This document shows positions 1 through 64,000 of a DNA stretch of 64,000 nt, piece by piece; the first letter of the stretch is position 1, and each line of letters begins with the position of its first letter. Position numbers and translations under genes: made by a program. Source of the DNA: Halorubrum aquaticum (GTDB lineage Archaea; Halobacteriota; Halobacteria; Halobacteriales; Haloferacaceae); the NCBI RefSeq assembly GCF_900113615.1, contig NZ_FOPZ01000015.1:1-64000 (forward strand), in the 5' to 3' direction. The notes below the pieces were generated by a model. It was not told where the DNA came from. It did no database searches and saw only the letters and a program-made list of their open reading frames with translations.

Positions 1-87
1 AAGTACGTCCTCGAGGTCAACTACCGATGGACCGAGGAGCGCGGCGTGAGCGCGGCCGACGTGCTCGTTTTCGACCCGATCGAGTGA
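1..87 (+). CDS. DUF192 family protein, C-terminal end only
   Basis: Only the last 28 codons are inside the window, ending at a TGA. The tail reads KYVLEVNYRWTEERGV and then a 'D.LVFDP' strand. The pattern 'VLEVN..W.EE.GV...D.L.F' fits the C-terminal end of DUF192 (COG1430) proteins, a small beta-rich family of unknown function common in haloarchaea. Nothing about its start, signal peptide or operon can be seen. The identification rests on one short motif, so it is moderate. A structured intergenic repeat begins about 100 bp downstream. Confidence 0.55.
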   Translation, partial: KYVLEVNYRWTEERGVSAADVLVFDPIE

Positions 88-188
88 GCGGGCCCGAATC
101 GACCGGCGGCCTCGTTGAATTCTGTGAGAGGGGATCGATCCCGATCCAGTTGCGGTCAATACAGGTGAGAGAGGTATCAATCCGGGGC

Positions 189-465
189 GGTGGCGCGCCT
201 CCGAGCGCCCGAACGGGCGCGAGGAGCCCGCGAGGGACGCCGCGAACGCTTGAAAAGCGTGAGCGGCGAGGCTGGGGAGGTGTGAGGTGCGGGGCTGTGC
301 GGGGCGGGATGGGACACAAAGGGGCAGTCGCCGGCGGCGGAGCCGCCGGCTGCCAGAGGCGCGGAGCGCCTCGTGGCTGGGGCTTTGGACGTGTTCACCG
401 CGCCAGCAACGACTCCCTTCTCCTCACCTCGATCACTTACGAAACACCCGTCCTATAAGCACTCG
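189..465 (+). repeat. dispersed GC-rich intergenic repeat, copy A
   Basis: One of six copies in the window. It opens with 'gcctccgagcgcccg', which folds back on 'cgggcgcgag', then has a second hairpin around 'cgcttgaaaagcg'. The conserved core is 'gaggctggggagg(t/c)gtgagg', then 'aaaggggcagtcgc', hairpins built from 'ggcggagccgcc' and 'gcgcggagcgcc', and 'tggggctttgg'. The end 'gaaacacccgtcctataagc' at about 443-462 is shared with copy F, so the full unit is about 280-340 bp. Open frames across it are artefacts of its high GC. It fills most of the 88-571 gap. Confidence 0.85.
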
Positions 466-571
466 AGATATAACGCCGTCTCACACGGGTACCCTCCGAA
501 GGGAACGAGTCCGACGAGGCGGCCGAATTCCGATCCGAACGCGACTTACCCGCCGACCCCGTGGATCCGGC

Positions 572-1375
572 ATGGACGTCTACGAGCTGGGCGAGGGCCC
601 GGCGGAAGTCGCGGTCGTCGGGGCGATCCACGGCGACGAGCCCTGCGGAGTCCGCGCGGTCGAGCGGCTCGTCGCCGAGGAGCCCGACGTCGAGCGCGCG
701 GTGAAGCTGATCGTCGCGAACGAGGAGGCGCTCGCGGATGGCAGTCGCTACCTGGAGGCCGACCTCAACCGGTCGTTCCCGGGCGATCCCGACGCCGGGA
801 CTCACGAGGAGCGGCTCGCCTACCGGCTCCGATCGGAGCTGGTCGGCTGTACGACCCTCGCGATCCACTCGACGCAGTCGTACGCGGAACCGTTCGCGGT
901 CGTCGACTCGATGGACGAGGTCGCCCGCGCGGTCGCGCCGCACCTCCCGGTCGACGCCGTCATCCAGACCGACGCCTTCACCGAGGGTCGGCTGATCGAA
1001 CACCCGCACACCATCGAGATCGAGGCGGGTCTCCAGGGGAGCGAGGCGGCCGCCGACAACGCCTACTGGGTCACCCGCGCGTTCCTCGCGGCGACCGGCG
1101 CGCTGCCCGCGCCCGGCTCCGACGACGTGATAGACGCCGGCGGCCGAGAGGACGTGCCCGTCTTCCGGCTCCGCGACCGGATCCCCAAGCCGGCCGCCGA
1201 GGAGTACGAGGTGTTCGCGCACAACTTCGAGCGCGTGGAGGCCGGCGACCGCTTCGCGACCGCCGACGGCGAGCCGCTCCGCGCGGAGGAACCCTTCTAT
1301 CCCGTGTTGTTGTCGGCGTACGGCTACCGCGACCAGTTCGGGTACGTCGCCGAGCGCGTCGGCGCACTCGAGTAG
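572..1375 (+). CDS. aspartoacylase / succinylglutamate desuccinylase family (M14-type zinc hydrolase)
   Basis: 267 aa. The M14 carboxypeptidase-like fold of the AstE/AspA family is indicated by GAIHGDEPCG (His20 and Glu23, expected zinc ligands), DLNRSFPG around residues 64-71, and LAIHST with His99 as the third ligand. A later 'HTIEIEAG' supplies the conserved acidic segment. The family removes an acyl group from N-acyl amino acids; the substrate here cannot be told from sequence, and haloarchaeal members are usually annotated only to family. The ATG at 572 is chosen because the protein begins straight into the first beta strand and upstream codons are repeat-derived. It stands alone, convergent with the cupin gene. 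Confidence 0.8.
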   Translation: MDVYELGEGPAEVAVVGAIHGDEPCGVRAVERLVAEEPDVERAVKLIVANEEALADGSRYLEADLNRSFPGDPDAGTHEERLAYRLRSELVGCTTLAIHSTQSYAEPFAVVDSMDEVARAVAPHLPVDAVIQTDAFTEGRLIEHPHTIEIEAGLQGSEAAADNAYWVTRAFLAATGALPAPGSDDVIDAGGREDVPVFRLRDRIPKPAAEEYEVFAHNFERVEAGDRFATADGEPLRAEEPFYPVLLSAYGYRDQFGYVAERVGALE

Positions 1376-1448
1376 TCCGGTCGTCCGCTTCCGGGCATCT
1401 CCCTCTCCCGAGAATCTCCCCCCGAGAATCTCCTTTTCCCGAGGACCG

Positions 1449-1871
1449 CTACTCCACGAGTTCGATCGTGTCGTCGCCGTTCGGCACCGCACACAGGAAC
1501 GCGCCGGGCGAGTCGCCCTCGTTTCGGTACCAGTGTTCGACGCCCGCCGGGATGAGAAGCGAGTCGCCCGCCTCCACGGTGTGCTCCTCCTCGCCGACCC
1601 CGACGACGTACTCGCCCGCGAGGACGTGCTGTTCGTGTTCGACCGCGTTCGTGTGTCTGGGGACCTCGCTGCCGGCGGCGAGTTCGAACCGCCGGATCGC
1701 GAAGTTGGGCGCGCCGTCCGACTCGTCGAGGAGGACGCCCTTCCGGAGCCCCTCGGCCGCGTCGACCGGGTCGTAGGCGATCTCGTTCGCACGTTTGAGG
1801 ACCGGTTCCGCGTCGTCGGTCGCTCGTTCGGCGGTACCGGCCGTTTCCTCGTCGTCAGTCGCCTCGCTCAT
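1449..1871 (-). CDS. cupin domain protein
   Basis: 140 aa. After an acidic N-terminal linker (about 20 residues rich in D/E/T) comes a single cupin barrel: 'G.E.PRHTNAVEHEQHVLAGEYVVGVG' carries the H...E/H type metal-binding motif 1, and 'AGDSLLIPAGVEHWYRNEG' is motif 2 with its conserved P and H. Single-domain cupins bind a divalent metal and serve varied roles (small-molecule isomerases, regulators, storage); no specific function can be given. Start taken at the ATG at 1871; an in-frame ATG at 1898 is possible. It diverges from the aminotransferase gene across a short AT-rich spacer. Confidence 0.75.
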   Translation of the reverse strand: MSEATDDEETAGTAERATDDAEPVLKRANEIAYDPVDAAEGLRKGVLLDESDGAPNFAIRRFELAAGSEVPRHTNAVEHEQHVLAGEYVVGVGEEEHTVEAGDSLLIPAGVEHWYRNEGDSPGAFLCAVPNGDDTIELVE

Positions 1872-1904
1872 ACCGGTCGCGTCGTCCCCGACCGGCATAA
1901 ATGG

Positions 1905-1910
1905 ATTTAT
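1905..1910 (+). promoter_or_regulatory. TATA-like box of the aminotransferase gene
   Basis: ATTTAT lies about 30 bp upstream of the ATG at 1938, the spacing expected for a leaderless archaeal transcript. This is the main reason for preferring 1938 over the in-frame ATG at 1917. Confidence 0.45.
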
Positions 1911-1937
1911 TGTGGTATGGTGAATCGTGACGGACAT

Positions 1938-3278
1938 ATGCAAGAGAACGTACCTCACGCCGACCGCGGCGAAGCGGACGGAGAGACGATCCCGCACTGG
2001 CACGACCCGAAGAGCGAGGGAATGACCATCGTCGAGGGGGAAGACGCGACGGTCTACGACGACGAGGGGAACGCGTACCTCGATTTCGTCTCACAGCTCT
2101 ACTGTACGAACGCGGGCCACAGCAACGAGGCGATAACGGACGCGATGACCGCACAGATGGAGCGGATCCCCTACGTCTCCTCGGCGAAGGGTAACGACGT
2201 CCGTGACGCGCTGGCGGCGGACCTCGCCGAGATCGCGCCCGGGTCGCTCTCGGAGGTGTACTTCTCGATCTCGGGGAGCGAGGCGAACGAGTCGGCCGCC
2301 CAGATCGCGCGGACGGTCCAGGACGCCCCGAAGGTGCTGACGCGGTGGCAGTCCTACCACGGCGGGACCGCCGGCGCGGGCGCGCTCACCGGGGACCCGA
2401 GCACGCGGTCGACCGTCGGCCGCTACGCCGCGACGACCGGGTCGGGGAAGTTCCTGCCGCCGCTGCCGACGGCGTTCGACGCCGACTCGCCGGAGGACCT
2501 CGCGGAGCAGGCCGCCGACCACGTGGAGTTCGTGATCCGGAACGAGGGGGCCGACTCCGTGGCCGCGATCATGATGGAGCCGGTCGGCGGGTCGAGCGGC
2601 GGGTATCCCGCGCCGCCGGGCTACTTCGAACGCCTCCGTGAGATCTGTGACGAGTACGACGTGTTGTTGATCGCCGACGAGGTGATCACCGGATTCGGCC
2701 GCTGTGGCGACTGGTTCGGCATCGACACCGAGGACGTCGAACCCGACATGATCACGTTCGCGAAGGGCGTCACGAGCGCGTACGCCCCGCTTGCCGGCGT
2801 GATCGCCGACGACTGGATCGGCGAGACCGTCCGCGAGGAGGGGTACGACCTCGGACAGACGTTCGCCGGACACCCGGTGGCCTGCGCCGCCGGCCGTGCC
2901 GCGATCGACGAGTACGAGTCACACCTCATCGACGACGTCCGGGAGCTGACGCCGGTGCTCGAGTCCCGCCTGAAGGAGTTGGAGGACGCACACGACGCGG
3001 TCCGGACCGTGCGCGGCCGGGGGTTCCTCTGGAGCGTCGTCTTCGCCGACCCCGAGACCGGCGAACCCTTCGTTCACCCGTGGGCCGCCGACGCGGACGA
3101 AGACGAGGAGAACCCGGTCGCCGCGGTCCGGGAGGCGGCCGCCGACCGGGGAGTCATCTTCGGCAGCGGCCGGCCGGACGTACAGGTCCTCATCTCCCCG
3201 CCGCTCTGTACCACCCGTGACGAGCTCGAACGGGGCATCGACGCGCTCGATGCGGCGATCGAGGAGACGTTCGAGTAG
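1938..3278 (+). CDS. class III (omega) aminotransferase, PLP-dependent
   Basis: 446 aa, usual family length. Fold type I aminotransferase features in order: 'DEGNAYLDFVSQLYC' near the N-terminus, the glycine-rich PLP phosphate site 'SISGSEANESAAQIAR', 'YHGGT', 'LLIADEVITGFGR' with the PLP-binding Asp, and 'MITFAKGVTSAYAPLAGVI' with the Schiff-base lysine. The subgroup resembles omega-amino-acid:pyruvate and beta-alanine/taurine-type aminotransferases more than acetylornithine or GABA enzymes, but substrate is uncertain. Start 1938 fits a TATA-like element about 30 bp upstream; 1917 would add seven residues. Monocistronic. Confidence 0.85.
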   Translation: MQENVPHADRGEADGETIPHWHDPKSEGMTIVEGEDATVYDDEGNAYLDFVSQLYCTNAGHSNEAITDAMTAQMERIPYVSSAKGNDVRDALAADLAEIAPGSLSEVYFSISGSEANESAAQIARTVQDAPKVLTRWQSYHGGTAGAGALTGDPSTRSTVGRYAATTGSGKFLPPLPTAFDADSPEDLAEQAADHVEFVIRNEGADSVAAIMMEPVGGSSGGYPAPPGYFERLREICDEYDVLLIADEVITGFGRCGDWFGIDTEDVEPDMITFAKGVTSAYAPLAGVIADDWIGETVREEGYDLGQTFAGHPVACAAGRAAIDEYESHLIDDVRELTPVLESRLKELEDAHDAVRTVRGRGFLWSVVFADPETGEPFVHPWAADADEDEENPVAAVREAAADRGVIFGSGRPDVQVLISPPLCTTRDELERGIDALDAAIEETFE

Positions 3279-3339
3279 CGGACCGTCACCCGTTTTCGAC
3301 CCGAGCGGGGGATCGGCGGGCGAACTCCCCACGGTGAAC

Positions 3340-3347
3340 AGTTAAAC
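3340..3347 (+). promoter_or_regulatory. TATA-like box of the M50 protease gene
   Basis: AGTTAAAC centred 27 bp before the ATG at 3371, consistent with a leaderless transcript and supporting that start. Confidence 0.45.
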
Positions 3348-3370
3348 GGCCGCCCGATCAACACGAGGGC

Positions 3371-4549
3371 ATGCGTGGACTCCGGATCGGGACCGTCGTC
3401 GGCATTCCGGTCAGACTCAACTGGACGTTCCTGATCGTGTTGCCGCTTTTCGCCTATCTCATCGGATCGGAAGTGGAGACGATCGCCGGCGTGATGAACG
3501 AGACGCTGGGTGCCGGCATCGACACGGCGGCCGTCGGGGTCGGAACCACCCCGTGGCTGCTCGGGCTGGCGGCCGTGGTCGGGCTGTTCGCCGGCGTCCT
3601 GCTTCACGAGTTCGGCCACTCGCTCGTCGCGATGCGGTACGGCTACGAGATCGAGTCGATCACGCTGTGGCTGCTCGGCGGGCTCGCGAACTTCGCGGAG
3701 TTCCCCGAGGACTGGAAACACGAGTTCTGGATCGCGGTCGCGGGGCCGATAGTCAGCCTCGGCGTCGGCGCGGTCTGTTACGGCGTCTTCGTGCTCGCGC
3801 CCGCGGGATCCAACGCCCTGCTGTTCGTGTTCAGCTACCTCGCGGTGTTGAACGTCGTCCTCGCCGGCTTCAACATGCTTCCGGCGTTCCCGATGGACGG
3901 CGGGCGCGTCCTCCGGGCGCTTCTCGCACGCAACCAGCCGCACGCGCAGGCGACCCAGCGTGCGGCCGCCATCGGCAAGGTGTTCGCGTTCCTGATGGGC
4001 GTCTTCGGGCTGTTGACGTTCCAGCTGCTCCTCATCGTCCTCGCCTTCTTCATCTACATCGCGGCCTCCGGGGAGGCCCAACAGACGACGCTGAAGGCGG
4101 TCTTCGAGGGCGTCACCGTCGCGGACGTGATGACGCCCCGCGACCGGCTCCACACGGTGACCGAGACCACCTCCGTCGCCGAGTTGATGAGCCGGATGTT
4201 CGAGGAGCGACACACCGGCTATCCGGTGATGGACGGCGGGGACCTCGTCGGCATGGTCACCCTCGAGGACGCCCGCGAGGTTCGAGAGGTCGAGCGCGAC
4301 GCCTACCGCGTCGAGGACGTGATGGAGACGGACATCGCCTCCGTCACCGCCGGCACGGACGCGATGACCGCCCTCCAGGAGATGCAGGAACACGGCGTGG
4401 GTCGCCTCCCCGTCCTCGACGCGGACGGCGAGCTGATCGGGCTCATCTCGCGGTCCGACCTGATGACCGCGTTCAACATCATCCAGACCGGCGGCACCCC
4501 GAGCGTGATCACCGGCCGGCGCGCTGAGGAAGACGGTCGGATCCTTTGA
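3371..4549 (+). CDS. site-2-protease family (M50) membrane metalloprotease with two CBS domains
   Basis: 392 aa. An intramembrane zinc protease: HEFGH at residues 79-83 supplies two histidine ligands and the catalytic glutamate, and 'NMLPAFPMDGGRVLRALLA' near residue 170 supplies the aspartate ligand. About five to six hydrophobic segments occupy residues 1-230. The C-terminal 150 residues hold a tandem CBS pair ('VADVMTPRDRLHTV' and 'VEDVMETDIASVTA'), which in this class sense adenylates or ligands. This M50-CBS arrangement (SpoIVFB-like) is common in archaea and actinobacteria; natural substrates in haloarchaea are unknown. Leaderless start supported by a TATA-like box. Convergent with the next gene. 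Confidence 0.88.
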   Translation: MRGLRIGTVVGIPVRLNWTFLIVLPLFAYLIGSEVETIAGVMNETLGAGIDTAAVGVGTTPWLLGLAAVVGLFAGVLLHEFGHSLVAMRYGYEIESITLWLLGGLANFAEFPEDWKHEFWIAVAGPIVSLGVGAVCYGVFVLAPAGSNALLFVFSYLAVLNVVLAGFNMLPAFPMDGGRVLRALLARNQPHAQATQRAAAIGKVFAFLMGVFGLLTFQLLLIVLAFFIYIAASGEAQQTTLKAVFEGVTVADVMTPRDRLHTVTETTSVAELMSRMFEERHTGYPVMDGGDLVGMVTLEDAREVREVERDAYRVEDVMETDIASVTAGTDAMTALQEMQEHGVGRLPVLDADGELIGLISRSDLMTAFNIIQTGGTPSVITGRRAEEDGRIL

Positions 4550-4599
4550 GGTGGGTCGAACCCTCTGAGACGTCGAGGAACCGCCCGCAGTCTACCGGA

Positions 4600-6318
4600 T
4601 CAGTCGTCCGCGGAGCCGGCCGGCGTCGCTGCCGCGTCCGCGTTCTCGTCGTCGTCCGCCAGCTCGGAGAGCCGGTCGAGCGCGTCGACCATCGCGACGA
4701 CGCTGGCGCGCGTGATGTCGGCGTCGGACGCCGAGACCGAGACGGAGCGGTCGCCCCGCGAGAGGTCGACCGCCACGGTGACGACGGCGTCGGTGCCGCC
4801 GGTGATCGCGTCGACGTGGTAGGAGTCGAGCTCGAAGGAGACGGCGTCGACGCCGCCGCTCTCGTCGGCGAGCGCGGCGCGAACCGCCTCGAGGCCGGCG
4901 TCGACCGGCCCGGAGCCGGTGCCGGAGGCGACCCGCTCCTCGTCGCCGACGCGGAGCCGTACCGAGGCGGTCGGCAGGTTGCCGCCGGAGGTCGCGGAGA
5001 GGTCGACGAGTTCGACCTGGCGGTCGCGCTCGCGGCCCTGGACGTCCTCGGTGATCGCCAGTAGGTCCGCGTCGGTCACCCGCTTCCCGCGGTCGCCGAG
5101 CTCCTTGACCCGGGAGACGACCTCGCGGAGCTCGTCCTCGTCGACGTCGACGTCGTGGTCGGCGAGCGCGGCCGCGACGCCCGCGCGCCCGGCGTGTTTG
5201 CCCAACACGAGCCGTCGTTCGCGGCCGACCGTCTCGGGCGGGTACGGCTCGTACATCGTCCCGTCCTTCAGCGTGCCGTCGGTGTGGATGCCGGACTCGT
5301 GGGCGAACGCGTTCGCGCCGCACACCGCCTTGTTGGGCGGGATCGCGACGCCGGTCACCTCCGAGACGCGCCGGCAGAGCCGGTAGAGCCGCTCGACGTC
5401 GACGGTGTCCACGTCGTAACAGCGGTTGAGCGCGATCGCGACCTCCTCTAAGGCCACGTTGCCGGCGCGCTCGCCGACGCCGAGGACGGTGCCGTGGACC
5501 GTGTCCGCGCCCGCCTTCAGCCCGGCGTGGACGTTCGCCAGCCCGAAGCCGAGGTCGTCGTGGGTGTGGAGGCTCGTCGGACCGAGCTCGGCGAGTCGGG
5601 AGGCGACCTCGGCGGTTCGCTCCGGGCCGGCCGCGCCGACGGTGTCACAGTAGCAGACGCGGTCCGCGCCCGCGTCGAGGCCGGCACCCATGAGCCGCTC
5701 GAGATAGTCGAGGTCGGCCCGCGAGCCGTCCTCGCCGAGCACCTCGACCCAGAGGTCGTGCTCCTTGGCGTACTCGACCAGCTCGACGGTGGTGTCGACG
5801 ACCTCCTCGCGGCTCGAACCCACCTTCGTCTCGACGTGTTTGTCCGAGGCGGGCACGACGAGGTTGACGCCGTCGACGTCGCAGTCGAGCGCGCGGTCGA
5901 TGTCGGACCGGACGCCGCGCGCGAAGCTGGTGACCGTGGCGTCGAGCCCCTCGCGGGCGACGCGGCGGATCCCCTCGCGTTCGCCCTCGGAGGTACACGC
6001 CGAGCCGGCCTCGATCACGTGGACGCCCGCGGCGTCGAGCTCGCGGGCGACGTCGACTTTGTCCGCGGGCGTGAGCGAGACGCCGGGCATCTGCTCGCCG
6101 TCGCGCAGCGTCGTGTCCAGCAGCTGTACCTCCTCGAGGTCGGTGAGTGGGTTCGGGTTCAAAAGGGTCTCCGTGGTCCGTGTCGGTGTCGTTCGGTCGG
6201 TTCCGCCGTCGGAAACGAGAGTTCGAGCGTCGGGGCTAGCGTCGGAGTGGGCGTTACTGTCGGCGAATTTCACGGCCAGCCGCCGTGAGGCGACTTGCTC
6301 TATCCTCCGAACGACCAC
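4600..6318 (-). CDS. 2-isopropylmalate / (R)-citramalate synthase family enzyme
   Basis: About 572 aa from the GTG at 6318. HMGL-like TIM barrel with 'LLDTTLRDGEQMPGVSL', the metal site 'SLHTHDDLGFGLANV', and 'FAHESGIHTDG' of the LeuA/CimA/homocitrate group, then a C-terminal LeuA allosteric (ACT-like) domain starting with 'VELVDLSATSGG'. It condenses acetyl-CoA with 2-oxoisovalerate (leucine) or pyruvate (isoleucine); sequence alone does not separate these, and no leuBCD or ilv genes are adjacent, which slightly favours the stand-alone citramalate-type role. The start is uncertain: the first 45 residues are low-conservation, and a TTG at 6162 lies directly before the conserved 'NPLTDLEEVQLLDTT'. 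A TTTATTA box at about 6361-6367 fits a start near 6318-6335. Confidence 0.82.
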   Translation of the reverse strand: MVVRRIEQVASRRLAVKFADSNAHSDASPDARTLVSDGGTDRTTPTRTTETLLNPNPLTDLEEVQLLDTTLRDGEQMPGVSLTPADKVDVARELDAAGVHVIEAGSACTSEGEREGIRRVAREGLDATVTSFARGVRSDIDRALDCDVDGVNLVVPASDKHVETKVGSSREEVVDTTVELVEYAKEHDLWVEVLGEDGSRADLDYLERLMGAGLDAGADRVCYCDTVGAAGPERTAEVASRLAELGPTSLHTHDDLGFGLANVHAGLKAGADTVHGTVLGVGERAGNVALEEVAIALNRCYDVDTVDVERLYRLCRRVSEVTGVAIPPNKAVCGANAFAHESGIHTDGTLKDGTMYEPYPPETVGRERRLVLGKHAGRAGVAAALADHDVDVDEDELREVVSRVKELGDRGKRVTDADLLAITEDVQGRERDRQVELVDLSATSGGNLPTASVRLRVGDEERVASGTGSGPVDAGLEAVRAALADESGGVDAVSFELDSYHVDAITGGTDAVVTVAVDLSRGDRSVSVSASDADITRASVVAMVDALDRLSELADDDENADAAATPAGSADD

Positions 6319-6441
6319 GAGTGTCTCGTGTCATTCGTACCCGTGCGGACGGTCCTCAGGGTAATAAATCAGACGGTTCGCGTCCGAACTCGCCGACCGA
6401 TCGTCGGTCAAACCGGACCGAGGCCGACGATCCGTCACCGT

Positions 6442-7101
6442 TCACCCCAGAAGCGAGCGCAGCGAGCGGCGGCGGGTTCCACACCGTTCCCGGTAGTCAC
6501 AGGACGTGCATCGGTCGTCGTCGACGCGGGCCGGCGGCCCGTCGATCGCCCGAACCGCCCGGAGCGCCCGGCGGTAGGCCGCCTTCCGACGGGTCGTGAG
6601 CCGGACCTCCCGGACGACGCCGACGGCGGGGTACTCGAGGAGCGCCCGCCGAACGGGTTGTTCCCATTCCCACGCGAGCGCCTTGGCGGCCGCGACCGCC
6701 CGGACCGACTGCGGTCCCCAGACGCCGCGATCCGGCGGCTCGCCCGGCGAACAGACCACCGGCATCGGCGGTCCGCCGTCGACGCCCGCGAGCAGCTTGT
6801 GGACGACGCCGTGACACTCCCGCCCCGAGAGGAACGCCCGGGTTTCGGCCGGGTCGACGAGCCGGTCGTACAGGTCGCGCTCGCGGAGCCGCGAGAGGTT
6901 GCGCCGGTAGGCGGCCGGCTCGCGCCGGATCGGGAGCCGACGGAGGACCGAATCGGGAGCGTCGACGAGTTCGGGATACCGATACGCCAATTCGATCCGG
7001 TCGCGGACCTCGGCGGGGAGGCTCCGGTCGTCCTCGCGGCGACGATAGTAGAGTTGGCGTGGGCAGTACGCCGCGGCCGCGAGGTCGCTGAAGGGGGTCA
7101 C
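6442..7101 (-). CDS. stand-alone Cas4/Dna2-like protein with degenerate nuclease site
   Basis: 219 aa. The N-terminus 'DLAAAAYCPRQLYYRRRE' and C-terminus 'CTSCDYRERCG' are the Fe-S cluster cysteines of Cas4 (one N-terminal, three C-terminal). The middle, where Cas4 normally shows D-x(n)-ExK, reads 'CHGVVHKLLAG' and 'MPVVCSPGEPP', so the expected Asp and Glu-x-Lys are not visible. No CRISPR repeat or other cas gene is in the window, so this is the solo Cas4-like type. The GTG at 7101 is chosen because a TTATATT box sits about 26 bp upstream and the next upstream frame is repeat sequence. The function is unknown; a structural rather than nucleolytic role is possible. Confidence 0.7.
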   Translation of the reverse strand: MTPFSDLAAAAYCPRQLYYRRREDDRSLPAEVRDRIELAYRYPELVDAPDSVLRRLPIRREPAAYRRNLSRLRERDLYDRLVDPAETRAFLSGRECHGVVHKLLAGVDGGPPMPVVCSPGEPPDRGVWGPQSVRAVAAAKALAWEWEQPVRRALLEYPAVGVVREVRLTTRRKAAYRRALRAVRAIDGPPARVDDDRCTSCDYRERCGTRRRSLRSLLG

Positions 7102-7123
7102 GGGGAGGATCGCCGCGGTATGG

Positions 7124-7130
7124 AATATAA
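7124..7130 (-). promoter_or_regulatory. TATA-like box of the Cas4-like gene
   Basis: On the minus strand TTATATT is centred 26 bp before the GTG at 7101. It shows that the long open frame extending further upstream through the intergenic repeat is not translated and fixes the start. Confidence 0.5.
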
Positions 7131-7183
7131 GGAATCGGTCTGGGCGGATCCGGGGGGCGGGGTTCATACACCCTTGAGGATCG

Positions 7184-7490
7184 CGGTGGCGTGCCTCCGA
7201 GCGCCCGGAGGGCGCGAGGAGCCCGCGAGGGACGCCGCGACCGAAGGGAGCGGCAGCGAGGCGCTCCGCGCCTCTGGCAGCCGGCGGCTCTGCCGCCGGC
7301 GACGAGGCTGGGGAGGCGTGAGGCGCGGGGCTGTGCGGTTCGGGGTGGGACTCAAAGGGGCAGTCGCGAGGGCGAAGCCTGACGACGCAAGGACCGCAGG
7401 AGCGAGTGAAACGAGCGACGAGGGCCACAGCGAGTCACGCGAGTCCTCGCGACTGGGGCTTTGGCGGTGTTCACCGCGACAGCAACGACG
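7184..7490 (+). repeat. dispersed GC-rich intergenic repeat, copy B
   Basis: Near-complete copy lying between two minus-strand genes. It has the opening 'gcctccgagcgcccggagggcgcgaggag' hairpin, hairpins around 'gcgaccgaagggagcggc' and 'ggcggctctgccgccgg', the core 'gaggctggggaggcgtgagg', 'aaaggggcagtcgcgag', and the end 'gactggggctttggcggtgttcaccgcgacagcaacg'. It also carries an arm ('gcgagtgaaacgagcgac') lacking in copy A. Frames such as the plus-strand one across 6295-8781 that run through it are not genes. It fills most of the 7102-7583 gap. Confidence 0.85.
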
Positions 7491-7583
7491 TAGCGCCTCG
7501 CGGCTGGGCTTCGGAACGGTCCTCAGCATGCTGTCCAGTCAACGTATCGAACACGACACGAGAGGTCGGATCCGAACCACGAC

Positions 7584-8261
7584 CTACAGCGACACGTCGG
7601 TCTCGATGTCCTCGGTCGCCTCGCGCAGGCCGTCATCGCGGGCGGTCGCGGCGTGGGCGTCCTCGATGTCGGCGTCGGTGAGGAGCGCGCGGAACTCGTC
7701 GCGGAAGCGGTCGTTCACGCGCGTGGACGCGAGGTCGGCGCGGGCGACGGGGACGAACTCGCGAACCGTCCCGGCGTCGGCGTCGAGCTTCGCCGCGATC
7801 GCCTCGACCGACCGATCGGCCGCGAGCAGCCGTTTCAGCGCCGCGTACTCGAAGGGGGCGTCCCGGTCGGCATCGGCGACGAGGTGGAGGTCGAGGCGGG
7901 CGTCGCGGACCGTCCGGGCGTCACGCTCCGTCCGGGCGTCAGGCCCCGAGTCGGACCCGCCGAGAGCGTCGGCGATCGCCGCGTCGTCCTCGTCATCGAA
8001 GAAGCCGAAAACGACGCGTTCGTACTCGGCGTCGGTGAGTTCGACGTCGGGAGCGTCACCATCCGCATCACCGTCACCGCTTCCGGCGTCGAAGTCGTAC
8101 CGCTCGCGCATCGTCGCGACGAGTTCCGCGACGCGTGCTTCGACCGCGTCGTCGTCGCGGTCGACGAGGCTCCCGGGCGACTCCTCCTGTCGGTCGGTCA
8201 CGGTGTCCGAGCCGGTGGCGTCGACGAAGATGTCCCGGAGTTCCTCGGTCTTCTCGTCCAT
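7584..8261 (-). CDS. conditioned-medium-induced protein 4-like (haloarchaeal)
   Basis: 225 aa, very acidic and soluble. The N-terminal signature 'MDEKTEELRDIFVDATGSD' followed by 'TVTDRQEESPGSL' matches the haloarchaeal protein first described as induced by conditioned medium (CMI4). The middle 'FDDEDDAAIADALG' and the helical segment 'LKRLLAADRSVEAIAAKLD', followed by 'AGTVREFVPVARADL', suggest a helix-turn-helix-like recognition of a partner or nucleic acid, but the molecular function is unknown. A repetitive linker at residues 55-70 and around 105-115 (ARTERDARTVRDAR) is low complexity. Single gene, divergent from the biotin operon; a CCTTTTTCG box lies about 27 bp before its ATG. Confidence 0.7.
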   Translation of the reverse strand: MDEKTEELRDIFVDATGSDTVTDRQEESPGSLVDRDDDAVEARVAELVATMRERYDFDAGSGDGDADGDAPDVELTDAEYERVVFGFFDDEDDAAIADALGGSDSGPDARTERDARTVRDARLDLHLVADADRDAPFEYAALKRLLAADRSVEAIAAKLDADAGTVREFVPVARADLASTRVNDRFRDEFRALLTDADIEDAHAATARDDGLREATEDIETDVSL

Positions 8262-8370
8262 GCTCCCTGAACGGAGGCGGCGCGGGCGAAAAAGGGTGTC
8301 GGCGGGCCGAGCGTTCCCTGCGTTCCGTGCGAGTCGTCCTCGAATTCGCGATCCGGAGGCTCCGATGTCG

Positions 8371-8398
8371 GTAAACCAATACGATAAAATAGGTTTAC
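8371..8398 (+). promoter_or_regulatory. BirA-type biotin operator overlapping the bioY promoter
   Basis: GTAAACC (8371-8377), a 14-bp spacer, and GGTTTAC (8392-8398) form a perfect inverted repeat that fits the well-known BirA box TTGTAAACC-N14/15-GGTTTACAA with only the outermost two bases on each side missing. The spacer contains the A/T-rich element GATAAAATA, placed where a TATA box would be for the ATG at 8414. A repressor bound here would block TBP directly, so biotin-dependent repression of the uptake operon by a BirA with an HTH domain is expected; the birA gene is not in the window. Confidence 0.82.
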
Positions 8399-8413
8399 GA
8401 GAGACCGGCGGGC

Positions 8414-8995
8414 ATGTCGACTCGAACCGAGTCCGTCGATCTCGTCGGCGACGAAGCCGCGACCAATCTCGCGCGCGCGGCGCTCTTCGCCGCGCTCGTC
8501 GGCGCGTTCGCGTACGTCACGTTTCCGAACCCGATCTCGCCCGTCTCCGTGACGCTCCAGGTGCTCGGCGTCTTTCTCGCGGGTATCTACCTCGGGCCGG
8601 TCTGGGGGCCGGCCGCGCTCGTCCTCTACCTCGCGGCAGGTGCGCTCGGCGCACCGGTTTTCGAGGGCGGCTCCGCGGGCGTCGGCGTCCTCGTCGGGCA
8701 GTCCGCGGGGTACCTCTGGTCGTACCCGCTGGCCGCGGGCGTCGTCGGCGCGGTCGTCCATCGCGGGGCCACCCTCCGTGACCCCGACGCCGCCGGGCTC
8801 GCGACGCTGGTCGCCGCGATGGTCCTCGGAACCGTCGTCATCTACGCGCTCGGGGTCGCCGGACTCGCCCTCGTCCTCTCGCTCGGGCCCGTCGAGGCGG
8901 TCGCGGTCGGGGCCGTCGCGTTCCTCCCCGCCGAGGCGCTGAAGATCGCCGCCGCGGTCGGGATCGTGCGGTCCGACGCGATCGCGGCCGCCTGA
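8414..8995 (+). CDS. bioY: biotin transporter substrate-binding S component BioY
   Basis: 193 aa with six hydrophobic segments. BioY signatures include 'NPISPVSVTLQVLGVFLAG' near residue 40 and 'GAPVFEGGSAGVGVLVGQSAG' split across residues 75-95, followed by 'GYLWSYPLAA'. It binds biotin in the membrane as the S component of an energy-coupling-factor transporter. First gene of a three-gene operon with bioM (three bases downstream) and bioN; all three subunits together make the ECF complex. Regulated by the BirA box directly upstream. The identification is firm from motif, gene order and operator together. Confidence 0.92.
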   Translation: MSTRTESVDLVGDEAATNLARAALFAALVGAFAYVTFPNPISPVSVTLQVLGVFLAGIYLGPVWGPAALVLYLAAGALGAPVFEGGSAGVGVLVGQSAGYLWSYPLAAGVVGAVVHRGATLRDPDAAGLATLVAAMVLGTVVIYALGVAGLALVLSLGPVEAVAVGAVAFLPAEALKIAAAVGIVRSDAIAAA

Positions 8996-8998
8996 ACC

Positions 8999-9790
8999 GT
9001 GATCACCCTTGAGGACGTCACGTGTCGGTACGGCGCTCACGATCGCGGTGAGGACGACGGAGACGCGATCGATGACTCGGTCCTCGCCGTCGACGACGTG
9101 ACGCTCTCGGTCCCCGACGGCGAGTTCCTCGTCGTCGCCGGCGCGAACGGCTCCGGGAAGACGACGCTCGTCCGCACGTTCAACGGGCTCGTGCGGCCGG
9201 ACTCGGGGACCGTCTCGGTGAACGGGACCCCCGTGAGCGAGGACCTCGTCGCCGCCCGCGCCGCGGTCGGGATGACCTTTCAGGACCCCCGCGACCAGCT
9301 GGTGTCCGCGACCGTCGGCGGCGACGTGGCCTTCGGCCCGGAGAACCTCGGGCTGCCCCGCGAGGAGATCGACCGCCGGGTGGAGGCCGCGCTCGACGCG
9401 GTGGACATGGCCGGACGCGGGGACGACCGGATCACGACGCTGTCGGGCGGTGAGCGCCAGCGCGTCGCGATCGCGGGCGCGCTCGCGATGGAGCCCGACC
9501 ACCTCGTGTGCGACGAGCCGTTCACCGGGCTCGACGAGCCGGCCCGCGAGTCGGTCCTCACCCGCCTTCGCGAACGCCACGCGGGGGGGACCGGCGTCGT
9601 CGTCGTCACCCACGACCTCCGCGACGTGGTCGGGTTCGCGGACCGGGTCGTCGGCCTCGACGACGGCCGGATCGTCGTCGACGGGCCGCCGTCGGAAGCC
9701 GTCCCGACGCTGTCGGACATCGGCGTGCGGGTGCCGGCGGGATTCGACGCCGCCGGCGACGACCACGCCGGGAGGTCGGACGAGCCGTGA
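8999..9790 (+). CDS. bioM: biotin ECF transporter ATP-binding subunit BioM (CbiO family)
   Basis: 263 aa, starting at GTG three bases after bioY. Walker A 'GANGSGKTT', Q-loop 'MTFQDPRDQLV', ABC signature 'LSGGERQRVAIAGAL', Walker B 'HLVCDEPFTGLD' and the switch histidine in 'VVVVTHDLRD' are all present. The 'QDPRDQL' Q-loop is typical of ECF-type ATPases. It energises biotin import through BioN and BioY. A short acidic insertion (about residues 12-24) between the first strand and the core is a halophilic oddity. It overlaps bioN by four bases (GTGA). Confidence 0.92.
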   Translation: MITLEDVTCRYGAHDRGEDDGDAIDDSVLAVDDVTLSVPDGEFLVVAGANGSGKTTLVRTFNGLVRPDSGTVSVNGTPVSEDLVAARAAVGMTFQDPRDQLVSATVGGDVAFGPENLGLPREEIDRRVEAALDAVDMAGRGDDRITTLSGGERQRVAIAGALAMEPDHLVCDEPFTGLDEPARESVLTRLRERHAGGTGVVVVTHDLRDVVGFADRVVGLDDGRIVVDGPPSEAVPTLSDIGVRVPAGFDAAGDDHAGRSDEP

Positions 9791-10500
9791 CCCTCGAGTA
9801 CGTCCCGGGTGATTCGCTCGCCCACCGCCTCGACCCGCGAACGAAGCTGCTCGTCCAGATCGGGTTCGCCGCGGCCGCCTACGCCCACACGACCCCACGC
9901 GGACTGGCAGTCCTCACGCTTCTGGCCGGCGGCAGTCTGTGGGCCGCCGACGGCGACCCGGTCGACCTGTGGGGGTACCGGTTCGCGCTGCCGGTGCTTC
10001 TCGCCGCTCCCCTCGTCGCCGGCGCGACGCTCGGGACTCCGTGGTTCCGGGTCGCGCGAGCCGAAACGGCGGCGCTCGCGAGCTACCGGGTCCTGCTCCT
10101 GCTCGTCGTCGCCGCGGCCTACGTGCGGTCGACCCCCGTTCGCGACTCGCGGGCGGCGATCCACCACACGGTCCCGGGCCGAATCGGCGCGTTTCTCGGG
10201 GTCGGCGTGGCGCTCGTGTTCCGCTTCCTCCCGCTCCTCCGGCGCGACCTGCTGGCCGCGCGGGAGGCGGTCCACGTCCGCGGTGGCGACCGGCTCCCCG
10301 TCCACGAGCGGATGCGGCTGATCGCGGTCGCCGGGACGAACCGGGCGTTCGGCCGGGCCGACCGGCTGGGGACCGCGCTGGCCGCGCGGTGTTTCGCGTG
10401 GAACCCGACGCTCCCGCGGCTGGCGTTCCGCCGGGCCGACTACCCCGTGCTCGCGCTCGGAGCCGGGTTGCTCGCGACCGCGGTAGCGACGACGGTCTGA
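9787..10500 (+). CDS. bioN: biotin ECF transporter transmembrane T component BioN
   Basis: 237 aa. Four to five hydrophobic segments and the EcfT hallmark 'LDPRTKLLVQIGFAAAAY' at residues 16-33. The coupling helices carry 'LLRRDLLAAREAVHVRGG' and 'LGTALAARCFAWNPTLP', corresponding to the two Ala-Arg-Gly-type motifs, the second with Cys where Gly is usual. It links the S component to the ATPases. The GTG at 9787 is chosen because it overlaps the bioM stop (GTGA), giving translational coupling; a longer open frame upstream lies inside bioM. Last gene of the biotin operon. Confidence 0.88.
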   Translation: MTLEYVPGDSLAHRLDPRTKLLVQIGFAAAAYAHTTPRGLAVLTLLAGGSLWAADGDPVDLWGYRFALPVLLAAPLVAGATLGTPWFRVARAETAALASYRVLLLLVVAAAYVRSTPVRDSRAAIHHTVPGRIGAFLGVGVALVFRFLPLLRRDLLAAREAVHVRGGDRLPVHERMRLIAVAGTNRAFGRADRLGTALAARCFAWNPTLPRLAFRRADYPVLALGAGLLATAVATTV

Positions 10501-10504
10501 CCGA

Positions 10505-10567
10505 CGACGATCCGACCGTCGCCGCCGACGATCCGACTGCCGTCGCCGACGATCCGACCCCGGACGG
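10505..10567 (+). repeat. three tandem 21-bp repeats after bioN
   Basis: Three direct copies begin at 10505, 10526 and 10547, each opening with CGACGATCCGAC(C/T). They lie between the bioN stop and the promoter of the next gene. Too short and GC-rich for a function to be assigned; in-frame they would encode an acidic D-D-P-T repeat, but no start codon context supports translation. Confidence 0.55.
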
Positions 10568-10593
10568 TTGCTCCGCCTGGGCCCCCGCGTGGC

Positions 10594-10603
10594 AAGTTTT
10601 AAC
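10594..10603 (+). promoter_or_regulatory. TATA-like box of the HdrD-like gene
   Basis: AAGTTTTAAC centred 29 bp upstream of the ATG at 10628; the best AT-rich element in this GC-rich spacer and spaced for a leaderless message. Confidence 0.45.
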
Positions 10604-10627
10604 CCGACCGTATGCTCGTGATAGATC

Positions 10628-12811
10628 ATGACCGCGCTGCAGACGGCCACCCGCGAGACGTTCTGGACGATCGGTCCAGTCGGGAAGGCCGCGTTCTACT
10701 GGCTCGCCGCGGTGGCGATCCTCGCGTTCCTGTACGGGGTGTACGCCCGGTTCGCGGCGTACGCGAGAGGGCGCGAGGACCCGCGTGACCGCCTCTCCGA
10801 TCTCCCCGGCCGCGTCGTCTCGGCGACGCGAACCGTCCTCTCGAACGAGAACCAGTTCGACGGGGACCTGTACGCGGGCGTGATGCACACGTTCGTGCTC
10901 TGGGGCTTTCTCGTCTTACTCGTCGCCACGACGATCCTCGGGTTCGACATCGACGTCTACCGCCCGCTCGCCGGCGAGTCCTTCTGGGTCGGCGAGTTCT
11001 ATTTAGTCTACCAGTTCGCCGTCGACGCGTTCGGCCTGCTGTTCGTCGTCGGCGTCGGCATGGCGATGTTCCGACGCTACCGCGAGCGCGACGGGCGGCT
11101 GTGGGGCAAACACACCTCGCTCGAGGACGACGCGTTCGTCTGGACGCTCCTCCTGCTCGGCGTCGGCGGCTTCGTCCTCCAGGCGATCGGCATCGTCGGC
11201 CAGCCGGCGCGCGCGGACGAGACGGTGAGCTTCGTCGGCATGGCGATGGCGGCCGGGTTCGAGGCGGCGGGACTGACGACCGCGGGCGCGGAGGCGGTCT
11301 ACGGGGTCGTCTGGTGGAGCCACTCGCTCCTCGCGTTCGCGTTCGTCGCGTGGATCCCCTACGCGAAGCCGTTCCACATGATCTCCTCGTTCGCGAACGT
11401 CGTCGTCCGCGACGAGCAGGCGGGCGCGCGGCTCCCGAACGTCCCCGCCGACCTCGACCACACCAACGCCGAGTCCCTCGAGGACTTCACCTGGAAGGAG
11501 CTGATGGACGGCGACGCCTGTACCAAGTGCGGGCGCTGTACCGACGCCTGTCCGGCCGACACGGTCGGGCGGAACCTCGATCCCCGCGACGTGATATTGG
11601 ACCTGAAAGCGTACCGCGAGTCCGTGGTCGACGACCCGGTCGCCGGGAGACGCGAAAACGAGGCGGTCGCCGACGGCGGCGTGGCGAGCGCCGCCGCCGG
11701 CGACGGCGGCACGGTTCCCATCGTCGCCGACGAGGGCGGCGTGATCGCGAGCGAGTCGATGGAGTCGTGTATGTCCTGTATGGCGTGTATGGACGCCTGT
11801 CCAGTCGACATCGAGCACCTCACCTCGTTCACGCGCATGAACCGCCAGCTCGTCGACGAGGGCGCGGTCGACTCCAACCTCCAGGACGTGTTTCAAGACG
11901 TCATGCAGAAGGGGAACACCTTCGGGGAGTCGCAATCGAGCCGGGGCGACTGGACCGATGACCTCGGGTTCGATGTCGAGGACGCCCGGGAGACCGAGGT
12001 GGAGTACCTCTGGTACGTGGGCGACTACCCGAGCTTCGACGACCGAAACAGGAAGGTCGCCCGCGCGCTCGCCCGGCTGTTCGAGGAGGCGGACGTGTCG
12101 TTCGGCATCCTCTTCGACGACGAGAAGAACGACGGCAACGACGTCCGCCGGATCGGCGAGGAGTTCCTCTACCTCGAACTCGCCGGCCACCACGTCGAGA
12201 CGTTCGCCGACTGCGAGTTCGACTCGATCGTCTGTACGGACCCGCACTCGTACAACACGATGAGAAACGAGTACCCCGAGGTCGACTTCGCGGAGTTCGC
12301 CGACGACCCGATGATGCCGTTCGACCGCGAGGAGCCGTGGAACCCCGAGGGAGCGATCGACGTGCTCCACTGGACGCAGGTCGTCGAGGAGCTGGTCGCG
12401 GCGGGTCGTCTGGGGCTGTCCGGCGACGAGCTCGACTACACCGTTACCTACCACGACCCCTGCCACCTCGGGCGGTACAACGACGAGTACGAGGCACCGC
12501 GCGAGCTGATCCGCGCGACCGGCGCGGAGCTGTACGAGATGCCCCGGTCCCGGTCGGACTCGTTCTGCTGTGGCGGCGGCGGCGGCGGGCTCTGGACGGA
12601 ACACGAGGAGGAGGTGAAACCGAGCGAGGAGCGGCTCCGTGAGGCGGTTGAGGACACCGACGCGGGCGACGCCGTGGAGAAGTTCGTCGTCGCCTGTCCG
12701 ATGTGTACGACCATGTTCGAGGACGGGCGGAAGACGGGCGGGTTCGAGGAGGACGTCGAGGTCGTCGACGTGGCGGAGCTCCTGATCGAGGCGGTGGAGG
12801 CGGGTTCCTGA
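10628..12811 (+). CDS. membrane heterodisulfide-reductase-like (HdrDE/GlpC type) iron-sulfur oxidoreductase
   Basis: 727 aa. Residues 1-265 carry about five hydrophobic helices like the cytochrome b-type subunits NarI/HdrE. Two 4Fe-4S ferredoxin motifs follow: 'CTKCGRCTDACP' near residue 298 and 'CMSCMACMDACP' near residue 380. The C-terminal HdrD-like part has one classical CCG domain ('YHDPCHLGRYN...CCGGGGGGLW' and 'ACPMCTTM'), while the first repeat reads 'YVGDYPSFD' and 'DEKNDGNDVRR', lacking cysteines. It likely passes electrons between a soluble donor (possibly electron-transfer flavoprotein or thiol) and the quinone pool. This fusion is common in haloarchaea; the electron donor is inferred. 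Monocistronic. Confidence 0.82.
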   Translation: MTALQTATRETFWTIGPVGKAAFYWLAAVAILAFLYGVYARFAAYARGREDPRDRLSDLPGRVVSATRTVLSNENQFDGDLYAGVMHTFVLWGFLVLLVATTILGFDIDVYRPLAGESFWVGEFYLVYQFAVDAFGLLFVVGVGMAMFRRYRERDGRLWGKHTSLEDDAFVWTLLLLGVGGFVLQAIGIVGQPARADETVSFVGMAMAAGFEAAGLTTAGAEAVYGVVWWSHSLLAFAFVAWIPYAKPFHMISSFANVVVRDEQAGARLPNVPADLDHTNAESLEDFTWKELMDGDACTKCGRCTDACPADTVGRNLDPRDVILDLKAYRESVVDDPVAGRRENEAVADGGVASAAAGDGGTVPIVADEGGVIASESMESCMSCMACMDACPVDIEHLTSFTRMNRQLVDEGAVDSNLQDVFQDVMQKGNTFGESQSSRGDWTDDLGFDVEDARETEVEYLWYVGDYPSFDDRNRKVARALARLFEEADVSFGILFDDEKNDGNDVRRIGEEFLYLELAGHHVETFADCEFDSIVCTDPHSYNTMRNEYPEVDFAEFADDPMMPFDREEPWNPEGAIDVLHWTQVVEELVAAGRLGLSGDELDYTVTYHDPCHLGRYNDEYEAPRELIRATGAELYEMPRSRSDSFCCGGGGGGLWTEHEEEVKPSEERLREAVEDTDAGDAVEKFVVACPMCTTMFEDGRKTGGFEEDVEVVDVAELLIEAVEAGS

Positions 12812-12850
12812 CGGGCCGAACGAGGCGGGTCCTGCGGGAAGAAACGGAAC

Positions 12851-13153
12851 TCAGACGCGGCGGGGAGTCGACTCGACGGCGTCGTCGGTCCGGCGAAGCA
12901 GCGCCCGACCGGGGGCTCGGTCGCGGACGGGCGCGTCGCCGAGGTAGTCGACGAGGGCGTCCCGGAGCAGCGTCGTTCCCTCCGCGTCGAGTTCGTCCCC
13001 GCGTTCGATGCGGGCGAGCGGGCGGCGGTACGGGGAGGCGTCTCCGCCGGCGTCGACGACGCGCTCACAGGCGTCGAGCAGCGCCGCGTGCGCGACCCAC
13101 GCCTCCTCGCGGGAGAGCGTCAGGTCGATCGCGTCGGTTCTCCGAGGGGGCAT
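12851..13153 (-). CDS. small haloarchaeal protein of unknown function
   Basis: 100 aa, soluble. The sequence is mostly helical: 'LTLSREEAWVAHAALLDACERVVD' split by charged residues, then 'ALARIERGDELDAEGTTLLRDALVDYL'. Conserved haloarchaeal small proteins of this shape and length exist without assigned function. No metal motif, no membrane segment. It is convergent with the HdrD-like gene (39 bp apart) and divergent from the winged-helix gene, so it is its own unit. Coding potential is supported by start position, acidic composition and absence of an alternative frame; the function is not recognised. Confidence 0.6.
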   Translation of the reverse strand: MPPRRTDAIDLTLSREEAWVAHAALLDACERVVDAGGDASPYRRPLARIERGDELDAEGTTLLRDALVDYLGDAPVRDRAPGRALLRRTDDAVESTPRRV

Positions 13154-13234
13154 TCACCTGGGTTCTCCAGAGGGAGGGTCTTAAAAGTATGCCCGAGTTC
13201 CATGGTTTAAGAGTCGCCGCACGAAAGCGCGGGT

Positions 13235-13618
13235 ATGGTGCGGGATCCGTCGCGCGAGGAGACTTCCCCGGACGTCGCCGAGGTGCTCGACGCGCTGTCC
13301 GACGAGGCCGCCCGGCGGATCGTCGCGGCGCTCTCGGAGCCGAAGACGGCGAGTGAACTCTCCGAGGAGTGCGACGTCCCGCTCTCGACGACGTACCGAA
13401 AACTGGAGAAGCTCACCGACGCGTCCCTGTTGAACGAGTCGACCGACATCCGGCGCGACGGCCAGCACACGACGCGGTACAACGTCGCGTTCGAGGAGGT
13501 CGTCGTCTCGATCGACGAGGCGGACGGGCGCGAGCTGGCCGTCGAGTTCGAGCGTCCCGAGCCGACGCGCGACGAGCGGCTGGCGGACCTGTGGTCGGAG
13601 CTTCGTGAGGAAACATGA
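13235..13618 (+). CDS. ArsR-like winged helix-turn-helix regulator
   Basis: 127 aa. The wHTH core is residues 16-75: 'EVLDALSDEAARRIVAAL' helix, 'KTASELSEECDVPLSTTYRK' helix-turn-helix, then 'LEKLTDASLLNE' and a wing around 'DGQHTTRYNVAFEEV'. No cysteine metal site of classical ArsR is evident. The stop overlaps the start of the next gene (ATGA), so it forms a pair with the small membrane protein, an arrangement seen repeatedly in haloarchaea. The wHTH protein probably controls the pair or a membrane response; the signal is unknown. A TTTAAG element lies upstream at about 13206. Confidence 0.82.
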   Translation: MVRDPSREETSPDVAEVLDALSDEAARRIVAALSEPKTASELSEECDVPLSTTYRKLEKLTDASLLNESTDIRRDGQHTTRYNVAFEEVVVSIDEADGRELAVEFERPEPTRDERLADLWSELREET

Positions 13619-13896
13619 CAGCAGCATACATCGACCTGACGATAATCGTGGCAAAGACCGCCATCCTCGTGTTGGGTGGCTCGATCACCTACTACGCGCT
13701 CCGGGCGTTCGAGCGCACCGGCGACCCGTCGCTTCGAGCGCTCGGGATCGGGTTCGGCGTGGTCACCGTCGGCGCGTTGGTCGGCGGCGTCTCCCACCAG
13801 ATCATCGGCGCGGACCTCGCGGTGGGGATCGCGATCGACAGCCTGCTGACGGCCGTCGGATTCGCGGTGATCGTCTACTCCCTGTATCTGGAGTGA
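13615..13896 (+). CDS. small three-helix membrane protein paired with the wHTH regulator (DUF7521-like)
   Basis: 93 aa with three hydrophobic segments at about residues 5-27, 42-62 and 70-90. It starts at ATG overlapping the upstream stop by four bases, so it is translationally coupled to the wHTH gene. The combination of a small haloarchaeal integral membrane protein with an ArsR-like partner is recurrent and fits the DUF7521 family as I know it; family assignment is from size, topology and context rather than a strong motif. A likely role is membrane sensing or sequestration of the regulator, by inference only. Confidence 0.7.
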   Translation: MTAAYIDLTIIVAKTAILVLGGSITYYALRAFERTGDPSLRALGIGFGVVTVGALVGGVSHQIIGADLAVGIAIDSLLTAVGFAVIVYSLYLE

Positions 13897-13974
13897 CCGT
13901 CCGGTTCGCGAGTCCTCGACGGATTCGCCGACGAACGGTAGCCTTTTGCGGGGCTCACGCGTGGGATCGGACGA

Positions 13975-14679
13975 ATGAGCGAGGCCGCACGCGAGGAGCT
14001 CTCCCGCCGGATCGCCGGCGAGATCGCGCTCAGTGACGACCCGGGAGCGACGCTCCGGAAGTGGCGGACCGACTTCGACGTCTCACAGACGGAGCTCGCC
14101 GACCAGCTCGGCGTGTCCTCCTCCGTGGTCTCCGACTACGAGAGCGGCCGCCGCGAGAGCCCCGGGATCGGCGTGGTCCGCCGGACCGTGGAAGGACTCC
14201 TCGACATCGACGAGCGACGCGGCGGCGGTCGCCTCCGGCAGTACGCCCGCGTCCTCTCGGCCGGGTTCGAGAGCGACATCGTCCACGACCTCCGGGAGTA
14301 CGCGACCGCCGTCCCGCTGGAGGACTTCTACGAGGCGATGGGGGCGACGGAGGTCGTCCGCGGCGACCGCGACCACGTCAACGGCCACACCGTGATCGAC
14401 TCCATCCAGGCGATCACTCGCCTGTCGAGCGAGGAGTTCTACCGGCTGTACGGCCAGTCGACGAACCGCGCGTTGGTGTTCACGCGGGTCACTCGCGGGG
14501 AATCGCCGCTCGTCGCGATGCGCGTCGTCAGCCCGACCCCGAACGCGGTCGTGCTCCACGGGATCGACGCCGACGACCTCTGGGAGCACGCCGGCGACCT
14601 CGCCCGCGTGGACGGCTTCTCCCTCGCGACCTCCACGCGCGACCTCGAGGCGTGTCTGGCGGACCTCCGGGAGCTTTGA
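13975..14679 (+). CDS. XRE-type helix-turn-helix transcriptional regulator (COG1709 family)
   Basis: 234 aa. An XRE/Cro-type HTH at about residues 22-75: 'LRKWRTDFDVSQTELADQLG', then 'VSSSVVSDYESGRRESPGIG'. The C-terminal 140 residues form a ligand- or dimer-type domain with 'VPLEDFYEAMGATEVVRG' and 'VIDSIQAITRLSSEEFYRLYG'. This architecture is the archaeal COG1709 predicted regulator group, including aromatic or metal-responsive members; the effector is unknown. A CCTTTTGCGG element about 35 bp upstream is a plausible promoter. Monocistronic, same strand as neighbours. Confidence 0.85.
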   Translation: MSEAAREELSRRIAGEIALSDDPGATLRKWRTDFDVSQTELADQLGVSSSVVSDYESGRRESPGIGVVRRTVEGLLDIDERRGGGRLRQYARVLSAGFESDIVHDLREYATAVPLEDFYEAMGATEVVRGDRDHVNGHTVIDSIQAITRLSSEEFYRLYGQSTNRALVFTRVTRGESPLVAMRVVSPTPNAVVLHGIDADDLWEHAGDLARVDGFSLATSTRDLEACLADLREL

Positions 14680-14752
14680 GGCGGGGTGACGCCGTCGCGG
14701 AGAACGCTTGGCAACCGCGGCCCTGAAACCCCTGGCCCGTCTCGATCCGGCC

Positions 14753-15310
14753 ATGAGCGACCGAGGATACGCGGAGCGGCTCGCCGCCAACCGTGAGGAG
14801 AAGGACGAGTTCTTCGCCGAACACCCGCAGTCGCCGATCCCGCCGGAACACCGCGAGGGGTTCGACGGGCTCGAGTACTTCCCGCCCGACCCGGACTACC
14901 GCGTCGAGGCGACCGTGACCGTCCACGAGGAGCCCGAGCCCGTGGAGATGGAGACGACCGCGAGCAACCCGGTCCGCTACCTGCGGATCGTGACGTTCTC
15001 CTTCGAGATCGACGGCGAGGAACACGAGCTCGCCGGCTATCGTCAGGAGGGCGACGACGGGGCGATCTTCGTCCCGTTCCGCGACAAGACCACCGGCCAG
15101 CAGACGTACCACCAGGGGCGGTACATGGAGCTGGAGCCGGACGACGAACTCGAGGACGGCGACGCCGTCGTCGTCGACTTCAACCTCGCGTACAGCCCCT
15201 TCTGTGCGTACAGCGAGACGTTCGCGTGCCCGCTCCCGCCCGAGGAGAACTGGCTGGAGACCGTGGTCCCCGCCGGCGAGCGGGCACCCGCGTTCGCCGA
15301 ATCGGAGTAG
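14753..15310 (+). CDS. DUF1684 family protein
   Basis: 185 aa, soluble, acidic. DUF1684 signatures are clear: 'FVPFRDKTTGQQTYHQGRYM' around residue 105-124, 'VVDFNLAYSPFCAYSETFAC' near residue 143-162 and 'PLPPEENWLETVVPAGE' at the end. The family is widespread and uncharacterised; the conserved 'NLAY.P.CAY' block suggests a binding pocket, and conserved Cys residues could be redox or metal related, but no activity is established here. The ATG at 14753 is preferred over one at 14708, because the domain begins with 'YAERLAANREEKDEFF' right after it. Followed by repeat copy C. Confidence 0.85.
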   Translation: MSDRGYAERLAANREEKDEFFAEHPQSPIPPEHREGFDGLEYFPPDPDYRVEATVTVHEEPEPVEMETTASNPVRYLRIVTFSFEIDGEEHELAGYRQEGDDGAIFVPFRDKTTGQQTYHQGRYMELEPDDELEDGDAVVVDFNLAYSPFCAYSETFACPLPPEENWLETVVPAGERAPAFAESE

Positions 15311-15330
15311 CCGGAGCGCTCCCGAACCCC

Positions 15331-15470
15331 GGCGCGCGCCTCCGAGCGGCCGAAGGCCGAGAGGAGCCCGCGCGAGGGAGGCCGAGGGGACCCGCCGGTG
15401 ACTCCGGCGGGTCACCGAGGCCGAGGCTGGGGAGGCGTGAGGTGCGAGGCGGTCGCGGTGTGCGGGGTGT
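15331..15470 (+). repeat. dispersed GC-rich intergenic repeat, copy C (shortened)
   Basis: Shorter copy with the opening 'gcctccgagcggccgaaggccgagaggagcc' hairpin, a hairpin 'acccgccggtgactccggcgggt' and the core 'gaggctggggaggcgtgagg'. The distal 'aaaggggcagtcgc' arm is missing and is replaced by a degenerate 'gtgcggggtgtagttgcggtgtgtaggg' stretch. The first hairpin differs in sequence from copies A and B but preserves pairing, which suggests selection on structure. It occupies the 15311-15626 gap, whose remainder shows nothing recognisable. Confidence 0.8.
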
Positions 15471-15626
15471 AGTTGCGGTGTGTAGGGTGTGGTTACGATG
15501 CGCGTGGCGTGGTACGGGTGCGGTCCATCGCGCCCGACGACTCGAGATCGGGAGGGGGATCCGGGAGATCGGATCGCTTCCGACGGCCGAGACGAACCGC
15601 TCCCGGGAATCCTCTCGGATCGAACC

Positions 15627-16460
15627 CTACAACTGTCCTTCGTACCGCTCGATCGCGCGGTCGGCCCCCGCCGACAGGAACCCGGTGTCCGTTCCCGCGA
15701 TCAGGTAGTCGTAGCCCGCCTCGACCCACCGGTCGACCAGTTCGTCGCTCGTCGCTAACGTCCCGACCGGCACCCCCTCGTCGTTCGCGGCGGCGATCGT
15801 CTCCCCGATCGCGTCCGTGAACTCGGGGTCGTCGTACTCGCCGAACCGCCCGAGCGACGCCGAGAGGTCGGCCGGGCCGACGAACAGCGCGTCGATCCCG
15901 GGAACCGCCGCGATCTCGCCGGCCGACTCGACCGCCCGCGGCGTCTCGATCTGGGCGATCACCGCGACGTCGTCGGCACCGGTCCGAAGGTATTCGTCGA
16001 GCCGTCGCCCGAAGTCGGACGCCCGGCTCCCGGCGACGCCGCGCTGGCCCCGATAGCCGTCGGAATCGACGCGGTTCGACGACTCGGCCGAGGCTTCCTC
16101 ATCCCCGCTCCCGCTCGCGACCTGTGGCGGATACCGACACGCCTCGACCAGCTCGCGCGCGGCCGCCGGCGAGTTGATCTGCGGTGCCATGATAGCCGAC
16201 GGGCCCGCGTCGAGCACGCGCTTGATCCGGGCGGGCTCCACGTCGGCGACGCGCACCAGCGCCTCCGTGTCGCCGGGAGCCGCCTCGACCGCCCGGAGCA
16301 TGTTCTCGACTGACTCCGTCGTGGCCGGCGAGTGTTCGGTGTCGATGGTCACGAAGTCGAAATCGGCCGTCGCCAGCGCCTCCGCGGCGCCCGGCGAGGG
16401 CAGCGCACACCAGCCGCCGACCGGACGGTCGCCCTCCGCGAGCTTGCGTTTCAGGTCCAT
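15627..16460 (-). CDS. HpcH/HpaI family aldolase
   Basis: 277 aa, TIM barrel class II aldolase. 'FVTIDTEHSPATTESVENML' near residue 36, 'GPSAIMAPQINSPAAAREL' near residue 86, 'VIAQIETPRAVESAGEIAAV' and 'ALFVGPADLSASLGRFGEY' contain the metal-binding Glu and Asp and the substrate-binding region. The family cleaves or forms 2-oxo acid aldols (HpaI, 2-dehydro-3-deoxyglucarate aldolase, citrate-lyase-like). A low-complexity insertion of about 35 residues (around 115-150, rich in S/G/R) separates two core strands, unusual for the family and probably a surface loop. Substrate unknown. A CTTTTGTA box lies 25-30 bp upstream. Confidence 0.85.
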   Translation of the reverse strand: MDLKRKLAEGDRPVGGWCALPSPGAAEALATADFDFVTIDTEHSPATTESVENMLRAVEAAPGDTEALVRVADVEPARIKRVLDAGPSAIMAPQINSPAAARELVEACRYPPQVASGSGDEEASAESSNRVDSDGYRGQRGVAGSRASDFGRRLDEYLRTGADDVAVIAQIETPRAVESAGEIAAVPGIDALFVGPADLSASLGRFGEYDDPEFTDAIGETIAAANDEGVPVGTLATSDELVDRWVEAGYDYLIAGTDTGFLSAGADRAIERYEGQL

Positions 16461-16635
16461 ACGCCACGTTCGTGAACGGAGTACAAAAGCGCCGGTGCGG
16501 CGGCCATCGTCGGGGGGTTCGGAGACGCTCCGCCGCCCGAACGCACCCGGCGCTCACGGCGCGAAAGCACGCGAAAAACGCGAGCCGGCGTCGTCGAAGG
16601 TCGTCGGTATGACGACGACGGCGAGCCGGTTCGGG

Positions 16636-16902
16636 CTACAGTCGGCCGACGTTCTCGACGGCGACGGACTCGACGGACTCGACGTCCGCGAACGCCTCCT
16701 CGACGGCCTCGGTGCCGCCCGCGTCGTCGGGGACGATCACGGTCGGGAGCAGCGCGACGAGCCCGAACGCGACGTCGTCGCGTTCGAAGCCACGGATGCG
16801 CGCGCCCTGCGGGAGGGCGGCTTCGAGGTCGTCCTGAAGCTCGTCGAGGTCGACCTCGGGGCTGTTCGGCATGACCTTGATCTTGGCGGCGACGTCCCCC
16901 AT
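16636..16902 (-). CDS. ef1b: archaeal elongation factor 1-beta
   Basis: 88 aa, the usual length of archaeal aEF-1beta, a guanine-exchange factor for aEF-1alpha in translation. The start '[20 protein letters not shown]', and the later '[20 protein letters not shown]' and '[15 protein letters not shown]', match the alpha/beta ferredoxin-like fold of the EF1B GEF domain. It lies one base downstream of the zinc-finger gene and is cotranscribed with it, a known haloarchaeal pair. The ATG at 16902 is chosen because it immediately follows the upstream stop and opens straight into the first conserved strand. Confidence 0.92.
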
Positions 16903-16903
16903 C

Positions 16904-17083
16904 TCAGGGCCCCCGGAAGCCGCAGTCGTGGCACTCGTAGAGGTTGCTCTGCTTCCGGCACTTCGCACACCGGTGGATCGTCGCGCCACAGTCCGGGCAG
17001 GCGAACCGCGCGGCGTTCATCCCGGACACCTGGATGCCACAGGAGACACACTGCTTCGTGCCCCGGCTTTCGGTATCGCTCAT
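16904..17083 (-). CDS. small zinc-ribbon protein, HVO_2753 family
   Basis: 59 aa with four CxxC knuckles: 'CVSCGI', 'CPDCG', 'CAKC' and 'CHDCGF'. The spacing and the end '[19 protein letters not shown]' match the haloarchaeal one-domain zinc-finger protein HVO_2753, whose structure shows two zinc sites and whose loss impairs swarming and biofilm formation. First gene of a two-gene unit with aEF-1beta (one-base gap), which hints at a translation-related role. It is too small to be found by a length cut-off from the true start; the longer upstream frame is not supported. A GTTAAACG element lies about 25-30 bp upstream on the minus strand. Confidence 0.88.
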
Positions 17084-17193
17084 ACCAGTTCTCACCGGCG
17101 CGTGACGTTTAACCGTTGTTCTTTGCCCTCGTGTCGGGGGCGTCCACGAGCGCGAGGCCGTCGGTCGACCGCTTCGGTCCGCCACCTCGCCGC

Positions 17194-18429
17194 TCATCCC
17201 AGCATCAGCGGCCCGATCAACACGCCCATCAGGTGAACGCGCCGCGCGCCGAGCCGCGGCGGAAGGAGACCGAGGACCGCGGCGACGACGAAGACGCCGA
17301 CGCCGAACGTGCCCGCGAACGCGTAGGAGACGCAGCCGAGCAGACAGAGGACGCCGACCGAAAGCCGAGTGTAGTCGAGGTTCCCGACCACCCGGAGGTA
17401 CGCGTCGCCGACGAGGAGGAGGAGCGCGAACCCGCAGGCCGCCGCGGTGGCGCAGGCGACGAGGAGGATCGGCAGCGCGAGCGGCACTTCGGCCCGGTCG
17501 ATCGCGACCGTGACGCCGGTCCGTGGCGTGCCGAGCGCGACGAGCGCGAACAGCGCGAAGACGGTATTGGCCGTGTTGGCCCCGCTCGTGGCGACGATGA
17601 ACCCGCGGTCCGCCTCGCTCCGCGGGACCGCGGGCAGCGCCGCGACGCTCGCGATCGCCGCGGAGACGCCCGGAACGTAGCCGACGACCGCGCCGGCGAG
17701 CGATCCCGCGGTCGCGCTGACGCCGAGGTCGCGTTTCCCCATCGTGATCCGGGCGTCCGACTGCGGCGGGACACCCTCGCCGCCGAGCGCGTCGACGAGG
17801 ACGGGCGCGCCGAACAGCCCGGCGAACAACGGCGCGAGTACCCCGCCGGCGTCCAGCGGTGCCGACGGGTCGACGTCGAGGGTGGCCACGCCGAGCGCGG
17901 CGCTCGCGAGGAAGGCGACGAATCCACCGACGGCGGCTCGCTTCGAGGACTCCGTGACGACGAGGAAGACGACGACGGCCGCGAGCAGGAGGGGAAGATG
18001 CGCCCGGACGGTCGGGTAGCCGCGAACCATGAGCCAGGTGATCGGGACCGCGAAGGGTACCGCCAGCGCGACCGCGAGCCCGGAGCCGACCGCGGACAGG
18101 CGGAGGGCCTCGCGACCGCGACCCGCCACCACGAGCCGGTGACCGGGCAGCGCGGCGACCGCGGTCGCGGCGTCGGGCACCCCGAGCGCGAGCGCGGGGA
18201 CGATGTCGAGAAACGAGTGGACGACCCCCGCGCCGAGCATGGCGACGCCCACGAGAAGCGGGTCGGCGGGGATCGACGGAGCGATCCCGGCGAGCAGCAG
18301 TGCGAAGTTGTTCGCGTGGAGCCCGGGAACCAGCCCGCTCACGGTACCGAGGCTCGCGCCACAGAACAGGAAGGCGAGCGCGGCTCCGGCGAACGTCGGA
18401 TCGACCACCGGGCGGACGAGCGCGTCCAT
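17194..18429 (-). CDS. TctA/DUF112-like multi-pass membrane permease
   Basis: 411 aa with roughly ten to eleven hydrophobic segments. The N-terminal '[20 protein letters not shown]' motif and the second-half '[20 protein letters not shown]' are the repeated G-x-x-P-G loops of the TctA (tripartite tricarboxylate transporter large subunit) fold; the archaeal single-gene form is COG1784. No TctB or TctC partner is adjacent, so it is a stand-alone archaeal permease of unknown substrate. '[22 protein letters not shown]' is conserved in this archaeal branch. Spacer of about 80 bp to the S17e gene upstream, so probably its own transcript or read-through from it. Confidence 0.82.
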
Positions 18430-18509
18430 CCCGACGCGATGGCCGCGGCTTCGGAGATAAAGGTACGCCAGCGCGTCGAGCTATCGGAGCGGACGACGAG
18501 ATCCGAGAA

Positions 18510-18704
18510 TTACGCCGAAGCGGCCGCCTGCGACTTCTTCTGGGTGATGTAGCCGGCGATGCGGTTGCGGACGCCCTTCGACTCGACGGTCGTCAGCGCG
18601 GAGACGCTCTCCTTGTTCGTCTCGAAGTCGGTGTTGAACGACTGGGGATACCGCTCCAAGAGGACGTTCGCGAGCTGTTTGATGTACTTGGGCTTGATGG
18701 CCAT
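18510..18704 (-). CDS. rps17e: 30S ribosomal protein eS17 (S17e)
   Basis: 64 aa, complete. Starts '[20 protein letters not shown]' and continues '[11 protein letters not shown]', '[13 protein letters not shown]', the conserved archaeal S17e core, a small helical RNA-binding protein of the small subunit. The last residues (KSQAAASA) are variable. A CTTTTAG element about 30 bp upstream of the ATG is a plausible promoter. Located outside the main ribosomal operon, as usual for S17e in archaea. Confidence 0.95.
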
Positions 18705-18795
18705 ACCGAGCGATACCGGCGGGCCGAACTAAAAGGGTTCGTTCCCGCGCGAGCGGCTGTACGGAGGGATCGCGCCGCCGTAGTTCCGAAACGGG

Positions 18796-19443
18796 TCACC
18801 GAGAGTCGCCCGAATCGTCGACGACCGCGTCCACGTCGAGCCCGCGTTCCGCCGCGAGCGCCCGCCAGTCGGTCGCCTCGTCGATCCGCGCGAACGCCTC
18901 CCGCTCGGCCGGACCGCCGCACCGGGCGACGACGTCGGCGAAGTACCGCAGCCGGCCGAGCAGTTCGTCCGCGTCGTACCCGGGGACGTCGAGCCGCGAG
19001 GCGGCCACGGTGGCGTCGACGACCGCGCCGAACCCCCGGTTGACGGTGGGTACCCGCTCGGAGACGACCGCGCTCTCGACCGCCTCGAGCGCCCACGTCC
19101 GGACGGTGGCGTCTCCCCTCTCCTCGCTCGCGACCTCCGTCACGCGCACTTCGACCCAGGCGTCGGCGTTGGGCAGGACGGGATCGGGCTCCTCGCGAAC
19201 GGCCAGCGCCGCGTCGACGAACTCCCGGGGATCGACCGTGAACTGGACCACGCCGCCGCCGCGCTCGGTGAAGTTCCGCCAGGTCCGGGTCCGGCCGAAG
19301 GTCCGGGCGGTGACGGGTTCGTCGGGTTCGTCGGGCGCGTGGATCCCGAGCGCGGCGACGTTCCACAGGTCGTTCGGACCGAGGGTCGAGACGACGGACT
19401 CCGTGACTCCACGGAGGTCGACCGGCCAGCCATCGGGGCTCAC
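18796..19443 (-). CDS. DUF447 domain protein
   Basis: 215 aa starting at GTG that overlaps the upstream stop (GTGA). The N-terminus 'VTESVVSTLGPNDLWNVAALG' and 'FTERGGGVVQFTVDPREFVDAAL' match DUF447, a flavin-reductase-like split barrel family found in methanogens and haloarchaea. 'LLGRLRYFADVVARCGG' is the helical tail. Its position as the last gene of the cofD operon suggests a role in cofactor biosynthesis, but no reaction is established. A longer frame upstream to 19836 lies inside the CitG-like gene and is rejected in favour of the coupled start. Confidence 0.78.
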   Translation of the reverse strand: MSPDGWPVDLRGVTESVVSTLGPNDLWNVAALGIHAPDEPDEPVTARTFGRTRTWRNFTERGGGVVQFTVDPREFVDAALAVREEPDPVLPNADAWVEVRVTEVASEERGDATVRTWALEAVESAVVSERVPTVNRGFGAVVDATVAASRLDVPGYDADELLGRLRYFADVVARCGGPAEREAFARIDEATDWRALAAERGLDVDAVVDDSGDSR

Positions 19444-20429
19444 GGCTTCACCCCGTGGTCGTCCCTCGCTTCTCCCGATCCGTTCGCGTCTGCCCCGCGC
19501 CGCAACGCGACGTACAGCGCAGCACAGGTGAGGTCCGCCGTCGTTCCCGGATTGATCCCGCGCTCGTGAAACGACGTCGCCAGCCCCTCGACCGCGTCGA
19601 GGTCGATCGCGTGGACCGCGTCGGCGTCGGGTGCGGGATCGCCGTCCGAGACGATCGCACGCGCCTCGGCGCTCGCCTCGCGCGCGACCGTCGGACCGTG
19701 AGCCGTCGCGACGAGGGTGTCGGGCTCCGTCGCGAGCAGGCCGAGGAAGGCCCTGGCGGCCCGGTCGGAGAGCGGTCCCTCGTCCGTGAGTACCCACTCG
19801 GCGGCGCGGAACGTCCGCGGAAAGCCCTCGATCCACTCCTGCGCGTTGCGGTCGGGGACCCGTTCGTCGCTGTCGTCGTTGCTTCCGCCGTCGCCCCCAT
19901 CATTCTCGCCGCCGTCCCCGACGCTCGCGGACGTGGCCATCACGTCACGGAGCGTGACCCCGCGCTCGCGAAGGGCGGGTTCGGCGTCGGCCCCGCGGCG
20001 CACGTCGAGGTCGGTCGCGTCCTCGGGCGGGTCACCGACCGCGACGTCCACGTGCTCGAACGCCCGGTAGAAGTCGACCGCGTCGTCGACGGTGGCCTCT
20101 CGCGTCACTCGGTCGAGTCCGGCCGGCGAGAGGTCACCGTTTCGGGTCGCTCGGAGGAGCGGGACGAGGAGCAGGAGACAGCCGAACTGCGTGTTCGTTC
20201 CGGCCCGGTCGGCCATCCCGGCGACCGCGCGCTCGAAGGCGTGCCCGACCGCCGCGCCGCGGGCCGCGCGTTCGAGCCCCTCGCGAGCCCCGACCGCGCC
20301 GCCGAGGAACGACTCGAACCGGAGGTCCGCGAGGTCGCGACGGCGGTCGACGTTCCCCGGCTTCGGCGTCCCCGCGACCTCGAGGAGGAGCGCGAGGATG
20401 GCGTCGTCCGCGGGAGCGCCCGTCGTCAC
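19440..20429 (-). CDS. triphosphoribosyl-dephospho-CoA synthase-like (CitG family) protein
   Basis: 329 aa. 'AGTPKPGNVDRRRDLADLRFESFL' (split at the GNVDR motif) is the CitG/MdcB signature, followed by 'GRAGTNTQFGCLLLLVPLLRA' in modified form (DRAGTNTQFGCLLLLVPLL) and the late 'GINPGTTADLTCAALYVAL'. In bacteria CitG makes the citrate-lyase prosthetic group precursor from ATP and dephospho-CoA; haloarchaea lack that lyase context here, so this homolog probably modifies another nucleotide cofactor. An acidic G/D/N-rich loop near residues 170-190 is a halophilic insertion. GTG start overlaps the upstream stop by four bases; second last gene of the cofD operon. Confidence 0.78.
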   Translation of the reverse strand: MTTGAPADDAILALLLEVAGTPKPGNVDRRRDLADLRFESFLGGAVGAREGLERAARGAAVGHAFERAVAGMADRAGTNTQFGCLLLLVPLLRATRNGDLSPAGLDRVTREATVDDAVDFYRAFEHVDVAVGDPPEDATDLDVRRGADAEPALRERGVTLRDVMATSASVGDGGENDGGDGGSNDDSDERVPDRNAQEWIEGFPRTFRAAEWVLTDEGPLSDRAARAFLGLLATEPDTLVATAHGPTVAREASAEARAIVSDGDPAPDADAVHAIDLDAVEGLATSFHERGINPGTTADLTCAALYVALRRGADANGSGEARDDHGVKP

Positions 20430-21292
20430 GGCGAGATCTCCCGGTCCGATTCGTCGGGCCGAGCGATCAGGTCCCCGTCACGCCAGTCCACGACCGCGTC
20501 CGCGACCCGCGAGAGGACCCGTGGGTCGTCGCTCGGCCGACCGACGCTCACCGCGTCGGCTCCGTACGCAGCGTACTCCTGGACCGTCTCGCGGCCTCTG
20601 ACGCCGTTGTTGGCGACGACCGTCGGGGCGGCCGCCGGATCCGCGTCCGAACCGGCGGAGCGTATCGATTCCGCGACCTCCGCGACTTCCGCGACGACCG
20701 CCTCCGAGTCCATCGCGTCGACGTGGATCCAGTCCGCGCCCGCCTCGGCGACCGCGCGGGCGACCGCGACGAGGTCGACCCCTTCGACCTCCGCGCGGAC
20801 CTTCACGCCCGTGGTCGCCCCTGTTTCGGCCGCGGCCGCGACGTACTCGGCGAGTCGCTCGCGGTCCGCAAGCAGGGTCTCCCCGCAGCCGACCGCGCGG
20901 AGCTCCGGCTGCCGGCAGTGGGCGTTGATCTCACAGCCCGCTCCGTGCTTGGCACAGACCGCGGCCGCCTCGCGGACCGGGTCGACGGTCGCGCTCCGGA
21001 CGTTGACCGCGGGCCGGACCGGGGCATCCGCGAGCGCCCGCAACTGTCGGTCGATCCACGCGACGGGGTCCTCGGGCAGGAACTCGGAGCGCCCGCGCGC
21101 GACGAGATCGCTGGCTGCCTCGCGGCTGGCCGGGTCGAGCGCGATCCCGCCCAGCACCGCGCAGTCGACGTGGGCGGCGGCCGCCCGTGCCCACGCCGCG
21201 TCCGACTTGCCGCTGAGGCTCGCGGCGACGAGGAACGGGTCGGCATCGGAGCCCGCCAGCGGGGACGCCGGAGCCGGCGACGTGGCGGTCAC
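20426..21292 (-). CDS. tRNA-dihydrouridine synthase-like TIM-barrel protein
   Basis: 288 aa from a GTG overlapping the cofD stop. It has a DUS/COG0042-like barrel: '[12 protein letters not shown]', '[20 protein letters not shown]' (the catalytic-cysteine region of DUS is 'NxxCP'; here 'NAHCRQP'), '[20 protein letters not shown]', 'IHVDAMDS', 'VVANNGVRG' and '[11 protein letters not shown]' for flavin phosphate. It lacks the usual tRNA-binding C-terminal helical domain. The NAHCRQPEL variation and operon position argue for a small-molecule role related to the cofactor genes around it rather than tRNA modification; this is inference. Sits between cofD and the CitG-like gene with GTGA overlaps on both sides. 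Confidence 0.75.
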
Positions 21293-22329
21293 GATACCGC
21301 CTCCAGCGCCTCCAGCGCCCGGTCGCACGCGAGAGCGACGCGCTCGGCGTCGTCCGCGTCGTCGATCCGGGTGTCGGTTCGCTCGACGTGACGCGCCGGA
21401 TCGATCGAGCCGGTCGAGTCGGCCGGGTCGGCCGGGTCGGTCGGGTCATCGTCGTCGAGGACGAACGCGTCCGCGAACGGGTAGGCGTCGACGACCCCTG
21501 CGGTCGAGGGATCGAGCCCGACGCCCGCCATCAGCTCGGCGGCGGGCCCGGAGAACACCTCGTCGCCGACGAACGGCGAGACCGCGACCACGGACGTCGC
21601 CTCCAGGGCCGCCTCGATCCCGGGCACCGCGAGCATCGGGCCGATGCTCGTCACCGGGTTCGAGGGGCCGATCACGACGGGGTCCGCGAGCGCCTCCCGG
21701 ACCGCATTGGTCGGCTCGGCCGCGTCCGCGCCGCGGAACTCCACGTCGTCGACCGCCGGCTCGCCGCGGCGGGCGACCCAGTACTCCTGGAAGTGGAGCG
21801 TCTCGCCAGCGGTCGTGTGGACCAGCGTCGCGACCGGGTCGTCGGACATCGGCAGCAGGTCGACCTCGAGGCCGAAGGCGTCCGCGAGGGTCCCGATGAC
21901 CTCGGTGAGGGTGTGGCCCTCGTCGAGGAGGCCGGTCCGCGTGAGGTGGACCGCGCGGTCGCGGTCGCCGATCTCCATGAACTCCGCGACGCCGGAGAAG
22001 CGCCGCCACCGGGCGATCTCCCGGCCCGCGGTCTGGGCGTCGTCGTCGAGGTAGCGCGGGCCGGACTCGAGCCCGGCCGCCTCCGCGAGCCGGTCGAGCT
22101 CGTCGTGGGTCGCGGTGGTGTCGCCGTCGATCCCCCACCAGCGCTCGCGGTCGAGGACGTCGCCGCCCGCGAACAGCACGGTGTCGACGTCGGGACAGAC
22201 GAGGTGGCCGCCGAGTTCGACGTCGTCGCCCGTGTTGGCGACGACCGCCACGTCGTCGAGGTCCCAGACGGAGCCCGCGCCCTCGAGCAGTTTCGGCGTT
22301 CCCGTGCCGCCGGCGAGGAACGTGACCAT
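21289..22329 (-). CDS. cofD: 2-phospho-L-lactate transferase CofD
   Basis: 346 aa. The start '[19 protein letters not shown]', then '[25 protein letters not shown]' (read in parts), '[18 protein letters not shown]', and '[20 protein letters not shown]' are diagnostic of CofD, which transfers a phospholactyl or phosphoenolpyruvyl group to Fo to make coenzyme F420-0. A D/P-rich halophilic loop ([16 protein letters not shown]) is inserted near the C-terminus. First gene of a four-gene operon cofD / DUS-like / CitG-like / DUF447 joined by GTGA overlaps. The ATG at 22329 is chosen because the conserved strand starts there; upstream open frame is repeat copy D. Confidence 0.92.
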
Positions 22330-22418
22330 ACGCCCGCAAGGCGGGGGGCGGATTTGTATCCTCGGCTCCGCGACGACGGCGGTGACGACGACGGGATCAG
22401 ACGACACGATCGGACGTC

Positions 22419-22588
22419 GGCGCGCGCCTCCTCGCGCCCGACGGGCGCGAGGAATCCGCGCGAGGGAGGGCGAGGCGACCCGCCGACGTGTCCGGCGGAT
22501 CACCGAGGCCGAGGCTGGGGAGGCGTGAGGTGCGGGGCCGTGTGGTGCGGGGTGGGGCTTTTCCGGTGTTCCCCGCGCTAGCAACCGC
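22419..22588 (+). repeat. dispersed GC-rich intergenic repeat, copy D
   Basis: Copy with 'gcgcgcctcctcgcgcccgacgggcgcgagg' opening hairpin, a hairpin around 'cgacgtgtccggcg', the core 'gaggctggggaggcgtgagg' and a shortened end 'tttccggtgttccccgcgctagcaac'. The 'aaaggggcagtcgc' arm is missing. Lies between two minus-strand genes and makes up half of the 22330-22709 gap; the remaining 120 bp (22589-22709) shows nothing I can name. Confidence 0.8.
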
Positions 22589-22709
22589 GTATGGTCGATC
22601 GGCTGGGAATCTCCCGGTGGCCACTGCGCCAACGGCGTCGATCGCTCACACCGATCCCACGCTCGCTAGACCGGATCTCGCTCGCCGATCGTAGTCGGGG
22701 TCCAGCCGC

Positions 22710-23618
22710 TCACTCGCTCGAAGCGACGCTCGTCTGCATCCCGGCGGAGTTGAACGCGCTGCCGACCTCGTCGTCGCCGAGGACGATGACCCCCGCCTCC
22801 GCGCCGGTCACGTCGTCGAACTCCGCGATCGCTCGCTCCGCGGCGGTCCCGGCGTCGACGCCCTCCTCCAGCAGTTCGACCGCCCGGCGCGTCAGGGTGA
22901 CGCGCGTGATGTCCTCGCCGGCTCCCGTCGCGCTCGCGCCGCCCGCCTCGGTACAGAAGAAGCCCGACCCGACCTGCGGGACGTCGCCGACGCGGCCCGC
23001 GAGCGCGAACGAGCGCCCGCCGGTCGAGGTCGCCGCCGCGAACGTCTCGCCGTCGGACGCGACCGCGCCGACGGTGTCGTGGTCGGGCGCGCCGCGTTTC
23101 GACTCCCCGTCCCCCGTCCCGCCCACCTGATCCGCGCCCGAGGCGAACCGGGTCTCCAGCCAGTCGAGGTGCTCGCTCGGGGAGCCGTCCGGCGGGGACT
23201 CCGCCTCGTAGCGCTCGCGCGTCTCGTCGGTCAGGAGGTCGACGCCGGTCTCGACGCCGAAGTCCGCGGCGAGGTCGACCGCGTGCTCGCCGGAGACGAG
23301 GACGTGCGGGGTCTCCTCCATCACGACCCGGGCGGCCGAGACCGCGTGTTCGACGCCCGGCATCGAGCAGACCGCGCCGACGGCGCGGTCCGAGGTCATC
23401 AGGCCCGCGTCCGTGCGAACGACGCCATCGGACTGGACCGCGCCGCCGACGCCCGCGTTGAACCGGGGGCTCGACTCGAGGACGCGGACCCCCGCCTCGA
23501 CCGCGTCGAGGGGCGTGGACGCGGCCGCGCCCGCCTCGGCCGCCTCGTCGAGGACCGCCTGTCTGGGTTCGGGTTCGTCGGGAACGCCGCCCGCACCGCC
23601 GTGAAGTATCACGCGCAT
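22710..23618 (-). CDS. isoaspartyl peptidase / plant-type L-asparaginase (Ntn hydrolase)
   Basis: 302 aa. Starts 'MRVILHGGAGGVPDEPEPRQ', the T2-family opening strand, with 'FNAGVGGAVQSDGVVRTDAG' for oxyanion and substrate pockets. The autocleavage site is HDTVGAVASDG with Thr182 becoming the N-terminal nucleophile of the beta chain, and 'GGRSFALAGRVGDVPQVGSG' follows. It hydrolyses isoaspartyl dipeptides or asparagine. The alpha/beta pro-enzyme is processed autocatalytically; everything needed is intact. ATG at 23618 chosen since the domain starts exactly there; divergent from the glycosyltransferase gene. Monocistronic. Confidence 0.88.
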   Translation of the reverse strand: MRVILHGGAGGVPDEPEPRQAVLDEAAEAGAAASTPLDAVEAGVRVLESSPRFNAGVGGAVQSDGVVRTDAGLMTSDRAVGAVCSMPGVEHAVSAARVVMEETPHVLVSGEHAVDLAADFGVETGVDLLTDETRERYEAESPPDGSPSEHLDWLETRFASGADQVGGTGDGESKRGAPDHDTVGAVASDGETFAAATSTGGRSFALAGRVGDVPQVGSGFFCTEAGGASATGAGEDITRVTLTRRAVELLEEGVDAGTAAERAIAEFDDVTGAEAGVIVLGDDEVGSAFNSAGMQTSVASSE

Positions 23619-23744
23619 GGTCGCCCCCTCCGCGGGCGACGGCATAAGGCTCCGGGAAGCGGCGGGGTGGACGGGGACGCGGGGACGGGCGAACCCGGAC
23701 GCGACCGACGCCCGGTTTTTGTACCCTGCCGTCGAACCGCCGGT

Positions 23745-24665
23745 GTGACCGACCCGCCGCCGACCTCCGTGCTCCTCCCGACCGTTCGCTGGACCGACGC
23801 CTGCGAGGAGGTCGCCGCGATGCTGGCCGAGGACGACGAACTCCTCGTGATCGCGGACGACGCCGACGACCCGGTCGCCGATCGACGAGGCGAGACGCCC
23901 GAGGGGGTTCGGGTCGTGCTCGCCGGCGAGCCCGATGGCTGTTCGGGGAAGGCGAACGCGATCGCCGCGGGGATGGCCGCCGCCGAGGGCGACCGGATCG
24001 TCTGGACCGACGACGACTTCCGTCACCCGCCGGGGTGGCTCGCCGACCTCCACGCCGACTACGAGCGGCAGGGACCGACGACGGAGCTCCCGGTCTTCGT
24101 CGGCCGCGATCCGCTCGGGACCCTGCTCGAGCCCGCCTACCTCATCGGCGGCACCCTCGCGGTCGCCGCCGGCGGGATCGCGTGGGGCGGCGCGGTCGTC
24201 TTCGAGCGCGCCGACCTCGACGAGGCCGCCTTCATCGCCGACCTCCGGCGGACCGTCAGCGACGACGGAACCCTCTCGGAGCACCTCGAGGTGACGCCGG
24301 TGAAACGGACGCGGGTCGTGCCAGCCGGCGGGTCGATCCGAGCGTCGCTGGAGCGGTTCGTCCGGTTCCTGTGGATCGTGCGGTACCACGCACCTCGTGC
24401 GAGCGCGGTCAACGTCGCGCTCGCGGTCGCGTTCTCGACGCTGTGTCTCGCGGCGCCGGTCCTCGGGATCGGGTTCGTGACCCTGCTCTCCGGGGCGACG
24501 TACGCCTGGGCGGGACTCCGCCGACCGACGTTCCTGCTCGCGGGTCCGGCCGCGATCGCGATGCCGGCAATGATGGCGTACGCGTTCGCTCGCCGGACGT
24601 TCACGTGGGGCGGCCGTCGATACCGATGGGTGCGGAAGGACGACGTTCGAGTGCTCTCCGAGTGA
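23745..24665 (+). CDS. membrane-anchored family 2 glycosyltransferase
   Basis: 306 aa from a GTG. The N-terminal GT-A part has 'VLLPTVRWTDACEEVAAML', a nucleotide-binding 'ADDADD', and the metal-binding 'RIVWTDDDFRHPPGWLADL'. 'GGTLAVAAGGIAWGGAVVF' and 'VSDDGTLSEHLEVTPVKR' are acceptor-site regions. Two to three hydrophobic helices near residues 225-285 anchor it to the membrane. Such GT2 proteins add sugars to lipid carriers or glycolipids; donor and acceptor are unknown. The GTG at 23745 opens directly into the fold (TDPPPTSVLLP). It diverges from the isoaspartyl peptidase gene and precedes icd by 71 bp. Confidence 0.78.
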   Translation: MTDPPPTSVLLPTVRWTDACEEVAAMLAEDDELLVIADDADDPVADRRGETPEGVRVVLAGEPDGCSGKANAIAAGMAAAEGDRIVWTDDDFRHPPGWLADLHADYERQGPTTELPVFVGRDPLGTLLEPAYLIGGTLAVAAGGIAWGGAVVFERADLDEAAFIADLRRTVSDDGTLSEHLEVTPVKRTRVVPAGGSIRASLERFVRFLWIVRYHAPRASAVNVALAVAFSTLCLAAPVLGIGFVTLLSGATYAWAGLRRPTFLLAGPAAIAMPAMMAYAFARRTFTWGGRRYRWVRKDDVRVLSE

Positions 24666-24736
24666 CCTCGTCGCGGAGGCTCGGTCGCGCGGAAAGCGGC
24701 AGGCACTTTACGGCGGTCTGAGAACCCCCGACCGAC

Positions 24737-25999
24737 ATGAGCTACGAGAAGATCGAAGTTCCCGACGACGGGGAGCGTATCACTCTCGCCGACGAGGAGA
24801 CGGGCGAACTGAACGTCCCCGAGAACCCCATCATCCCGATCCTTCACGGGGACGGCATCGGAACCGACGTCGGCCCGGCCGCCCAGCAGGTGCTCGACGC
24901 CGCCGCCGAGGCGACCGGCCGCTCCATCGCGTGGATGCGGGTGTACGGCGGCGAGAGCGCCCGCGAGAAGTACGACGAGAACCTCCCCGAGGACACCGTG
25001 AACGCGATCCGCGAGTTCCGCGTCGCGATCAAGGGCCCGATGACGACGCCCGTCGGCTCCGGGTTCCGTTCGCTGAACGTCGCGCTCCGTCAGACGCTCG
25101 ACCTGTACGCGAACGTCCGACCGACCTACCACCTCGACGGCGTCCCGTCGCCCGTGAAGAACCCCGAGGCGATGGACATGATCACCTTCCGGGAGAACAC
25201 CGAGGACGTGTACGCCGGCATCGAGTGGGAGGCCGGCACCGACGAGGTCGAGCAGGTCCGCGACTTCCTGGAAGACGACATGGGCGTCGAGGACGTGCTC
25301 CACGACGGTCCCATCGGGATCGGCGTGAAGCCCATCTCCGAGTTCGCCTCCAAGCGCCTGATCCGCGAGGCGCTCGACTACGCGCTCGCGAACGACCGTG
25401 ACTCCGTCACGCTCGTCCACAAGGGGAACATCATGAAGTTCACCGAGGCGCAGTTCCGCGACTGGGGCTACGAGGTCGTCGAGGAGGAGTACGGCGACGA
25501 GTTCATCACCGAGGACGAGCTCTGGGAGGAGTACGACGGCGAGCAGCCCGAGGACACGGTCGTCGTCAAGGACCGCATCGCGGACAACATGCTCCAGCAG
25601 CTTCTCACCCGGACGAGCGACTACTCCGTCATCGCGACGATGAACCTCAACGGCGACTACATGTCCGACGCCGCCGGCGCGCAGATCGGCGGCCTCGGCA
25701 TCGCGCCCGGCGTCAACTACGGTCACGGCCGCGCGCTCGCCGAGCCCGTCCACGGCTCCGCGCCCAAGTACGCCGGCGAGGACAAGGTCAACCCGACCGC
25801 GATGATCCTCTCCGGCCGCGAGATGCTCGATTACCTCGGCTGGTCGGACGCCGCCGACCTCGTCCGTGACGCCGTCGAGGAGACCATCTCCTCCGGCAAG
25901 GTCACCTACGACCTCCACCGGCAGATCGAGGGCGGCGAGAAGCTCGCCACGAGCGAGTTCGCCGACGCCGTCGTCGAGAACATCGAAAAGCTCGCCTAG
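24737..25999 (+). CDS. icd: isocitrate dehydrogenase (NADP-type)
   Basis: 420 aa, standard length. Decarboxylates isocitrate to 2-oxoglutarate in the citric acid cycle. Visible signatures: 'IPILHGDGIGTDVGPAAQQV', the substrate-binding serine/arginine region 'TTPVGSGFRSLNVALRQTLD', 'TFRENTEDVYAGIEW', the metal-binding region 'DRIADNMLQQLLTR' and 'MNLNGDYMSDAAGAQIGGLG', and the cofactor-binding tail 'EPVHGSAPKYAGEDKVNPTA'. N-terminal acidic extension as in other haloarchaeal Icd. Codon use is the local strong GC3 type of highly expressed genes. The stop codon lies inside a perfect 30-bp palindrome that is likely the terminator. Confidence 0.95.
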   Translation: MSYEKIEVPDDGERITLADEETGELNVPENPIIPILHGDGIGTDVGPAAQQVLDAAAEATGRSIAWMRVYGGESAREKYDENLPEDTVNAIREFRVAIKGPMTTPVGSGFRSLNVALRQTLDLYANVRPTYHLDGVPSPVKNPEAMDMITFRENTEDVYAGIEWEAGTDEVEQVRDFLEDDMGVEDVLHDGPIGIGVKPISEFASKRLIREALDYALANDRDSVTLVHKGNIMKFTEAQFRDWGYEVVEEEYGDEFITEDELWEEYDGEQPEDTVVVKDRIADNMLQQLLTRTSDYSVIATMNLNGDYMSDAAGAQIGGLGIAPGVNYGHGRALAEPVHGSAPKYAGEDKVNPTAMILSGREMLDYLGWSDAADLVRDAVEETISSGKVTYDLHRQIEGGEKLATSEFADAVVENIEKLA

Positions 26000-26038
26000 G
26001 CGAGCTTTTCGAGCGCCCGGAAATCAGAGATTTCCGGG
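25983..26038 (+). terminator. tandem hairpins spanning and following the icd stop
   Basis: A perfect 30-bp palindrome (25983-26012; arms built on cgaaaagctcgcc) includes the TAG stop codon of icd at its centre. It is followed after 3 bp by a second hairpin CCCGGAAATC-aga-GATTTCCGGG (26016-26038). No strong T-run follows. Probable 3'-end structure of the icd message, terminating or stabilising it. Confidence 0.6.
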
Positions 26039-26114
26039 AACATCGAGAAGCTGTCGTAGACCGCTTCTCCGGTTCCCGGACCCCGAGTATCAATGTGGAG
26101 AATCGATCACCGTA

Positions 26115-26123
26115 TTTTAAATA
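26115..26123 (+). promoter_or_regulatory. TATA box of the small zinc-knuckle gene
   Basis: TTTTAAATA centred 27 bp upstream of the ATG at 26146; one of the clearest archaeal TATA boxes in the core region. Confidence 0.6.
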
Positions 26124-26145
26124 CGAATAGTGCCTAACTCGGTCA

Positions 26146-26280
26146 ATGAAAGTCCAGTTCGAGTGCTCGTGTTCCGAGGAGATCTCCGAGTTCACTCGAG
26201 GACAGGCGAGCCGGGGGGTCCACGTCGAATGCGGCAACTGCGGGGCGGTGTACGCGGTCACCATCACCGAACTCGAGTGA
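26146..26280 (+). CDS. 44-aa zinc-knuckle small protein
   Basis: Complete small gene: starts MKVQFECSCSEEISEF and ends 'ECGNCGAVYAVTITELE'. The pair C-x-C and C-x-x-C (Cys7, Cys9, Cys29, Cys32) is a likely single zinc site, as in the many one-domain zinc-finger microproteins of haloarchaea. A strong TATA box at 26115-26123 gives a leaderless transcript, which with the clean start and the zinc motif supports a real gene. Convergent with the histidine kinase gene. Function unknown. Confidence 0.7.
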   Translation: MKVQFECSCSEEISEFTRGQASRGVHVECGNCGAVYAVTITELE

Positions 26281-26325
26281 GGGAACCGGAGCGAGGAGGT
26301 ATCGGAACGAGGACGCGGCCGGGAG

Positions 26326-27237
26326 CTACCGATCCGTCGGCTTCTCCGCCGGCTGGAACCGAAGCCGAACGGTGGTCCCGTCGTCGGTGGCGTCGAATCG
26401 CACGGTACCGCCCTGGAGCTCGCACATCCACTTGACGAGCCACAGCCCGATGCTGCTGGCGTGTGAAAGCGGGGTCTCCTCCTCGGCCCGGAGCACCGCC
26501 CGCTCGTCCTCGGGGATCCCCGGACCGTTGTCGTGGACCTCGAGGCAGGTCGTCGTCCCGTTCGTCTCGACCCGTGCGAGGACCTCCCGACCCGGTTCGT
26601 CGTTGTGGGCGATCGCGTTCTCGAACACCTCCCGGACCGGGTAGCTCACCGATTCGTCCGCGTGTATCCACGCGCGCTCCGGGAGGTCGAGGGAGAACTC
26701 CACGTCCGTCCGTTCGTCGTCCAACTCCTCGATCGCCTCGCGTACCACCGTCGTGAGGTCGACGCGGTCATCGACGGGGCCGGGCGAGGCGTCCTCGATG
26801 ACCCGGAGCTTCTCGCTTATCTCGACCATGTCCTCCGTGGTCTCGCGGATCGTCGCCAGACACTCGCGACTGCGCTCGTCGTCCAGCCGACGTTCGAGCA
26901 GGTCCGCGTACCCCTGAACGACGTTGAGGTCGTTCCGGACGTTGTGTCTGAACACCCGGCTCAACACCTGGAGCTGCTGGTTCGAGGTCTCCAACTCCTC
27001 GCGGGCGACGACGGTCCGACGGGAGTGGTGTCTCACCGCCCCGTAGACGAAGAGCGAGGAGACCGCGACGAGCGCCAACCCGCCCGCGAGCCGGATGGGC
27101 GAGAACGGGGCGGCGGAGCCGGAGACCGCCCCGACCGCGACGTCGATCGCGACCACACACCCCGCGCCGAGGAGGAGGTACAGGCCGGCGACGGCGCGGG
27201 GCGACCGATCGAACAGCCGATCCGGATCTGATTTCAT
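26326..27237 (-). CDS. membrane sensor histidine kinase
   Basis: 303 aa. Two transmembrane segments at about residues 18-38 and 50-68, a short coiled linker, then HisKA with the phospho-acceptor His98 in 'VLSRVFRHNVRNDLNVVQGY'. The HATPase domain has the N box 'VFENAIAHND', the G1 box 'VHDNGPGIPEDE' and the G2-like 'SSIGLWLVKWMCELQGG'. No PAS or extracellular domain exists; the loop between the helices is very short, so the signal is probably membrane-derived or via partner proteins. No response regulator is adjacent, typical of orphan haloarchaeal kinases. TTTATATATCACTT just upstream of the start is the promoter area. Confidence 0.9.
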   Translation of the reverse strand: MKSDPDRLFDRSPRAVAGLYLLLGAGCVVAIDVAVGAVSGSAAPFSPIRLAGGLALVAVSSLFVYGAVRHHSRRTVVAREELETSNQQLQVLSRVFRHNVRNDLNVVQGYADLLERRLDDERSRECLATIRETTEDMVEISEKLRVIEDASPGPVDDRVDLTTVVREAIEELDDERTDVEFSLDLPERAWIHADESVSYPVREVFENAIAHNDEPGREVLARVETNGTTTCLEVHDNGPGIPEDERAVLRAEEETPLSHASSIGLWLVKWMCELQGGTVRFDATDDGTTVRLRFQPAEKPTDR

Positions 27238-27402
27238 TTATATATCACTTAAGCCCAACGTATATCGTCCGTAACTAACGGCTCGATCCGACGTGTATTA
27301 AGTGTTCACCGTCATCGAACGAGGCGGCAAAACGGACGACCGAGCGTCCGATATTCGTCCCCTCGGTCGATGCGGCTCGAACTCCGGGACGGTCGCGACC
27401 GG

Positions 27403-27702
27403 TCACCAATCCGCACAGTCGGCACAGACGAGATCGCCCTCGTCGTGCCAGCGCCGCGAGACCGTCGCCCCACAGCGGTCGCAGTCGGCACCGTCCGTCG
27501 TCCACGTCGACGTCGACTCGGCGGGATCCACGTCGGCGGGGTCGGTCGGGGCGGGGTCGGTGGCGGTGGCGTCAGCCTCTGCGGGGTCGTCGTCGACGGA
27601 GTCGGCTTCGGTTGGATCGGTCCCTGCCGAGCCGCTCCCGGCGGTCTCCTCCTCGTCGCTTCCGGTCGACGCGAAGTCGTCGAGCGATCGGTCCTCGGAC
27701 AT
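27403..27702 (-). CDS. acidic protein with C-terminal zinc ribbon, in the pyrH-lysS operon
   Basis: 99 aa. The start 'MSEDRSLDDFA' is a recurrent haloarchaeal N-terminal motif; residues 12-68 are a low-complexity D/A/T/P/S linker with repeated 'DPA/TD' units; the end 'CDRCGATVSRRWHDEGDLVCADCADW' (read in parts) is a two-knuckle zinc ribbon. It starts immediately after the lysS stop, so it is the third gene of pyrH-lysS. The ribbon suggests RNA or protein binding; a translation-related role fits the neighbour but is inference. Haloarchaeal DUF7573-type proteins share this architecture. Confidence 0.75.
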   Translation of the reverse strand: MSEDRSLDDFASTGSDEEETAGSGSAGTDPTEADSVDDDPAEADATATDPAPTDPADVDPAESTSTWTTDGADCDRCGATVSRRWHDEGDLVCADCADW

Positions 27703-29448
27703 TCACGCCTCCCGTCGGAGCCTGGCGACGACGAACTCGCGTTCCAGTTCGCCGAGGAACTCCCCGAGTCGGGGACCCTGCGGCTGGTCGAAGAAGAGGC
27801 GGTACCCCGCCTCGAAGAAGTCGGCGACCTCGATCCCGTGGTCGCGAGCGGTCTCGTACATCTCCGCCTGGATCGCCTCCCCGTCGTGACCGGCGGCGAC
27901 GAACTCCGCGAGGTCGTCGAGCGCCGCGGCCACGTCCCCGTCGAACGCGACGTCCGGAAGCGCCGTCTGGAGCCGGTAGTTGTACTCGTTGTCGGTGCGC
28001 TCGGCCCACGTCCGCGCCCGCTCGACGCGCGCGAGCGCCTCCCGAACCGCCCACTCCGGAGTGTCGTCGTCGACGTGCCCCTCGTCGCGCGCGAGCTGCT
28101 CGCGCAACTCCCGGTCCTCGACCATGCCGAGGACGGCGGCGAAGGTGTACGGGAACCGGACCCGGTCGGCGGGGTCGGCGTCGGCCGGGCGGTCGATCCC
28201 GGGCGACCCGCCGACCACGAACGGGTACGCCCGCTCGGCGAACCGGGTCAGCTCCTCGTCGTCGACCTCGCCGAAGTACGCCTCCTCGAAGCGGTCGAAG
28301 CGGTCGACGAGTTGATCGATCCGTTCGAGGTCGAGGTCGCGCGCCTTCTTCGGGTGGAGCGCGAAGAAGTACCGCACCACCTCGGGCTCGAGTATCTCGA
28401 GCAGTTCGGGCACGGTGACGACGTTGCCCGCCGACGAGGAGAGCGCCTCCCCGCCGAGCGTGAACCACTCGTACACCATCGGCACCGGCGGCTCGATCCC
28501 GAAGACGGTCCGGGCGAGGTCGACGCCGGAGGGCCACGAACCCTCGGCGTGGTCCTTGCCGAACGGCTCGAAGTCGACGTCGAGGACGTCCCACTGGGCG
28601 GGCCACTCCAGCCGCCACGGGAGCTTCCCCTCCCGGAAGGTGGCGGTCCCCTCGTGACCGCAGCCCTCGATGACGTCGTCGCCGACCTCGAGGTCCGTAC
28701 ACGCGTACTCGACCGTGCCCGCCTCCAGGTCGACGGCCGTCACCGTCTCGGTGACCTTCCCGCACTCCGCACAGACCGGGTTGAACGGGACGTACTCGTC
28801 GTCGACCTTGTCCTGGTACTTGCCGAGCGTCTCGCGGACGCCCTCGAGGTCCGAGAGGACGGTCCGGACGGCGTCCTCGAAGGTCCCGTCCGCGTACAGC
28901 TCCGTGTTCGAGACCATCTCGACGGGGACGCCGAGGCGCTCGGCGTCGGCCTCGAGCAGCGCCGCGAAGTGCGCCGCGTACGACTCGCGCTCGCCGAATG
29001 GGTCCGGGATCGCGGTGTACGGCTTCCCGAGGTTGCGGCCGAGCGCGCCCGCGTCGACGTCGCCGAGCCCGACGATCTCCCCGTCGGCGTTCGCCAGCTT
29101 CCGCGGGAGCTTCCGGAGCGGGTCCCTGTCGTCGGAGGTGAACAGCTGGCGGACCTCGTGGCCGCGGTCGCGGAGCACCTCGGCGACGAAGTAGCCGCGC
29201 ATGACCTCGTTGACGTTGCCGACGTGGGCGACGCCGGAGGGGGAGACGCCCCCCTTGATCACGATCGGGTCGTCGGGGTCGCGCGCCTCGATCTCGTCGG
29301 CGACCACGTCCGCCCAGAAGGCGTGAAACGCGTCGTCCCCCGAGGTCCCGTCCTCGGCTCCCCTCGCCTGCTCCGAGAGGATGTGCGGGGAGTCGTCGCA
29401 GTCGGGGCGGGCCCGAGCGTCGCCGTCCCGCGAGGCCTCGTCGGTCAT
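27703..29448 (-). CDS. lysS: lysyl-tRNA synthetase, class I
   Basis: 581 aa from the ATG at 29448, which overlaps the pyrH stop (ATGA). Class I LysRS is typical of most archaea. Signatures are the HIGH-equivalent 'GGVSPSGVAHVGNVNEVM', zinc-ribbon-like cysteines 'NPVCAECGKVTE' and 'EYACTDLE...GCGHEG', and the KMSKS-equivalent 'GEALSSSAGNVVTV'. It charges tRNA-Lys in the cytoplasm. The helical anticodon-binding domain occupies the last about 180 residues. A GTG five codons earlier also opens in frame, but the overlap favours 29448. Middle gene of pyrH-lysS-zinc-ribbon. Confidence 0.94.
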   Translation of the reverse strand: MTDEASRDGDARARPDCDDSPHILSEQARGAEDGTSGDDAFHAFWADVVADEIEARDPDDPIVIKGGVSPSGVAHVGNVNEVMRGYFVAEVLRDRGHEVRQLFTSDDRDPLRKLPRKLANADGEIVGLGDVDAGALGRNLGKPYTAIPDPFGERESYAAHFAALLEADAERLGVPVEMVSNTELYADGTFEDAVRTVLSDLEGVRETLGKYQDKVDDEYVPFNPVCAECGKVTETVTAVDLEAGTVEYACTDLEVGDDVIEGCGHEGTATFREGKLPWRLEWPAQWDVLDVDFEPFGKDHAEGSWPSGVDLARTVFGIEPPVPMVYEWFTLGGEALSSSAGNVVTVPELLEILEPEVVRYFFALHPKKARDLDLERIDQLVDRFDRFEEAYFGEVDDEELTRFAERAYPFVVGGSPGIDRPADADPADRVRFPYTFAAVLGMVEDRELREQLARDEGHVDDDTPEWAVREALARVERARTWAERTDNEYNYRLQTALPDVAFDGDVAAALDDLAEFVAAGHDGEAIQAEMYETARDHGIEVADFFEAGYRLFFDQPQGPRLGEFLGELEREFVVARLRREA

Positions 29449-30164
29449 CGCTCCGCTCCCCACCCCGCCGGTTCGGTGCTCCCCTCGGGGATCACGTTCG
29501 TCCCGGTGTGCTCGCCGTGGAGGACCGCGTCGACGACCGCGTCCGGGTCGGTGCCGTCGAGGACGACGGAGCGGATCCCGGCGCGGTCGATCAGCTTCGC
29601 CGCGAGCAGGTCGACGGGCGCGGACGAGCCGGCGTTCCGGCTCATCGGGAGCACCACGTCGACCAGCTCGGCGGGCGACAGCGACTCGAACCGGGTCGCG
29701 TCGTCGTGGCTGTTGGGGTCGACGTCGTAGACGCCGTCGGCGCTCGTCGCGAACACGAGCAGGTCGGCGTCGACGGACTCCGCGAGCGCGACCGCGACCG
29801 CGTCGGTCGTCTGTCCGGGCGTTATCCCGCCCATCACGGGGACCTCGCCCCGCCGGAACGCGGCGGCCGCCTCGTCGTACCCCGTCGCCGGCGTGGGCGC
29901 GGCCGCGTCGCCGAGCGCGGCGATGAGGAGGCGGGCGTTGAGCCGCGTGGTACCGATCCCCAACTCGTCGAGCTCGACCTCGTTGCCGCCGAGCTCGCGG
30001 GCGGTCGTGATGTACTCGCGGGCGACCCCCCCGCCGCCGACGACGGCGGCCATCTCACACCCCTCCGCCGTCAGCCGCTCGACCGCGTCGGCGTAGGCGG
30101 CGACACGTTCGGGATCGAGCTCCGGCGCGAGCACGCTCCCGCCGATGGAAACGACGACTCTCAT
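29445..30164 (-). CDS. pyrH: uridylate kinase (UMP kinase), archaeal type
   Basis: 239 aa, complete. Phosphorylates UMP to UDP. The amino-acid-kinase fold begins 'MRVVVSIGGSVLAPELD' and continues with 'AAVVGGGGVAREYITTARE', 'ELGIGTTRLNARLLIAAL' and 'DLLVFATSADGVYDVDPN'. The archaeal lineage lacks the long N-terminus of bacterial PyrH. First gene of the operon with lysS, a common haloarchaeal pairing; the lysS start overlaps its stop. No special regulatory site is visible upstream beyond AT-enriched 'cttaagg' near 30192. Confidence 0.93.
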   Translation of the reverse strand: MRVVVSIGGSVLAPELDPERVAAYADAVERLTAEGCEMAAVVGGGGVAREYITTARELGGNEVELDELGIGTTRLNARLLIAALGDAAAPTPATGYDEAAAAFRRGEVPVMGGITPGQTTDAVAVALAESVDADLLVFATSADGVYDVDPNSHDDATRFESLSPAELVDVVLPMSRNAGSSAPVDLLAAKLIDRAGIRSVVLDGTDPDAVVDAVLHGEHTGTNVIPEGSTEPAGWGAER

Positions 30165-30253
30165 TGCGGCGAGGTAGCCGTGTCGCCGGCTTAAGGATTG
30201 TCAAGCGGGGACGGCGACGGAGGCCCCAGCGAACGGGTTTTTCATGGAAAACA

Positions 30254-30259
30254 GTTTAG
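30254..30259 (+). promoter_or_regulatory. TATA-like box of the carboxyltransferase gene
   Basis: GTTTAG centred 27 bp before the ATG at 30283. It lies inside the reading frame that would begin at 30244, so the shorter start is preferred. Confidence 0.4.
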
Positions 30260-30282
30260 AACCGTCCGGGAGTCCTCCCGGC

Positions 30283-32094
30283 ATGAAGGTCCACGTCGGG
30301 TCGGCGGCGACGGCCGAGGAGGCCGAGGCGATCGCCCGGTCGCTGGCGGCGCACCTCGGCGTCGGCGTCGACGTCCACGTCGGGGACGGAGACGACCCCG
30401 TCGCGAGCGCCGACCCCCCGGAGACGGCCTACCCGCTCGAGGACGACCTCGGACCCACCGACCGCGAGCGGGACCTCCGAGCGGAGATCGAGGACATCCG
30501 GGAGGGCGGCCCCGAGAAGTACCGCGAGCGCCTCGCCGAGCAGGGGAAGCTGTTCGTGCGCGACCGGCTCGACCTCTGGTTCGGCGGCGAGGGCGGCGCG
30601 GGCGACGCGAGCGCGTCCGACGGCGACCCGGCCGGCCTCCGCTTCGAGGACGGGACGTTCGCCGCGTTCGACGACTGGCACCCGAACGCGCCCGGCGGCA
30701 CGGAAGACGAGGACGGGGATGAAGGAGGGGGCGACGGCGACCGCCTCCCCGCGGACGGGCTCATCACGGGGGGCGCCGAGTTCGAGGGCCGGGACGTCCA
30801 CTTCATGGCCAACGACTTCACCGTGAAGGCGGGATCGATGGCGGCGAGGGGCGTCGAGAAGTTCCTCCGGATGCAACAACGCGCCTTGAAGACGGGCAAC
30901 CCCGTGCTCTACCTGATGGACTCCTCGGGCGGGCGGATCGACCAGCAGTCCGGCTTCTTCGCCAACCGCGAGGGGATCGGGAAGTACTACTACAACCACT
31001 CGATGCTCTCGGGGGCAGTCCCGCAGGTCTGCGTGCTCTACGGCCCCTGTATCGCCGGAGCCGCCTACACGCCCGTCTTCGCCGACTTCACCGTGATGGT
31101 CGAGGACATGTCCGCGATGGCTATCGGCTCCCCGCGGATGGTGGAGATGGTCACCGGCGAGGAGATAGACCTGGAGGAGCTGGGCGGTCCCCGGATCCAC
31201 GCCGAACACTCCGGCTCCGCGGACCTCGTCGCCCGCGACGAGGAGCACGCCCGCGAACTCGTCGCCGACCTGATCGGCTACCTCCCGGACCGCGCCGGCG
31301 AGAAACCGCCCGGATCCGAGACGAAGCCGCCGAAGTACTCCCCGGAGGGCATCGACGAGCTGATCCCCGAGTCGCCGAATCGTCCCTACGACGCGCGCGA
31401 CCTGCTCGACCGGATCGCGGACGCGGAGTCGGTCTTCGAGCTGAAGGAGGGGTACGGACCCGAGATCGTCACCGCGTTCTGTCGGATCGACGGGCGTCCC
31501 GTCGGCGTGGTCGCCAACCAGCCGACGGAGCGGTCGGGCGCGATCTTCCCGGACGCCGCCGAGAAGGCCGCCGAGTTCGTCTGGACCTGCGACGCCTACG
31601 AGATCCCCCTGCTCTACCTCTGTGACACGCCCGGGTTCATGGCCGGGAGCCAGGTGGAGAAGGACGGGATCTTGGAGAAGGGCAAGAAGCTGATCTACGC
31701 CACGTCGTCGGCGACGGTCCCGAAACAGACGGTCGTCGTCCGGAAGGCGTACGGCGCGGGCATCTACGCGATGGGCGGGCCCGCCTACGACCCCGAGAGC
31801 ACCATCGGACTTCCCTCCGGCGAGATCGCGATCATGGGGCCCGAGGCCGCGATCAACGCGGTGTACGCTCGGAAGCTCGCCGAGATCGACGACCCCGAGG
31901 AGCGGGCCGCGGAGGAGAAGCGCCTCCGCGAGGAGTACCGCGAGGAGATCGACGTCCACCGGATGGCGAGCGAGGTCGTCATCGACGAGATCGTCCCGCC
32001 CTCGGACCTCCGCGCCCAGCTGGCCGCCCGCTTCGACTTCTACGAGGACGTGAAGAAGGACCTCCCCGAGAAGAAACACGGGACTGTGCTATGA
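30283..32094 (+). CDS. acyl-CoA carboxylase carboxyltransferase subunit
   Basis: 603 aa. Biotin-dependent carboxyltransferase of the PccB/MmdA type. An N-terminal halophilic extension (about 80 residues, 'MKVHVGSAATAEEAEAIARS') precedes the CT core. Core signatures include 'VLYLMDSSGGRIDQQSGFFA', 'CVLYGPCIAGAAYTPVFADF', 'AIGSPRMVEMVTGEEID', 'PLLYLCDTPGFMAGSQVEKD' and 'VRKAYGAGIYAMGGPAYDPE'. It transfers CO2 from carboxybiotin to acetyl- or propionyl-CoA; substrate cannot be told and no biotin carboxylase gene is adjacent. An acidic G/E/D loop at about residues 140-160 is low complexity. Its stop overlaps the redoxin-like gene (ATGA). An upstream ATG at 30244 is less likely because of the TATA position. 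Confidence 0.85.
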   Translation: MKVHVGSAATAEEAEAIARSLAAHLGVGVDVHVGDGDDPVASADPPETAYPLEDDLGPTDRERDLRAEIEDIREGGPEKYRERLAEQGKLFVRDRLDLWFGGEGGAGDASASDGDPAGLRFEDGTFAAFDDWHPNAPGGTEDEDGDEGGGDGDRLPADGLITGGAEFEGRDVHFMANDFTVKAGSMAARGVEKFLRMQQRALKTGNPVLYLMDSSGGRIDQQSGFFANREGIGKYYYNHSMLSGAVPQVCVLYGPCIAGAAYTPVFADFTVMVEDMSAMAIGSPRMVEMVTGEEIDLEELGGPRIHAEHSGSADLVARDEEHARELVADLIGYLPDRAGEKPPGSETKPPKYSPEGIDELIPESPNRPYDARDLLDRIADAESVFELKEGYGPEIVTAFCRIDGRPVGVVANQPTERSGAIFPDAAEKAAEFVWTCDAYEIPLLYLCDTPGFMAGSQVEKDGILEKGKKLIYATSSATVPKQTVVVRKAYGAGIYAMGGPAYDPESTIGLPSGEIAIMGPEAAINAVYARKLAEIDDPEERAAEEKRLREEYREEIDVHRMASEVVIDEIVPPSDLRAQLAARFDFYEDVKKDLPEKKHGTVL

Positions 32095-32618
32095 TCGACG
32101 TCGGCGCGACCGCCCCGGACTTCGCCGCGCCGGCGGTCGCGGACGGGCGGGCGACCGAACTCGCGCTCTACCGGCTCGTGGAGTCGCATCGCGCGGTCGT
32201 CCTCTCGTTCGCGCCGGCGAACTTCGTCCCGACGAGCACGGCGGCGTTCGCCGCGGTCCGGGACGCCGGCTGGCACGACGGCGACGACCTGGCCGTCGTC
32301 GCGCTCACCGGCGACTCGCTGTACGCGGGGTTCGCGTACGTCGACCGCTTCGATCTCCCGTTTCCGGTCGTCTCGGACTTTCACGGCGGGGTCGCCGACT
32401 CCTACGACCTGCTCGCGGAGTCGTGGGAGGGCCACTCGGACATCCCGCGCCGGGCGACGGTCGTCCTCGACGACGAGTGGCGGGTCAGGTTCGCCGAGGC
32501 GACGACCGACGCGCTCGACCGCCCCGCGCCCGCGCCGGTCGAGAACGCGACCGCGACGCTGCGGGACCTCGGCGTCGACGTCGACCGCCCGCGAGTGAAC
32601 TACGACGGGCCGTGGTGA
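32091..32618 (+). CDS. peroxiredoxin-fold (AhpC/TSA) protein lacking the peroxidatic cysteine
   Basis: 175 aa. The thioredoxin-like fold is clear: 'MIDVGATAPDFAAPAV', 'VVLSFAPANFVPTSTAAF', 'VVALTGDSLYAGFAYVDRF' and 'LPFPVVSDFHGGVADSYDLL'. In normal peroxiredoxins the second block reads F-x-P-x-x-F-x-x-V-C; here Ser49 occupies the catalytic Cys place, and the whole protein has no cysteine. It therefore cannot act as a thiol peroxidase. Translationally coupled (ATGA) to the carboxyltransferase gene, so it may be a structural or ligand-binding partner of that enzyme system. Followed by repeat copy E. Confidence 0.82.
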   Translation: MIDVGATAPDFAAPAVADGRATELALYRLVESHRAVVLSFAPANFVPTSTAAFAAVRDAGWHDGDDLAVVALTGDSLYAGFAYVDRFDLPFPVVSDFHGGVADSYDLLAESWEGHSDIPRRATVVLDDEWRVRFAEATTDALDRPAPAPVENATATLRDLGVDVDRPRVNYDGPW

Positions 32619-32668
32619 ACGACGACTCTTGGGAGATCGGCGATGTCCTCACATCGGTGATCGTCTTC

Positions 32669-32845
32669 GGCGCGCGCCGGTGAGCGCCCGACGGGCGCGA
32701 ACCCGACCGCGCGAGGTCGCCGACGGCGGAGCCGCCGGCTGCCAGAGAATCTCCGATTCTCGCTGGAGTCAGTCGCCTCTGGCGACTGACGAGGTTGGGG
32801 AGGCGTGAGGTGCGGAGCCGTGCGCTTTCGGGTGGGACGCTGGAG
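32669..32845 (+). repeat. dispersed GC-rich intergenic repeat, copy E
   Basis: Copy with the 'gagcgcccgacgggcgcga' hairpin, then 'ggcggagccgccggctgccagag', a hairpin made by 'aatctccgattctc' and a hairpin 'cagtcgcctctggcgactg'; the core is 'gaggttggggaggcgtgagg' with one base change. The opening 'gcctccgag' and the distal arm are altered or absent. It occupies the 32619-32914 gap between the redoxin-like gene and a membrane protein gene. Confidence 0.75.
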
Positions 32846-32883
32846 TCGCTTCCGTCGTCCTCGGAGCAGAATCGGGACGGCCG

Positions 32884-32889
32884 TTATTT
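32884..32889 (+). promoter_or_regulatory. TATA-like box of the small membrane protein
   Basis: TTATTT centred 28 bp before the ATG at 32915, giving a leaderless message and excluding the earlier in-frame GTG/ATG starts that would read through repeat copy E. Confidence 0.45.
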
Positions 32890-32914
32890 GTGTCTCGAGG
32901 GAGAGAGGCGGACG

Positions 32915-33214
32915 ATGCCCTCCGTCCTCTCCGATATCGTGTTCAGCGAGCCGTCCGGTCGGACCAACGCGCTCGTCCAGTTCGCGGGAGCGATCACGTT
33001 CCTGGGACTGTACGCCTACTCCGGGGTCACCGGGAACGCCGGCTCGAGCGACTGGCTGCTCGTCATGGCTCTCGGAGCCACCGTGGCAGGGATCGCCGAA
33101 TCCCTCCCGAACGACCGGTACCTCGCGGCCGGCGTGTTGCGGTTAACGGCGATCTTCGTACTGTCGTGTCTGCTCGTCGCCATCGTCTTCGCTCCGGAGT
33201 TCGTCGTCGGATAG
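32915..33214 (+). CDS. small three-helix membrane protein, unknown function
   Basis: 99 aa with three hydrophobic segments at about residues 20-40, 47-64 and 74-96, connected by short polar loops ('GVTGNAGSSD' and 'SLPNDRYLAAG'). The N-terminus 'MPSVLSDIVFSEPSGRTNAL' is cytoplasmic or peripheral. I recognise no family; similar short integral membrane proteins are frequent and uncharacterised in haloarchaea. The start at 32915 is set by the TATA-like box 28 bp upstream. No same-operon partner: repeats flank it on both sides. Confidence 0.65.
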   Translation: MPSVLSDIVFSEPSGRTNALVQFAGAITFLGLYAYSGVTGNAGSSDWLLVMALGATVAGIAESLPNDRYLAAGVLRLTAIFVLSCLLVAIVFAPEFVVG

Positions 33215-33287
33215 CGTCGGCGAGTTTGGCTCCGTTGAAATCTCACTTTTCACATGTGATTTGGACTGAAACAGTCGATCGCTGAAG

Positions 33288-33620
33288 AGTGCTTGTAGGA
33301 CGGGTGTTTCGATGGAGATCGGGATGATGAGAACGAGGTCGTTACCGGCACAGTGATCGCGACTTCAGAGAACACGTCCAAAGCCCCAGTCGCGAGGACT
33401 CGGGGGCCTCGCTGTGGTCCTCGTCGCTCACTATGTTCACTCCTGCGGTCCTTGCTTCGGCCGCCGTCGTCCTCGCGACTGCCCCTTTGAGTCCCACCCA
33501 TACCGCACAGCCCCGTACCTCACACCTCCCCAGCCTCGCGGCTCGCGCTCTCCGAGCGCTCTCCGCGTCCCTCGCGGGCTCCTCGCGGCCTCCGGCCGCT
33601 CGGAGGCACGCCACCGCACC
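33288..33620 (-). repeat. dispersed GC-rich intergenic repeat, copy F (minus strand, longest copy)
   Basis: Read on the minus strand it opens with 'ggtggcgtgcctccgagcggccggaggccgcgagg' (hairpin), then the core 'gaggctggggaggtgtgagg', 'gtgggactcaaaggggcagtcgcgagg', 'gcaaggaccgcaggagtgaacatagtgagcgacgagg', 'gactggggctttggacgtgttc' and the distal end 'gaaacacccgtcctacaagcac' shared with copy A. It is the only minus-strand copy and the most complete one, so it defines the unit's full length. Both-strand open frames across it are composition artefacts. Confidence 0.85.
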
Positions 33621-33736
33621 GCGAATCGGTCGTTCCTTCGCCTGTACTGACCATAGCCGGATTATGACATATCGTCTACGGAGGATTCCAACAGAGCCGC
33701 GAGTTGTATAATCGGTACTGCCGATCGAAAGCGGTC

Positions 33737-33796
33737 GATAGCGTCGAATCTCCCGGTGATCTCTCTCACCTCATTCACGGAAAGCACCGGCCGAGA
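33737..33796 (+). repeat. direct repeat unit 1, including a partial tRNA-Gly 3' end
   Basis: A 60-bp block starting 'gatagcg', containing 'cggtgatctctctcacctc' and ending 'gcaccggccgaga'. It matches 33928-33988, the block that runs into the tRNA-Gly 3' end, with about three quarters of the bases identical and one indel. It looks like an old duplication left by integration or excision at the tRNA. Confidence 0.65.
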
Positions 33797-33847
33797 CTCC
33801 CGTGAACGAAGTGAACGGGAGTCAGGCCGGTGTACGACCGAAGGGAG

Positions 33848-33870
33848 TGCACCGGCCGAGATTTGAACTC
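33848..33870 (+). repeat. attachment-site-like duplicate of the tRNA-Gly 3' end
   Basis: 23 bp (tgcaccggccgagattt plus gaactc) identical to 33975-33997, which is the 3' end of the tRNA-Gly gene up to the T arm. Identity ends exactly inside the T-arm. A free-standing 3'-end copy about 100 bp beyond the intact tRNA is the usual scar of a tyrosine-recombinase element that used the tRNA as its att site. Confidence 0.7.
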
Positions 33871-33974
33871 AGAATCAGACGTGCTCGCTCACGGCTCGCT
33901 TCGCTCGCCAGTTCGCTGCGCGCGACTGATAGCGTTCAAATCACTCGGTGATTTCTCTCACTACGTTCGAGAAA

Positions 33975-34045
33975 TGCACCGGCCGAGATTTGAACTCGGG
34001 TTGCAACCATGGCAAGGTTGCGTGATACCACTACACTACCGGTGC
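33975..34045 (-). tRNA. tRNA-Gly (anticodon GCC)
   Basis: 71-nt tRNA read on the minus strand: acceptor GCACCGG pairing with CCGGTGC, D arm around GTGTAGTGGTATCAC, anticodon stem CAACC/GGTTG with loop TTGCCAT (anticodon GCC, decoding GGC and GGU), T arm ACCCGAGTTCAAATCTCGGC-like with GTTCAAATC loop, and discriminator A; CCA is not encoded. No intron. The 3' half is duplicated downstream, marking it as an integration target. Confidence 0.95.
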
Positions 34046-34088
34046 GTGCTTCGCAATAGACGGTCCGCCGGTGAGACACTTAAACCTG

Positions 34089-34430
34089 TCACATTCTCGG
34101 CTCCGTGAGAGAGACCGTCACCGACTCCGTCGAGAGGTCGTACAGGTTCATCTCCCGGCCCTTCTTCGAGTACCGAACCCCGACCGGCGCGAGGAGGTCG
34201 ACGCGCTGGAGCCGGCGCAGGTGGTACGTGACCGCCTGAAGCGAGACGTCGAGGTCGTCGGCGATCTCGGAGGGCGTCGAGGGCGACTCGCGGACGATGG
34301 CGATCACCTCACGGGCGGTCTCCGAGGCCAGGACCTCGAGGAGGTCGTCGGAGCGGTCGAGCGGAACCGTCCGCCGGTCGCGGTCGGGATCGGACTCGCT
34401 CGGCGGCGGGGAGAGCCGTTCGAGCGTCAT
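34089..34430 (-). CDS. winged helix-turn-helix (ArsR-like) regulator
   Basis: 113 aa from the ATG at 34430. Core: 'LLEVLASETAREVIAIVRES' helix, 'STPSEIADDLDVSLQAVTYH' helix-turn-helix, then 'LRRLQRVDLLAPVGVRYSKK' and wing 'GREMNLYDLSTESVTVSL'. No Cys metal site. It ends 44 bp from the tRNA 5' end. It is divergent from the CARF-like/HTH gene across a 250-bp spacer that holds a perfect palindrome. The longer frame up to 34532 adds only arginine-rich spacer translation, so the start is set at 34430. Confidence 0.8.
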   Translation of the reverse strand: MTLERLSPPPSESDPDRDRRTVPLDRSDDLLEVLASETAREVIAIVRESPSTPSEIADDLDVSLQAVTYHLRRLQRVDLLAPVGVRYSKKGREMNLYDLSTESVTVSLTEPRM

Positions 34431-34607
34431 CGTCGAGCGTCCGCGACGTCTCGTCTGTGGGGCGATACGTCTCGATCGAGGACGTGGAGGGCGTCGACCG
34501 CGAGGATCGAAGCGTCGTCGAAGGGAGACCACTCGGTCGCGAGATCGTTCACTCTCGTTGAAACGAGCATCGGCTTTCGGAAGGGAGGGGTCGCGACCGG
34601 ATAGGTA

Positions 34608-34621
34608 TTATGTCGACATAA
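34608..34621. promoter_or_regulatory. 14-bp perfect palindrome, possible operator
   Basis: TTATGTCGACATAA is a perfect palindrome in an AT-rich 60-bp stretch upstream of the CARF-like/HTH gene. It is followed by related half-sites (gtcaaca, atcgaca). Position relative to the ATG at 34681 (60-70 bp upstream) fits an operator next to the promoter, whose TATA candidate is around 34650. Which of the two divergent regulators binds it is unknown. Confidence 0.45.
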
Positions 34622-34680
34622 ACGTCAACATCGACAGGATCAGCATAACAATCAATATTCATCGAACGTACTCGTGAAAC

Positions 34681-35439
34681 ATGGCCGATCTGGACGTTCC
34701 GAGGCGCATCCACATCGTACCGCTCGGGTACGAGGAGGACCGCATCGTGGAGCCGGTGATCGACGCCGACGCCGACGAGGCGCTCCTGCTCGAACCCGAC
34801 CCCGACGACGAGGGGGTCGACCGACCCTCGTACCACGAGGACGTTCGGGAGCGACTCCGCGAGGCGGACGTTCGGACCGAGACGATCGAGTGTGACATCT
34901 TCAACCTCTACAGCTCGCTGGGGACGATCGCGGAGGTGTCGAACCGGTTCCGCGACCACAGCGTCTACGTCAACCTCGCGTCCGGGTCGAAGGTGACCGC
35001 GATCGGCGGGATGATCGCCTGTATGGTGACCGGGGCCGTGCCCTACTACGTGCGCGCGGAGACGTACGCGGGCGGGGAGGAACGCCCCGTCGCGTCGGGA
35101 GCGAAGCCCCCGGAGACGCTGCCGAAGTACCACATCGAGGAGCCGGAACGCGAGCACGTCGCGGTCCTCGACCACGTCGCCGACGCCCAGCCCGTCACGA
35201 AACGCGACCTCATCGAGTACGGGCGGCGCGAGGGGCTCCCGTTCGTCGAGCGCTACGAGACCGAGGGCGTCCAGAACCCCGAACGGGGGTACTACCGCCG
35301 GCTCAACACCCGGATCGTCGAGCCGCTCCGCGAACGGGGATTCATCGAGATCGAGAAGCACTCGAAGTACCAGTACGTCTCGCTCACGGAGAGCGGCGAG
35401 AACCACCTCCGGGCCTTCCGATACCTCCTCGCGGAGTGA
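34681..35439 (+). CDS. CARF-like domain plus winged-helix transcription regulator (HFX_2341/DUF6293 type)
   Basis: 252 aa. The N-terminal 140 residues form a Rossmann-like unit: 'RRIHIVPLGYEEDRIVEPVI' first strand/loop, 'VRTETIECDIFNLYSSLGTI', and 'VYVNLASGSKVTAIGGMIAC', the last resembling the 'N-x-(S/T)-G-G-(T/S)-K' ligand loop of CARF domains (Csa3, Csm6). The C-terminal 100 residues are a wHTH: 'AVLDHVADAQPVTKRDLIEY' and 'LNTRIVEPLRERGFIEIEKH'. I know this architecture as the haloarchaeal HFX_2341 regulator family. No CRISPR locus is in the window; a nucleotide second messenger ligand is inferred, not shown. Confidence 0.78.
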   Translation: MADLDVPRRIHIVPLGYEEDRIVEPVIDADADEALLLEPDPDDEGVDRPSYHEDVRERLREADVRTETIECDIFNLYSSLGTIAEVSNRFRDHSVYVNLASGSKVTAIGGMIACMVTGAVPYYVRAETYAGGEERPVASGAKPPETLPKYHIEEPEREHVAVLDHVADAQPVTKRDLIEYGRREGLPFVERYETEGVQNPERGYYRRLNTRIVEPLRERGFIEIEKHSKYQYVSLTESGENHLRAFRYLLAE

Positions 35440-35485
35440 GCGGATCACGACGACCCGTGTCGCGCGAGTCGTCATCGAGGTACCC

Positions 35486-35527
35486 TGGCGTCGCGGTGTC
35501 GTGCCGTGGCGTCGCGGTGTCGTGACG
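35486..35527 (+). repeat. two tandem 21-bp repeats
   Basis: TGGCGTCGCGGTGTCGTG followed by ccg/acg occurs at 35486-35506 and 35507-35527 with one mismatch, in the spacer before the molybdopterin oxidoreductase gene. It may be a slippage product; no binding role is suggested by the sequence. Confidence 0.5.
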
Positions 35528-35567
35528 TTGCCGTCACTCCTATTCGTGCTCGACCCGAAGCGATACC

Positions 35568-36758
35568 ATGGGGGTCCGTGCCACGCTCTCGGAGGCCCTC
35601 GACCGGCTCGAGCCGCCGGCGCGGGTCGTCGACTGGTCGCTTCTCGCCGTCGTCCTCGCGGAGACGGTCACGGGGCTCGTCTCGTTCACGGTCGGAACGC
35701 CCGAGGGCTGGCCGCTCTTCTGGCTCCACCGTTCGCTCGGGCTCGCGATCGTCGTCCTGCTCGGCTGGAAGCTGTCCCGAGTGGGACACCGGCTGCTCGA
35801 CCGGAAGCTGTGGCAACGCTCGACCGCGCTGTCCGTCCTCACGCTCGTCGCCGCGGTGGGGACGGTCTCGACCGGGATGCTCTGGGTGATCGGGCTCGAC
35901 GTCCGGCTCTCCTACTGGACGCTGTTGTCGATCCACGTCGGCTTCGGACTGGCGCTCCTCCCGCTCGTCGCCGTTCACGCCTCGACGCGGTTCCGGCCGC
36001 CGCGACGCGTCGACTTCGAGGGGCGGCGGACCGCGGTCCAGTACGGCCTTCTGTTGATCGCGGGCGCGGTGGCGTATCGCGTCCAGCAAGGGGTGAACGG
36101 CCTCCTCTCGACGCCCGGCGCGGACCGGCGGTTCACGGGGTCACAGCCACGGGAGGGCGAGGGGAACGGCGCGTTCCCCGTGACCTCCTGGGTCGCCGAC
36201 GACCCGGACCCGATCGACCGGGAGCGCTACCGGCTCTCGGTGACCGGGCTCGTCGCGGAGTCGCGGGAGTTCGCCGTGGACGACGTCGAGAGGGTCGGCG
36301 GCGACGAGGCCTCGGTGCTGCTCGACTGTACGAGCGGCTGGTACACGGTTCAGGAGTGGAGCGGGGTCCGGGTCGGCGACCTGATCGAGGCGGCCGGCGG
36401 GGTGGAGGGAGAGGGCGGGATGGAGGGAGAGGGCGGGGCGGAGGGAGACGACGGAGTGGAGGGAGACGGCGAGGACGAACCGGCGTACGTCCGGTTCGTC
36501 TCCGTCACGGGGTACCGCTGGAGCCTTCCGATCGCGGAGGCCGAGGACGCTCTGCTCGCGACGCACGTCGGCGGCGATCGGCTGGCGCACGGTCACGGGG
36601 GGCCCGCCCGGCTCGTCGCGCCCGGTCGCCGGGGGTTCCAGTGGGTGAAGTGGGTGACCCGGGTCGAGGTCCGCTCGGAGCGCGATCCCGCACAGTGGGT
36701 CGTCACGCTGGTGAGCGGGTTCGATTCGGCCGGGAATCACTCCGGATCGTCCGGATAG
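35568..36758 (+). CDS. membrane cytochrome-b-like domain fused to molybdopterin (sulfite oxidase-type) domain
   Basis: 396 aa. Residues 15-165 contain four to five hydrophobic helices with histidines in 'LFWLHRSLGLAIVVLLGWK' and 'LLSIHVGFGLALLPLVAVHA' suitable for haem b ligation. Residues 200-390 form a sulfite-oxidase-like molybdopterin domain: 'RYRLSVTGLVAESREFAVDD', the molybdenum-ligand cysteine in 'SVLLDCTSGWYTVQEWSGVR', and 'GGPARLVAPGRRGFQWVKWV'. An E/G-rich tandem repeat (GEGGMEGEGGAEG, about residues 280-305) interrupts the domain and is likely a surface loop produced by repeat expansion. Probably passes electrons between a small oxidisable substrate and the membrane; substrate unknown. 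Confidence 0.78.
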   Translation: MGVRATLSEALDRLEPPARVVDWSLLAVVLAETVTGLVSFTVGTPEGWPLFWLHRSLGLAIVVLLGWKLSRVGHRLLDRKLWQRSTALSVLTLVAAVGTVSTGMLWVIGLDVRLSYWTLLSIHVGFGLALLPLVAVHASTRFRPPRRVDFEGRRTAVQYGLLLIAGAVAYRVQQGVNGLLSTPGADRRFTGSQPREGEGNGAFPVTSWVADDPDPIDRERYRLSVTGLVAESREFAVDDVERVGGDEASVLLDCTSGWYTVQEWSGVRVGDLIEAAGGVEGEGGMEGEGGAEGDDGVEGDGEDEPAYVRFVSVTGYRWSLPIAEAEDALLATHVGGDRLAHGHGGPARLVAPGRRGFQWVKWVTRVEVRSERDPAQWVVTLVSGFDSAGNHSGSSG

Positions 36759-36843
36759 GGCCGTGTGAACGCCCCACAGCCCGGAAACCGGACCGCTATC
36801 CTTTTAGTCCGTCGTCCGGAATCAGGAGTACAGTCTCGCCACG

Positions 36844-37710
36844 ATGCGCACCGAAGACGGACTCACGATCTGTGTTCCGTCTTCGGTCGTCCGGGAAGCC
36901 GAGGACGATCGCGAGGCGACTCGCAAACTCGGCTACGTCGCCCGTGCGGCGGCGGTGTTCCGGGCGGACCGGCTCGTCGTCTTCCCCGACGGGGAGGGCG
37001 AACGGGACCGGGGCGGGGAGTACGTCCGTGCCGTGCTGGGGTACGCCGCGACGCCTCCGGAGCTCCGAAAGGACCTCTGGGGCGAACGCGAGGAACTCCG
37101 GTACGTCGGCGTGCTGCCGCCGCTTCGCGTGCCGTGGCGGACCGGCTCGCCCCCGAACGGGGGGGAGTCGACAACACAGGGACTCGTGACCGAGGTCGGA
37201 CCTGAAGGCCGCGTCCGGGTCAATTCCCCGCTGGGGGAACACCCGATCTCCCTGCTCGTCCCCTCCGAGATGGAGGTCGAGCGGGGGGAGCGCGTCACCA
37301 TCAGGGTCTCTTCGAGAGAACCGGTCCGCGCCCGCATCACCGGGAAGCCCGAGGTCGGCTTCCAGGTCGTGGGTGCGGACCTATCGGAAGCGCTCGCCGG
37401 CGACGGACTCGCCGTCGCCACGTCACGACACGGGGAGGAACTCTCCGTGTCGCGGCTCGGCGAACTCGTCGCCGACGCGCGGGAGGCCGACGGCTACACC
37501 GTCGCCTTCGGCGCGCCGGAACGGGGGCTTCCGGAGATGCTCGGGCTCTCGCCCGAGGACGTTCGGGCGGCCGTCGCCGACGGCCGCCGAGTCGAACCCG
37601 ATCCGGGGTTCGACCTCTGGCTGAACACGATCCCGGCACAGGGCAGCGGGGTAGTCCGAACGGAGGAGGCTCTGTTCGCGACCCTCGGCTCGCTCACACT
37701 CACGGAGTAA
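36844..37710 (+). CDS. SPOUT-type RNA methyltransferase preceding rpl3
   Basis: 288 aa, COG2106/DUF171 family. 'MRTEDGLTICVPSSVVREAE' opens the SPOUT fold, an OB-like insert ('GLVTEVGPEGRVRVNSPLGE' to 'GERVTIRVSS') sits in the middle, and 'YTVAFGAPERGLPEMLGL' plus 'FDLWLNTIPAQGSGVVRTEE' make the SAM-binding knot. Homologs are predicted 23S rRNA pseudouridine/uridine methyltransferases, and this gene heads the ribosomal operon in most haloarchaea. Only 4 bp separate its stop from rpl3, so they are cotranscribed. A CTTTTAG box lies about 40 bp upstream. Confidence 0.82.
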   Translation: MRTEDGLTICVPSSVVREAEDDREATRKLGYVARAAAVFRADRLVVFPDGEGERDRGGEYVRAVLGYAATPPELRKDLWGEREELRYVGVLPPLRVPWRTGSPPNGGESTTQGLVTEVGPEGRVRVNSPLGEHPISLLVPSEMEVERGERVTIRVSSREPVRARITGKPEVGFQVVGADLSEALAGDGLAVATSRHGEELSVSRLGELVADAREADGYTVAFGAPERGLPEMLGLSPEDVRAAVADGRRVEPDPGFDLWLNTIPAQGSGVVRTEEALFATLGSLTLTE

Positions 37711-37714
37711 ACAC

Positions 37715-38731
37715 ATGCCACAACCAAGCCGACCACGAAAAGGCTCGCTGGGCTACGGCCCACGCACCCGCGCGGACAGCGAGGTACCGCGCATTCGCTC
37801 GTGGCCAGACGACGACGGGGCGCCCGCACTGCAGGGCTTCGCCGGCTACAAGGCCGGGATGACCCACGTCATGATGGTCAACGACGAGGCGGACTCGCCG
37901 CGTGAGGGGATGGAGGAGTCCGTCCCCGTCACGGTGGTGGAGACGCCGCCGATGCACGCCGTCGCCGTGCGAGCCTACGAGGAGACGCCGTACGGACAGA
38001 AGCCGGTTGCCGAGGTCTGGGCGACCGAGTTCCACGAGGAGCTCGACCGCGCGCTCGACCTGCCGGCGGAGGACACCTTCGAGGAGGACCGAGCGGAACT
38101 CGAGGAGCTGCTCGAGGACGACGTGATCGATGACGTCCGCGTCATCACCCACACGAACCCCTCGGAGCTCGCGAACGTGCCGAAGAAGGAGCCCGACGTG
38201 ATGGAGACGCGCGTCGGCGGCGGCTCCCTCGAGGAGCGCGCCGACTTCGCGCTCGAGCTCGTCGAGGCGGGCGGCGCCCACGAGTTCGGCGACGTCTTCC
38301 GCGCCGGACAGTACACCGACGTCTCCGGCGTCACGAAGGGGAAGGGGACGCAGGGTCCCGTCAAGCGCTGGGGCGTACAGAAGCGGAAGGGCAAACACGC
38401 CCGCCAGGGATGGCGGCGTCGGATCGGCAACCTCGGTCCGTGGAACCCCTCCCGCGTGCGCTCCACCGTCCCCCAGCAGGGCCAGACCGGCTACCACCAG
38501 CGCACCGAGCTCAACAAGCGCCTCCTCGACTTCGGCGAGGGCGACGACGCCTCTGTCGACGGCGGCTTCGTCAACTACGGCGAGGTCGACGGCGAGTACG
38601 CGCTCATCAAGGGCTCGCTGCCGGGACCGGACAAGCGCCTGCTGCGGTTCCGCCCGGCCATCCGGCCGAACGACCAGCCGCGCCTCGACCCCGAGGTCCG
38701 GTACGTATCCACCGCATCCAACCAGGGATAA
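37715..38731 (+). CDS. rpl3: 50S ribosomal protein uL3
   Basis: 338 aa, the archaeal/eukaryotic long form. It begins 'MPQPSRPRKGSLGYGPRTRA', has the archaeal block 'AGYKAGMTHVMMVNDEADSP', and the basic finger 'GTQGPVKRWGVQKRKGKHAR' to 'QTGYHQRTELNKRLLDFG' that reaches the peptidyl transferase centre in 23S rRNA. Entry gene of the ribosomal cluster proper, 3 bp before rpl4. The central acidic region (about residues 95-145) is a halophilic surface. Confidence 0.97.
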   Translation: MPQPSRPRKGSLGYGPRTRADSEVPRIRSWPDDDGAPALQGFAGYKAGMTHVMMVNDEADSPREGMEESVPVTVVETPPMHAVAVRAYEETPYGQKPVAEVWATEFHEELDRALDLPAEDTFEEDRAELEELLEDDVIDDVRVITHTNPSELANVPKKEPDVMETRVGGGSLEERADFALELVEAGGAHEFGDVFRAGQYTDVSGVTKGKGTQGPVKRWGVQKRKGKHARQGWRRRIGNLGPWNPSRVRSTVPQQGQTGYHQRTELNKRLLDFGEGDDASVDGGFVNYGEVDGEYALIKGSLPGPDKRLLRFRPAIRPNDQPRLDPEVRYVSTASNQG

Positions 38732-38734
38732 TAC

Positions 38735-39481
38735 ATGAACACGACAGTACACGACCTGGACGGCGGGGACGCGGGCAGCGTCGAGCTGCCGGCGATCTTC
38801 GAGACCGCGTTCCGACCGGACCTCATCGGTCGGGCGGTCTCCGCCGCACAGGCTAACCGGAAACAGGCCTACGGGGCCGACGAGTTCGCCGGACTGCGAA
38901 CCCCCGCGGAGTCGTTCGGCTCCGGGCGCGGGCTCGCTCACGTCCCGCGCTCCGAGAACGTCGCCCGCCGCGTCCCGCACGCGGTTTCGGGCCGCGCCGC
39001 GCACCCCCCGAAGGCCGAGAAGGACCAGACGAAGAAACTGAACGACAAGGAGCGCCAGCTCGCGGTTCGGTCGGCCATCGCGGCCACAGCCGACGCCGAG
39101 CTCGTCGCCGAGCGCGGTCACGCGTTCGACGACGACCTGGACCTCCCGCTCGTCGTGAGCGACGAGTTCGAGGACCTGAACAAGACCCAGGAGGCCCTGG
39201 GCGTCCTCGAGGCCCTCGGCGTCGACGCCGACGTCGAGCGCGCCGACGAGGGTCGCTCCGTCCGAGCCGGCCGCGGGAAGACCCGCGGTCGCAAGTACAG
39301 CCAGCCGAAGTCCGTGCTCGTCGTCACGAGCGAGGAGCCGTCGCGCGCCGCCCGCAACCTCGCGGGCGTCGACGTCGCGACCGCCGGCGAGGTCAACGCG
39401 GAGGACCTCGCGCCCGGCACGCACCCGGGTCGGCTCACGCTGTGGACCGAGTCGGCGATCGAGGAGGTGGCCGACCGATGA
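38735..39481 (+). CDS. rpl4: 50S ribosomal protein uL4
   Basis: 248 aa. The archaeal L4 fold starts 'MNTTVHDLDGGDAGSVELP'; the long loop 'RKQAYGADEFAGLRTPAESF' to 'GRGLAHVPRSENVARRVPHA' extends into the exit tunnel. 'RGKTRGRKYSQPKSVLVVTS' and 'HPGRLTLWTESAIEEV' close the core. It overlaps the start of rpl23 by four bases (ATGA). Binds 23S rRNA early in assembly. Usual length for haloarchaea. Confidence 0.97.
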   Translation: MNTTVHDLDGGDAGSVELPAIFETAFRPDLIGRAVSAAQANRKQAYGADEFAGLRTPAESFGSGRGLAHVPRSENVARRVPHAVSGRAAHPPKAEKDQTKKLNDKERQLAVRSAIAATADAELVAERGHAFDDDLDLPLVVSDEFEDLNKTQEALGVLEALGVDADVERADEGRSVRAGRGKTRGRKYSQPKSVLVVTSEEPSRAARNLAGVDVATAGEVNAEDLAPGTHPGRLTLWTESAIEEVADR

Positions 39482-39732
39482 GCTCGCTCATCGAACACCC
39501 GCTCGTGACCGAGCAGGCGATGAACGAGATGGACTTCAAGAACAAGCTGCTGTTCTTGGTCGACATCGACGCGACCAAGCCGGAGATCCGCGACGAGGTC
39601 TCCGAGCGGTACGACGTCACCGTCACCGACGTGAACACGCAGGTGACGTCGAAGGGCAAGAAGAAGGCGACGGTCACGCTCTCCGAGGAGGACGACGCGA
39701 CCGACGTCGCCTCCCGGATCGGGGTGTTCTGA
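39478..39732 (+). CDS. rpl23: 50S ribosomal protein uL23
   Basis: 84 aa starting at the ATG overlapping the rpl4 stop. 'SSLIEHPLVTEQAMNEMDFK' and 'LLFLVDIDATKPEIRDEVSE' followed by 'VTDVNTQVTSKGKKKATVTL' are the L23 fold. It sits at the exit of the tunnel and docks SRP and chaperones. Archaeal short form without the eukaryotic N-terminal extension. An upstream in-frame ATG at 39442 lies inside rpl4 and is rejected. Confidence 0.97.
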   Translation: MSSLIEHPLVTEQAMNEMDFKNKLLFLVDIDATKPEIRDEVSERYDVTVTDVNTQVTSKGKKKATVTLSEEDDATDVASRIGVF

Positions 39733-39734
39733 CG

Positions 39735-40457
39735 ATGGGACGACGAATCCAAGGACAGCGGCGAGGACGCGGCGGCCCGACGTTCCGGGCCCCCTCCCAC
39801 CGCTACAAGGCGGAACTGTCGCACAAGACGCTCGAGGACACCGACCTGATCACCGGCGAGATCGTCGGGATCGAACACGACCCGGCGCGTTCCGCGCCGC
39901 TCGCGGAGGTCGAGTTCGACGACGACGACCGGCGGCTCGTGCTCGCGCCGGAGGGCGTGCGCGTGGGCGAGACGATCCAGGTCGGCGTCTCGGCGGAGAT
40001 CAAACCCGGGAACACGCTCCCGCTGGCGGAGATCCCCGAGGGGGTTCCCGTGTGTAACGTCGAGAGCAACCGGGGCGACGGCGGGAAGTTCGCCCGTGCC
40101 TCGGGCGTCTCGGCGACGCTTCTCACGCACGACCGCGACGTCGCGGTCGTCCAGCTTCCGAGCGGGGAAGTGAAACGGCTCGACCCGCAGTGTCGCGCCA
40201 CGATCGGCGTGGTCGCGGGCGGCGGACGGACGGAGAAGCCCTTCGTCAAGGCCGGCAACAAGTACCACAAGATGCGGGCTCGCGGGACGAAGTACCCGCG
40301 CGTTCGCGGCGTCGCGATGAACGCCGTCGACCACCCCTTCGGCGGGGGCGGTCGCCAACACCCCGGTCAGCCGAAGTCGGTCTCGCGGGACGCCCCGCCG
40401 GGACGCAAGGTCGGGGACATCGCATCCAAACGGACCGGACGAGGTAGCAACAAATGA
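39735..40457 (+). CDS. rpl2: 50S ribosomal protein uL2
   Basis: 240 aa. Starts '[20 protein letters not shown]', contains '[20 protein letters not shown]' and ends with the universally conserved peptidyl-transferase loop '[20 protein letters not shown]', including the critical His, plus a basic tail. Contacts domains II, IV and V of 23S rRNA and is essential for subunit joining. It lies 2 bp after rpl23 and overlaps rps19 by ATGA. Confidence 0.97.
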
Positions 40458-40879
40458 GTTCCGAATACCGCACCGGCCGCGAGGGCGAGGAGTTCGCCTA
40501 CCGCGGTCACTCGCTCGACGAGCTGCAGGAGATGGACGTAGAGGAGGTCGCGGAACTGCTCCCCGCACGACTGCGGCGAAGCATCACGCGAGGGCTGAGC
40601 GTCGAGAAGGAGAAGCTTCTCGAGAAGGCTCGAAGCCGTGACAAGGAGACGACCGCCGACGACCCGATCCGGACGCATCTGCGCGACATGCCGATCCTTC
40701 CGGAGTTCGTCGGCGTCACGTTTTCCGTGTACAACGGACACAGCTTCGAGCGCGTCCAGGTCGAACCCGAGATGATCGGCCACTACCTGGGCGAGTTCCA
40801 TCAGACCCGAAGCACCGTCGAACACGGTCAGGCCGGCATCGGCGCGACCCGGTCCTCGAAGTTCGTGCCCCTCAAGTAA
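40454..40879 (+). CDS. rps19: 30S ribosomal protein uS19
   Basis: 141 aa, with the archaeal N-terminal extension '[20 protein letters not shown]' and helix '[20 protein letters not shown]' preceding the S19 core '[20 protein letters not shown]' and '[12 protein letters not shown]'. Located in the head of the small subunit near the A-site finger. ATGA overlap with rpl2; 3 bp before rpl22. Confidence 0.97.
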
Positions 40880-40882
40880 CCC

Positions 40883-41347
40883 ATGGGAATCAACTACAGC
40901 GTCGAGGCCGACCCGGAGACCACCGCCAAGGGGATGCTCCGCGACCGGCCCATAAGCGTGAAGGACAGCAAGGAGATCTCCCGGGAGATCAAAGGCGAGA
41001 CGGTCGCCGACGCCGAGGAGTTCCTCCGGGAAGTCGTCGACGAGGAGACCTCGGTGCCGATGCGCCAGCACAACGCCGGCGCGGGTCACCGTTCGGACAT
41101 CGACGGCTGGGACGCGGGTCGGTACCCCGCGAAGGCCGCCAAGGACTTCCTGAAGCTCCTGGAGAACGTCAAGCACAACGCCGACGAGCAGGGGTTCGAC
41201 GGCGACGAGATGGTGATCAAACACGTCGCGCCCCACAAGGTGGGCGAGCGACCCGGTCGGAACCCGCGTGCTGCGGGTGCGACCCAGTGGAACACCACGC
41301 TCGCGGACGTCGAACTGATCATCGAGGAGCCGGAGGCTGAGAACTAA
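40883..41347 (+). CDS. rpl22: 50S ribosomal protein uL22
   Basis: 154 aa, archaeal type. '[20 protein letters not shown]', '[20 protein letters not shown]' and the beta-hairpin region '[20 protein letters not shown]' to '[20 protein letters not shown]', whose loop lines the nascent-peptide tunnel. Its stop TAA shares one base with the rps3 start (TAATG). Usual length for haloarchaeal L22. Confidence 0.97.
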
Positions 41348-42294
41348 TGGCTGACGAACACCAATTCATCGAGGACGGCCTTCGCCGTTCACAGATCAAC
41401 GAGTTCTTCGCGGACGAGCTCGGCCGAGCCGGCTACGGCGGCATGGACGTCGCCAAGACGCCGATGGGCACGCAGATCGTCCTGAAAGCGGAGAAGCCCG
41501 GCATGGTGATCGGGAAGGGCGGGAAGAACATCCGCAAGATCACCACCGAGCTCGAGGACCGCTTCGACATGGACGACCCGCAGATCGACGTTCAGGAGGT
41601 CGACGAGCCCGACCTGAACGCCCAGATCGTCGCGGACCGGCTCGCGAACGCCCTCGAACGGGGCTGGTACTTCCGGAAGGCGGGCCACACCACGATCGAC
41701 CGGATCATGGACGCGGGCGCGCTCGGCGCCGAGATCGTCCTCTCCGGAAAGGTCACGGGCGCTCGCTCGCGCGTCGAGAAGTTCAACCGCGGCTACATCA
41801 AGCACAACGGCGAGCCCGCCCAGGAGGTCGTCGACCACGGCAAGGGCGTCGCGGTGATGAAGCTCGGCACCATCGGGGTCAACGTCAAGATCATCCCGCC
41901 GGGTGCGAAGCTTCCCGACGACTTCGACGTCCGCGAGGACGCCGAGGTTCCCGAGGTCGACCAGGCCGACGCGGCCGGCGACGAGGGCGTCGAGTCGCTC
42001 CTCGAGGAGGAGCCGGAGGAGGTCCCGGAGGCCGGGGCCGACGACGCCGTCGACGTGCCGGACGACGACCCGGCGGACGTCATCGACGAGGAGATCGTCG
42101 AGGAGGTCGTCGAGGAGACGGGCGAGACCGCGACGGAGGCGACGGATGCCCCCGCGGAGGAGCCGGTCGAGACCGGCGACGTCGACGAGGAACCGGACGA
42201 GCTCGAGGACCTCGACGAGGAGATCGAGTCCGAGGCGGCCGACCTGGTCGCCGAGATGGAAGAAGCCGACGAGGAAGCCGAGGAGGACGAGTAA
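41347..42294 (+). CDS. rps3: 30S ribosomal protein uS3 with long acidic tail
   Basis: 315 aa. The KH domain has '[20 protein letters not shown]'; the second domain has '[20 protein letters not shown]'-type sequence ([19 protein letters not shown]) and '[20 protein letters not shown]'. From about residue 200 to the end (over 100 residues) it is an almost purely D/E/A/V/P tail, longer than in non-halophiles. S3 forms part of the mRNA entry site. The tail is probably disordered and keeps the basic core soluble in high KCl. Starts one base inside the rpl22 stop. Confidence 0.96.
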
Positions 42295-42295
42295 C

Positions 42296-42508
42296 ATGGC
42301 GATCCTCTACACCGACGAGATCCGCGACATGACCGCTGCCGAGCGGGAGGTCGAGCTCGAGGAGCTCGAGACCGAGCTGCTCAACACGAAGGCACAACAG
42401 GCGGCCGGCGGGATGCCCGAGAGCCCCGGCCGGGTGAACGAGCTGAAGAAGACGATCGCCCGGATCAAGACGATCCAGGCGGAAGAAGGCGACTTCGACG
42501 ACGAATAA
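42296..42508 (+). CDS. rpl29: 50S ribosomal protein uL29
   Basis: 70 aa, two-helix protein at the tunnel exit. '[20 protein letters not shown]' and '[20 protein letters not shown]' are the L29 helices, followed by an acidic end. One base after the rps3 stop. The longer in-frame ORF reading back to 41903 is inside rps3 and is rejected. Confidence 0.95.
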
Positions 42509-42509
42509 C

Positions 42510-42956
42510 ATGATCTCCCCCGAAACGCTCGTACGGCACGAACTCGTCGGCCTCCCGGTTCGGGTGGCCGACGCCGACGGCGACGCCCATGTCGGGATCG
42601 CCGGTCGAGTGCTGTACGAGACGGAACGCACCCTCGTGGTGCGGACCGGATCGGGGGACAAACGCGTGCCCAAGTCGGGCACGACGTTGGAGTTCGCGGT
42701 CGTCGAGGAGGCGACCGCACGCACAGATGAAGCCGCCGATGACGGCCAGTCGTCGGGGTCCGCGTCCCAACTCGGGTCGGATACTGCGGGGGTCCGCCCC
42801 TGTCAGTCCGGCCCGTCCGCGGCCGGTGTATCGAACACCGACGCGGCGAGCCGGCGAGGCGAGTGCAAAGACGCGGTCTACGTAACGGTGGATGGCACGC
42901 GGTTGCGGGACCGGCCCGCCGAACGCACCGAACGAGGTGTCACACAATGGCGATAG
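42510..42956 (+). CDS. rnp1: ribonuclease P protein component 1 (Rpp29/Pop4) with an insertion
   Basis: 148 aa. The Sm-like barrel is split: 'LVRHELVGLPVRVADADGDA', 'GIAGRVLYETERTLVVRTGS' and 'KRVPKSGTTLEFAVVEEAT', then the last strand 'AVYVTVDGTRLRDRPAERTE'. Between them is a stretch of about 50 residues rich in S/A/G/D/T (about 70-118) that is not part of the canonical fold and is absent in the compact archaeal Rpp29. It supports tRNA 5' maturation by binding RNase P RNA. Overlaps rps17 by 10 bp, as expected for this operon position. Confidence 0.88.
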   Translation: MISPETLVRHELVGLPVRVADADGDAHVGIAGRVLYETERTLVVRTGSGDKRVPKSGTTLEFAVVEEATARTDEAADDGQSSGSASQLGSDTAGVRPCQSGPSAAGVSNTDAASRRGECKDAVYVTVDGTRLRDRPAERTERGVTQWR

Positions 42957-43291
42957 GAATCGACGTACCCATGCCTCCGGAGCCAGACGACCCGGAGGAT
43001 TACGACTACGAGAAGTGCCCGTTCTACGGGCAGCTTTCCGTCCGCGGCCAGCTCCGAGAGGGGACGGTCGTGTCGACGGATATGGAAAAGACCGTCATCG
43101 TCGAGCGAGAGTACGACGTGTTCGTGCCGAAATACGATCGGTACATGAAGCGTCGCTCGCGCATCCCGGCACACGTGCCGGGCGTGCTCGAGCCGCTCGA
43201 GGAAGGTGACGAAGTGACGATCGCGGAGACGCGGCCGCTCTCGAAGACGAAATCACACGTCGTCGTCGAGAACCTGTCGGGTGATCAGTGA
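42947..43291 (+). CDS. rps17: 30S ribosomal protein uS17
   Basis: 114 aa. Starts '[20 protein letters not shown]', then the OB fold '[20 protein letters not shown]', '[20 protein letters not shown]' and '[20 protein letters not shown]'. Primary 16S rRNA binder. The start at 42947 overlaps rnp1 by 10 bp; its stop overlaps the rpl14 start (TGATG). Confidence 0.96.
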
Positions 43292-43689
43292 TGGAGGCGC
43301 TCAAAGCCGACGTCACGCAGGGGCTCTCGAAGGGCTCTCTCATCACGTGTGCCGACAACACCGGCGCGCGTGAGCTGAAGGTGATCTCCGTCGCCGGCTA
43401 CTCCGGCACGAAGAACCGCCACCCGAAGGCAGGTATCGGCGACAAGGTGACCGTCTCGGTCACGAAGGGGACGCCCGAGATGCGGCGGCAGGTGCTGGAG
43501 GCGGTCGTCGTCCGCCAGCGCAAGTCGATCCGCCGTCCCGACGGCACGCGCGTGAAGTTCGAGGACAACGCGGCCGTGATCATCGACGACCTCGACGAGC
43601 CGCGGGGCACGGAGATCAAAGGCCCCGTCGCCCGCGAGGTCGCCGAGCGCTACGGGAGCATCGCGTCCACCGCGACGATGATCGTGTAA
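43291..43689 (+). CDS. rpl14: 50S ribosomal protein uL14
   Basis: 132 aa. '[20 protein letters not shown]', '[20 protein letters not shown]', '[20 protein letters not shown]' and '[20 protein letters not shown]' are L14, a five-stranded barrel on the subunit interface that also binds eIF6. Start taken at the ATG that shares the A of the rps17 stop; a GTG one codon earlier is possible. Confidence 0.97.
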
Positions 43690-43691
43690 CC

Positions 43692-44048
43692 ATGACGAAA
43701 CAGCCACGCAAACAACGAAAACAGTCGGAGACCGCGTCGCTCCACGAGCGACAACGGAAGGTCCGATCCCCGCTCACGCCCGAGCTCCGCGAGGAGTACG
43801 GCCAGCGGAGCGTCCGCGTCAACGCGGGCGACACCGTCGAGGTGCTCCGCGGCGACGCCGCGGGAACCGAAGCGGAGGTCCTCTCGGTGGATCTCTCCGC
43901 CGAGCGGATCACCGTCGAGGACGTCACCGTCGAGCGAGCGGACGGGGAGGAAGCTCCCCGCCCGATCCCGGCGAGCAACGTCCGCGTGACGGATCTGGAC
44001 CTCTCGGACGACCGCCGCGAGGCGCGGCTCCAGGAGGACAACGAATGA
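43692..44048 (+). CDS. rpl24: 50S ribosomal protein uL24
   Basis: 118 aa, KOW-type. '[20 protein letters not shown]' basic N-terminus, '[20 protein letters not shown]', the KOW motif '[20 protein letters not shown]', and '[20 protein letters not shown]'. Initiates large-subunit assembly. Overlaps rps4e by ATGA. Confidence 0.97.
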
Positions 44049-44794
44049 CGCGACATCAGAAACGACTGGCGGTACCGAACTCCTGGCCGGTCGAGCGGAA
44101 GACCCAGACGTTCACCGTGAAGGCCGGCGCAGGCCCTCACGGCGAGGCTGGCGTTCCGCTCGTCGTCCTGCTGCGGGACGTGCTCGGCTACGTCGACTCG
44201 ACGAAGGAGGCGCGCTACGCGCTGAACAACGACTCCGTTCTCGTGAACGGGGACGCGGTGTCGGACGAGCAGCGTCCGATCGGGATGTTCGACATCCTGG
44301 CGTTCCCCGTCCGCGGGGAGTTCTTCCGCGTGTTCCCCGACGAGGGGGGTCGGCTCGCGCTGACGCCCGTCGACGAGGAGTCCGCGAGCAGCCGGCTCGG
44401 GAAGGTGACGAACAAGACGGTCGTCCCCGGCGGGGACGCCCAGCTGACGCTTCACGACGGGACGAACGTCCGCGTGGACGCCGGCACCGAGTACGACACC
44501 AAGGACTCGATCGTCATCGACAACGAGTCCAAGGACGTCGTCGCCCACTTCGAGTACGAGGAGGGCGCGCTCGTCACCGCCACGACCGGCCAGCACGCCG
44601 GTCGGATCGGCGAGATCGAGACGATCGACGTCACGCTCGGCTCCGGTTCCAACACGGTCGTCGTCGACGACGGCGAGGACCGTTACGAGACGGTCGAAGA
44701 GTACGTCGTCGTCATCGACGAGAACTTCACCGACGACGAGGACGCGACGGCGGAGTCCGACGACGCCGACGAGGCGGGTGAAGACGATGAGTGA
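44045..44794 (+). CDS. rps4e: 30S ribosomal protein eS4
   Basis: 249 aa, an archaeal/eukaryotic-only family. '[20 protein letters not shown]', S4-like RNA-binding '[20 protein letters not shown]', and the KOW part '[20 protein letters not shown]' followed by an acidic D/E tail (about 20 residues). ATGA start overlap with rpl24; its end overlaps rpl5 by 8 bp. The acidic tail is a halophilic extension. Confidence 0.96.
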
Positions 44795-45311
44795 CGCCCA
44801 GAGCGCGTCCCACGAGATGCGCGAGCCGACCCTCGAGAAGGTCGTCGTCCACATGGGCGTCGGCCAGGGCGGGGAGCCGCTCGCGGACGCCGAGAACATC
44901 ATCGAGGAGGTCACCGGCCAGCAGTCGGTCCGGACCACCTCCAAGCGCACCATCGCCGAGTTCGGGATCCGCAAGGGCGACCCGATCGGCGTCAAGGTGA
45001 CGCTGCGCGGCGACGACGCCCACGAGTTCCTCGAGACGGCGCTCGACCTGGTCGACATCGCCGAGAGCCAGTTCGACGACACCGGGAACCTGAGCTTCGG
45101 GGTCGAAGACCACACCGACTTCCCGAGTCAGGAGTACGACCCGAACATCGGCATCTACGGGCTCGACGTGACGACGACGATCGTCCGGCCGGGCTACCGC
45201 GTCGCCAAGCGCGACAAGGTGACCCGCTCGATCCCGTCGAACCACCGGATGACCGCCGAGGACGCCATCGCGTTCCTCGAAACGCACTTCGACGTTGAGG
45301 TAACGGAATGA
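44787..45311 (+). CDS. rpl5: 50S ribosomal protein uL5
   Basis: 174 aa from the ATG at 44787 that overlaps rps4e. '[20 protein letters not shown]', '[20 protein letters not shown]', '[20 protein letters not shown]' and '[20 protein letters not shown]' are L5, the 5S rRNA-binding protein of the central protuberance. Overlaps rps14 by ATGA. Confidence 0.96.
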
Positions 45312-45481
45312 GCGAAGCGAACAACGAAACGGGCGAGCACGCGGCGAAACGCACCGGCCAGCAGCACGAATGCCGGCGGTGCGGCCGCGAGCAGGGGTTA
45401 GTCGGGAAGTACGACATCAACCTCTGCCGACAGTGCTTCCGCGAGGTCGCTCGAGACATGGGATTCGAGAAGTACAGCTGA
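45308..45481 (+). CDS. rps14: 30S ribosomal protein uS14 (zinc form)
   Basis: 57 aa, easily missed by length filters. 'CRRCG' (Cys22, Cys25) and 'CRQC' (Cys40, Cys43) form one zinc site; '[20 protein letters not shown]' and '[11 protein letters not shown]' are diagnostic of the archaeal S14. An N-terminal extension of about 20 residues is variable. Starts inside the rpl5 stop (ATGA) and ends 2 bp before rps8. Confidence 0.96.
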
Positions 45482-45483
45482 TC

Positions 45484-45876
45484 ATGACAGGAAACGATCC
45501 ATTCGCCAACGCACTCGCAGGCGTGGACAACGCCGAGAGCGTTGGCCACCTGTCGTACACGGTAGAGCCCGCTTCGAACATCATCGGCTCCGTCCTCGAG
45601 GTCCTCTACGACCGCGGGTACGTCGACGGCTTCGAGTACGTCGACGACGGGAAAGCCGGGAAGTTCGAGGTCGAACTGAAAGGCGCGATCAACGAATGTG
45701 GCGCCGTCAAGCCCCGCTACTCGGCGGGCGCGGACGACTTCGAGAAGTGGGAGAAGCGATACCTCCCCGCCCGTGACTACGGGACGCTGGTCGTCACGAC
45801 GAGCCACGGCGTCATGAGCCACTACGAGGCCCGCGAGGAGGGCATCGGTGGCCAAGTGATCGCATACGTCTACTAA
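45484..45876 (+). CDS. rps8: 30S ribosomal protein uS8
   Basis: 130 aa. 'MTGNDPFANALAGVDNAESV', 'ASNIIGSVLEVLYDRGYVDG', 'GAINECGAVKPRYSAGADDF' and 'GTLVVTTSHGVMSHYEAREE' are S8, a central-domain 16S rRNA binder. The ATG at 45484 lies 2 bp after rps14; the longer frame upstream crosses rps14 and is rejected. Confidence 0.97.
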   Translation: MTGNDPFANALAGVDNAESVGHLSYTVEPASNIIGSVLEVLYDRGYVDGFEYVDDGKAGKFEVELKGAINECGAVKPRYSAGADDFEKWEKRYLPARDYGTLVVTTSHGVMSHYEAREEGIGGQVIAYVY

Positions 45877-45878
45877 CA

Positions 45879-46412
45879 ATGAACAGAGTCGAAATCGAGA
45901 TTCCGGACGACGTCTCCGCCGAGACCGATCACCTCGAACTCACCGTCGAGGGTCCCAACGGGAGCGTCACGCGACGCCTCTGGTACCCCGACATCGACGT
46001 GTCGGTCGAGGACGGTGCGGTCGCGATCGCCTCGGAGAACGAGGACGCGAAGACGAACGCCACGGTCGGCACCTTCGAGAGCCACGTCTCCAACATGGTC
46101 CACGGCGTGACCGAGGGGTGGGAGTACACGATGGAAGTGTACTACGCTCACTTCCCGATGCAGGTCAACGTGGACGGCGACGAGGTCGTCATCGAGAACT
46201 TCCTCGGCGAGAAGGCGGAGCGACGCACCCCGATCCGCGGGGACACGGACGTACAGATCGACGGCGAGACGGTCACGCTCTCGGGCTCCGACAAGGAGGC
46301 CGTCGGGCAGACCGCCGCCGACATCGAACAGCTGACCAAGGTGACCGACAAGGACACGCGCGTCTTCCAGGACGGCGTGTACATCGTCGAGAAGCCGACC
46401 GGAGGTGCCTGA
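45879..46412 (+). CDS. rpl6: 50S ribosomal protein uL6
   Basis: 177 aa. '[20 protein letters not shown]', '[20 protein letters not shown]', '[20 protein letters not shown]'-type helix ([20 protein letters not shown]) and '[20 protein letters not shown]'. Two related alpha/beta domains near the GTPase-associated centre. 2 bp after rps8; 1 bp before rpl32e. Confidence 0.97.
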
Positions 46413-46413
46413 C

Positions 46414-47121
46414 ATGGCCGAGGAACTCGAAGACATCAGCGGCGTCGGTCCCTCGAAGGCGGACGCCCTTCGAGAGGCCGGCTACGAGACGGTCGAGGAC
46501 GTGAAAGCCGCCTCCCAGTCGGAGCTCTCCGAGGTCGACGGCGTCGGTAACGCGCTCGCCGCGCGTATCAAAGCCGACGTCGGCGGTCTGGAGGTCGACG
46601 AGGAGGCCGAAGCGGAGATCGAAGACGAGACCGACGAGGAGGAGGCGGCGGAGGCCGACTCCGACGAGGCGGTCGAGACGGAGCTTCGTCCCCGCGGCCA
46701 CGCCGAGAAGACGCCGGAACTGGACGACGAGACCGCTCGCGCGCTCGCACAGAAGCACCGCGAGGGGAAACCGCAGTTCAACCGGCAGGACTACCACAAG
46801 AAGAAGCGGATCCCGACGTCGTGGCGCAAGCCGCGCGGCGGGCTCTCCAAACAGCGGCGCCGCATGAAGGCGAAGGGTCCCGTCGTCGAGGCGGGCTTCC
46901 GCTCGCCGACGGCGTCTCGCGACCTTCATCCGAGCGGCTTCGAGGAGGTCCGCGTTCACAACACGGACGACCTCGAGGGCGTCGACGGCGACGTACAGGC
47001 GGTGCGGATCGCCTCGAAGGTCGGCGGGCGCAAGCGCGAACTGATCGAGGACGAGGCGGAGGAGCGCGGGATCCGCGTGTTGAACCCGACCTACGTCGAG
47101 GTGGAGGTGAACGATGAGTGA
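46414..47121 (+). CDS. rpl32e: 50S ribosomal protein eL32 with N-terminal helix-hairpin-helix domain
   Basis: 235 aa. A helix-hairpin-helix pair at residues 3-60 ('[20 protein letters not shown]' and '[20 protein letters not shown]') and an acidic linker precede the L32e core ('[20 protein letters not shown]', '[20 protein letters not shown]'). The HhH extension is a known haloarchaeal feature; it may help bind 23S rRNA or assembly factors. The core is standard. It overlaps rpl19e by 8 bp. Confidence 0.95.
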
Positions 47122-47575
47122 CCTGAAAGCCCAGAAACGACTCGCCGCGGACGAGCTCGACGTCGGCAAGGGCCGCGTCTGGCTCGACCCCGAGGCCCAG
47201 GAGGAGATCGAGGACGCGATCACCCGCGAGGACGTTCGCGAACTCATCGATCAGGGAACGATCCGCGCGAAGGACGCGAAGACGAACTCCCGCGGTCGGG
47301 CCCGCGAGCGCGCGGAGAAGCGCTCGTACGGCCACAAGACGGGTGCTGGCTCCCGGAAGGGGAAAGCCGGCGCGCGACAGAACACCAAGGACGACTGGAA
47401 GGCGCGGATCCGCGCACAGCGGGCCCGTCTGAAGGAGCTGCGTGACGAGGAGGACGTCCTCGACGCCACGGAGTACCGCACGCTTTACAACAAGGCGAGC
47501 GGCGGCGAGTTCGAGGACGTCGCCCGACTGGAGGCGTACATCCGGACGCAGTACGGCTACGAGGTGAACGACTAA
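47114..47575 (+). CDS. rpl19e: 50S ribosomal protein eL19
   Basis: 153 aa, archaeal/eukaryotic only. '[20 protein letters not shown]', '[20 protein letters not shown]', '[20 protein letters not shown]' and '[20 protein letters not shown]' are L19e, an elongated helical protein. ATG overlaps rpl32e; the TAATG junction links it to rpl18. Confidence 0.97.
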
Positions 47576-48132
47576 TGGCGACAGGACCACGATACAAGGT
47601 GCCGATGCGGCGCCGCCGCGAGGTCCGGACCGACTACCACCAGAGGTTGCGCCTGCTGAAATCGGGCAAGCCTCGCCTGGTCGCCCGGGTGAGCAACGCT
47701 CACGTCAGGGCGCAGCTGGTCACCCCCGGACCCGACGGCGACGAGACCCACGCGGCCGCCTCCAGCGAGGACCTCGCTGAGTACGGCTGGGACGCCCCGA
47801 CGGGCAACCTCCCCAGCGCGTACCTCACGGGGTACCTCGCGGGCGCTCGCGCGGTCGACGCCGGCCTCGACGAGGCCGTCCTCGACATCGGGCTCAACAC
47901 GGCGACGCCCGGCAACAAGACGTTCGCGGTACAGGAAGGAGCGATCGACGCCGGTCTCGAGATCCCCCACAACGACGACGTGCTGGCCGACTGGTCGCGC
48001 ACGCGAGGCGAGCACATCGCCGCGTACGCCGAGCAGCTCGACGAGCCGCTGTACAGCGGGGAGTTCGACGCCGACGACTTACCCGAGCACTTCGATTCCG
48101 TGCTCGATGAGCTACAGGAGGACCATGAGTAG
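47575..48132 (+). CDS. rpl18: 50S ribosomal protein uL18
   Basis: 185 aa, archaeal length. '[20 protein letters not shown]', '[20 protein letters not shown]', '[20 protein letters not shown]' and '[20 protein letters not shown]' are L18, the 5S rRNA partner of L5. TAATG start; 8-bp overlap with rps5. Confidence 0.97.
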
Positions 48133-48772
48133 ACATAACGACGGCTGGGAACCGCGAACGCGGCTCGGCCGCAAGGTACAGAACGGCGACATCACGTCGA
48201 TGGAACAGGCGCTCGACTCCGGACTCCCGCTGAAGGAGGCCGAGATCGTCGACCAGCTCCTCCCGGGGCTCGAAGACGAGGTGCTGGACATCAACATGGT
48301 CCAGCGCATGACCGACTCCGGCCGACGCGTGAAGTTCCGGTGTGTCGTGGCGGTGGGTAACCGCGACGGCTACCTCGGCTACGCGCAGGCGCGGGACGAC
48401 CAGGTCGGCGGCGCGATCCAGAAGGCGATCGACGTCGCGAAGCTGAACGTCATCGAGGTCGACCGCGGCTCGGGTTCCTGGGAGGACCAGCCCGGCGGCA
48501 CGAACTCGCTGACCCGGACGGCGAAGGGGAAGGCCGGCTCCGTCACCGTGGAGATCAAGCCCGCCCCGCAGGGGCTCGGGCTGGCCGCCGCGGAGACGGT
48601 GCGGAACATCCTGGAGCTCGCCGGCGTCGAGGACGCCTGGACGAACTCCGACGGCAACACCCGGACCACCGTCAACCTCGCGAAGGCGACGTTCAACGCC
48701 CTGGAGAACGCGGCGCAGTCCCGCACGCCCCAGCACGCGCGACAGGTCCACTACGACGAGGTGAGCGAGTGA
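48125..48772 (+). CDS. rps5: 30S ribosomal protein uS5
   Basis: 215 aa. '[20 protein letters not shown]', '[20 protein letters not shown]', '[20 protein letters not shown]' and '[20 protein letters not shown]' are S5, at the mRNA entry channel and relevant to decoding fidelity. Start at 48125 overlapping rpl18; the stop shares its A with the rpl30 start (TGATG). Confidence 0.97.
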
Positions 48773-49236
48773 TGCAGGCGATCGTTCAGCTCCGCGGGGA
48801 GGTCAACGTGAACGAGGGCGTCGTCGACACGCTCGACATGCTGAACGTCGGGCGCGTCAACCACGCGACGTTCGTTCCGGAGACCGACTCCTACCGCGGC
48901 ATGATCACGAAGGTAAACGACCTCGTCGCCTTCGGCGAGCCGAGCGTCGAGACGGTGGCGGCCACCATCGAGCGGCGCGGCGAGCCCATCGAGGGCGACG
49001 CCGACGTCGACGACGAGTGGGTCGCGGAACACACCGACTACGACGACGTGGCGGCGCTGGCCGAGGCGATCGTCGCGGAGGAGACGACGCTGCGCGAGCA
49101 GGGCCTCTCCCCGACGCTCCGGCTTCACGCTCCGCGCGGCGGCCACGACGGCATCAAACACCCGATCATCGAGGGAGGCGAGCTCGGTCGCCACTCCACC
49201 GAGGAGATCGACTCGCTCCTGGAGGCGATGCGATGA
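48772..49236 (+). CDS. rpl30: 50S ribosomal protein uL30
   Basis: 154 aa, archaeal long form (bacterial L30 is about 60 aa). '[20 protein letters not shown]', 'LDMLNVGRVNHATFVPETDS', 'GMITKVNDLVAFGEPSVETV' and 'LRLHAPRGGHDGIKHPIIEG' are the L30 fold plus archaeal C-terminal extension. ATGA overlap with rpl15. Confidence 0.96.
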   Translation: MQAIVQLRGEVNVNEGVVDTLDMLNVGRVNHATFVPETDSYRGMITKVNDLVAFGEPSVETVAATIERRGEPIEGDADVDDEWVAEHTDYDDVAALAEAIVAEETTLREQGLSPTLRLHAPRGGHDGIKHPIIEGGELGRHSTEEIDSLLEAMR

Positions 49237-49730
49237 CGAACAAGAATCGCCGACAGCGCGGCTCCCGAACCCACGGCGGCGGGACCCACAAGAACCGGCG
49301 CGGTGCCGGTCACCGCGGCGGTCGCGGCGCCGCCGGCCGCTCGAAACACGAGTATCACAACTACGGACCGCTCGGCAAGCACGGCTTCAAGCGCCCCGAG
49401 GACTCGAAGACGGAGGTCCTCGAGGTCAAAGCCCAGAAGCTCGACGAGGACGCGGCGCTGTACGTCGCGGAGGACCTCGCCGAGGAGGACGGCGACGCGT
49501 ACGTCATCGACGCCCGCGACGTCGTCGAGGACGGCCACGACGCCGACGTGGTGAAGGTGCTCGGCGGCGGACAGGTCCGCCGTGAGCTCCACGTCACCGC
49601 CGACGCGTTCACGGCCGGCGCGGTCGAGGGGATCGAGTCCGCCGGCGGCGAGGCGACGCTCTCGGAGCGCGCCGAGGAGGCCGCCGACGAAGCAGAAAAC
49701 ACTTCCGACGACGAGACCCACGAGGCGTAA
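49233..49730 (+). CDS. rpl15: 50S ribosomal protein uL15
   Basis: 165 aa. Basic glycine-rich N-terminus 'NRRQRGSRTHGGGTHKNRRG', then 'YHNYGPLGKHGFKRPEDSKT', 'VVKVLGGGQVRRELHVTADA' and an acidic C-terminal helix. A late assembly protein of the large subunit. The ATG at 49233 overlaps the rpl30 stop (ATGA); the longer frame from 49017 runs inside rpl30. 2 bp before secY. Confidence 0.96.
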   Translation: MTNKNRRQRGSRTHGGGTHKNRRGAGHRGGRGAAGRSKHEYHNYGPLGKHGFKRPEDSKTEVLEVKAQKLDEDAALYVAEDLAEEDGDAYVIDARDVVEDGHDADVVKVLGGGQVRRELHVTADAFTAGAVEGIESAGGEATLSERAEEAADEAENTSDDETHEA

Positions 49731-49732
49731 CG

Positions 49733-51211
49733 ATGAGTTGGAAGGAGGTCGCCGAACCGGTGCTCTCGCGGATGCCCGTCGTGGAGCGGCCCGCGGGTCA
49801 CGTCCCGTTCAGACGTAAGCTCATGTGGACGGCGGGGATCCTGCTCGTCTACTTCTTTTTGACCAACATCAATCCGTTCGGCCTGGCGGCCGGACAGGGG
49901 AGCGACTTCTTCGGGCAGTTCCGCTCGGTGTTGGCCGGGGAGTCGGGCTCGCTGTTACAGGTCGGCATCGGGCCGATCGTCACGGCGTCGATCGTCTTGC
50001 AGCTGCTCGGCGGTGCGAACCTGCTCGGCCTCGATACGGACGACCCGCGCGATCAGGTCCTGTATCAGGGCCTCCAGAAGCTGCTCGTGATCATCGTCAC
50101 CGCGCTCACGGCCGCGCCGATGGTGTTCACCGGCGAGTTCCTTCCAGCCGATCAGGCCGTCGGACAGGCCCTCGGGATCGGCGAGTTCGGCGTCGAGGTA
50201 CTGATCTTCGCGCAGATCTTCGTCGGCGGCGTCCTCATCCTGTTCATGGACGAGATCGTGAGCAAGTGGGGCGTCGGCTCCGGCGTGGGGCTGTTCATCA
50301 TCGCCGCCGTCAGCCAGCAGATCGTCGGGGGCTTCTTCAGCTTCTCGGCGCTCGGCGCGCCCGGCTTCTTCGCGAGTTGGTACGGGATCGTCTTCGGCGA
50401 CGTTCCCGTCTCGTTGTCGCCGTTCACGGCCGAGGGGCTCCAGAACCTGCTTTTCGATCCGGGCAACGTTCTGGCGCTCTTCACGACGGTGTTCATCTTC
50501 GGGATCGTCGTGTACGCGGAGTCGGTCCGCGTCGAGATCCCGCTGTCACACGCCCGCGTGAAGGGCGCTCGCGGTCGCTTCCCCGTGAAGCTCATCTACG
50601 CGTCCGTCCTGCCGATGATCCTCGTTCGCGCGCTGCAGGCGAACGTCCAGTTCCTCGGCCAGATCCTCTCCTCGCAGTGGGCGGGGATGCCCGGATGGCT
50701 CGGGACCTACAGCGACCAGGGACAGCCCCTCTCGGGCCTGTTCTACTACCTGAACCCGATCCAGTCGCGGACCGAGTGGATGTGGTTCCTCGGGGAGATC
50801 CCGGCGTCGGTCGAGCCGTGGATGATCGCCGTTCGGCTCGCCATCGACCTGTTGTTCATGGTCGTCGGCGGGGCGATCTTCGCGATCTTCTGGGTCGAGA
50901 CCACCGGCATGGGGCCGGAGGCGACCGCGGAGCAGATCCAGAACTCCGGGATGCAGATCCCCGGGTTCCGTCGGAACCCGCAGGTCGTCGAGAAGGTCAT
51001 GGAGCGGTACATCCCGCAGGTGACCGTCATCGGCGGCGCGCTCGTCGGGCTGCTCGCCGTCATGGCGAACTTGCTCGGCACCATCGGACAGGTCTCCGGT
51101 ACGGGCCTGCTGCTCGCGGTCTCCATCACGTACAAGCTGTACGAGGAGATCGCAGAGGAGCAGCTCATGGAGATGCACCCGATGATGCGCCAGATGTTCG
51201 GTAACGAGTAA
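49733..51211 (+). CDS. secY: preprotein translocase subunit SecY
   Basis: 492 aa with ten transmembrane segments, the pore of the Sec61/SecYEG translocon. 'KLMWTAGILLVYFFLTNINP' is TM1, the plug region follows ('GLAAGQGSDFFGQFRSVLAG'), 'IGPIVTASIVLQLLGGANLL', the TM5-6 cytoplasmic loop 'GSGVGLFIIAAVSQQIVGGF', 'VEIPLSHARVKGARGRFPVK' in the ribosome-binding loop, and 'YIPQVTVIGGALVGLLAVMA' near the end. Last gene of the ribosomal operon here. In related haloarchaea adk usually follows; here the acquired island begins 50 bp downstream. Confidence 0.97.
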   Translation: MSWKEVAEPVLSRMPVVERPAGHVPFRRKLMWTAGILLVYFFLTNINPFGLAAGQGSDFFGQFRSVLAGESGSLLQVGIGPIVTASIVLQLLGGANLLGLDTDDPRDQVLYQGLQKLLVIIVTALTAAPMVFTGEFLPADQAVGQALGIGEFGVEVLIFAQIFVGGVLILFMDEIVSKWGVGSGVGLFIIAAVSQQIVGGFFSFSALGAPGFFASWYGIVFGDVPVSLSPFTAEGLQNLLFDPGNVLALFTTVFIFGIVVYAESVRVEIPLSHARVKGARGRFPVKLIYASVLPMILVRALQANVQFLGQILSSQWAGMPGWLGTYSDQGQPLSGLFYYLNPIQSRTEWMWFLGEIPASVEPWMIAVRLAIDLLFMVVGGAIFAIFWVETTGMGPEATAEQIQNSGMQIPGFRRNPQVVEKVMERYIPQVTVIGGALVGLLAVMANLLGTIGQVSGTGLLLAVSITYKLYEEIAEEQLMEMHPMMRQMFGNE

Positions 51212-51223
51212 CCCCATTGGGGT
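51211..51223 (+). terminator. small hairpin after secY
   Basis: ACCCC-ATT-GGGGT directly follows the secY stop codon (it starts on the last A of the TAA). It is short but perfect, and precedes the island's first promoter; a likely 3'-end structure of the ribosomal operon transcript at the new junction. Confidence 0.45.
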
Positions 51224-51230
51224 CCCACAC

Positions 51231-51238
51231 TTTATTTA
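51231..51238 (+). promoter_or_regulatory. TATA box of the first island gene
   Basis: TTTATTTA centred 27 bp upstream of the ATG at 51261, a leaderless arrangement. It makes the island genes independent of the ribosomal operon promoter. Confidence 0.6.
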
Positions 51239-51260
51239 GTAAGTCCACGTAGCCGCGGGT

Positions 51261-51881
51261 ATGGCCAGCGGCTCACACAGCAAAGTCAAACTCAACGTCC
51301 GTGTTCCGCCCTCGAAGAAAGAGGAGTGGAAGGACGCTCTGGAAGACGGTGAAACTCTCACTTCCCTCGTCCGCCGCGCTGTTGATAGGGAGATCAATAA
51401 CGAGTATACGCATGTCAAAACGGTTGAGAATCTCGGAGGGACGGACTCTGTAGATATCGACACGACAGGGATCGAGAACCGGATTGACGACCTACAATCG
51501 ACGGCCAACGCTGTAAATCGTAAAATCGACACATTAGCTGCGACTGTAGATGATGATGGAGAAGATGAGTCTATCGAAGGACTCTCGATGGATATTTTGC
51601 CGCGATTACCGGTATACCCGTCTGATATCCCGGACCACGTCCTCAGGGATATGGGTGGGAAGGAGGATATGACCTCAGAGGACTACGTCGAATTTATTGT
51701 TGAAGCCGGAATGGACCCGTCAACTGACGTGATGATCGACGGGTCGGCACAACGCATCTCGACTGATATGCGTGAGCCCGAACACAAGGTGCGACAGGCA
51801 CTGCTCCACTTGGAACAAAACACTACTGAGGGTGTCCATAGCGCGATCGTTGATGGAACGCGCCACTGGATGAGAGTGTGA
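51261..51881 (+). CDS. ribbon-helix-helix-like protein upstream of the integrase
   Basis: 206 aa. Residues 6-45 ('SKVKLNVRVPPSKKEEWKDA', 'LTSLVRRAVDREIN') look like a ribbon-helix-helix DNA-binding unit; residues 60-95 form a predicted coiled coil ('IENRIDDLQSTANAVNRKID'), and the C-terminal 100 residues ('LPRLPVYPSDIPDHVLRDMG', 'LLHLEQNTTEGVHSAIVDGT') may be a second winged-helix-like domain. It ends 4 bp before the integrase start, so the two are one unit, and it may control recombination as an excisionase or repressor; this is inference. Base composition is clearly lower in GC than secY. Confidence 0.7.
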   Translation: MASGSHSKVKLNVRVPPSKKEEWKDALEDGETLTSLVRRAVDREINNEYTHVKTVENLGGTDSVDIDTTGIENRIDDLQSTANAVNRKIDTLAATVDDDGEDESIEGLSMDILPRLPVYPSDIPDHVLRDMGGKEDMTSEDYVEFIVEAGMDPSTDVMIDGSAQRISTDMREPEHKVRQALLHLEQNTTEGVHSAIVDGTRHWMRV

Positions 51882-51885
51882 TAGT

Positions 51886-53007
51886 ATGCGGAATAACAAG
51901 GGCCAGTTTTTAACACCTGATGACAAGTCGATCAGTAGCGAATGTGAAGAGTTACTAGGCCTATATGTGGAGAGTCTCAAACAGCAAAAGGACGGGACGA
52001 AAGAGTCCACAATCACAACCCGACGTCGTGAAGTACGCTACTGGTTGGCGTTCTGTGAATCAAATAATATCGATCCTCTCGCTGCTACGACTGACGACGT
52101 TAAAGGATACATTCAGGTGAACTCACACCTTGCGGATACGACTCGGGGTTCGTATTATCGCTCCGTACAGTCATTCTACAGTATCGTCCAAAACGACGCT
52201 GCGGAGGAGCGACTCAAACTCGAAAACGGTCACCCGTGTAAGGATCGGGATACGATCAACCTGAAAGAGGATTACAACATCCACGAGAACAAGGCAGAGT
52301 ACAAACTCCAACACGATCTCGCGGGTGACGATATCGATGGTGTTCGGGACGGTTCGAGCGATATTCTCGCTCTCAAACCGGATCAAATTGAGCGACTGTT
52401 TGAGTCGGTATCGGGTAAGACACCGGAAGCGCGCCTTCGAAACGAGATCGCGGTGAGATTAAACTGGTATACTGGCTGTCGGAGCGTCGAACTATCGAGA
52501 TTGGATATCGATCAGATCGACTGGGAGGAGTGCAAGATTAATGTTCGAAGTGCCAAGTTGAACCCGAAGGAACATAGCGATCTAATCAGACGCGATGTTT
52601 ACTTCCCGGAAGAATTCCGATTCCAACTGAAGCGGTGGTGCCGAAGAGTTCGTCATTCCTTTTCGTCCGCAGTGGAACCCAACTCGGGGAATATCTTGGT
52701 CACCACTCAAAGTTCCAAAATGCCGGGACCGCAGATCAATAACATCGTCAAGCAAGCAGCCAAGAATGCTGGAGTACAGCGACCTCTACGTCCGGCCGAT
52801 TCGGGTCCTAACGATGAAATTAAAGAGTGGTTCGTTACGACTCATCGGATTCGGAGATCTGCTATTTCTCACTGGGTGAACGATTGTGAGTCGTTGGGAC
52901 TTCATCAGGTCAGGCGTATTGCGGGGCACGCGCGTATCGAACAGACGATGGACTATGTTGAGGACGACGACGATCAGATAGCCTCAGACTATCAAAAAGC
53001 AATGTAA
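51886..53007 (+). CDS. tyrosine recombinase / integrase
   Basis: 373 aa. The N-terminal SAM-like core-binding domain (residues 40-115, 'TTRRREVRYWLAFCESNNID') is followed by the catalytic domain with the full set: Arg199 in 'YTGCRSVELSRL', His320-x-x-Arg323 in 'HRIRRSAISHWVN', His348 in 'AGHARIEQT' and nucleophile Tyr357 in 'TMDYVEDD'. All expected residues are present, so it is probably active. It is the mobility gene of the island; the att site is not apparent as a tRNA next to secY. Codon use is lower in GC than the core. Confidence 0.92.
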   Translation: MRNNKGQFLTPDDKSISSECEELLGLYVESLKQQKDGTKESTITTRRREVRYWLAFCESNNIDPLAATTDDVKGYIQVNSHLADTTRGSYYRSVQSFYSIVQNDAAEERLKLENGHPCKDRDTINLKEDYNIHENKAEYKLQHDLAGDDIDGVRDGSSDILALKPDQIERLFESVSGKTPEARLRNEIAVRLNWYTGCRSVELSRLDIDQIDWEECKINVRSAKLNPKEHSDLIRRDVYFPEEFRFQLKRWCRRVRHSFSSAVEPNSGNILVTTQSSKMPGPQINNIVKQAAKNAGVQRPLRPADSGPNDEIKEWFVTTHRIRRSAISHWVNDCESLGLHQVRRIAGHARIEQTMDYVEDDDDQIASDYQKAM

Positions 53008-53047
53008 TAAACAGCTGATTATAGACTACTGGTCTGGTTCGGGCTGA

Positions 53048-53668
53048 TCACTCACGCTTTTCTGGGAGTGTATTCCAGATGCGGTTGATATTTTCTGGGG
53101 TAGTAGCTGCTGGTGTAGTATTGTTGAGGAGCTCTCGGCCCCGTTCAGTGATCTTGTACTCCCCTTTATTCGAGGTTCGGCTGAGCAAGTCGTGGAAATA
53201 CAATTCGTATAGAACCCCATACACGGCGTAGATGTTGTCGTACTGACTCACGTCTTTTGCTTTTTGAGGCGTTATACTCGTCATGTCTGATAGACTACAC
53301 AACTGGTCATAGGCATCCACACTCGTGAGGACGATATCGTTTGGTCCGATCTCCCGGTCATCGACCTGTTCGTTGAGCTCGTCTGCTATCTCTATCGAAG
53401 ACGTAACTAACGCACCGAACAGTTCGCTGTGCTGCTTCTCATATTTTTCTCTTTTACCAAGCACAAAATCTCCTTTAGCAGTCGTAATGTACATTCCACT
53501 CCTTTCAGCGGGCCCTACCTCTTCAACCAGTTCTATCTCGGTTAGCTTGCTGAGTTCTTTACTCACGTAATTGGGAGTCACATCAACCAGTACAGACAAA
53601 TTCGATCTCGTCTCTCTATTCTCGGAACACACCTCTAAGATCCCCCAGTCGGTCTCTGATAGATCCAT
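53048..53668 (-). CDS. winged-helix transcriptional regulator
   Basis: 206 aa from the ATG at 53668. The N-terminal wHTH is 'LSETDWGILEVCSENRETRS' helix, 'NLSVLVDVTPNYVSKELSKL' recognition helix, and 'AERSGMYITTAKGDFVLGKR' wing. The C-terminal half (residues 85-206) is helical and may be a second wHTH ('VYGVLYELYFHDLLSRTSNK' plus 'GEYKITERGRELLNNTTPAA'). Typical plasmid/provirus regulator. It is divergent from the coiled-coil gene; an inverted repeat lies in the shared spacer. A GTG/ATG at 53707 would extend it by 13 residues, less likely. Confidence 0.75.
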   Translation of the reverse strand: MDLSETDWGILEVCSENRETRSNLSVLVDVTPNYVSKELSKLTEIELVEEVGPAERSGMYITTAKGDFVLGKREKYEKQHSELFGALVTSSIEIADELNEQVDDREIGPNDIVLTSVDAYDQLCSLSDMTSITPQKAKDVSQYDNIYAVYGVLYELYFHDLLSRTSNKGEYKITERGRELLNNTTPAATTPENINRIWNTLPEKRE

Positions 53669-53705
53669 GTACAAAACACAAACCCGTATCAAATAACTTT
53701 TGCGC

Positions 53706-53730
53706 AATAGATTATAATACTATATCTATT
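53706..53730. promoter_or_regulatory. inverted repeat in the divergent island promoter region
   Basis: AATAGAT-N11-ATCTATT, perfect arms, lies in an AT-rich spacer between the winged-helix regulator (start 53668) and the coiled-coil gene (TATA TTTATATA at 53758-53765). It is a good operator candidate for the adjacent regulator. Confidence 0.5.
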
Positions 53731-53796
53731 CTTATCCAGTATAGGTTTTATACAAAGTTTATATACCACGGGCCCATTCGTTTATCCGAGAACTCC

Positions 53797-54423
53797 ATGG
53801 ACGAGGATGACGACCCAAACCGGAATTACGACAAGGCGCGTGTCATCGAAGAGAATGAGCCCGAAGATCGTCACCACGATCTCGCTGTTCAGACGTTTGT
53901 GACCGAGCTGTCGGGGGAAGCACTTTCCTCTAACGCTGGTCTCATTGAAAAAACGTTTCGAACGCTTGACTTCATCGAAGAGCTACTGATCAGAGTTGAG
54001 GAAGTTGAAAAAGAGAACACCCGACTCCGAGAGCGCTTAGATGCCTTTGGCGATATTGGTGTCGAAAAAACCAGCAAGCAATCGAAGATCGCATCAATAG
54101 TCCAGTACGCAGACAATCTCCGCAACGAAGATCAGGGTGCCATCAAGATACTCCCAAAGAATGTCTGTGGCGTAGCAAACGTCAGCCGGAGATACGCTTA
54201 CGACCTGATCGACGACATGATTCACGGTGATGGAGAGAACGGTACTGTTGGTCCTGACGGATTTGCTTGGGCGCACGATCCGACTAAAATCGACCAATAC
54301 GGGTCATTAGAAAAGAAGGAGTCCCAGAAGGGGATCTTGATCGACTTCGAAGGAATTCACGGTGAACCCCTCTCTGTGAACAAGTTCAACACGGGATCTA
54401 CAACTAAGGAGGTTGCAGACTGA
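53797..54423 (+). CDS. island protein with coiled coil, unknown function
   Basis: 208 aa. After an acidic N-terminus, residues 45-88 ('LIEKTFRTLDFIEELLIRVE', 'EVEKENTRLRERLDAFGDIG') form a coiled coil, followed by 'IASIVQYADNLRNEDQGAIK' and a possible HTH ('GVANVSRRYAYDLIDDMIHG'). Proteins with this layout occur on haloarchaeal plasmids and proviruses, possibly in partition or regulation; I do not recognise a named family. A TTTATATA box about 36 bp upstream gives a short leader. Its stop overlaps a 13-codon frame starting ATGTCGGAT (54423-54464), which looks like the truncated remains of a following gene. Confidence 0.65.
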   Translation: MDEDDDPNRNYDKARVIEENEPEDRHHDLAVQTFVTELSGEALSSNAGLIEKTFRTLDFIEELLIRVEEVEKENTRLRERLDAFGDIGVEKTSKQSKIASIVQYADNLRNEDQGAIKILPKNVCGVANVSRRYAYDLIDDMIHGDGENGTVGPDGFAWAHDPTKIDQYGSLEKKESQKGILIDFEGIHGEPLSVNKFNTGSTTKEVAD

Positions 54424-54810
54424 TGTCGGATTCATTCACGAAGCCACCTCCTTCATTCTTTTAATAGAATAGTGGGGAGAAATTATACTAATTCTGATGC
54501 GGTTAGTATGAGGTATACCGGCTGTAGCGGAGCGTAGCGGTTCGTTTTCCGCCTTTCTATTCGACTCAAAACACCAATTCCGTATGTTGAACTAGATCAT
54601 CCGGTACTCAAAACACAACGAGACGTGAGTGGAAACTCCTCTGACGTAGTTAAACGCCGCTTGGCAGAGTTCGTTCCTTACGTGTGGAACCAAAAGTTCG
54701 TGTATCAATAGTTCGAGTTATACAGTCGATATTCGTGTCTCCTCGTCGGCGTACCTGAATTGCGAAACCTTCAGTAAACTATTTCCAACACTACTCACTT
54801 TGTCAGAGAC
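54424..54810. other. decayed spacer between island module and the DISARM-like cluster
   Basis: About 390 bp without an intact gene. A 13-codon frame (MSDSFTKPPPSFF, 54423-54464) coupled to the upstream stop, and a coding-like remnant at 54538-54711, suggest that a gene was truncated here. 'cggctgtagcggagcgtagcgg' contains a small direct repeat (gtagcgg). The last 70 bp (AAACTATTTCC around 54777) hold the probable promoter of the first DrmE-like gene. Confidence 0.5.
54538..54711 (+). pseudogene. coding remnant, C-terminal fragment of a lost gene
   Basis: A frame of 57 codons without a usable start, bounded by TAG codons, reads like real protein: RLKTPIPYVELDHPVLKTQR, then 'DVSGNSSDVVKRRLAEFVPY' and 'VWNQKFVYQ'. 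Amino-acid texture and codon use are protein-like, unlike other frames in the stretch. I do not recognise the family. It is most simply the tail of a deleted island gene. Confidence 0.3.
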
Positions 54811-57276
54811 GTGTCACTCAACGCGCTCTTCGATACACCCGCGGTAAATTCTCCGTTCATCTCGTCCGGCAATCTCGCCGATGAAGAGCGACTAGTCCAC
54901 TTCCCGGCCTCAACGAGAGTACACGCAGGCCTCCTCAACGCGATGGTAGAGCGTGGTCAGGATCTCGTCATCGTGACACCATCTGACAGATCCGAGTTTT
55001 TACACCTCCACGCGCTTGAAGCTCTCTTTGGACCCAAGGTAGATGGTCGTAACGCGGTGTTTCTGCTCAGCTCCAACACGGCATTCCGCGAACGGTTCAG
55101 ACAACTGTCTCCGACGTCGATACGGCCACCACACGACAAATCTTGCTACGCGCGTGAGGAAACTCCGATAGCTAATGTGACGCAAGATGGATCCCTAGCG
55201 ACGGTCACGAAGAATCTCAATCATCCCGATAAGCCTGCACGGTTCCTCTTCTCGTACACGAGCACGCGCATTCCTTCGGACGATGTCGGAGATCGAATTC
55301 GATGTGTGATCTATGACGACTCCGTAAAGTACGACGAAGAACGCCTCCTCCGATTACTGAAGTGGAAAAAGCGAAACGACGTGCCTGCGATAGTCTACTT
55401 CACGAGTAATCCGACGTCAGACCTCGTGGAGAAACTACGAGGACGAGCATTCCTGTGGTCGTGGCCACCTCGGCTGTTGTCCGCCGTAGTCGAAAGTGAT
55501 CTCAATAGTGGGAACGAGTGGATGCGTACCGACGAGGAGGTGAGTCCGACGACTCGACGTTCTCAGGTCGTCGCCAGACGAGAGCAGAACCGCGTTTCGG
55601 GCCTCTCTATCGACGTTCATACGTGTGGCGACGGAGAAATTCTCAAGGCACTAAAACGAGCGAACAACCGCCGAGCGAAGTTCGAGTACTTGACGCGGGA
55701 GTTGGATGCGGACATCCTCAAGCGTGGGCAGCAACTTATACGATACGCTCTGGGGAGTTTCCGCGAACTCTTGACACCTCTCGACGTGGCCGACTTTCAT
55801 TCACGGCGGACGACGATATCGAGCCGACTCGCGCAACTCGATCGATTCGCGGGACGCATCGCATCTGACCCAGAAGCTAATCCCGCAACTGGCACGTTCC
55901 GTGACGTAGTCTCGGCTCTTGAAGAGTTAGAGGATATTTGGGACGATGTGCCTGCGAGCAACAAGAAGCAGGGCGTGTTAGTTAACAACCTGCTCTACGG
56001 TGCGCTGGACAGAGGAGACTCGATTTCTGTCATTACCGCGACAGAGAGTCAACAGCAGGCACTCACGATGTTCCTCCAGTCTGAGCACGCTTCCCTCTAC
56101 CGTGACCTGGGTGATGACCTCTCGATACACGACACTCACAGTGTTCGCTCGGCCGATCCCACGGACCACGTCGTCCTCTACGGTGCACTCCGGTGGGCCG
56201 ACCGCGATCTCCTCCGGACCGATGTCGCAACTGACGCTGTCGTCTTAGCGTATCCGATCGAGATGGGGCTCCTCCACTCACAAGTTGACGCCGTGGAGAA
56301 TTCTTTCAAATCGATTGCGGATGCCCCGTTCTGGAGCGTGATCGACAAGCTGACTCACCTCACTACGGAGGAACCCGCAGATGTCGAACGTGTGGACATT
56401 GACCTGCCCGAGTACGAAGAGCCCAGTACGAGCGATCTCGGTGGGGACATCTCCGTAGACGAGGCCGAAGGAGAAGACTTGGGTAATATCGTTCGAGGGT
56501 ACGAGACCGATTACGAGGATAGTGAAGAGTTCGACCCGACCGAGTACGAGACGTCTGCCACGAAACAGACGACCTCCTCCGGCGGATGGACCGAGACCGA
56601 CTGTCTTGACGTCCACTTTGACGAAGGCCTGTCCATGTACCTCCGGAAGGACACCGAAGTGTATTCGGTGCGCGAGGGCCACGACAAACTGTTCAAGAAG
56701 AACGCCTCACGGCTCAAGAAACACGACGTTGTCGTCCACTTGGAGGACACCGACGAGATACGTGAGGAACTGTACGCGTTGATCCGTGAACGTGGCGACG
56801 TCGGGCTGTACTACTACGCGAACCTGTGGAAAGTGAATCTAGAAGCTGCCTTGGAGGAGACCGGCGACGACCTGGACGATTTCGTGGAGAAAATCGAACA
56901 ACAGGGTCTCGACAAGGGACACGGTACCTACGAGCGGTGGTACAAGATGGAGGTCCATCGGACGCGGTCGAAGAAGAGCTTCTGGGCCATCGCCGAAGCG
57001 TACGATCTCGAAGGTGTGAAAGAGAACTTCAGCCAGGTATGGAACGCCGTTCAGGAGATGGAGACGATATACGGTCGTCTGAAGAAAGCACTCCGGCAGA
57101 CAGCACTTCGGTCTGCCGCCGACGGAACACTTGACGACGTAATGCTTTCGGAGAGTCCAGACATCCGCCTCAGCGACTTCGAGATCGGGAAGTACCTCTA
57201 TAGGATGGAAGTCCACTCGATAGAGGACGGTGTTGAGACCAAGAGTTCTCAGATCGGTCGGTTGCGTGGGGCCTAA
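54811..57276 (+). CDS. drmE: DrmE-like DISARM protein, first paralog
   Basis: 821 aa from a GTG. The layout suggests two RecA-like halves: N-terminal 'LVHFPASTRVHAGLLNAMVE', then 'FLFSYTSTRIPSDDVG' (about residue 143), 'IRCVIYDDSVKYDEERLLRL' in the place of a DExx motif, 'AIVYFTSNPTSDL' resembling motif III, a helical segment (about 290-400), and the second half 'DSISVITATESQQQALTMFL' and 'VVLAYPIEMGLLHSQVDAV'. No Walker A is visible, so ATPase activity is doubtful. The C-terminus has a beta module 'SRLKKHDVVVHLEDTDEIRE' and helices 'LIRERGDVGLYYYANLWKV'. DrmE identity rests on size, order before a DrmA-like gene and general resemblance. GC is lower than the core. Confidence 0.6.
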   Translation: MSLNALFDTPAVNSPFISSGNLADEERLVHFPASTRVHAGLLNAMVERGQDLVIVTPSDRSEFLHLHALEALFGPKVDGRNAVFLLSSNTAFRERFRQLSPTSIRPPHDKSCYAREETPIANVTQDGSLATVTKNLNHPDKPARFLFSYTSTRIPSDDVGDRIRCVIYDDSVKYDEERLLRLLKWKKRNDVPAIVYFTSNPTSDLVEKLRGRAFLWSWPPRLLSAVVESDLNSGNEWMRTDEEVSPTTRRSQVVARREQNRVSGLSIDVHTCGDGEILKALKRANNRRAKFEYLTRELDADILKRGQQLIRYALGSFRELLTPLDVADFHSRRTTISSRLAQLDRFAGRIASDPEANPATGTFRDVVSALEELEDIWDDVPASNKKQGVLVNNLLYGALDRGDSISVITATESQQQALTMFLQSEHASLYRDLGDDLSIHDTHSVRSADPTDHVVLYGALRWADRDLLRTDVATDAVVLAYPIEMGLLHSQVDAVENSFKSIADAPFWSVIDKLTHLTTEEPADVERVDIDLPEYEEPSTSDLGGDISVDEAEGEDLGNIVRGYETDYEDSEEFDPTEYETSATKQTTSSGGWTETDCLDVHFDEGLSMYLRKDTEVYSVREGHDKLFKKNASRLKKHDVVVHLEDTDEIREELYALIRERGDVGLYYYANLWKVNLEAALEETGDDLDDFVEKIEQQGLDKGHGTYERWYKMEVHRTRSKKSFWAIAEAYDLEGVKENFSQVWNAVQEMETIYGRLKKALRQTALRSAADGTLDDVMLSESPDIRLSDFEIGKYLYRMEVHSIEDGVETKSSQIGRLRGA

Positions 57277-57401
57277 TTGCCCCGTATTCTTTCTGGCATG
57301 TCCAAAACCCAGCCTAGAAGAATAGTGGCTCGTCATCCCGCTGCTCTACCATTATCAGCAATTGCTAAAAGTTTACAAGTGCCACCTGTGAACTCAAATT
57401 A

Positions 57402-59834
57402 ATGAGTTTGGGGGCGGACGTCGTTGAGGGTGTGATCTCTCGGTTCAGCAATAGCGGAAATGCGATGCTCCAAACTGATGACGGTGAAGAATGGAACGTG
57501 GGCCCATTACCAGCGTCCGCTGAGGGGGAGAGAATTAGGGCGAAGGTTATTGACAGTTTATGGGCTGTTTGTGTGGAGCGGCCCTACGCTAACAAGGAAT
57601 ATTTGGAGGAGATGCGTTCTCGAACAGATCTTTCACAGCAGGAATTACAACTATCAAATACTGGATCTACAGCACCAGTAGAAGACGTAGGGGAGGTATT
57701 CCAAGTAACTTACAGCTCAAATACCGATTTTTCAGAATACGACGGCGGAAAGCCGATATATGTAAACTTGCCTCAAGTTCTTGAAGGTCTAAACTTCGGG
57801 GATCAACTACCGGCACGGATAATCTTCGTAAGACGTGGTATCGCAGTGGCTGTTCCAGCTCTTGACTCGTTGTCCTTCGGCGAGATCGCCGCAGGAGATA
57901 TTGTAGAAGTGGAAGTTGAAGAAACGATCAGCGATGGAGAGGGAATTGTGGGGTTTGAGTCACGGCGTGGGCTGCCTGTCGTGTCCTCTGACGTTGTCGG
58001 ATTCCAGGGTGCAACGTTGAAACTCGGTGTTGTGGACGTGTTCAATAGTCACGTAGCCGTTAGCCCGTCTGTTCTGCCCGAGGGAAGTCTACCCACAATT
58101 GGTGAAGTACTCCTTGTGGACATAGTACGGTCGTTATCGGACGGAACGGCGAGGGGTTTGTACGAGAGAATTCCGACAGTCACTCCCGACTCGCTCGGAT
58201 GTTTCGGTGTTTCCGACCCATTCAAAATGGCGGTCACAGGATACAGCGAACGCGGGGTCTCTGTAAGTGTAGAGGCAGTACCGAAGGAGAAACGACCTGA
58301 TATCGGAGATACTGTAGAGTGCACAGTGATCACACCGTATAAGGATGGAACTTTTTGTAGGGTTGAGGACTTCCCGGTGTGGGTTTCAGACACAGTTCCG
58401 ACGCCAGTATCTTCTTTTCAACTGTCTATCCTCGGCGTGACCCCGTCACATCTAGTGGGGAGCATAGCTCAACTACCTACGATATGCGATCTTGAAGAGG
58501 GAGATTCCCTCTCCGTAGAGATTCAATTTGAGGACGAGAACGACGGCATTGGGTTGTATAGTGGAGCTCCGATTGTAGTTCCCGATGGACGAGAACTTAA
58601 GGGGAAGAGAGCCAGATTCGGAGTTGAAGAGGTGAGGGACGCGTCTGTTGTCGTCGGTGTAAACGCGTTAGATGATGTACCGAAGGTGAATGAAGTTGTT
58701 ACCCTCCCGAACGAAGGTCGGCAAGGTGGTCGTATCTGTGTCGTGGATAGTCTCCCGTTCGTCCTCCCACCTGGTAGTGACTGGCCGTCGGGAGACGTAC
58801 GACTAGGGGTTAGCGAGGTGGCACCTATGGGGATTAAACTAAGTGTAGCAGACCTCCCGCCAGAGCACCGCCCCGACAAAGGAGACGAAATAGAAGTATG
58901 TTACTCAGATATTGACCCACATACGGCGATGACACTGATAGATGGGGTTCCTGTTCAAATTCCACAGTACGAGTGGTCTTTCCACGGCCCTCTCCGGTTA
59001 GGAGTGAGTCAAGTACGGTCAAACTGTGTTGCCTGTTCGGTCGGTGGTTTGTCGTCGGTTCCTGCTCCTGGGGAACGCGCCACTGCAACTATTGACGAAG
59101 CCACAGAGGATGGTTGTGGTGGCAGAGTAAACAAAGTGCCGACCTTCTTTCCTCGAATGAATTCCTTATCCAGGGATGATACCGAAGTATTACTTATTGA
59201 CGTTGACGAGGATTTCCTCGTCGCTGTGGAGATCAATTCTATTGCGAGAGATCTTGATGTGGAGAACGCGACTCTCGTTGCGTACTACAGGGAGCTCCTA
59301 CATGCGAAAGAGTGTTGGGAGGATGATGAATTTTACGAGGCGAGAGAATATTGTCAAGCGGCTAGAGAATTAGTGACGGGCGACAATGACATTGCTGAGC
59401 TTCTCCGTCTGGATGCGAGAAGACACGAGATTATTTTGGCGGGTGAGCAAGTCAGAAGAGAACGGGGGGCAGGAGAGGCGAGAAAAATAGTAAAGGAGAT
59501 GATTGAATCGTTCGTTGAGTCAAATGGGCCCGTCACTGAATCTCTAGTTGATGAGTTACAGGCATACCGGTTAGTCCTTGACGCGTACCGAAGTTCTGAT
59601 AGCGAATCACGTGTCACAATCAGTAAAGGATATCTTATTGCCGTCGTGCGAAAGATGACCGATGCGAGGAACAGAGAAGAAAATCGATGGAAGAGCGTCA
59701 CTCCTCATCCAGTAATCTCAACTCTGTTAGCGAGAATACGTCTACCGTCCGTGCCAGCTGCAGGGAAGATTAACGAAATCGTCTCTGACACTCCTGAATA
59801 CTGGCCGTTCTTGACACTCTCGGAACTCACGTGA
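57402..59834 (+). CDS. multi-repeat OB/TRAM-like beta protein between the two DrmE-like genes, unknown family
   Basis: 810 aa, not recognised. Residues 1-610 contain about seven divergent modules of 55-65 residues with the pattern 'GD-x-(V/L)-x-V-x(6-8)-D-G-x-G-x(5-8)-(L/F)-P-V-x-V' then 'F-x-G-x-(L/V)-K/R-L-G-V-x-x-V'; clear units begin near GDIVEVEVEETISDGEGIVG, GDTVECTVITPYKDGTFCRV, GDSLSVEIQFEDENDGIGLY and GDEIEVCYSDIDPHTAMTLI. This spacing resembles TRAM/S1-type OB barrels, which bind RNA or ssDNA. The last 190 residues are helical ('LLHAKECWEDDEFYEAREYC') and could be TPR/MIT-like. No catalytic motif. Start ATG at 57402; a TAAAAGTTTACAAG element is just upstream. Codon use is AT-rich. 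Confidence 0.6.
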   Translation: MSLGADVVEGVISRFSNSGNAMLQTDDGEEWNVGPLPASAEGERIRAKVIDSLWAVCVERPYANKEYLEEMRSRTDLSQQELQLSNTGSTAPVEDVGEVFQVTYSSNTDFSEYDGGKPIYVNLPQVLEGLNFGDQLPARIIFVRRGIAVAVPALDSLSFGEIAAGDIVEVEVEETISDGEGIVGFESRRGLPVVSSDVVGFQGATLKLGVVDVFNSHVAVSPSVLPEGSLPTIGEVLLVDIVRSLSDGTARGLYERIPTVTPDSLGCFGVSDPFKMAVTGYSERGVSVSVEAVPKEKRPDIGDTVECTVITPYKDGTFCRVEDFPVWVSDTVPTPVSSFQLSILGVTPSHLVGSIAQLPTICDLEEGDSLSVEIQFEDENDGIGLYSGAPIVVPDGRELKGKRARFGVEEVRDASVVVGVNALDDVPKVNEVVTLPNEGRQGGRICVVDSLPFVLPPGSDWPSGDVRLGVSEVAPMGIKLSVADLPPEHRPDKGDEIEVCYSDIDPHTAMTLIDGVPVQIPQYEWSFHGPLRLGVSQVRSNCVACSVGGLSSVPAPGERATATIDEATEDGCGGRVNKVPTFFPRMNSLSRDDTEVLLIDVDEDFLVAVEINSIARDLDVENATLVAYYRELLHAKECWEDDEFYEAREYCQAARELVTGDNDIAELLRLDARRHEIILAGEQVRRERGAGEARKIVKEMIESFVESNGPVTESLVDELQAYRLVLDAYRSSDSESRVTISKGYLIAVVRKMTDARNREENRWKSVTPHPVISTLLARIRLPSVPAAGKINEIVSDTPEYWPFLTLSELT

Positions 59835-59928
59835 GTGGACACTGGTAATTAACGGGCGTCAATAATCTGGTTCGGTTACGACTTACTCCAGGACAAGAGA
59901 TATCAGAGAGAACTTTGTTGTCTGCGGT

Positions 59929-62370
59929 ATGTCGTTCACGGACGGTCTCCGGAAGCCTGCTCTCCCTCTACCGACGATTGACACCGGAGCGCTCTCACGT
60001 GACGGACGGCCGATTGATGTACTTCAGACGACTAGACTACACTCGTCGTTAATCCGTCGCAGCATCACCACCGGTTCAGAGTTGTGTGTAGTGAATCCGA
60101 CGGCGAAGTCCGAGCAGCTCTCCGTTATTGCTGCTGACGTCTTGACCGCGACAACTGGTGAGGAACGAGATATGGTGTTCGTACTGAGTTCGGACACTCA
60201 GATTAGGGAGAAGTTCCGAGCGTTCACTCCACCAGGGTCTCCCTCTGAGGACTCACTTAGTGAAATTGAGTGGCCGGTAGCGAATGTGGATGCAGAAGGT
60301 TATTTATCGAGAGTGACAGGTGACCCCGATGGCCCCGTCCCTAGATTCCTCTTCACCTATACGAGTAAACGGATTCCGACGGACACAGTTGGGTCGCGTG
60401 TCGCTTGTGTTTTGTACGACGACACGGTGAAGTTCACCGAAGAGCGGTTAGCAGAGCTTAGGGAGTGGCGGAACCAGAACGGAATTCCGGCGATTTCGTA
60501 CTTCACGAGTGACCCGTTGAGTGACCTCTTTGACATCGTGTCTAATCAAGCGTCCGTATGGTGTTGGCCTACAGAACTGATTCGAGAGGCAACGGACACT
60601 GACAGTCGCCGTAGAGACTCCCTTTCACTCTTCAACACCGGCACAAATTCACGACACAAGATAACCCGTGTAGAGGATCAACTCAGGAATCGCGCGTTAG
60701 GTGTCTCAATCGAGGTACACGCACCAGGCGGAGATACAGTTGAAGGACTCCTAGAAAACGTGCAATCGGCTCGTTTTGAGTTTGAGAAACTGGTGCGAGA
60801 GATGGACGAGGATACGCTCTGGCGTGCTCGAAGTAGTCTGCGCTACGCTGTTCGGCAAATTGAAGAGCTCCTGTCTCCGCTAGATATCGCAGAAGCGCAC
60901 TCAAGGCGCTCGCTGTCGGCGCGTGTCAATCAGCTTGAACGCTACGCGTCACGTATAGGCTCAGATTCACGCGCATCACCAGCGGCAGGAACCTACAGGG
61001 ATGCCGTTTCTGAGATTAGAGAATTGGCGGATCGATGGCCAGACGTGCCGGTTGGGGAGAAAAAAGAAGGACAGATCGTATCACTCCTTATAGAAATCGC
61101 AGACAAAGACGAGAGCGTCATTATAGTTGCTCCGACAGGAAACGCAGCGCAAGCGGTCGTGACTCACCTACAAACAGAGTACAGATCACTATACAATGAC
61201 CTCGGTGAATCGCTTCAAGTTCACGACGCAAAAAGTGTTCGAACGACAGAACCTGTAGAACACATGATTCTCTACGGTGCTCCTCGGTATGATCAGCGGT
61301 CACTGCTCCGCTTAGCCATTGCCCCCCACGTCATCATCCTTGCTTACCCATCTGAGCTCAGATTGCTCAATAGCCAAGTTGAATCGCTGAATGAGACGTT
61401 TGAGGAAGTTTCGCGTCGGTCTGATTGGGATCTAGTGGCTGAAGTAACTGAGGCAGCTTGCGGTGGCGAGATGACACCGTCGCCGGAGCTAGTTCAGGTC
61501 ACCGTCCCTGATCCAGAAACGGGATCCAGAAGCGACCTTGTGCAAGACATAGATTTTCGAGGAAGAGAAGCCGAGGAAGATTTAGCAGAGTTAGTACGTA
61601 CGTTCGATCCCGACTATCAGACCCCCAGTGAAGACCCAATCGGAGACGGTACAAATGAAGCCAATACTAATCACAACTCCAGGACCACTTGCACTGTCTT
61701 ACGGGTGGAACGGGGCGGAAAAGTATACTCCAGGCCGAACGAACAGGTCTCAATCCTACGGTCAGACCACGGAGAAGTATTCACTAAGAAGGCTGAGAAC
61801 GTTCGCCCAGGTGATGTCATCCTCCACTTTAGAGATACTGATCTGATGCGAGACAGTCTTTACGATCTGATACGAGAGCGCGGTGATGCACAGCTCGCCT
61901 TTTACGCGAGTAGTTGGCGTGTTCTACTCAAGAGAGCTATCGAAGATCGAGGTGACGGACTTGACGATTTCATCAGGCAGGTGGAACAGCACTTGGACGA
62001 AGGCGACCAAAAGACACGACAGACCTACCGAAACTGGTACAATCAGGACGTGAGTCGCACACGCTCTAAGAATAGTATGTTAGCAATCGCCGAGGCGTAC
62101 GAACTAGACTTCGTCGTTGAGAACCTCGATACTGTGTGGAGTGCGGTACATCAAATGGAGAATCTCTATCGGAAACTCAGAGAAGCGTTGGAGGAACACA
62201 TGCTACAAGCAGCGACAAATGGTGAGTTTGAAGACGTAGTAGTCAGTGAGTCGCCCGAGATCCGTTTGAGTGACTTTGATGTGGACAGACACCTCCTCCG
62301 GCTCACTGTCGAGTCTGTGAACAATGAGGAGAGCGTCCCCACGTATAAGATCGGACACGCAGAACTCTAA
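59929..62370 (+). CDS. drmE: DrmE-like DISARM protein, second paralog
   Basis: 813 aa, co-linear with the 54811-57276 protein over its whole length. Shared blocks: 'FLFTYTSKRIPTDTVG' (about residue 141), 'VACVLYDDTVKFTEERLAEL', 'AISYFTSDPLSDL', 'LSPLDIAEAHSRRSLSARVN', 'MILYGAPRYDQRSLLRLAI', 'VIILAYPSELRLLNSQVESL', 'LYDLIRERGDAQLAFYASSW' and 'VVVSESPEIRLSDFDVDRHL'. As in the first paralog, no Walker A is visible and 'LYDD' stands where a DExx box would be. Overall divergence is high, so the duplication is old and both copies are kept, suggesting a heteromer. It precedes the DrmA-like gene, the usual drmE position in class 2 DISARM. Confidence 0.6.
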   Translation: MSFTDGLRKPALPLPTIDTGALSRDGRPIDVLQTTRLHSSLIRRSITTGSELCVVNPTAKSEQLSVIAADVLTATTGEERDMVFVLSSDTQIREKFRAFTPPGSPSEDSLSEIEWPVANVDAEGYLSRVTGDPDGPVPRFLFTYTSKRIPTDTVGSRVACVLYDDTVKFTEERLAELREWRNQNGIPAISYFTSDPLSDLFDIVSNQASVWCWPTELIREATDTDSRRRDSLSLFNTGTNSRHKITRVEDQLRNRALGVSIEVHAPGGDTVEGLLENVQSARFEFEKLVREMDEDTLWRARSSLRYAVRQIEELLSPLDIAEAHSRRSLSARVNQLERYASRIGSDSRASPAAGTYRDAVSEIRELADRWPDVPVGEKKEGQIVSLLIEIADKDESVIIVAPTGNAAQAVVTHLQTEYRSLYNDLGESLQVHDAKSVRTTEPVEHMILYGAPRYDQRSLLRLAIAPHVIILAYPSELRLLNSQVESLNETFEEVSRRSDWDLVAEVTEAACGGEMTPSPELVQVTVPDPETGSRSDLVQDIDFRGREAEEDLAELVRTFDPDYQTPSEDPIGDGTNEANTNHNSRTTCTVLRVERGGKVYSRPNEQVSILRSDHGEVFTKKAENVRPGDVILHFRDTDLMRDSLYDLIRERGDAQLAFYASSWRVLLKRAIEDRGDGLDDFIRQVEQHLDEGDQKTRQTYRNWYNQDVSRTRSKNSMLAIAEAYELDFVVENLDTVWSAVHQMENLYRKLREALEEHMLQAATNGEFEDVVVSESPEIRLSDFDVDRHLLRLTVESVNNEESVPTYKIGHAEL

Positions 62371-62420
62371 CTTCAATAGATTTGTTGCTACGATAGCTCT
62401 TGCGCGGACTCTTGGACTCT

Positions 62421-62624
62421 CTATAGTTCGTCAAACTCGGGCGGGGCACAACTATCCTGGTCATCTATCTGCTCAACAAATCCTGGCCAAAGGTACGCCG
62501 GCCGTACTGTCGCTGATACAGGCACGTGATTCTCACCATTTAGGTACTGTAACTCAATAACACACAGTGGAAAATCTGTATCAACAAGCGAGATGTCTTT
62601 GCGGCTCCAATCGCACTTGTCCAC
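62421..62624 (-). CDS. possible small protein opposite the cluster
   Basis: 67 aa from a GTG. The translation 'DISLVDTDFPLCVIELQYLN' and 'VRPAYLWPGFVEQIDDQDSC' has a protein-like texture and is preceded on the minus strand by TAAGTTTAGG, a TATA-like element, but only about 10 bp before the start, which is too close. It may be a remnant of a longer gene or a chance frame. It fills most of the 62371-62658 spacer, which otherwise shows nothing but the promoter region of the DrmA-like gene. Confidence 0.3.
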   Translation of the reverse strand: MDKCDWSRKDISLVDTDFPLCVIELQYLNGENHVPVSATVRPAYLWPGFVEQIDDQDSCAPPEFDEL

Positions 62625-62658
62625 CTAAACTTATGACACTCTGTCGTGATGAGAGCAT

Positions 62659-64000
62659 ATGGGACTCGGGCCGCGCGAAATTCCACCTAAATCTGATTCT
62701 CGTCAGTACGCTCGACCACCGGACGACGCATACGAGATAACAGAAGACGACAAGGAGTACCAGCGGCACCAAGCTGTCAATAACGTCCTCCTGGAACGAC
62801 TCGTCGAACGGATTACTGGGCAGGGCGAGTACGGTGAAACGGTCTACGACGTTAACCCAAAGGATCAGTTCTTCGCAGGTGCGTTAGCGAGTCAGTATCA
62901 GTACCGCGAAGCTCAGGAATCCGACGACGCGTTCGGGAACATCGCTACACGAGTTGCACCCTTCACTATGGGGCTCCAGTTTAAGCTCCCAGGGTCAGTT
63001 CCAGACGACGAGACGGTGGAGATCAATCCTACTGCCAAGGTATACTATCGCCGTCTACCAACTTACGAGGAACAACAGGAGTTCGGCGGGCCGGTCGGAT
63101 TCGATCCGGAGATAGCCGAGGACGACGCACTCACGCCAGCTGAAGAGGACGAAGACTCCGAGGTGGAGGACGCCGAAGACGAAGACACCGCTGGATACGC
63201 TGGGGACGACGGATCGCTAGAGGAACTGCGACCGGTGTACGAACGAGTCCAGATTGACGTCGGCCCTCTTACAGTCACTGCGGGCGAACTGAAGCGTGCG
63301 GCGCAATCCGATGGTGAGCTACCCCCACTCACGGACGACGATGCGGTGACGGATGCGATGGAGACCTACCGACAAGACGAACGCCGTTACCGGGAGCCCG
63401 ATCCGCCAGAAGAGGTAGACCGTCGTAACGAGGACAAGATTCCGGAAACTGCTCTGGAAGACGAGGAAACCTTCGAGGCGTTCTTAGAACAACGATTCAG
63501 TGGAGACACGCCGACCCCGGTGTGGGATTTCGAGATATCACTCACAGCCCAATACGACGACGACGACATTATCGTCTCCGTCTCCTTCGTGAACAAACAC
63601 GGTGTCGGGTACCCAGACGCACTCGACCCGAAAGGGGAGGAGTGGCGGGCGTTCCTCTTCGACGTCAACACCGACGTCTCTGTTGAGGAGACTCCGATCG
63701 AACCGTTCGTCTCAGACGAGATCAGGAACGAGTACCACTACGACCCCGAGATGGACGGTCTCGGACGCAACTGTAGCGTCGAACGGACCGATCCCACCAC
63801 GATAGAGACGGTGACCGTCCCGATTCACGAGCAGCGAAAGTATCGTAGCCGAGAGACGCTCTCTGCTCCGTTCAGTGACTTCGCGTGGGGGACTATCGAG
63901 ACCCACTTGGATCGCATCTCTCGGGAGATGGTGGAAGCCCGGGAACAGTACGAGTCGATACGCTCCGAGATCCTTAACGACCGGAGCGACGAAGCACGCG
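62659..64000 (+). CDS. drmA: DrmA-like DISARM helicase, N-terminal part (runs off the window)
   Basis: 447 codons are visible with no stop to the window end. The N-terminal region has 'VNNVLLERLVERITGQGEYG', 'NPKDQFFAGALASQYQYREA', 'RVAPFTMGLQFKLPGSVPDD' and 'AKVYYRRLPTYEEQQEFGGP', the arrangement I associate with the domain preceding the helicase in DrmA (product-size statement, then 'P-mGl-f' and 'YYR-PTYEEQ'). An acidic linker of about 35 residues (about 155-190) and a second beta domain ('VWDFEISLTAQYDDDDIIVS') follow. The helicase motifs expected further on lie outside the window, so the call depends on N-terminal resemblance and on position after a DrmE-like gene. DISARM DrmA and DrmB form a complex blocking phage DNA. 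Confidence 0.55.
   Translation, partial: MGLGPREIPPKSDSRQYARPPDDAYEITEDDKEYQRHQAVNNVLLERLVERITGQGEYGETVYDVNPKDQFFAGALASQYQYREAQESDDAFGNIATRVAPFTMGLQFKLPGSVPDDETVEINPTAKVYYRRLPTYEEQQEFGGPVGFDPEIAEDDALTPAEEDEDSEVEDAEDEDTAGYAGDDGSLEELRPVYERVQIDVGPLTVTAGELKRAAQSDGELPPLTDDDAVTDAMETYRQDERRYREPDPPEEVDRRNEDKIPETALEDEETFEAFLEQRFSGDTPTPVWDFEISLTAQYDDDDIIVSVSFVNKHGVGYPDALDPKGEEWRAFLFDVNTDVSVEETPIEPFVSDEIRNEYHYDPEMDGLGRNCSVERTDPTTIETVTVPIHEQRKYRSRETLSAPFSDFAWGTIETHLDRISREMVEAREQYESIRSEILNDRSDEAR

What the first reader, a model, noticed from the sequence alone, without database searches (positions are those of the whole stretch)
54811..64000. DISARM-like cluster with duplicated DrmE and a new repeat protein
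Gene order is DrmE-like, repeat protein, DrmE-like, DrmA-like. Class 2 DISARM, as known, has one drmE ahead of drmA, drmB, drmC and a cytosine methyltransferase. Two old full-length paralogs on either side of an uncharacterised 810-aa beta-repeat protein would be a distinct subtype or a new system built on DISARM parts. All lie on an integrase-bearing island.
Basis: partly seen in the sequence, partly recalled or inferred. Interest (0 to 1): 0.88.

Follow-up and report, generated by a model that had tools for sequence, protein, structure and literature searches.

The report
Archaeal DISARM with extra DrmE cassette
This salt-loving archaeon carries a complete antivirus system of a known type (class 2 DISARM) into which two extra genes have been added, an old second form of the DrmE protein and a nuclease-less relative of archaeal restriction enzymes, an arrangement seen in no other genome searched.

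Summary
In detail: DrmE1 (54811-57276), an 810-aa repeat protein (57402-59834), DrmE2 (59929-62370) and DrmA (from 62659) lie in a row. Past the window end the contig carries drmB, drmC and a C5 methyltransferase: a complete class 2 DISARM, not a new system. Six close relatives in other haloarchaea share this core but have one DrmE and no repeat protein. The repeat protein and DrmE2 thus look like a two-gene cassette just upstream of the conserved drmA promoter region. DrmE2 is no recent duplicate: it branches outside the whole DrmE1 clade. Both DrmEs look constrained, and the genome has one DrmA. The repeat protein is an HNH-less member of a haloarchaeal family of tandem TRAM/OB-like domains, TPR-like helices and usually an HNH nuclease, whose members lie beside phosphorothioation, type I R-M and other defence genes. 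DrmE models (low confidence) as an SF2 helicase fold, without a P-loop. Most likely the cassette is an accessory recognition or DNA-holding module for the single DrmAB engine (inferred); passenger genes remain a serious rival. Because the arrangement was found in one genome only, 'subtype' is premature: a new variant of a known kind.

The parts
51886..53007 (+). tyrosine integrase of the island, 373 aa
   Evidence: Pfam Phage_integrase 5e-14; GC drop from about 51.2 kb
54811..57276 (+). DrmE1, 821 aa
   Evidence: PADLOC DrmE 1608 bits, NCBIfam DrmE_fam 93 bits, above cut-off; 77-90% identical to the single DrmE of six to seven other haloarchaeal loci
57402..59834 (+). repeat protein (called RepX here), 810 aa: N-terminal SNSGN domain (about 1-83), eight ~65-aa beta units (91-617), helical TPR-like C-terminus, no HNH domain
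   Evidence: repeat profile and leave-one-out; relatives with the same layout plus HNH
59929..62370 (+). DrmE2, 813 aa, divergent DrmE
   Evidence: PADLOC DrmE 1486 bits, Pfam DrmE_C 41 bits, above cut-off; sister to the whole DrmE1 clade
62624..62658 (+). conserved drmA promoter/leader region (TATA-like cctaaactta)
   Evidence: local alignment to four of six relatives beyond 200 shuffles; promoter reading by eye
62659..64000 (+). drmA, 1235 aa; runs on to contig position 66366. Beyond the window on the same contig (same numbering): drmB 66363-68318, drmC 68315-69199, GmrSD_N/AlbA_2 gene 69265-71478, unknown pair 71668-73432, PDC-M33-like trio 73440-77069 (minus strand), drmMII 77262-78377, HhH-GPD glycosylase 78386-78946
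   Evidence: catalytic motifs of DrmA, DrmC and DrmMII present

Best explanation
A complete class 2 DISARM has gained a two-gene accessory cassette, RepX plus a divergent DrmE2, between drmE1 and drmA. Shown: the complete DISARM core; one DrmA in the genome; relatives with the same core but without the cassette; DrmE2 branching outside the DrmE1 clade; both DrmEs conserved. Inferred: DrmMII marks host DNA; the DrmAB helicase loads on unmarked viral DNA; DrmE proteins are P-loop-less, SF2-helicase-like subunits that hold DNA or regulate DrmAB; DrmE2, with RepX as a TRAM/OB-array nucleic-acid binder that docks through its TPR-like helices, forms a second recognition or loading arm on the same DrmAB engine. 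RepX needs no nuclease of its own because cutting is left to DrmC or another nuclease.
For: Core genes and intact motifs. Relatives lack only the cassette. One DrmA. DrmE2 keeps DrmE-family conserved positions as well as DrmE1: 26 against 30 departures at 85 columns invariant in seven outgroup DrmEs. DrmE1 dN/dS 0.08-0.11, as among relatives. The drmA promoter region is intact behind the cassette. RepX relatives live in defence loci, and their HNH domains match type IV restriction models. Repeat model nearest to TRAM/S1/OB folds. DrmE2 model nearest to SF2 helicases, no P-loop.
Against: The arrangement was found in one genome, so there is no conservation of the pair to show joint function. The DrmE2 model is of low confidence (pLDDT 54.5) and the repeat-unit fold matches are not significant (E above 1). 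DrmE2 departs at 8 of 53 columns invariant in the 14 other DrmEs. No RepX relative outside this genome was seen in a DISARM locus.
Confidence: 0.5

Rival explanations
1. Passenger genes: recombination within the defence island dropped a lone RepX and the DrmE of another (lost or foreign) DISARM between drmE1 and drmA. DrmE2 is redundant or interchangeable with DrmE1, and RepX has nothing to do with DISARM.
For: Only one genome has the pair. The drmE-drmA gap also holds unrelated inserted gene pairs in two other genomes (L042, L044), and GmrSD is another variable insert. GC3 of RepX and DrmE2 (0.47, 0.52) differs from DrmE1/DrmA/DrmB (0.66-0.73).
Against: Both ORFs are full length and open, and DrmE2 keeps the family's conserved positions. 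RepX and DrmE2 sit head to tail, in the operon direction, with gaps of about 94-290 nt.
Confidence: 0.35
2. Ancestral pair: the ancestor of this DISARM lineage had DrmE1, RepX and DrmE2, and all known relatives lost RepX and DrmE2.
For: DrmE2 is the sister of the whole DrmE1 clade, as expected of an old duplicate.
Against: It needs the same clean two-gene loss in all six relatives read, including the most divergent one (77% DrmE identity, L041); lower GC3 of both genes fits acquisition better.
Confidence: 0.1
3. RepX and DrmE2 form a separate defence system of their own that merely sits inside the DISARM operon.
For: RepX relatives are apparently independent restriction-like proteins.
Against: Of the DrmE loci read, all lie in front of a drmA except the IS-flanked copy of Halobacterium pNRC200. 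Neither RepX nor DrmE2 shows a nuclease family or a P-loop.
Confidence: 0.05

Closest known systems
Class 2 DISARM (drmE, drmA, drmB, drmC, drmMII)
   Same: All five components, in the usual order drmE-drmA-drmB-drmC, with a C5 methyltransferase on the same island; six haloarchaeal relatives mostly 80-97% identical
   Different: A second, 41%-identical DrmE and RepX between drmE and drmA; methyltransferase separated from drmC by about 8 kb, as in the relatives
Haloarchaeal tandem SNSGN/TRAM-like HNH proteins (unnamed family; e.g. Haladaptatus caseinilyticus OOF89_RS16765, WP_266080625.1)
   Same: N-terminal SNSGN domain, tandem beta units, helical region before the C-terminus
   Different: RepX has no HNH domain and lies in a DISARM operon; overall identity only about 22-26%
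SF2 helicases (XPB, RIG-I, UvsW)
   Same: Two RecA-like lobes suggested by the DrmE2 model; Foldseek E down to 1.7e-7
   Different: No P-loop in the window DrmEs or in nearly all of the family; low TM-score

Membership tests
Class 2 DISARM | DrmA: SF2 helicase of the DISARM clade with intact motifs | tested here: met
   PADLOC DrmA models, several independent ones with E down to 6e-106; TGGGKT, DELH and QAYSRVGR motifs
Class 2 DISARM | DrmB with DUF1998/MZB domain as a separate gene | tested here: met
   PADLOC DrmB; Pfam MZB 27.2 bits, cut-off 24.2
Class 2 DISARM | DrmC, PLD-family nuclease | tested here: met
   PADLOC DrmC; Pfam PLDc_2 3e-19; HAKIVIVD...GSAN motif
Class 2 DISARM | C5 cytosine methyltransferase DrmMII | tested here: met
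   PADLOC DrmMII 882 bits; Pfam DNA_methylase 3e-47; PCQ and ENV motifs
Class 2 DISARM | DrmE upstream of drmA | tested here: met
   Two DrmEs; the known arrangement has one, as in all relatives read
Class 2 DISARM | Protection against viruses | not testable with these tools
   needs a virus challenge
Haloarchaeal SNSGN/HNH restriction-like family (RepX) | N-terminal SNSGN domain and tandem beta units | tested here: met
   tblastn to Haladaptatus protein E 1e-10; repeat profile hits L051 8e-10, L094 2e-6, L066 8e-6, best shuffle 0.48
Haloarchaeal SNSGN/HNH restriction-like family (RepX) | C-terminal HNH nuclease | tested here: not met
   no HNH in RepX; present in L051, L066 (weak), L094, L095-L098; also absent in L093
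TRAM/OB-fold proteins (RepX units) | Significant sequence or fold match to TRAM or OB domains | tested here: inconclusive
   Pfam TRAM E 0.21 on L093 only; top PDB neighbours are TRAM/S1/OB but E above 1
SF2 helicases (DrmE) | Walker A P-loop | tested here: not met
   no GK[ST] in 14 of 15 DrmEs, both window copies included
SF2 helicases (DrmE) | Two RecA-like domains | tested here: inconclusive
   low-confidence model, SF2 matches E down to 1.7e-7 with TM about 0.2

The most novel reading that the evidence does not exclude
A two-arm DISARM: DrmE1 and DrmE2 are two helicase-like recognition subunits serving one DrmAB engine, bridged by a restriction protein that has lost its nuclease, so that DISARM recognition can be extended by plug-in cassettes at the drmE-drmA junction.
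Probability: 0.25. Interest if true: 0.7.

Novelty: new variant of a known kind. Interest (0 to 1): 0.45.

Why it matters
What DrmE does is an open question in DISARM: Bravo et al. 2022 (PMC9142583) name DrmD and DrmE as components whose part in activation still has to be studied. A natural locus with two divergent DrmEs and one DrmAB is a direct test bed: removing one DrmE at a time would show whether DrmE sets target specificity. The case also ties a large, unnamed haloarchaeal family of tandem TRAM/OB-like HNH proteins to defence loci, and points to the drmE-drmA gap as a place where accessory genes settle.

Tried and rejected
Recent tandem duplication of drmE: rejected, 41% identity and DrmE2 outside the DrmE1 clade. 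A second DISARM in the genome that owns DrmE2: rejected, one DrmA (the assembly has 40 contigs and is about 99.5% complete). Decayed DrmE2: not supported, conserved positions kept. My first reading of the intergenic alignment, that both halves of the ancestral drmE-drmA gap survive on the two sides of the cassette: only the drmA side holds against shuffles, so the left junction is unresolved, and the notebook entry on this point is superseded. No direct repeat of 8-14 nt at the two junctions. Searches without result: genome contigs with DrmE2 alone, viral contigs with RepX and with the DrmE alignment, phages with RepX, PDB sequences with the DrmE profile. An alignment of overlapping repeat pairs (A6) was spoilt by shared segments and not used. 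The founding DISARM paper (Ofir et al. 2018) is not held, so whether DrmE duplication was noted there could not be checked.

Full report
Observation. The last 9 kb of the window encode DrmE1, an 810-aa repeat protein (RepX here), DrmE2 and the start of DrmA, all on the plus strand. The contig runs 20 kb past the window. There lie the rest of drmA, drmB, drmC, a GmrSD_N/AlbA_2 gene, two unknown genes, three minus-strand genes two of which match PADLOC's PDC-M33 candidate, a C5 methyltransferase and an HhH-GPD glycosylase. Every component that defines class 2 DISARM is present, with catalytic motifs.

Caution on names. PADLOC's DrmE and DrmA profiles have the lengths of these very proteins (821 and 1235) and score them near self level. 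That shows that such sequences were already counted as DISARM by its authors; it is not independent proof. Independent models agree, at different margins: NCBIfam DrmE_fam passes DrmE1 but leaves DrmE2 under its cut-off, Pfam DrmE_C passes DrmE2 but leaves DrmE1 under its cut-off. Other DrmA, DrmB and DrmC models also match strongly. A full-length alignment with 13 other DrmEs leaves no doubt about homology.

Relatives. Of 391 genomes drawn from the class, 15, this one included, hold a DrmE-like match. Six relatives whose loci were read (L036-L041) have a DrmE 77-90% identical to DrmE1 directly in front of drmA, then drmB, drmC, mostly the unknown pair, the PDC-M33-like trio, drmMII and HhH. 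None has a second DrmE or RepX. The class, family and order draws (391, 170 and 392 genomes, overlapping) found two DrmEs only in the window's genome, and RepX in full only there. That genome has one DrmA. These searches score few candidates per genome, so a missed distant copy is possible, a missed close one unlikely.

The cassette. The last 35 or so bases before drmA, with a TATA-like cctaaactta, match four of six relatives beyond 200 shuffles, so RepX and DrmE2 lie upstream of a preserved drmA promoter region. The left junction could not be fixed. GC3 of RepX (0.471) and DrmE2 (0.522) is below that of DrmE1, DrmA and DrmB (0.655-0.733). In a maximum-likelihood tree DrmE2 is the sister of the entire DrmE1 clade on a long branch, support 100; the program warns that long branches can be misplaced. 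The simplest reading is that a divergent DrmE and RepX were acquired together; an old duplicate lost by all relatives is possible but costs more events.

Constraint. Against relatives DrmE1 has dN/dS of 0.08-0.11 (one further comparison is saturated), as the relatives have among themselves, so nothing was relaxed when DrmE2 arrived. At 85 columns invariant in seven outgroup DrmEs, DrmE2 departs at 26 and DrmE1 at 30; at 53 columns invariant in the other 14, DrmE2 departs at 8. Both look functional.

RepX. Residues 91-617 hold eight units of about 65 aa; a profile of the other units recognises units 2-7 better than 1000 shuffles, units 1 and 8 less clearly. A profile of these units alone finds tandem copies in three other haloarchaeal proteins. 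Those proteins share RepX's N-terminal domain and a helical region and, unlike RepX, end in an HNH domain that PADLOC files with type IV restriction enzymes. One further relative (L093) lacks HNH too. Members of the wider family lie next to Pbe phosphorothioation-based genes (L094), a type I R-M system (L098), a TmtA-like gene (L093) and a DUF262-type gene (L097). An AlphaFold2 model of one unit, with the eight units as its alignment, has five strands (pLDDT 79); its best PDB neighbours are archaeal TRAM proteins, S1 domains and TRAM domains of RNA-modifying enzymes, but none is significant. Nucleic-acid binding by a TRAM/OB-like array is likely, not shown.

DrmE. The DrmE2 model from six sequences is of low confidence (pLDDT 54.5), yet its best PDB matches are all SF2 helicases or translocases (RIG-I, XPB, Chd1, UvsW; E down to 1.7e-7), with low TM-scores. 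Neither window DrmE, nor 12 of the 13 others aligned, has a GK[ST] motif. DrmE may thus be a helicase-fold subunit that does not hydrolyse ATP. I saw no such statement in the papers I could read, but the founding paper was not available.

Mechanism. Bravo et al. (PMC9142583) show DrmAB as an autoinhibited helicase released by ssDNA loading and leave DrmE's part open. I propose that DrmE2 and RepX form an additional recognition or loading arm for the same DrmAB, with cutting left to DrmC or other nucleases. This is inference. The rival, passengers of island recombination, is nearly as good: the arrangement has been seen once, and the drmE-drmA gap holds other gene pairs in two further genomes (L042, L044).

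Comparison with what is known. The YprA-helicase survey of 2025 (PMC12458937) places DISARM in a clade with many uncharacterised DISARM-like classes; the passages found there do not mention a doubled DrmE. By its defining parts this locus is class 2 DISARM; what is new is the pair RepX-DrmE2.

Verdict. Observation confirmed; interpretation partly supported; a new variant of a known kind, of moderate interest because it makes the role of DrmE testable, held back by its single occurrence.

Noticed in passing
L002:11440-15069 (contig 73440-77069, minus strand); also L108-L113: Three-gene set (229, 345 and 634 aa; first and last match PADLOC PDC-M33C and PDC-M33A) lies between the DISARM core and drmMII in the relatives too, and a second diverged copy follows in most of them. 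It may be a DISARM-associated module in haloarchaea.
   Followed up: partly
L002:9668-11432; L044:9-10 kb region; L042 (gene pair between drmE and drmA): A pair of unknown genes (335 and 254 aa) is conserved with haloarchaeal DISARM; a homologous pair lies between drmE and drmA in Halorhabdus tiamatea, and an unrelated-by-BLAST pair at the same spot in L042. By eye the second gene looks PIN-like, so it could be a toxin-antitoxin pair.
   Followed up: partly
L002:7265-9478: GmrSD_N domain (DUF262) fused to a C-terminal Schlafen AlbA_2 domain, present in only some of the DISARM relatives (94% in L038).
   Followed up: no
L002:16386-16946: HhH-GPD glycosylase gene directly behind the C5 methyltransferase in all relatives read; possibly repairs deaminated 5-methylcytosine.
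   Followed up: no
L050:11971-14478 (Halobacterium salinarum NRC-1 pNRC200): DrmE gene flanked by insertion-sequence transposases, with no annotated drmA nearby.
   Followed up: no
L005-L016, L093-L098, L051: Large unnamed haloarchaeal family with the SNSGN (TRAM-like) domain in varied fusions: to HNH nucleases, to a phosphoesterase that looks SbcD-like by eye (L011-L014), and in short proteins with a winged-helix-like N-terminus.
   Followed up: partly
window 49733-53007: The low-GC island begins right after a SecY-like gene (named by eye), with a 206-aa gene and the integrase first; the attachment site was not determined.
   Followed up: no
window 53048-53707 (minus strand): Winged-helix gene with weak similarity to the HTH part of CARF/Csa3-type regulators, between integrase and DISARM.
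   Followed up: no
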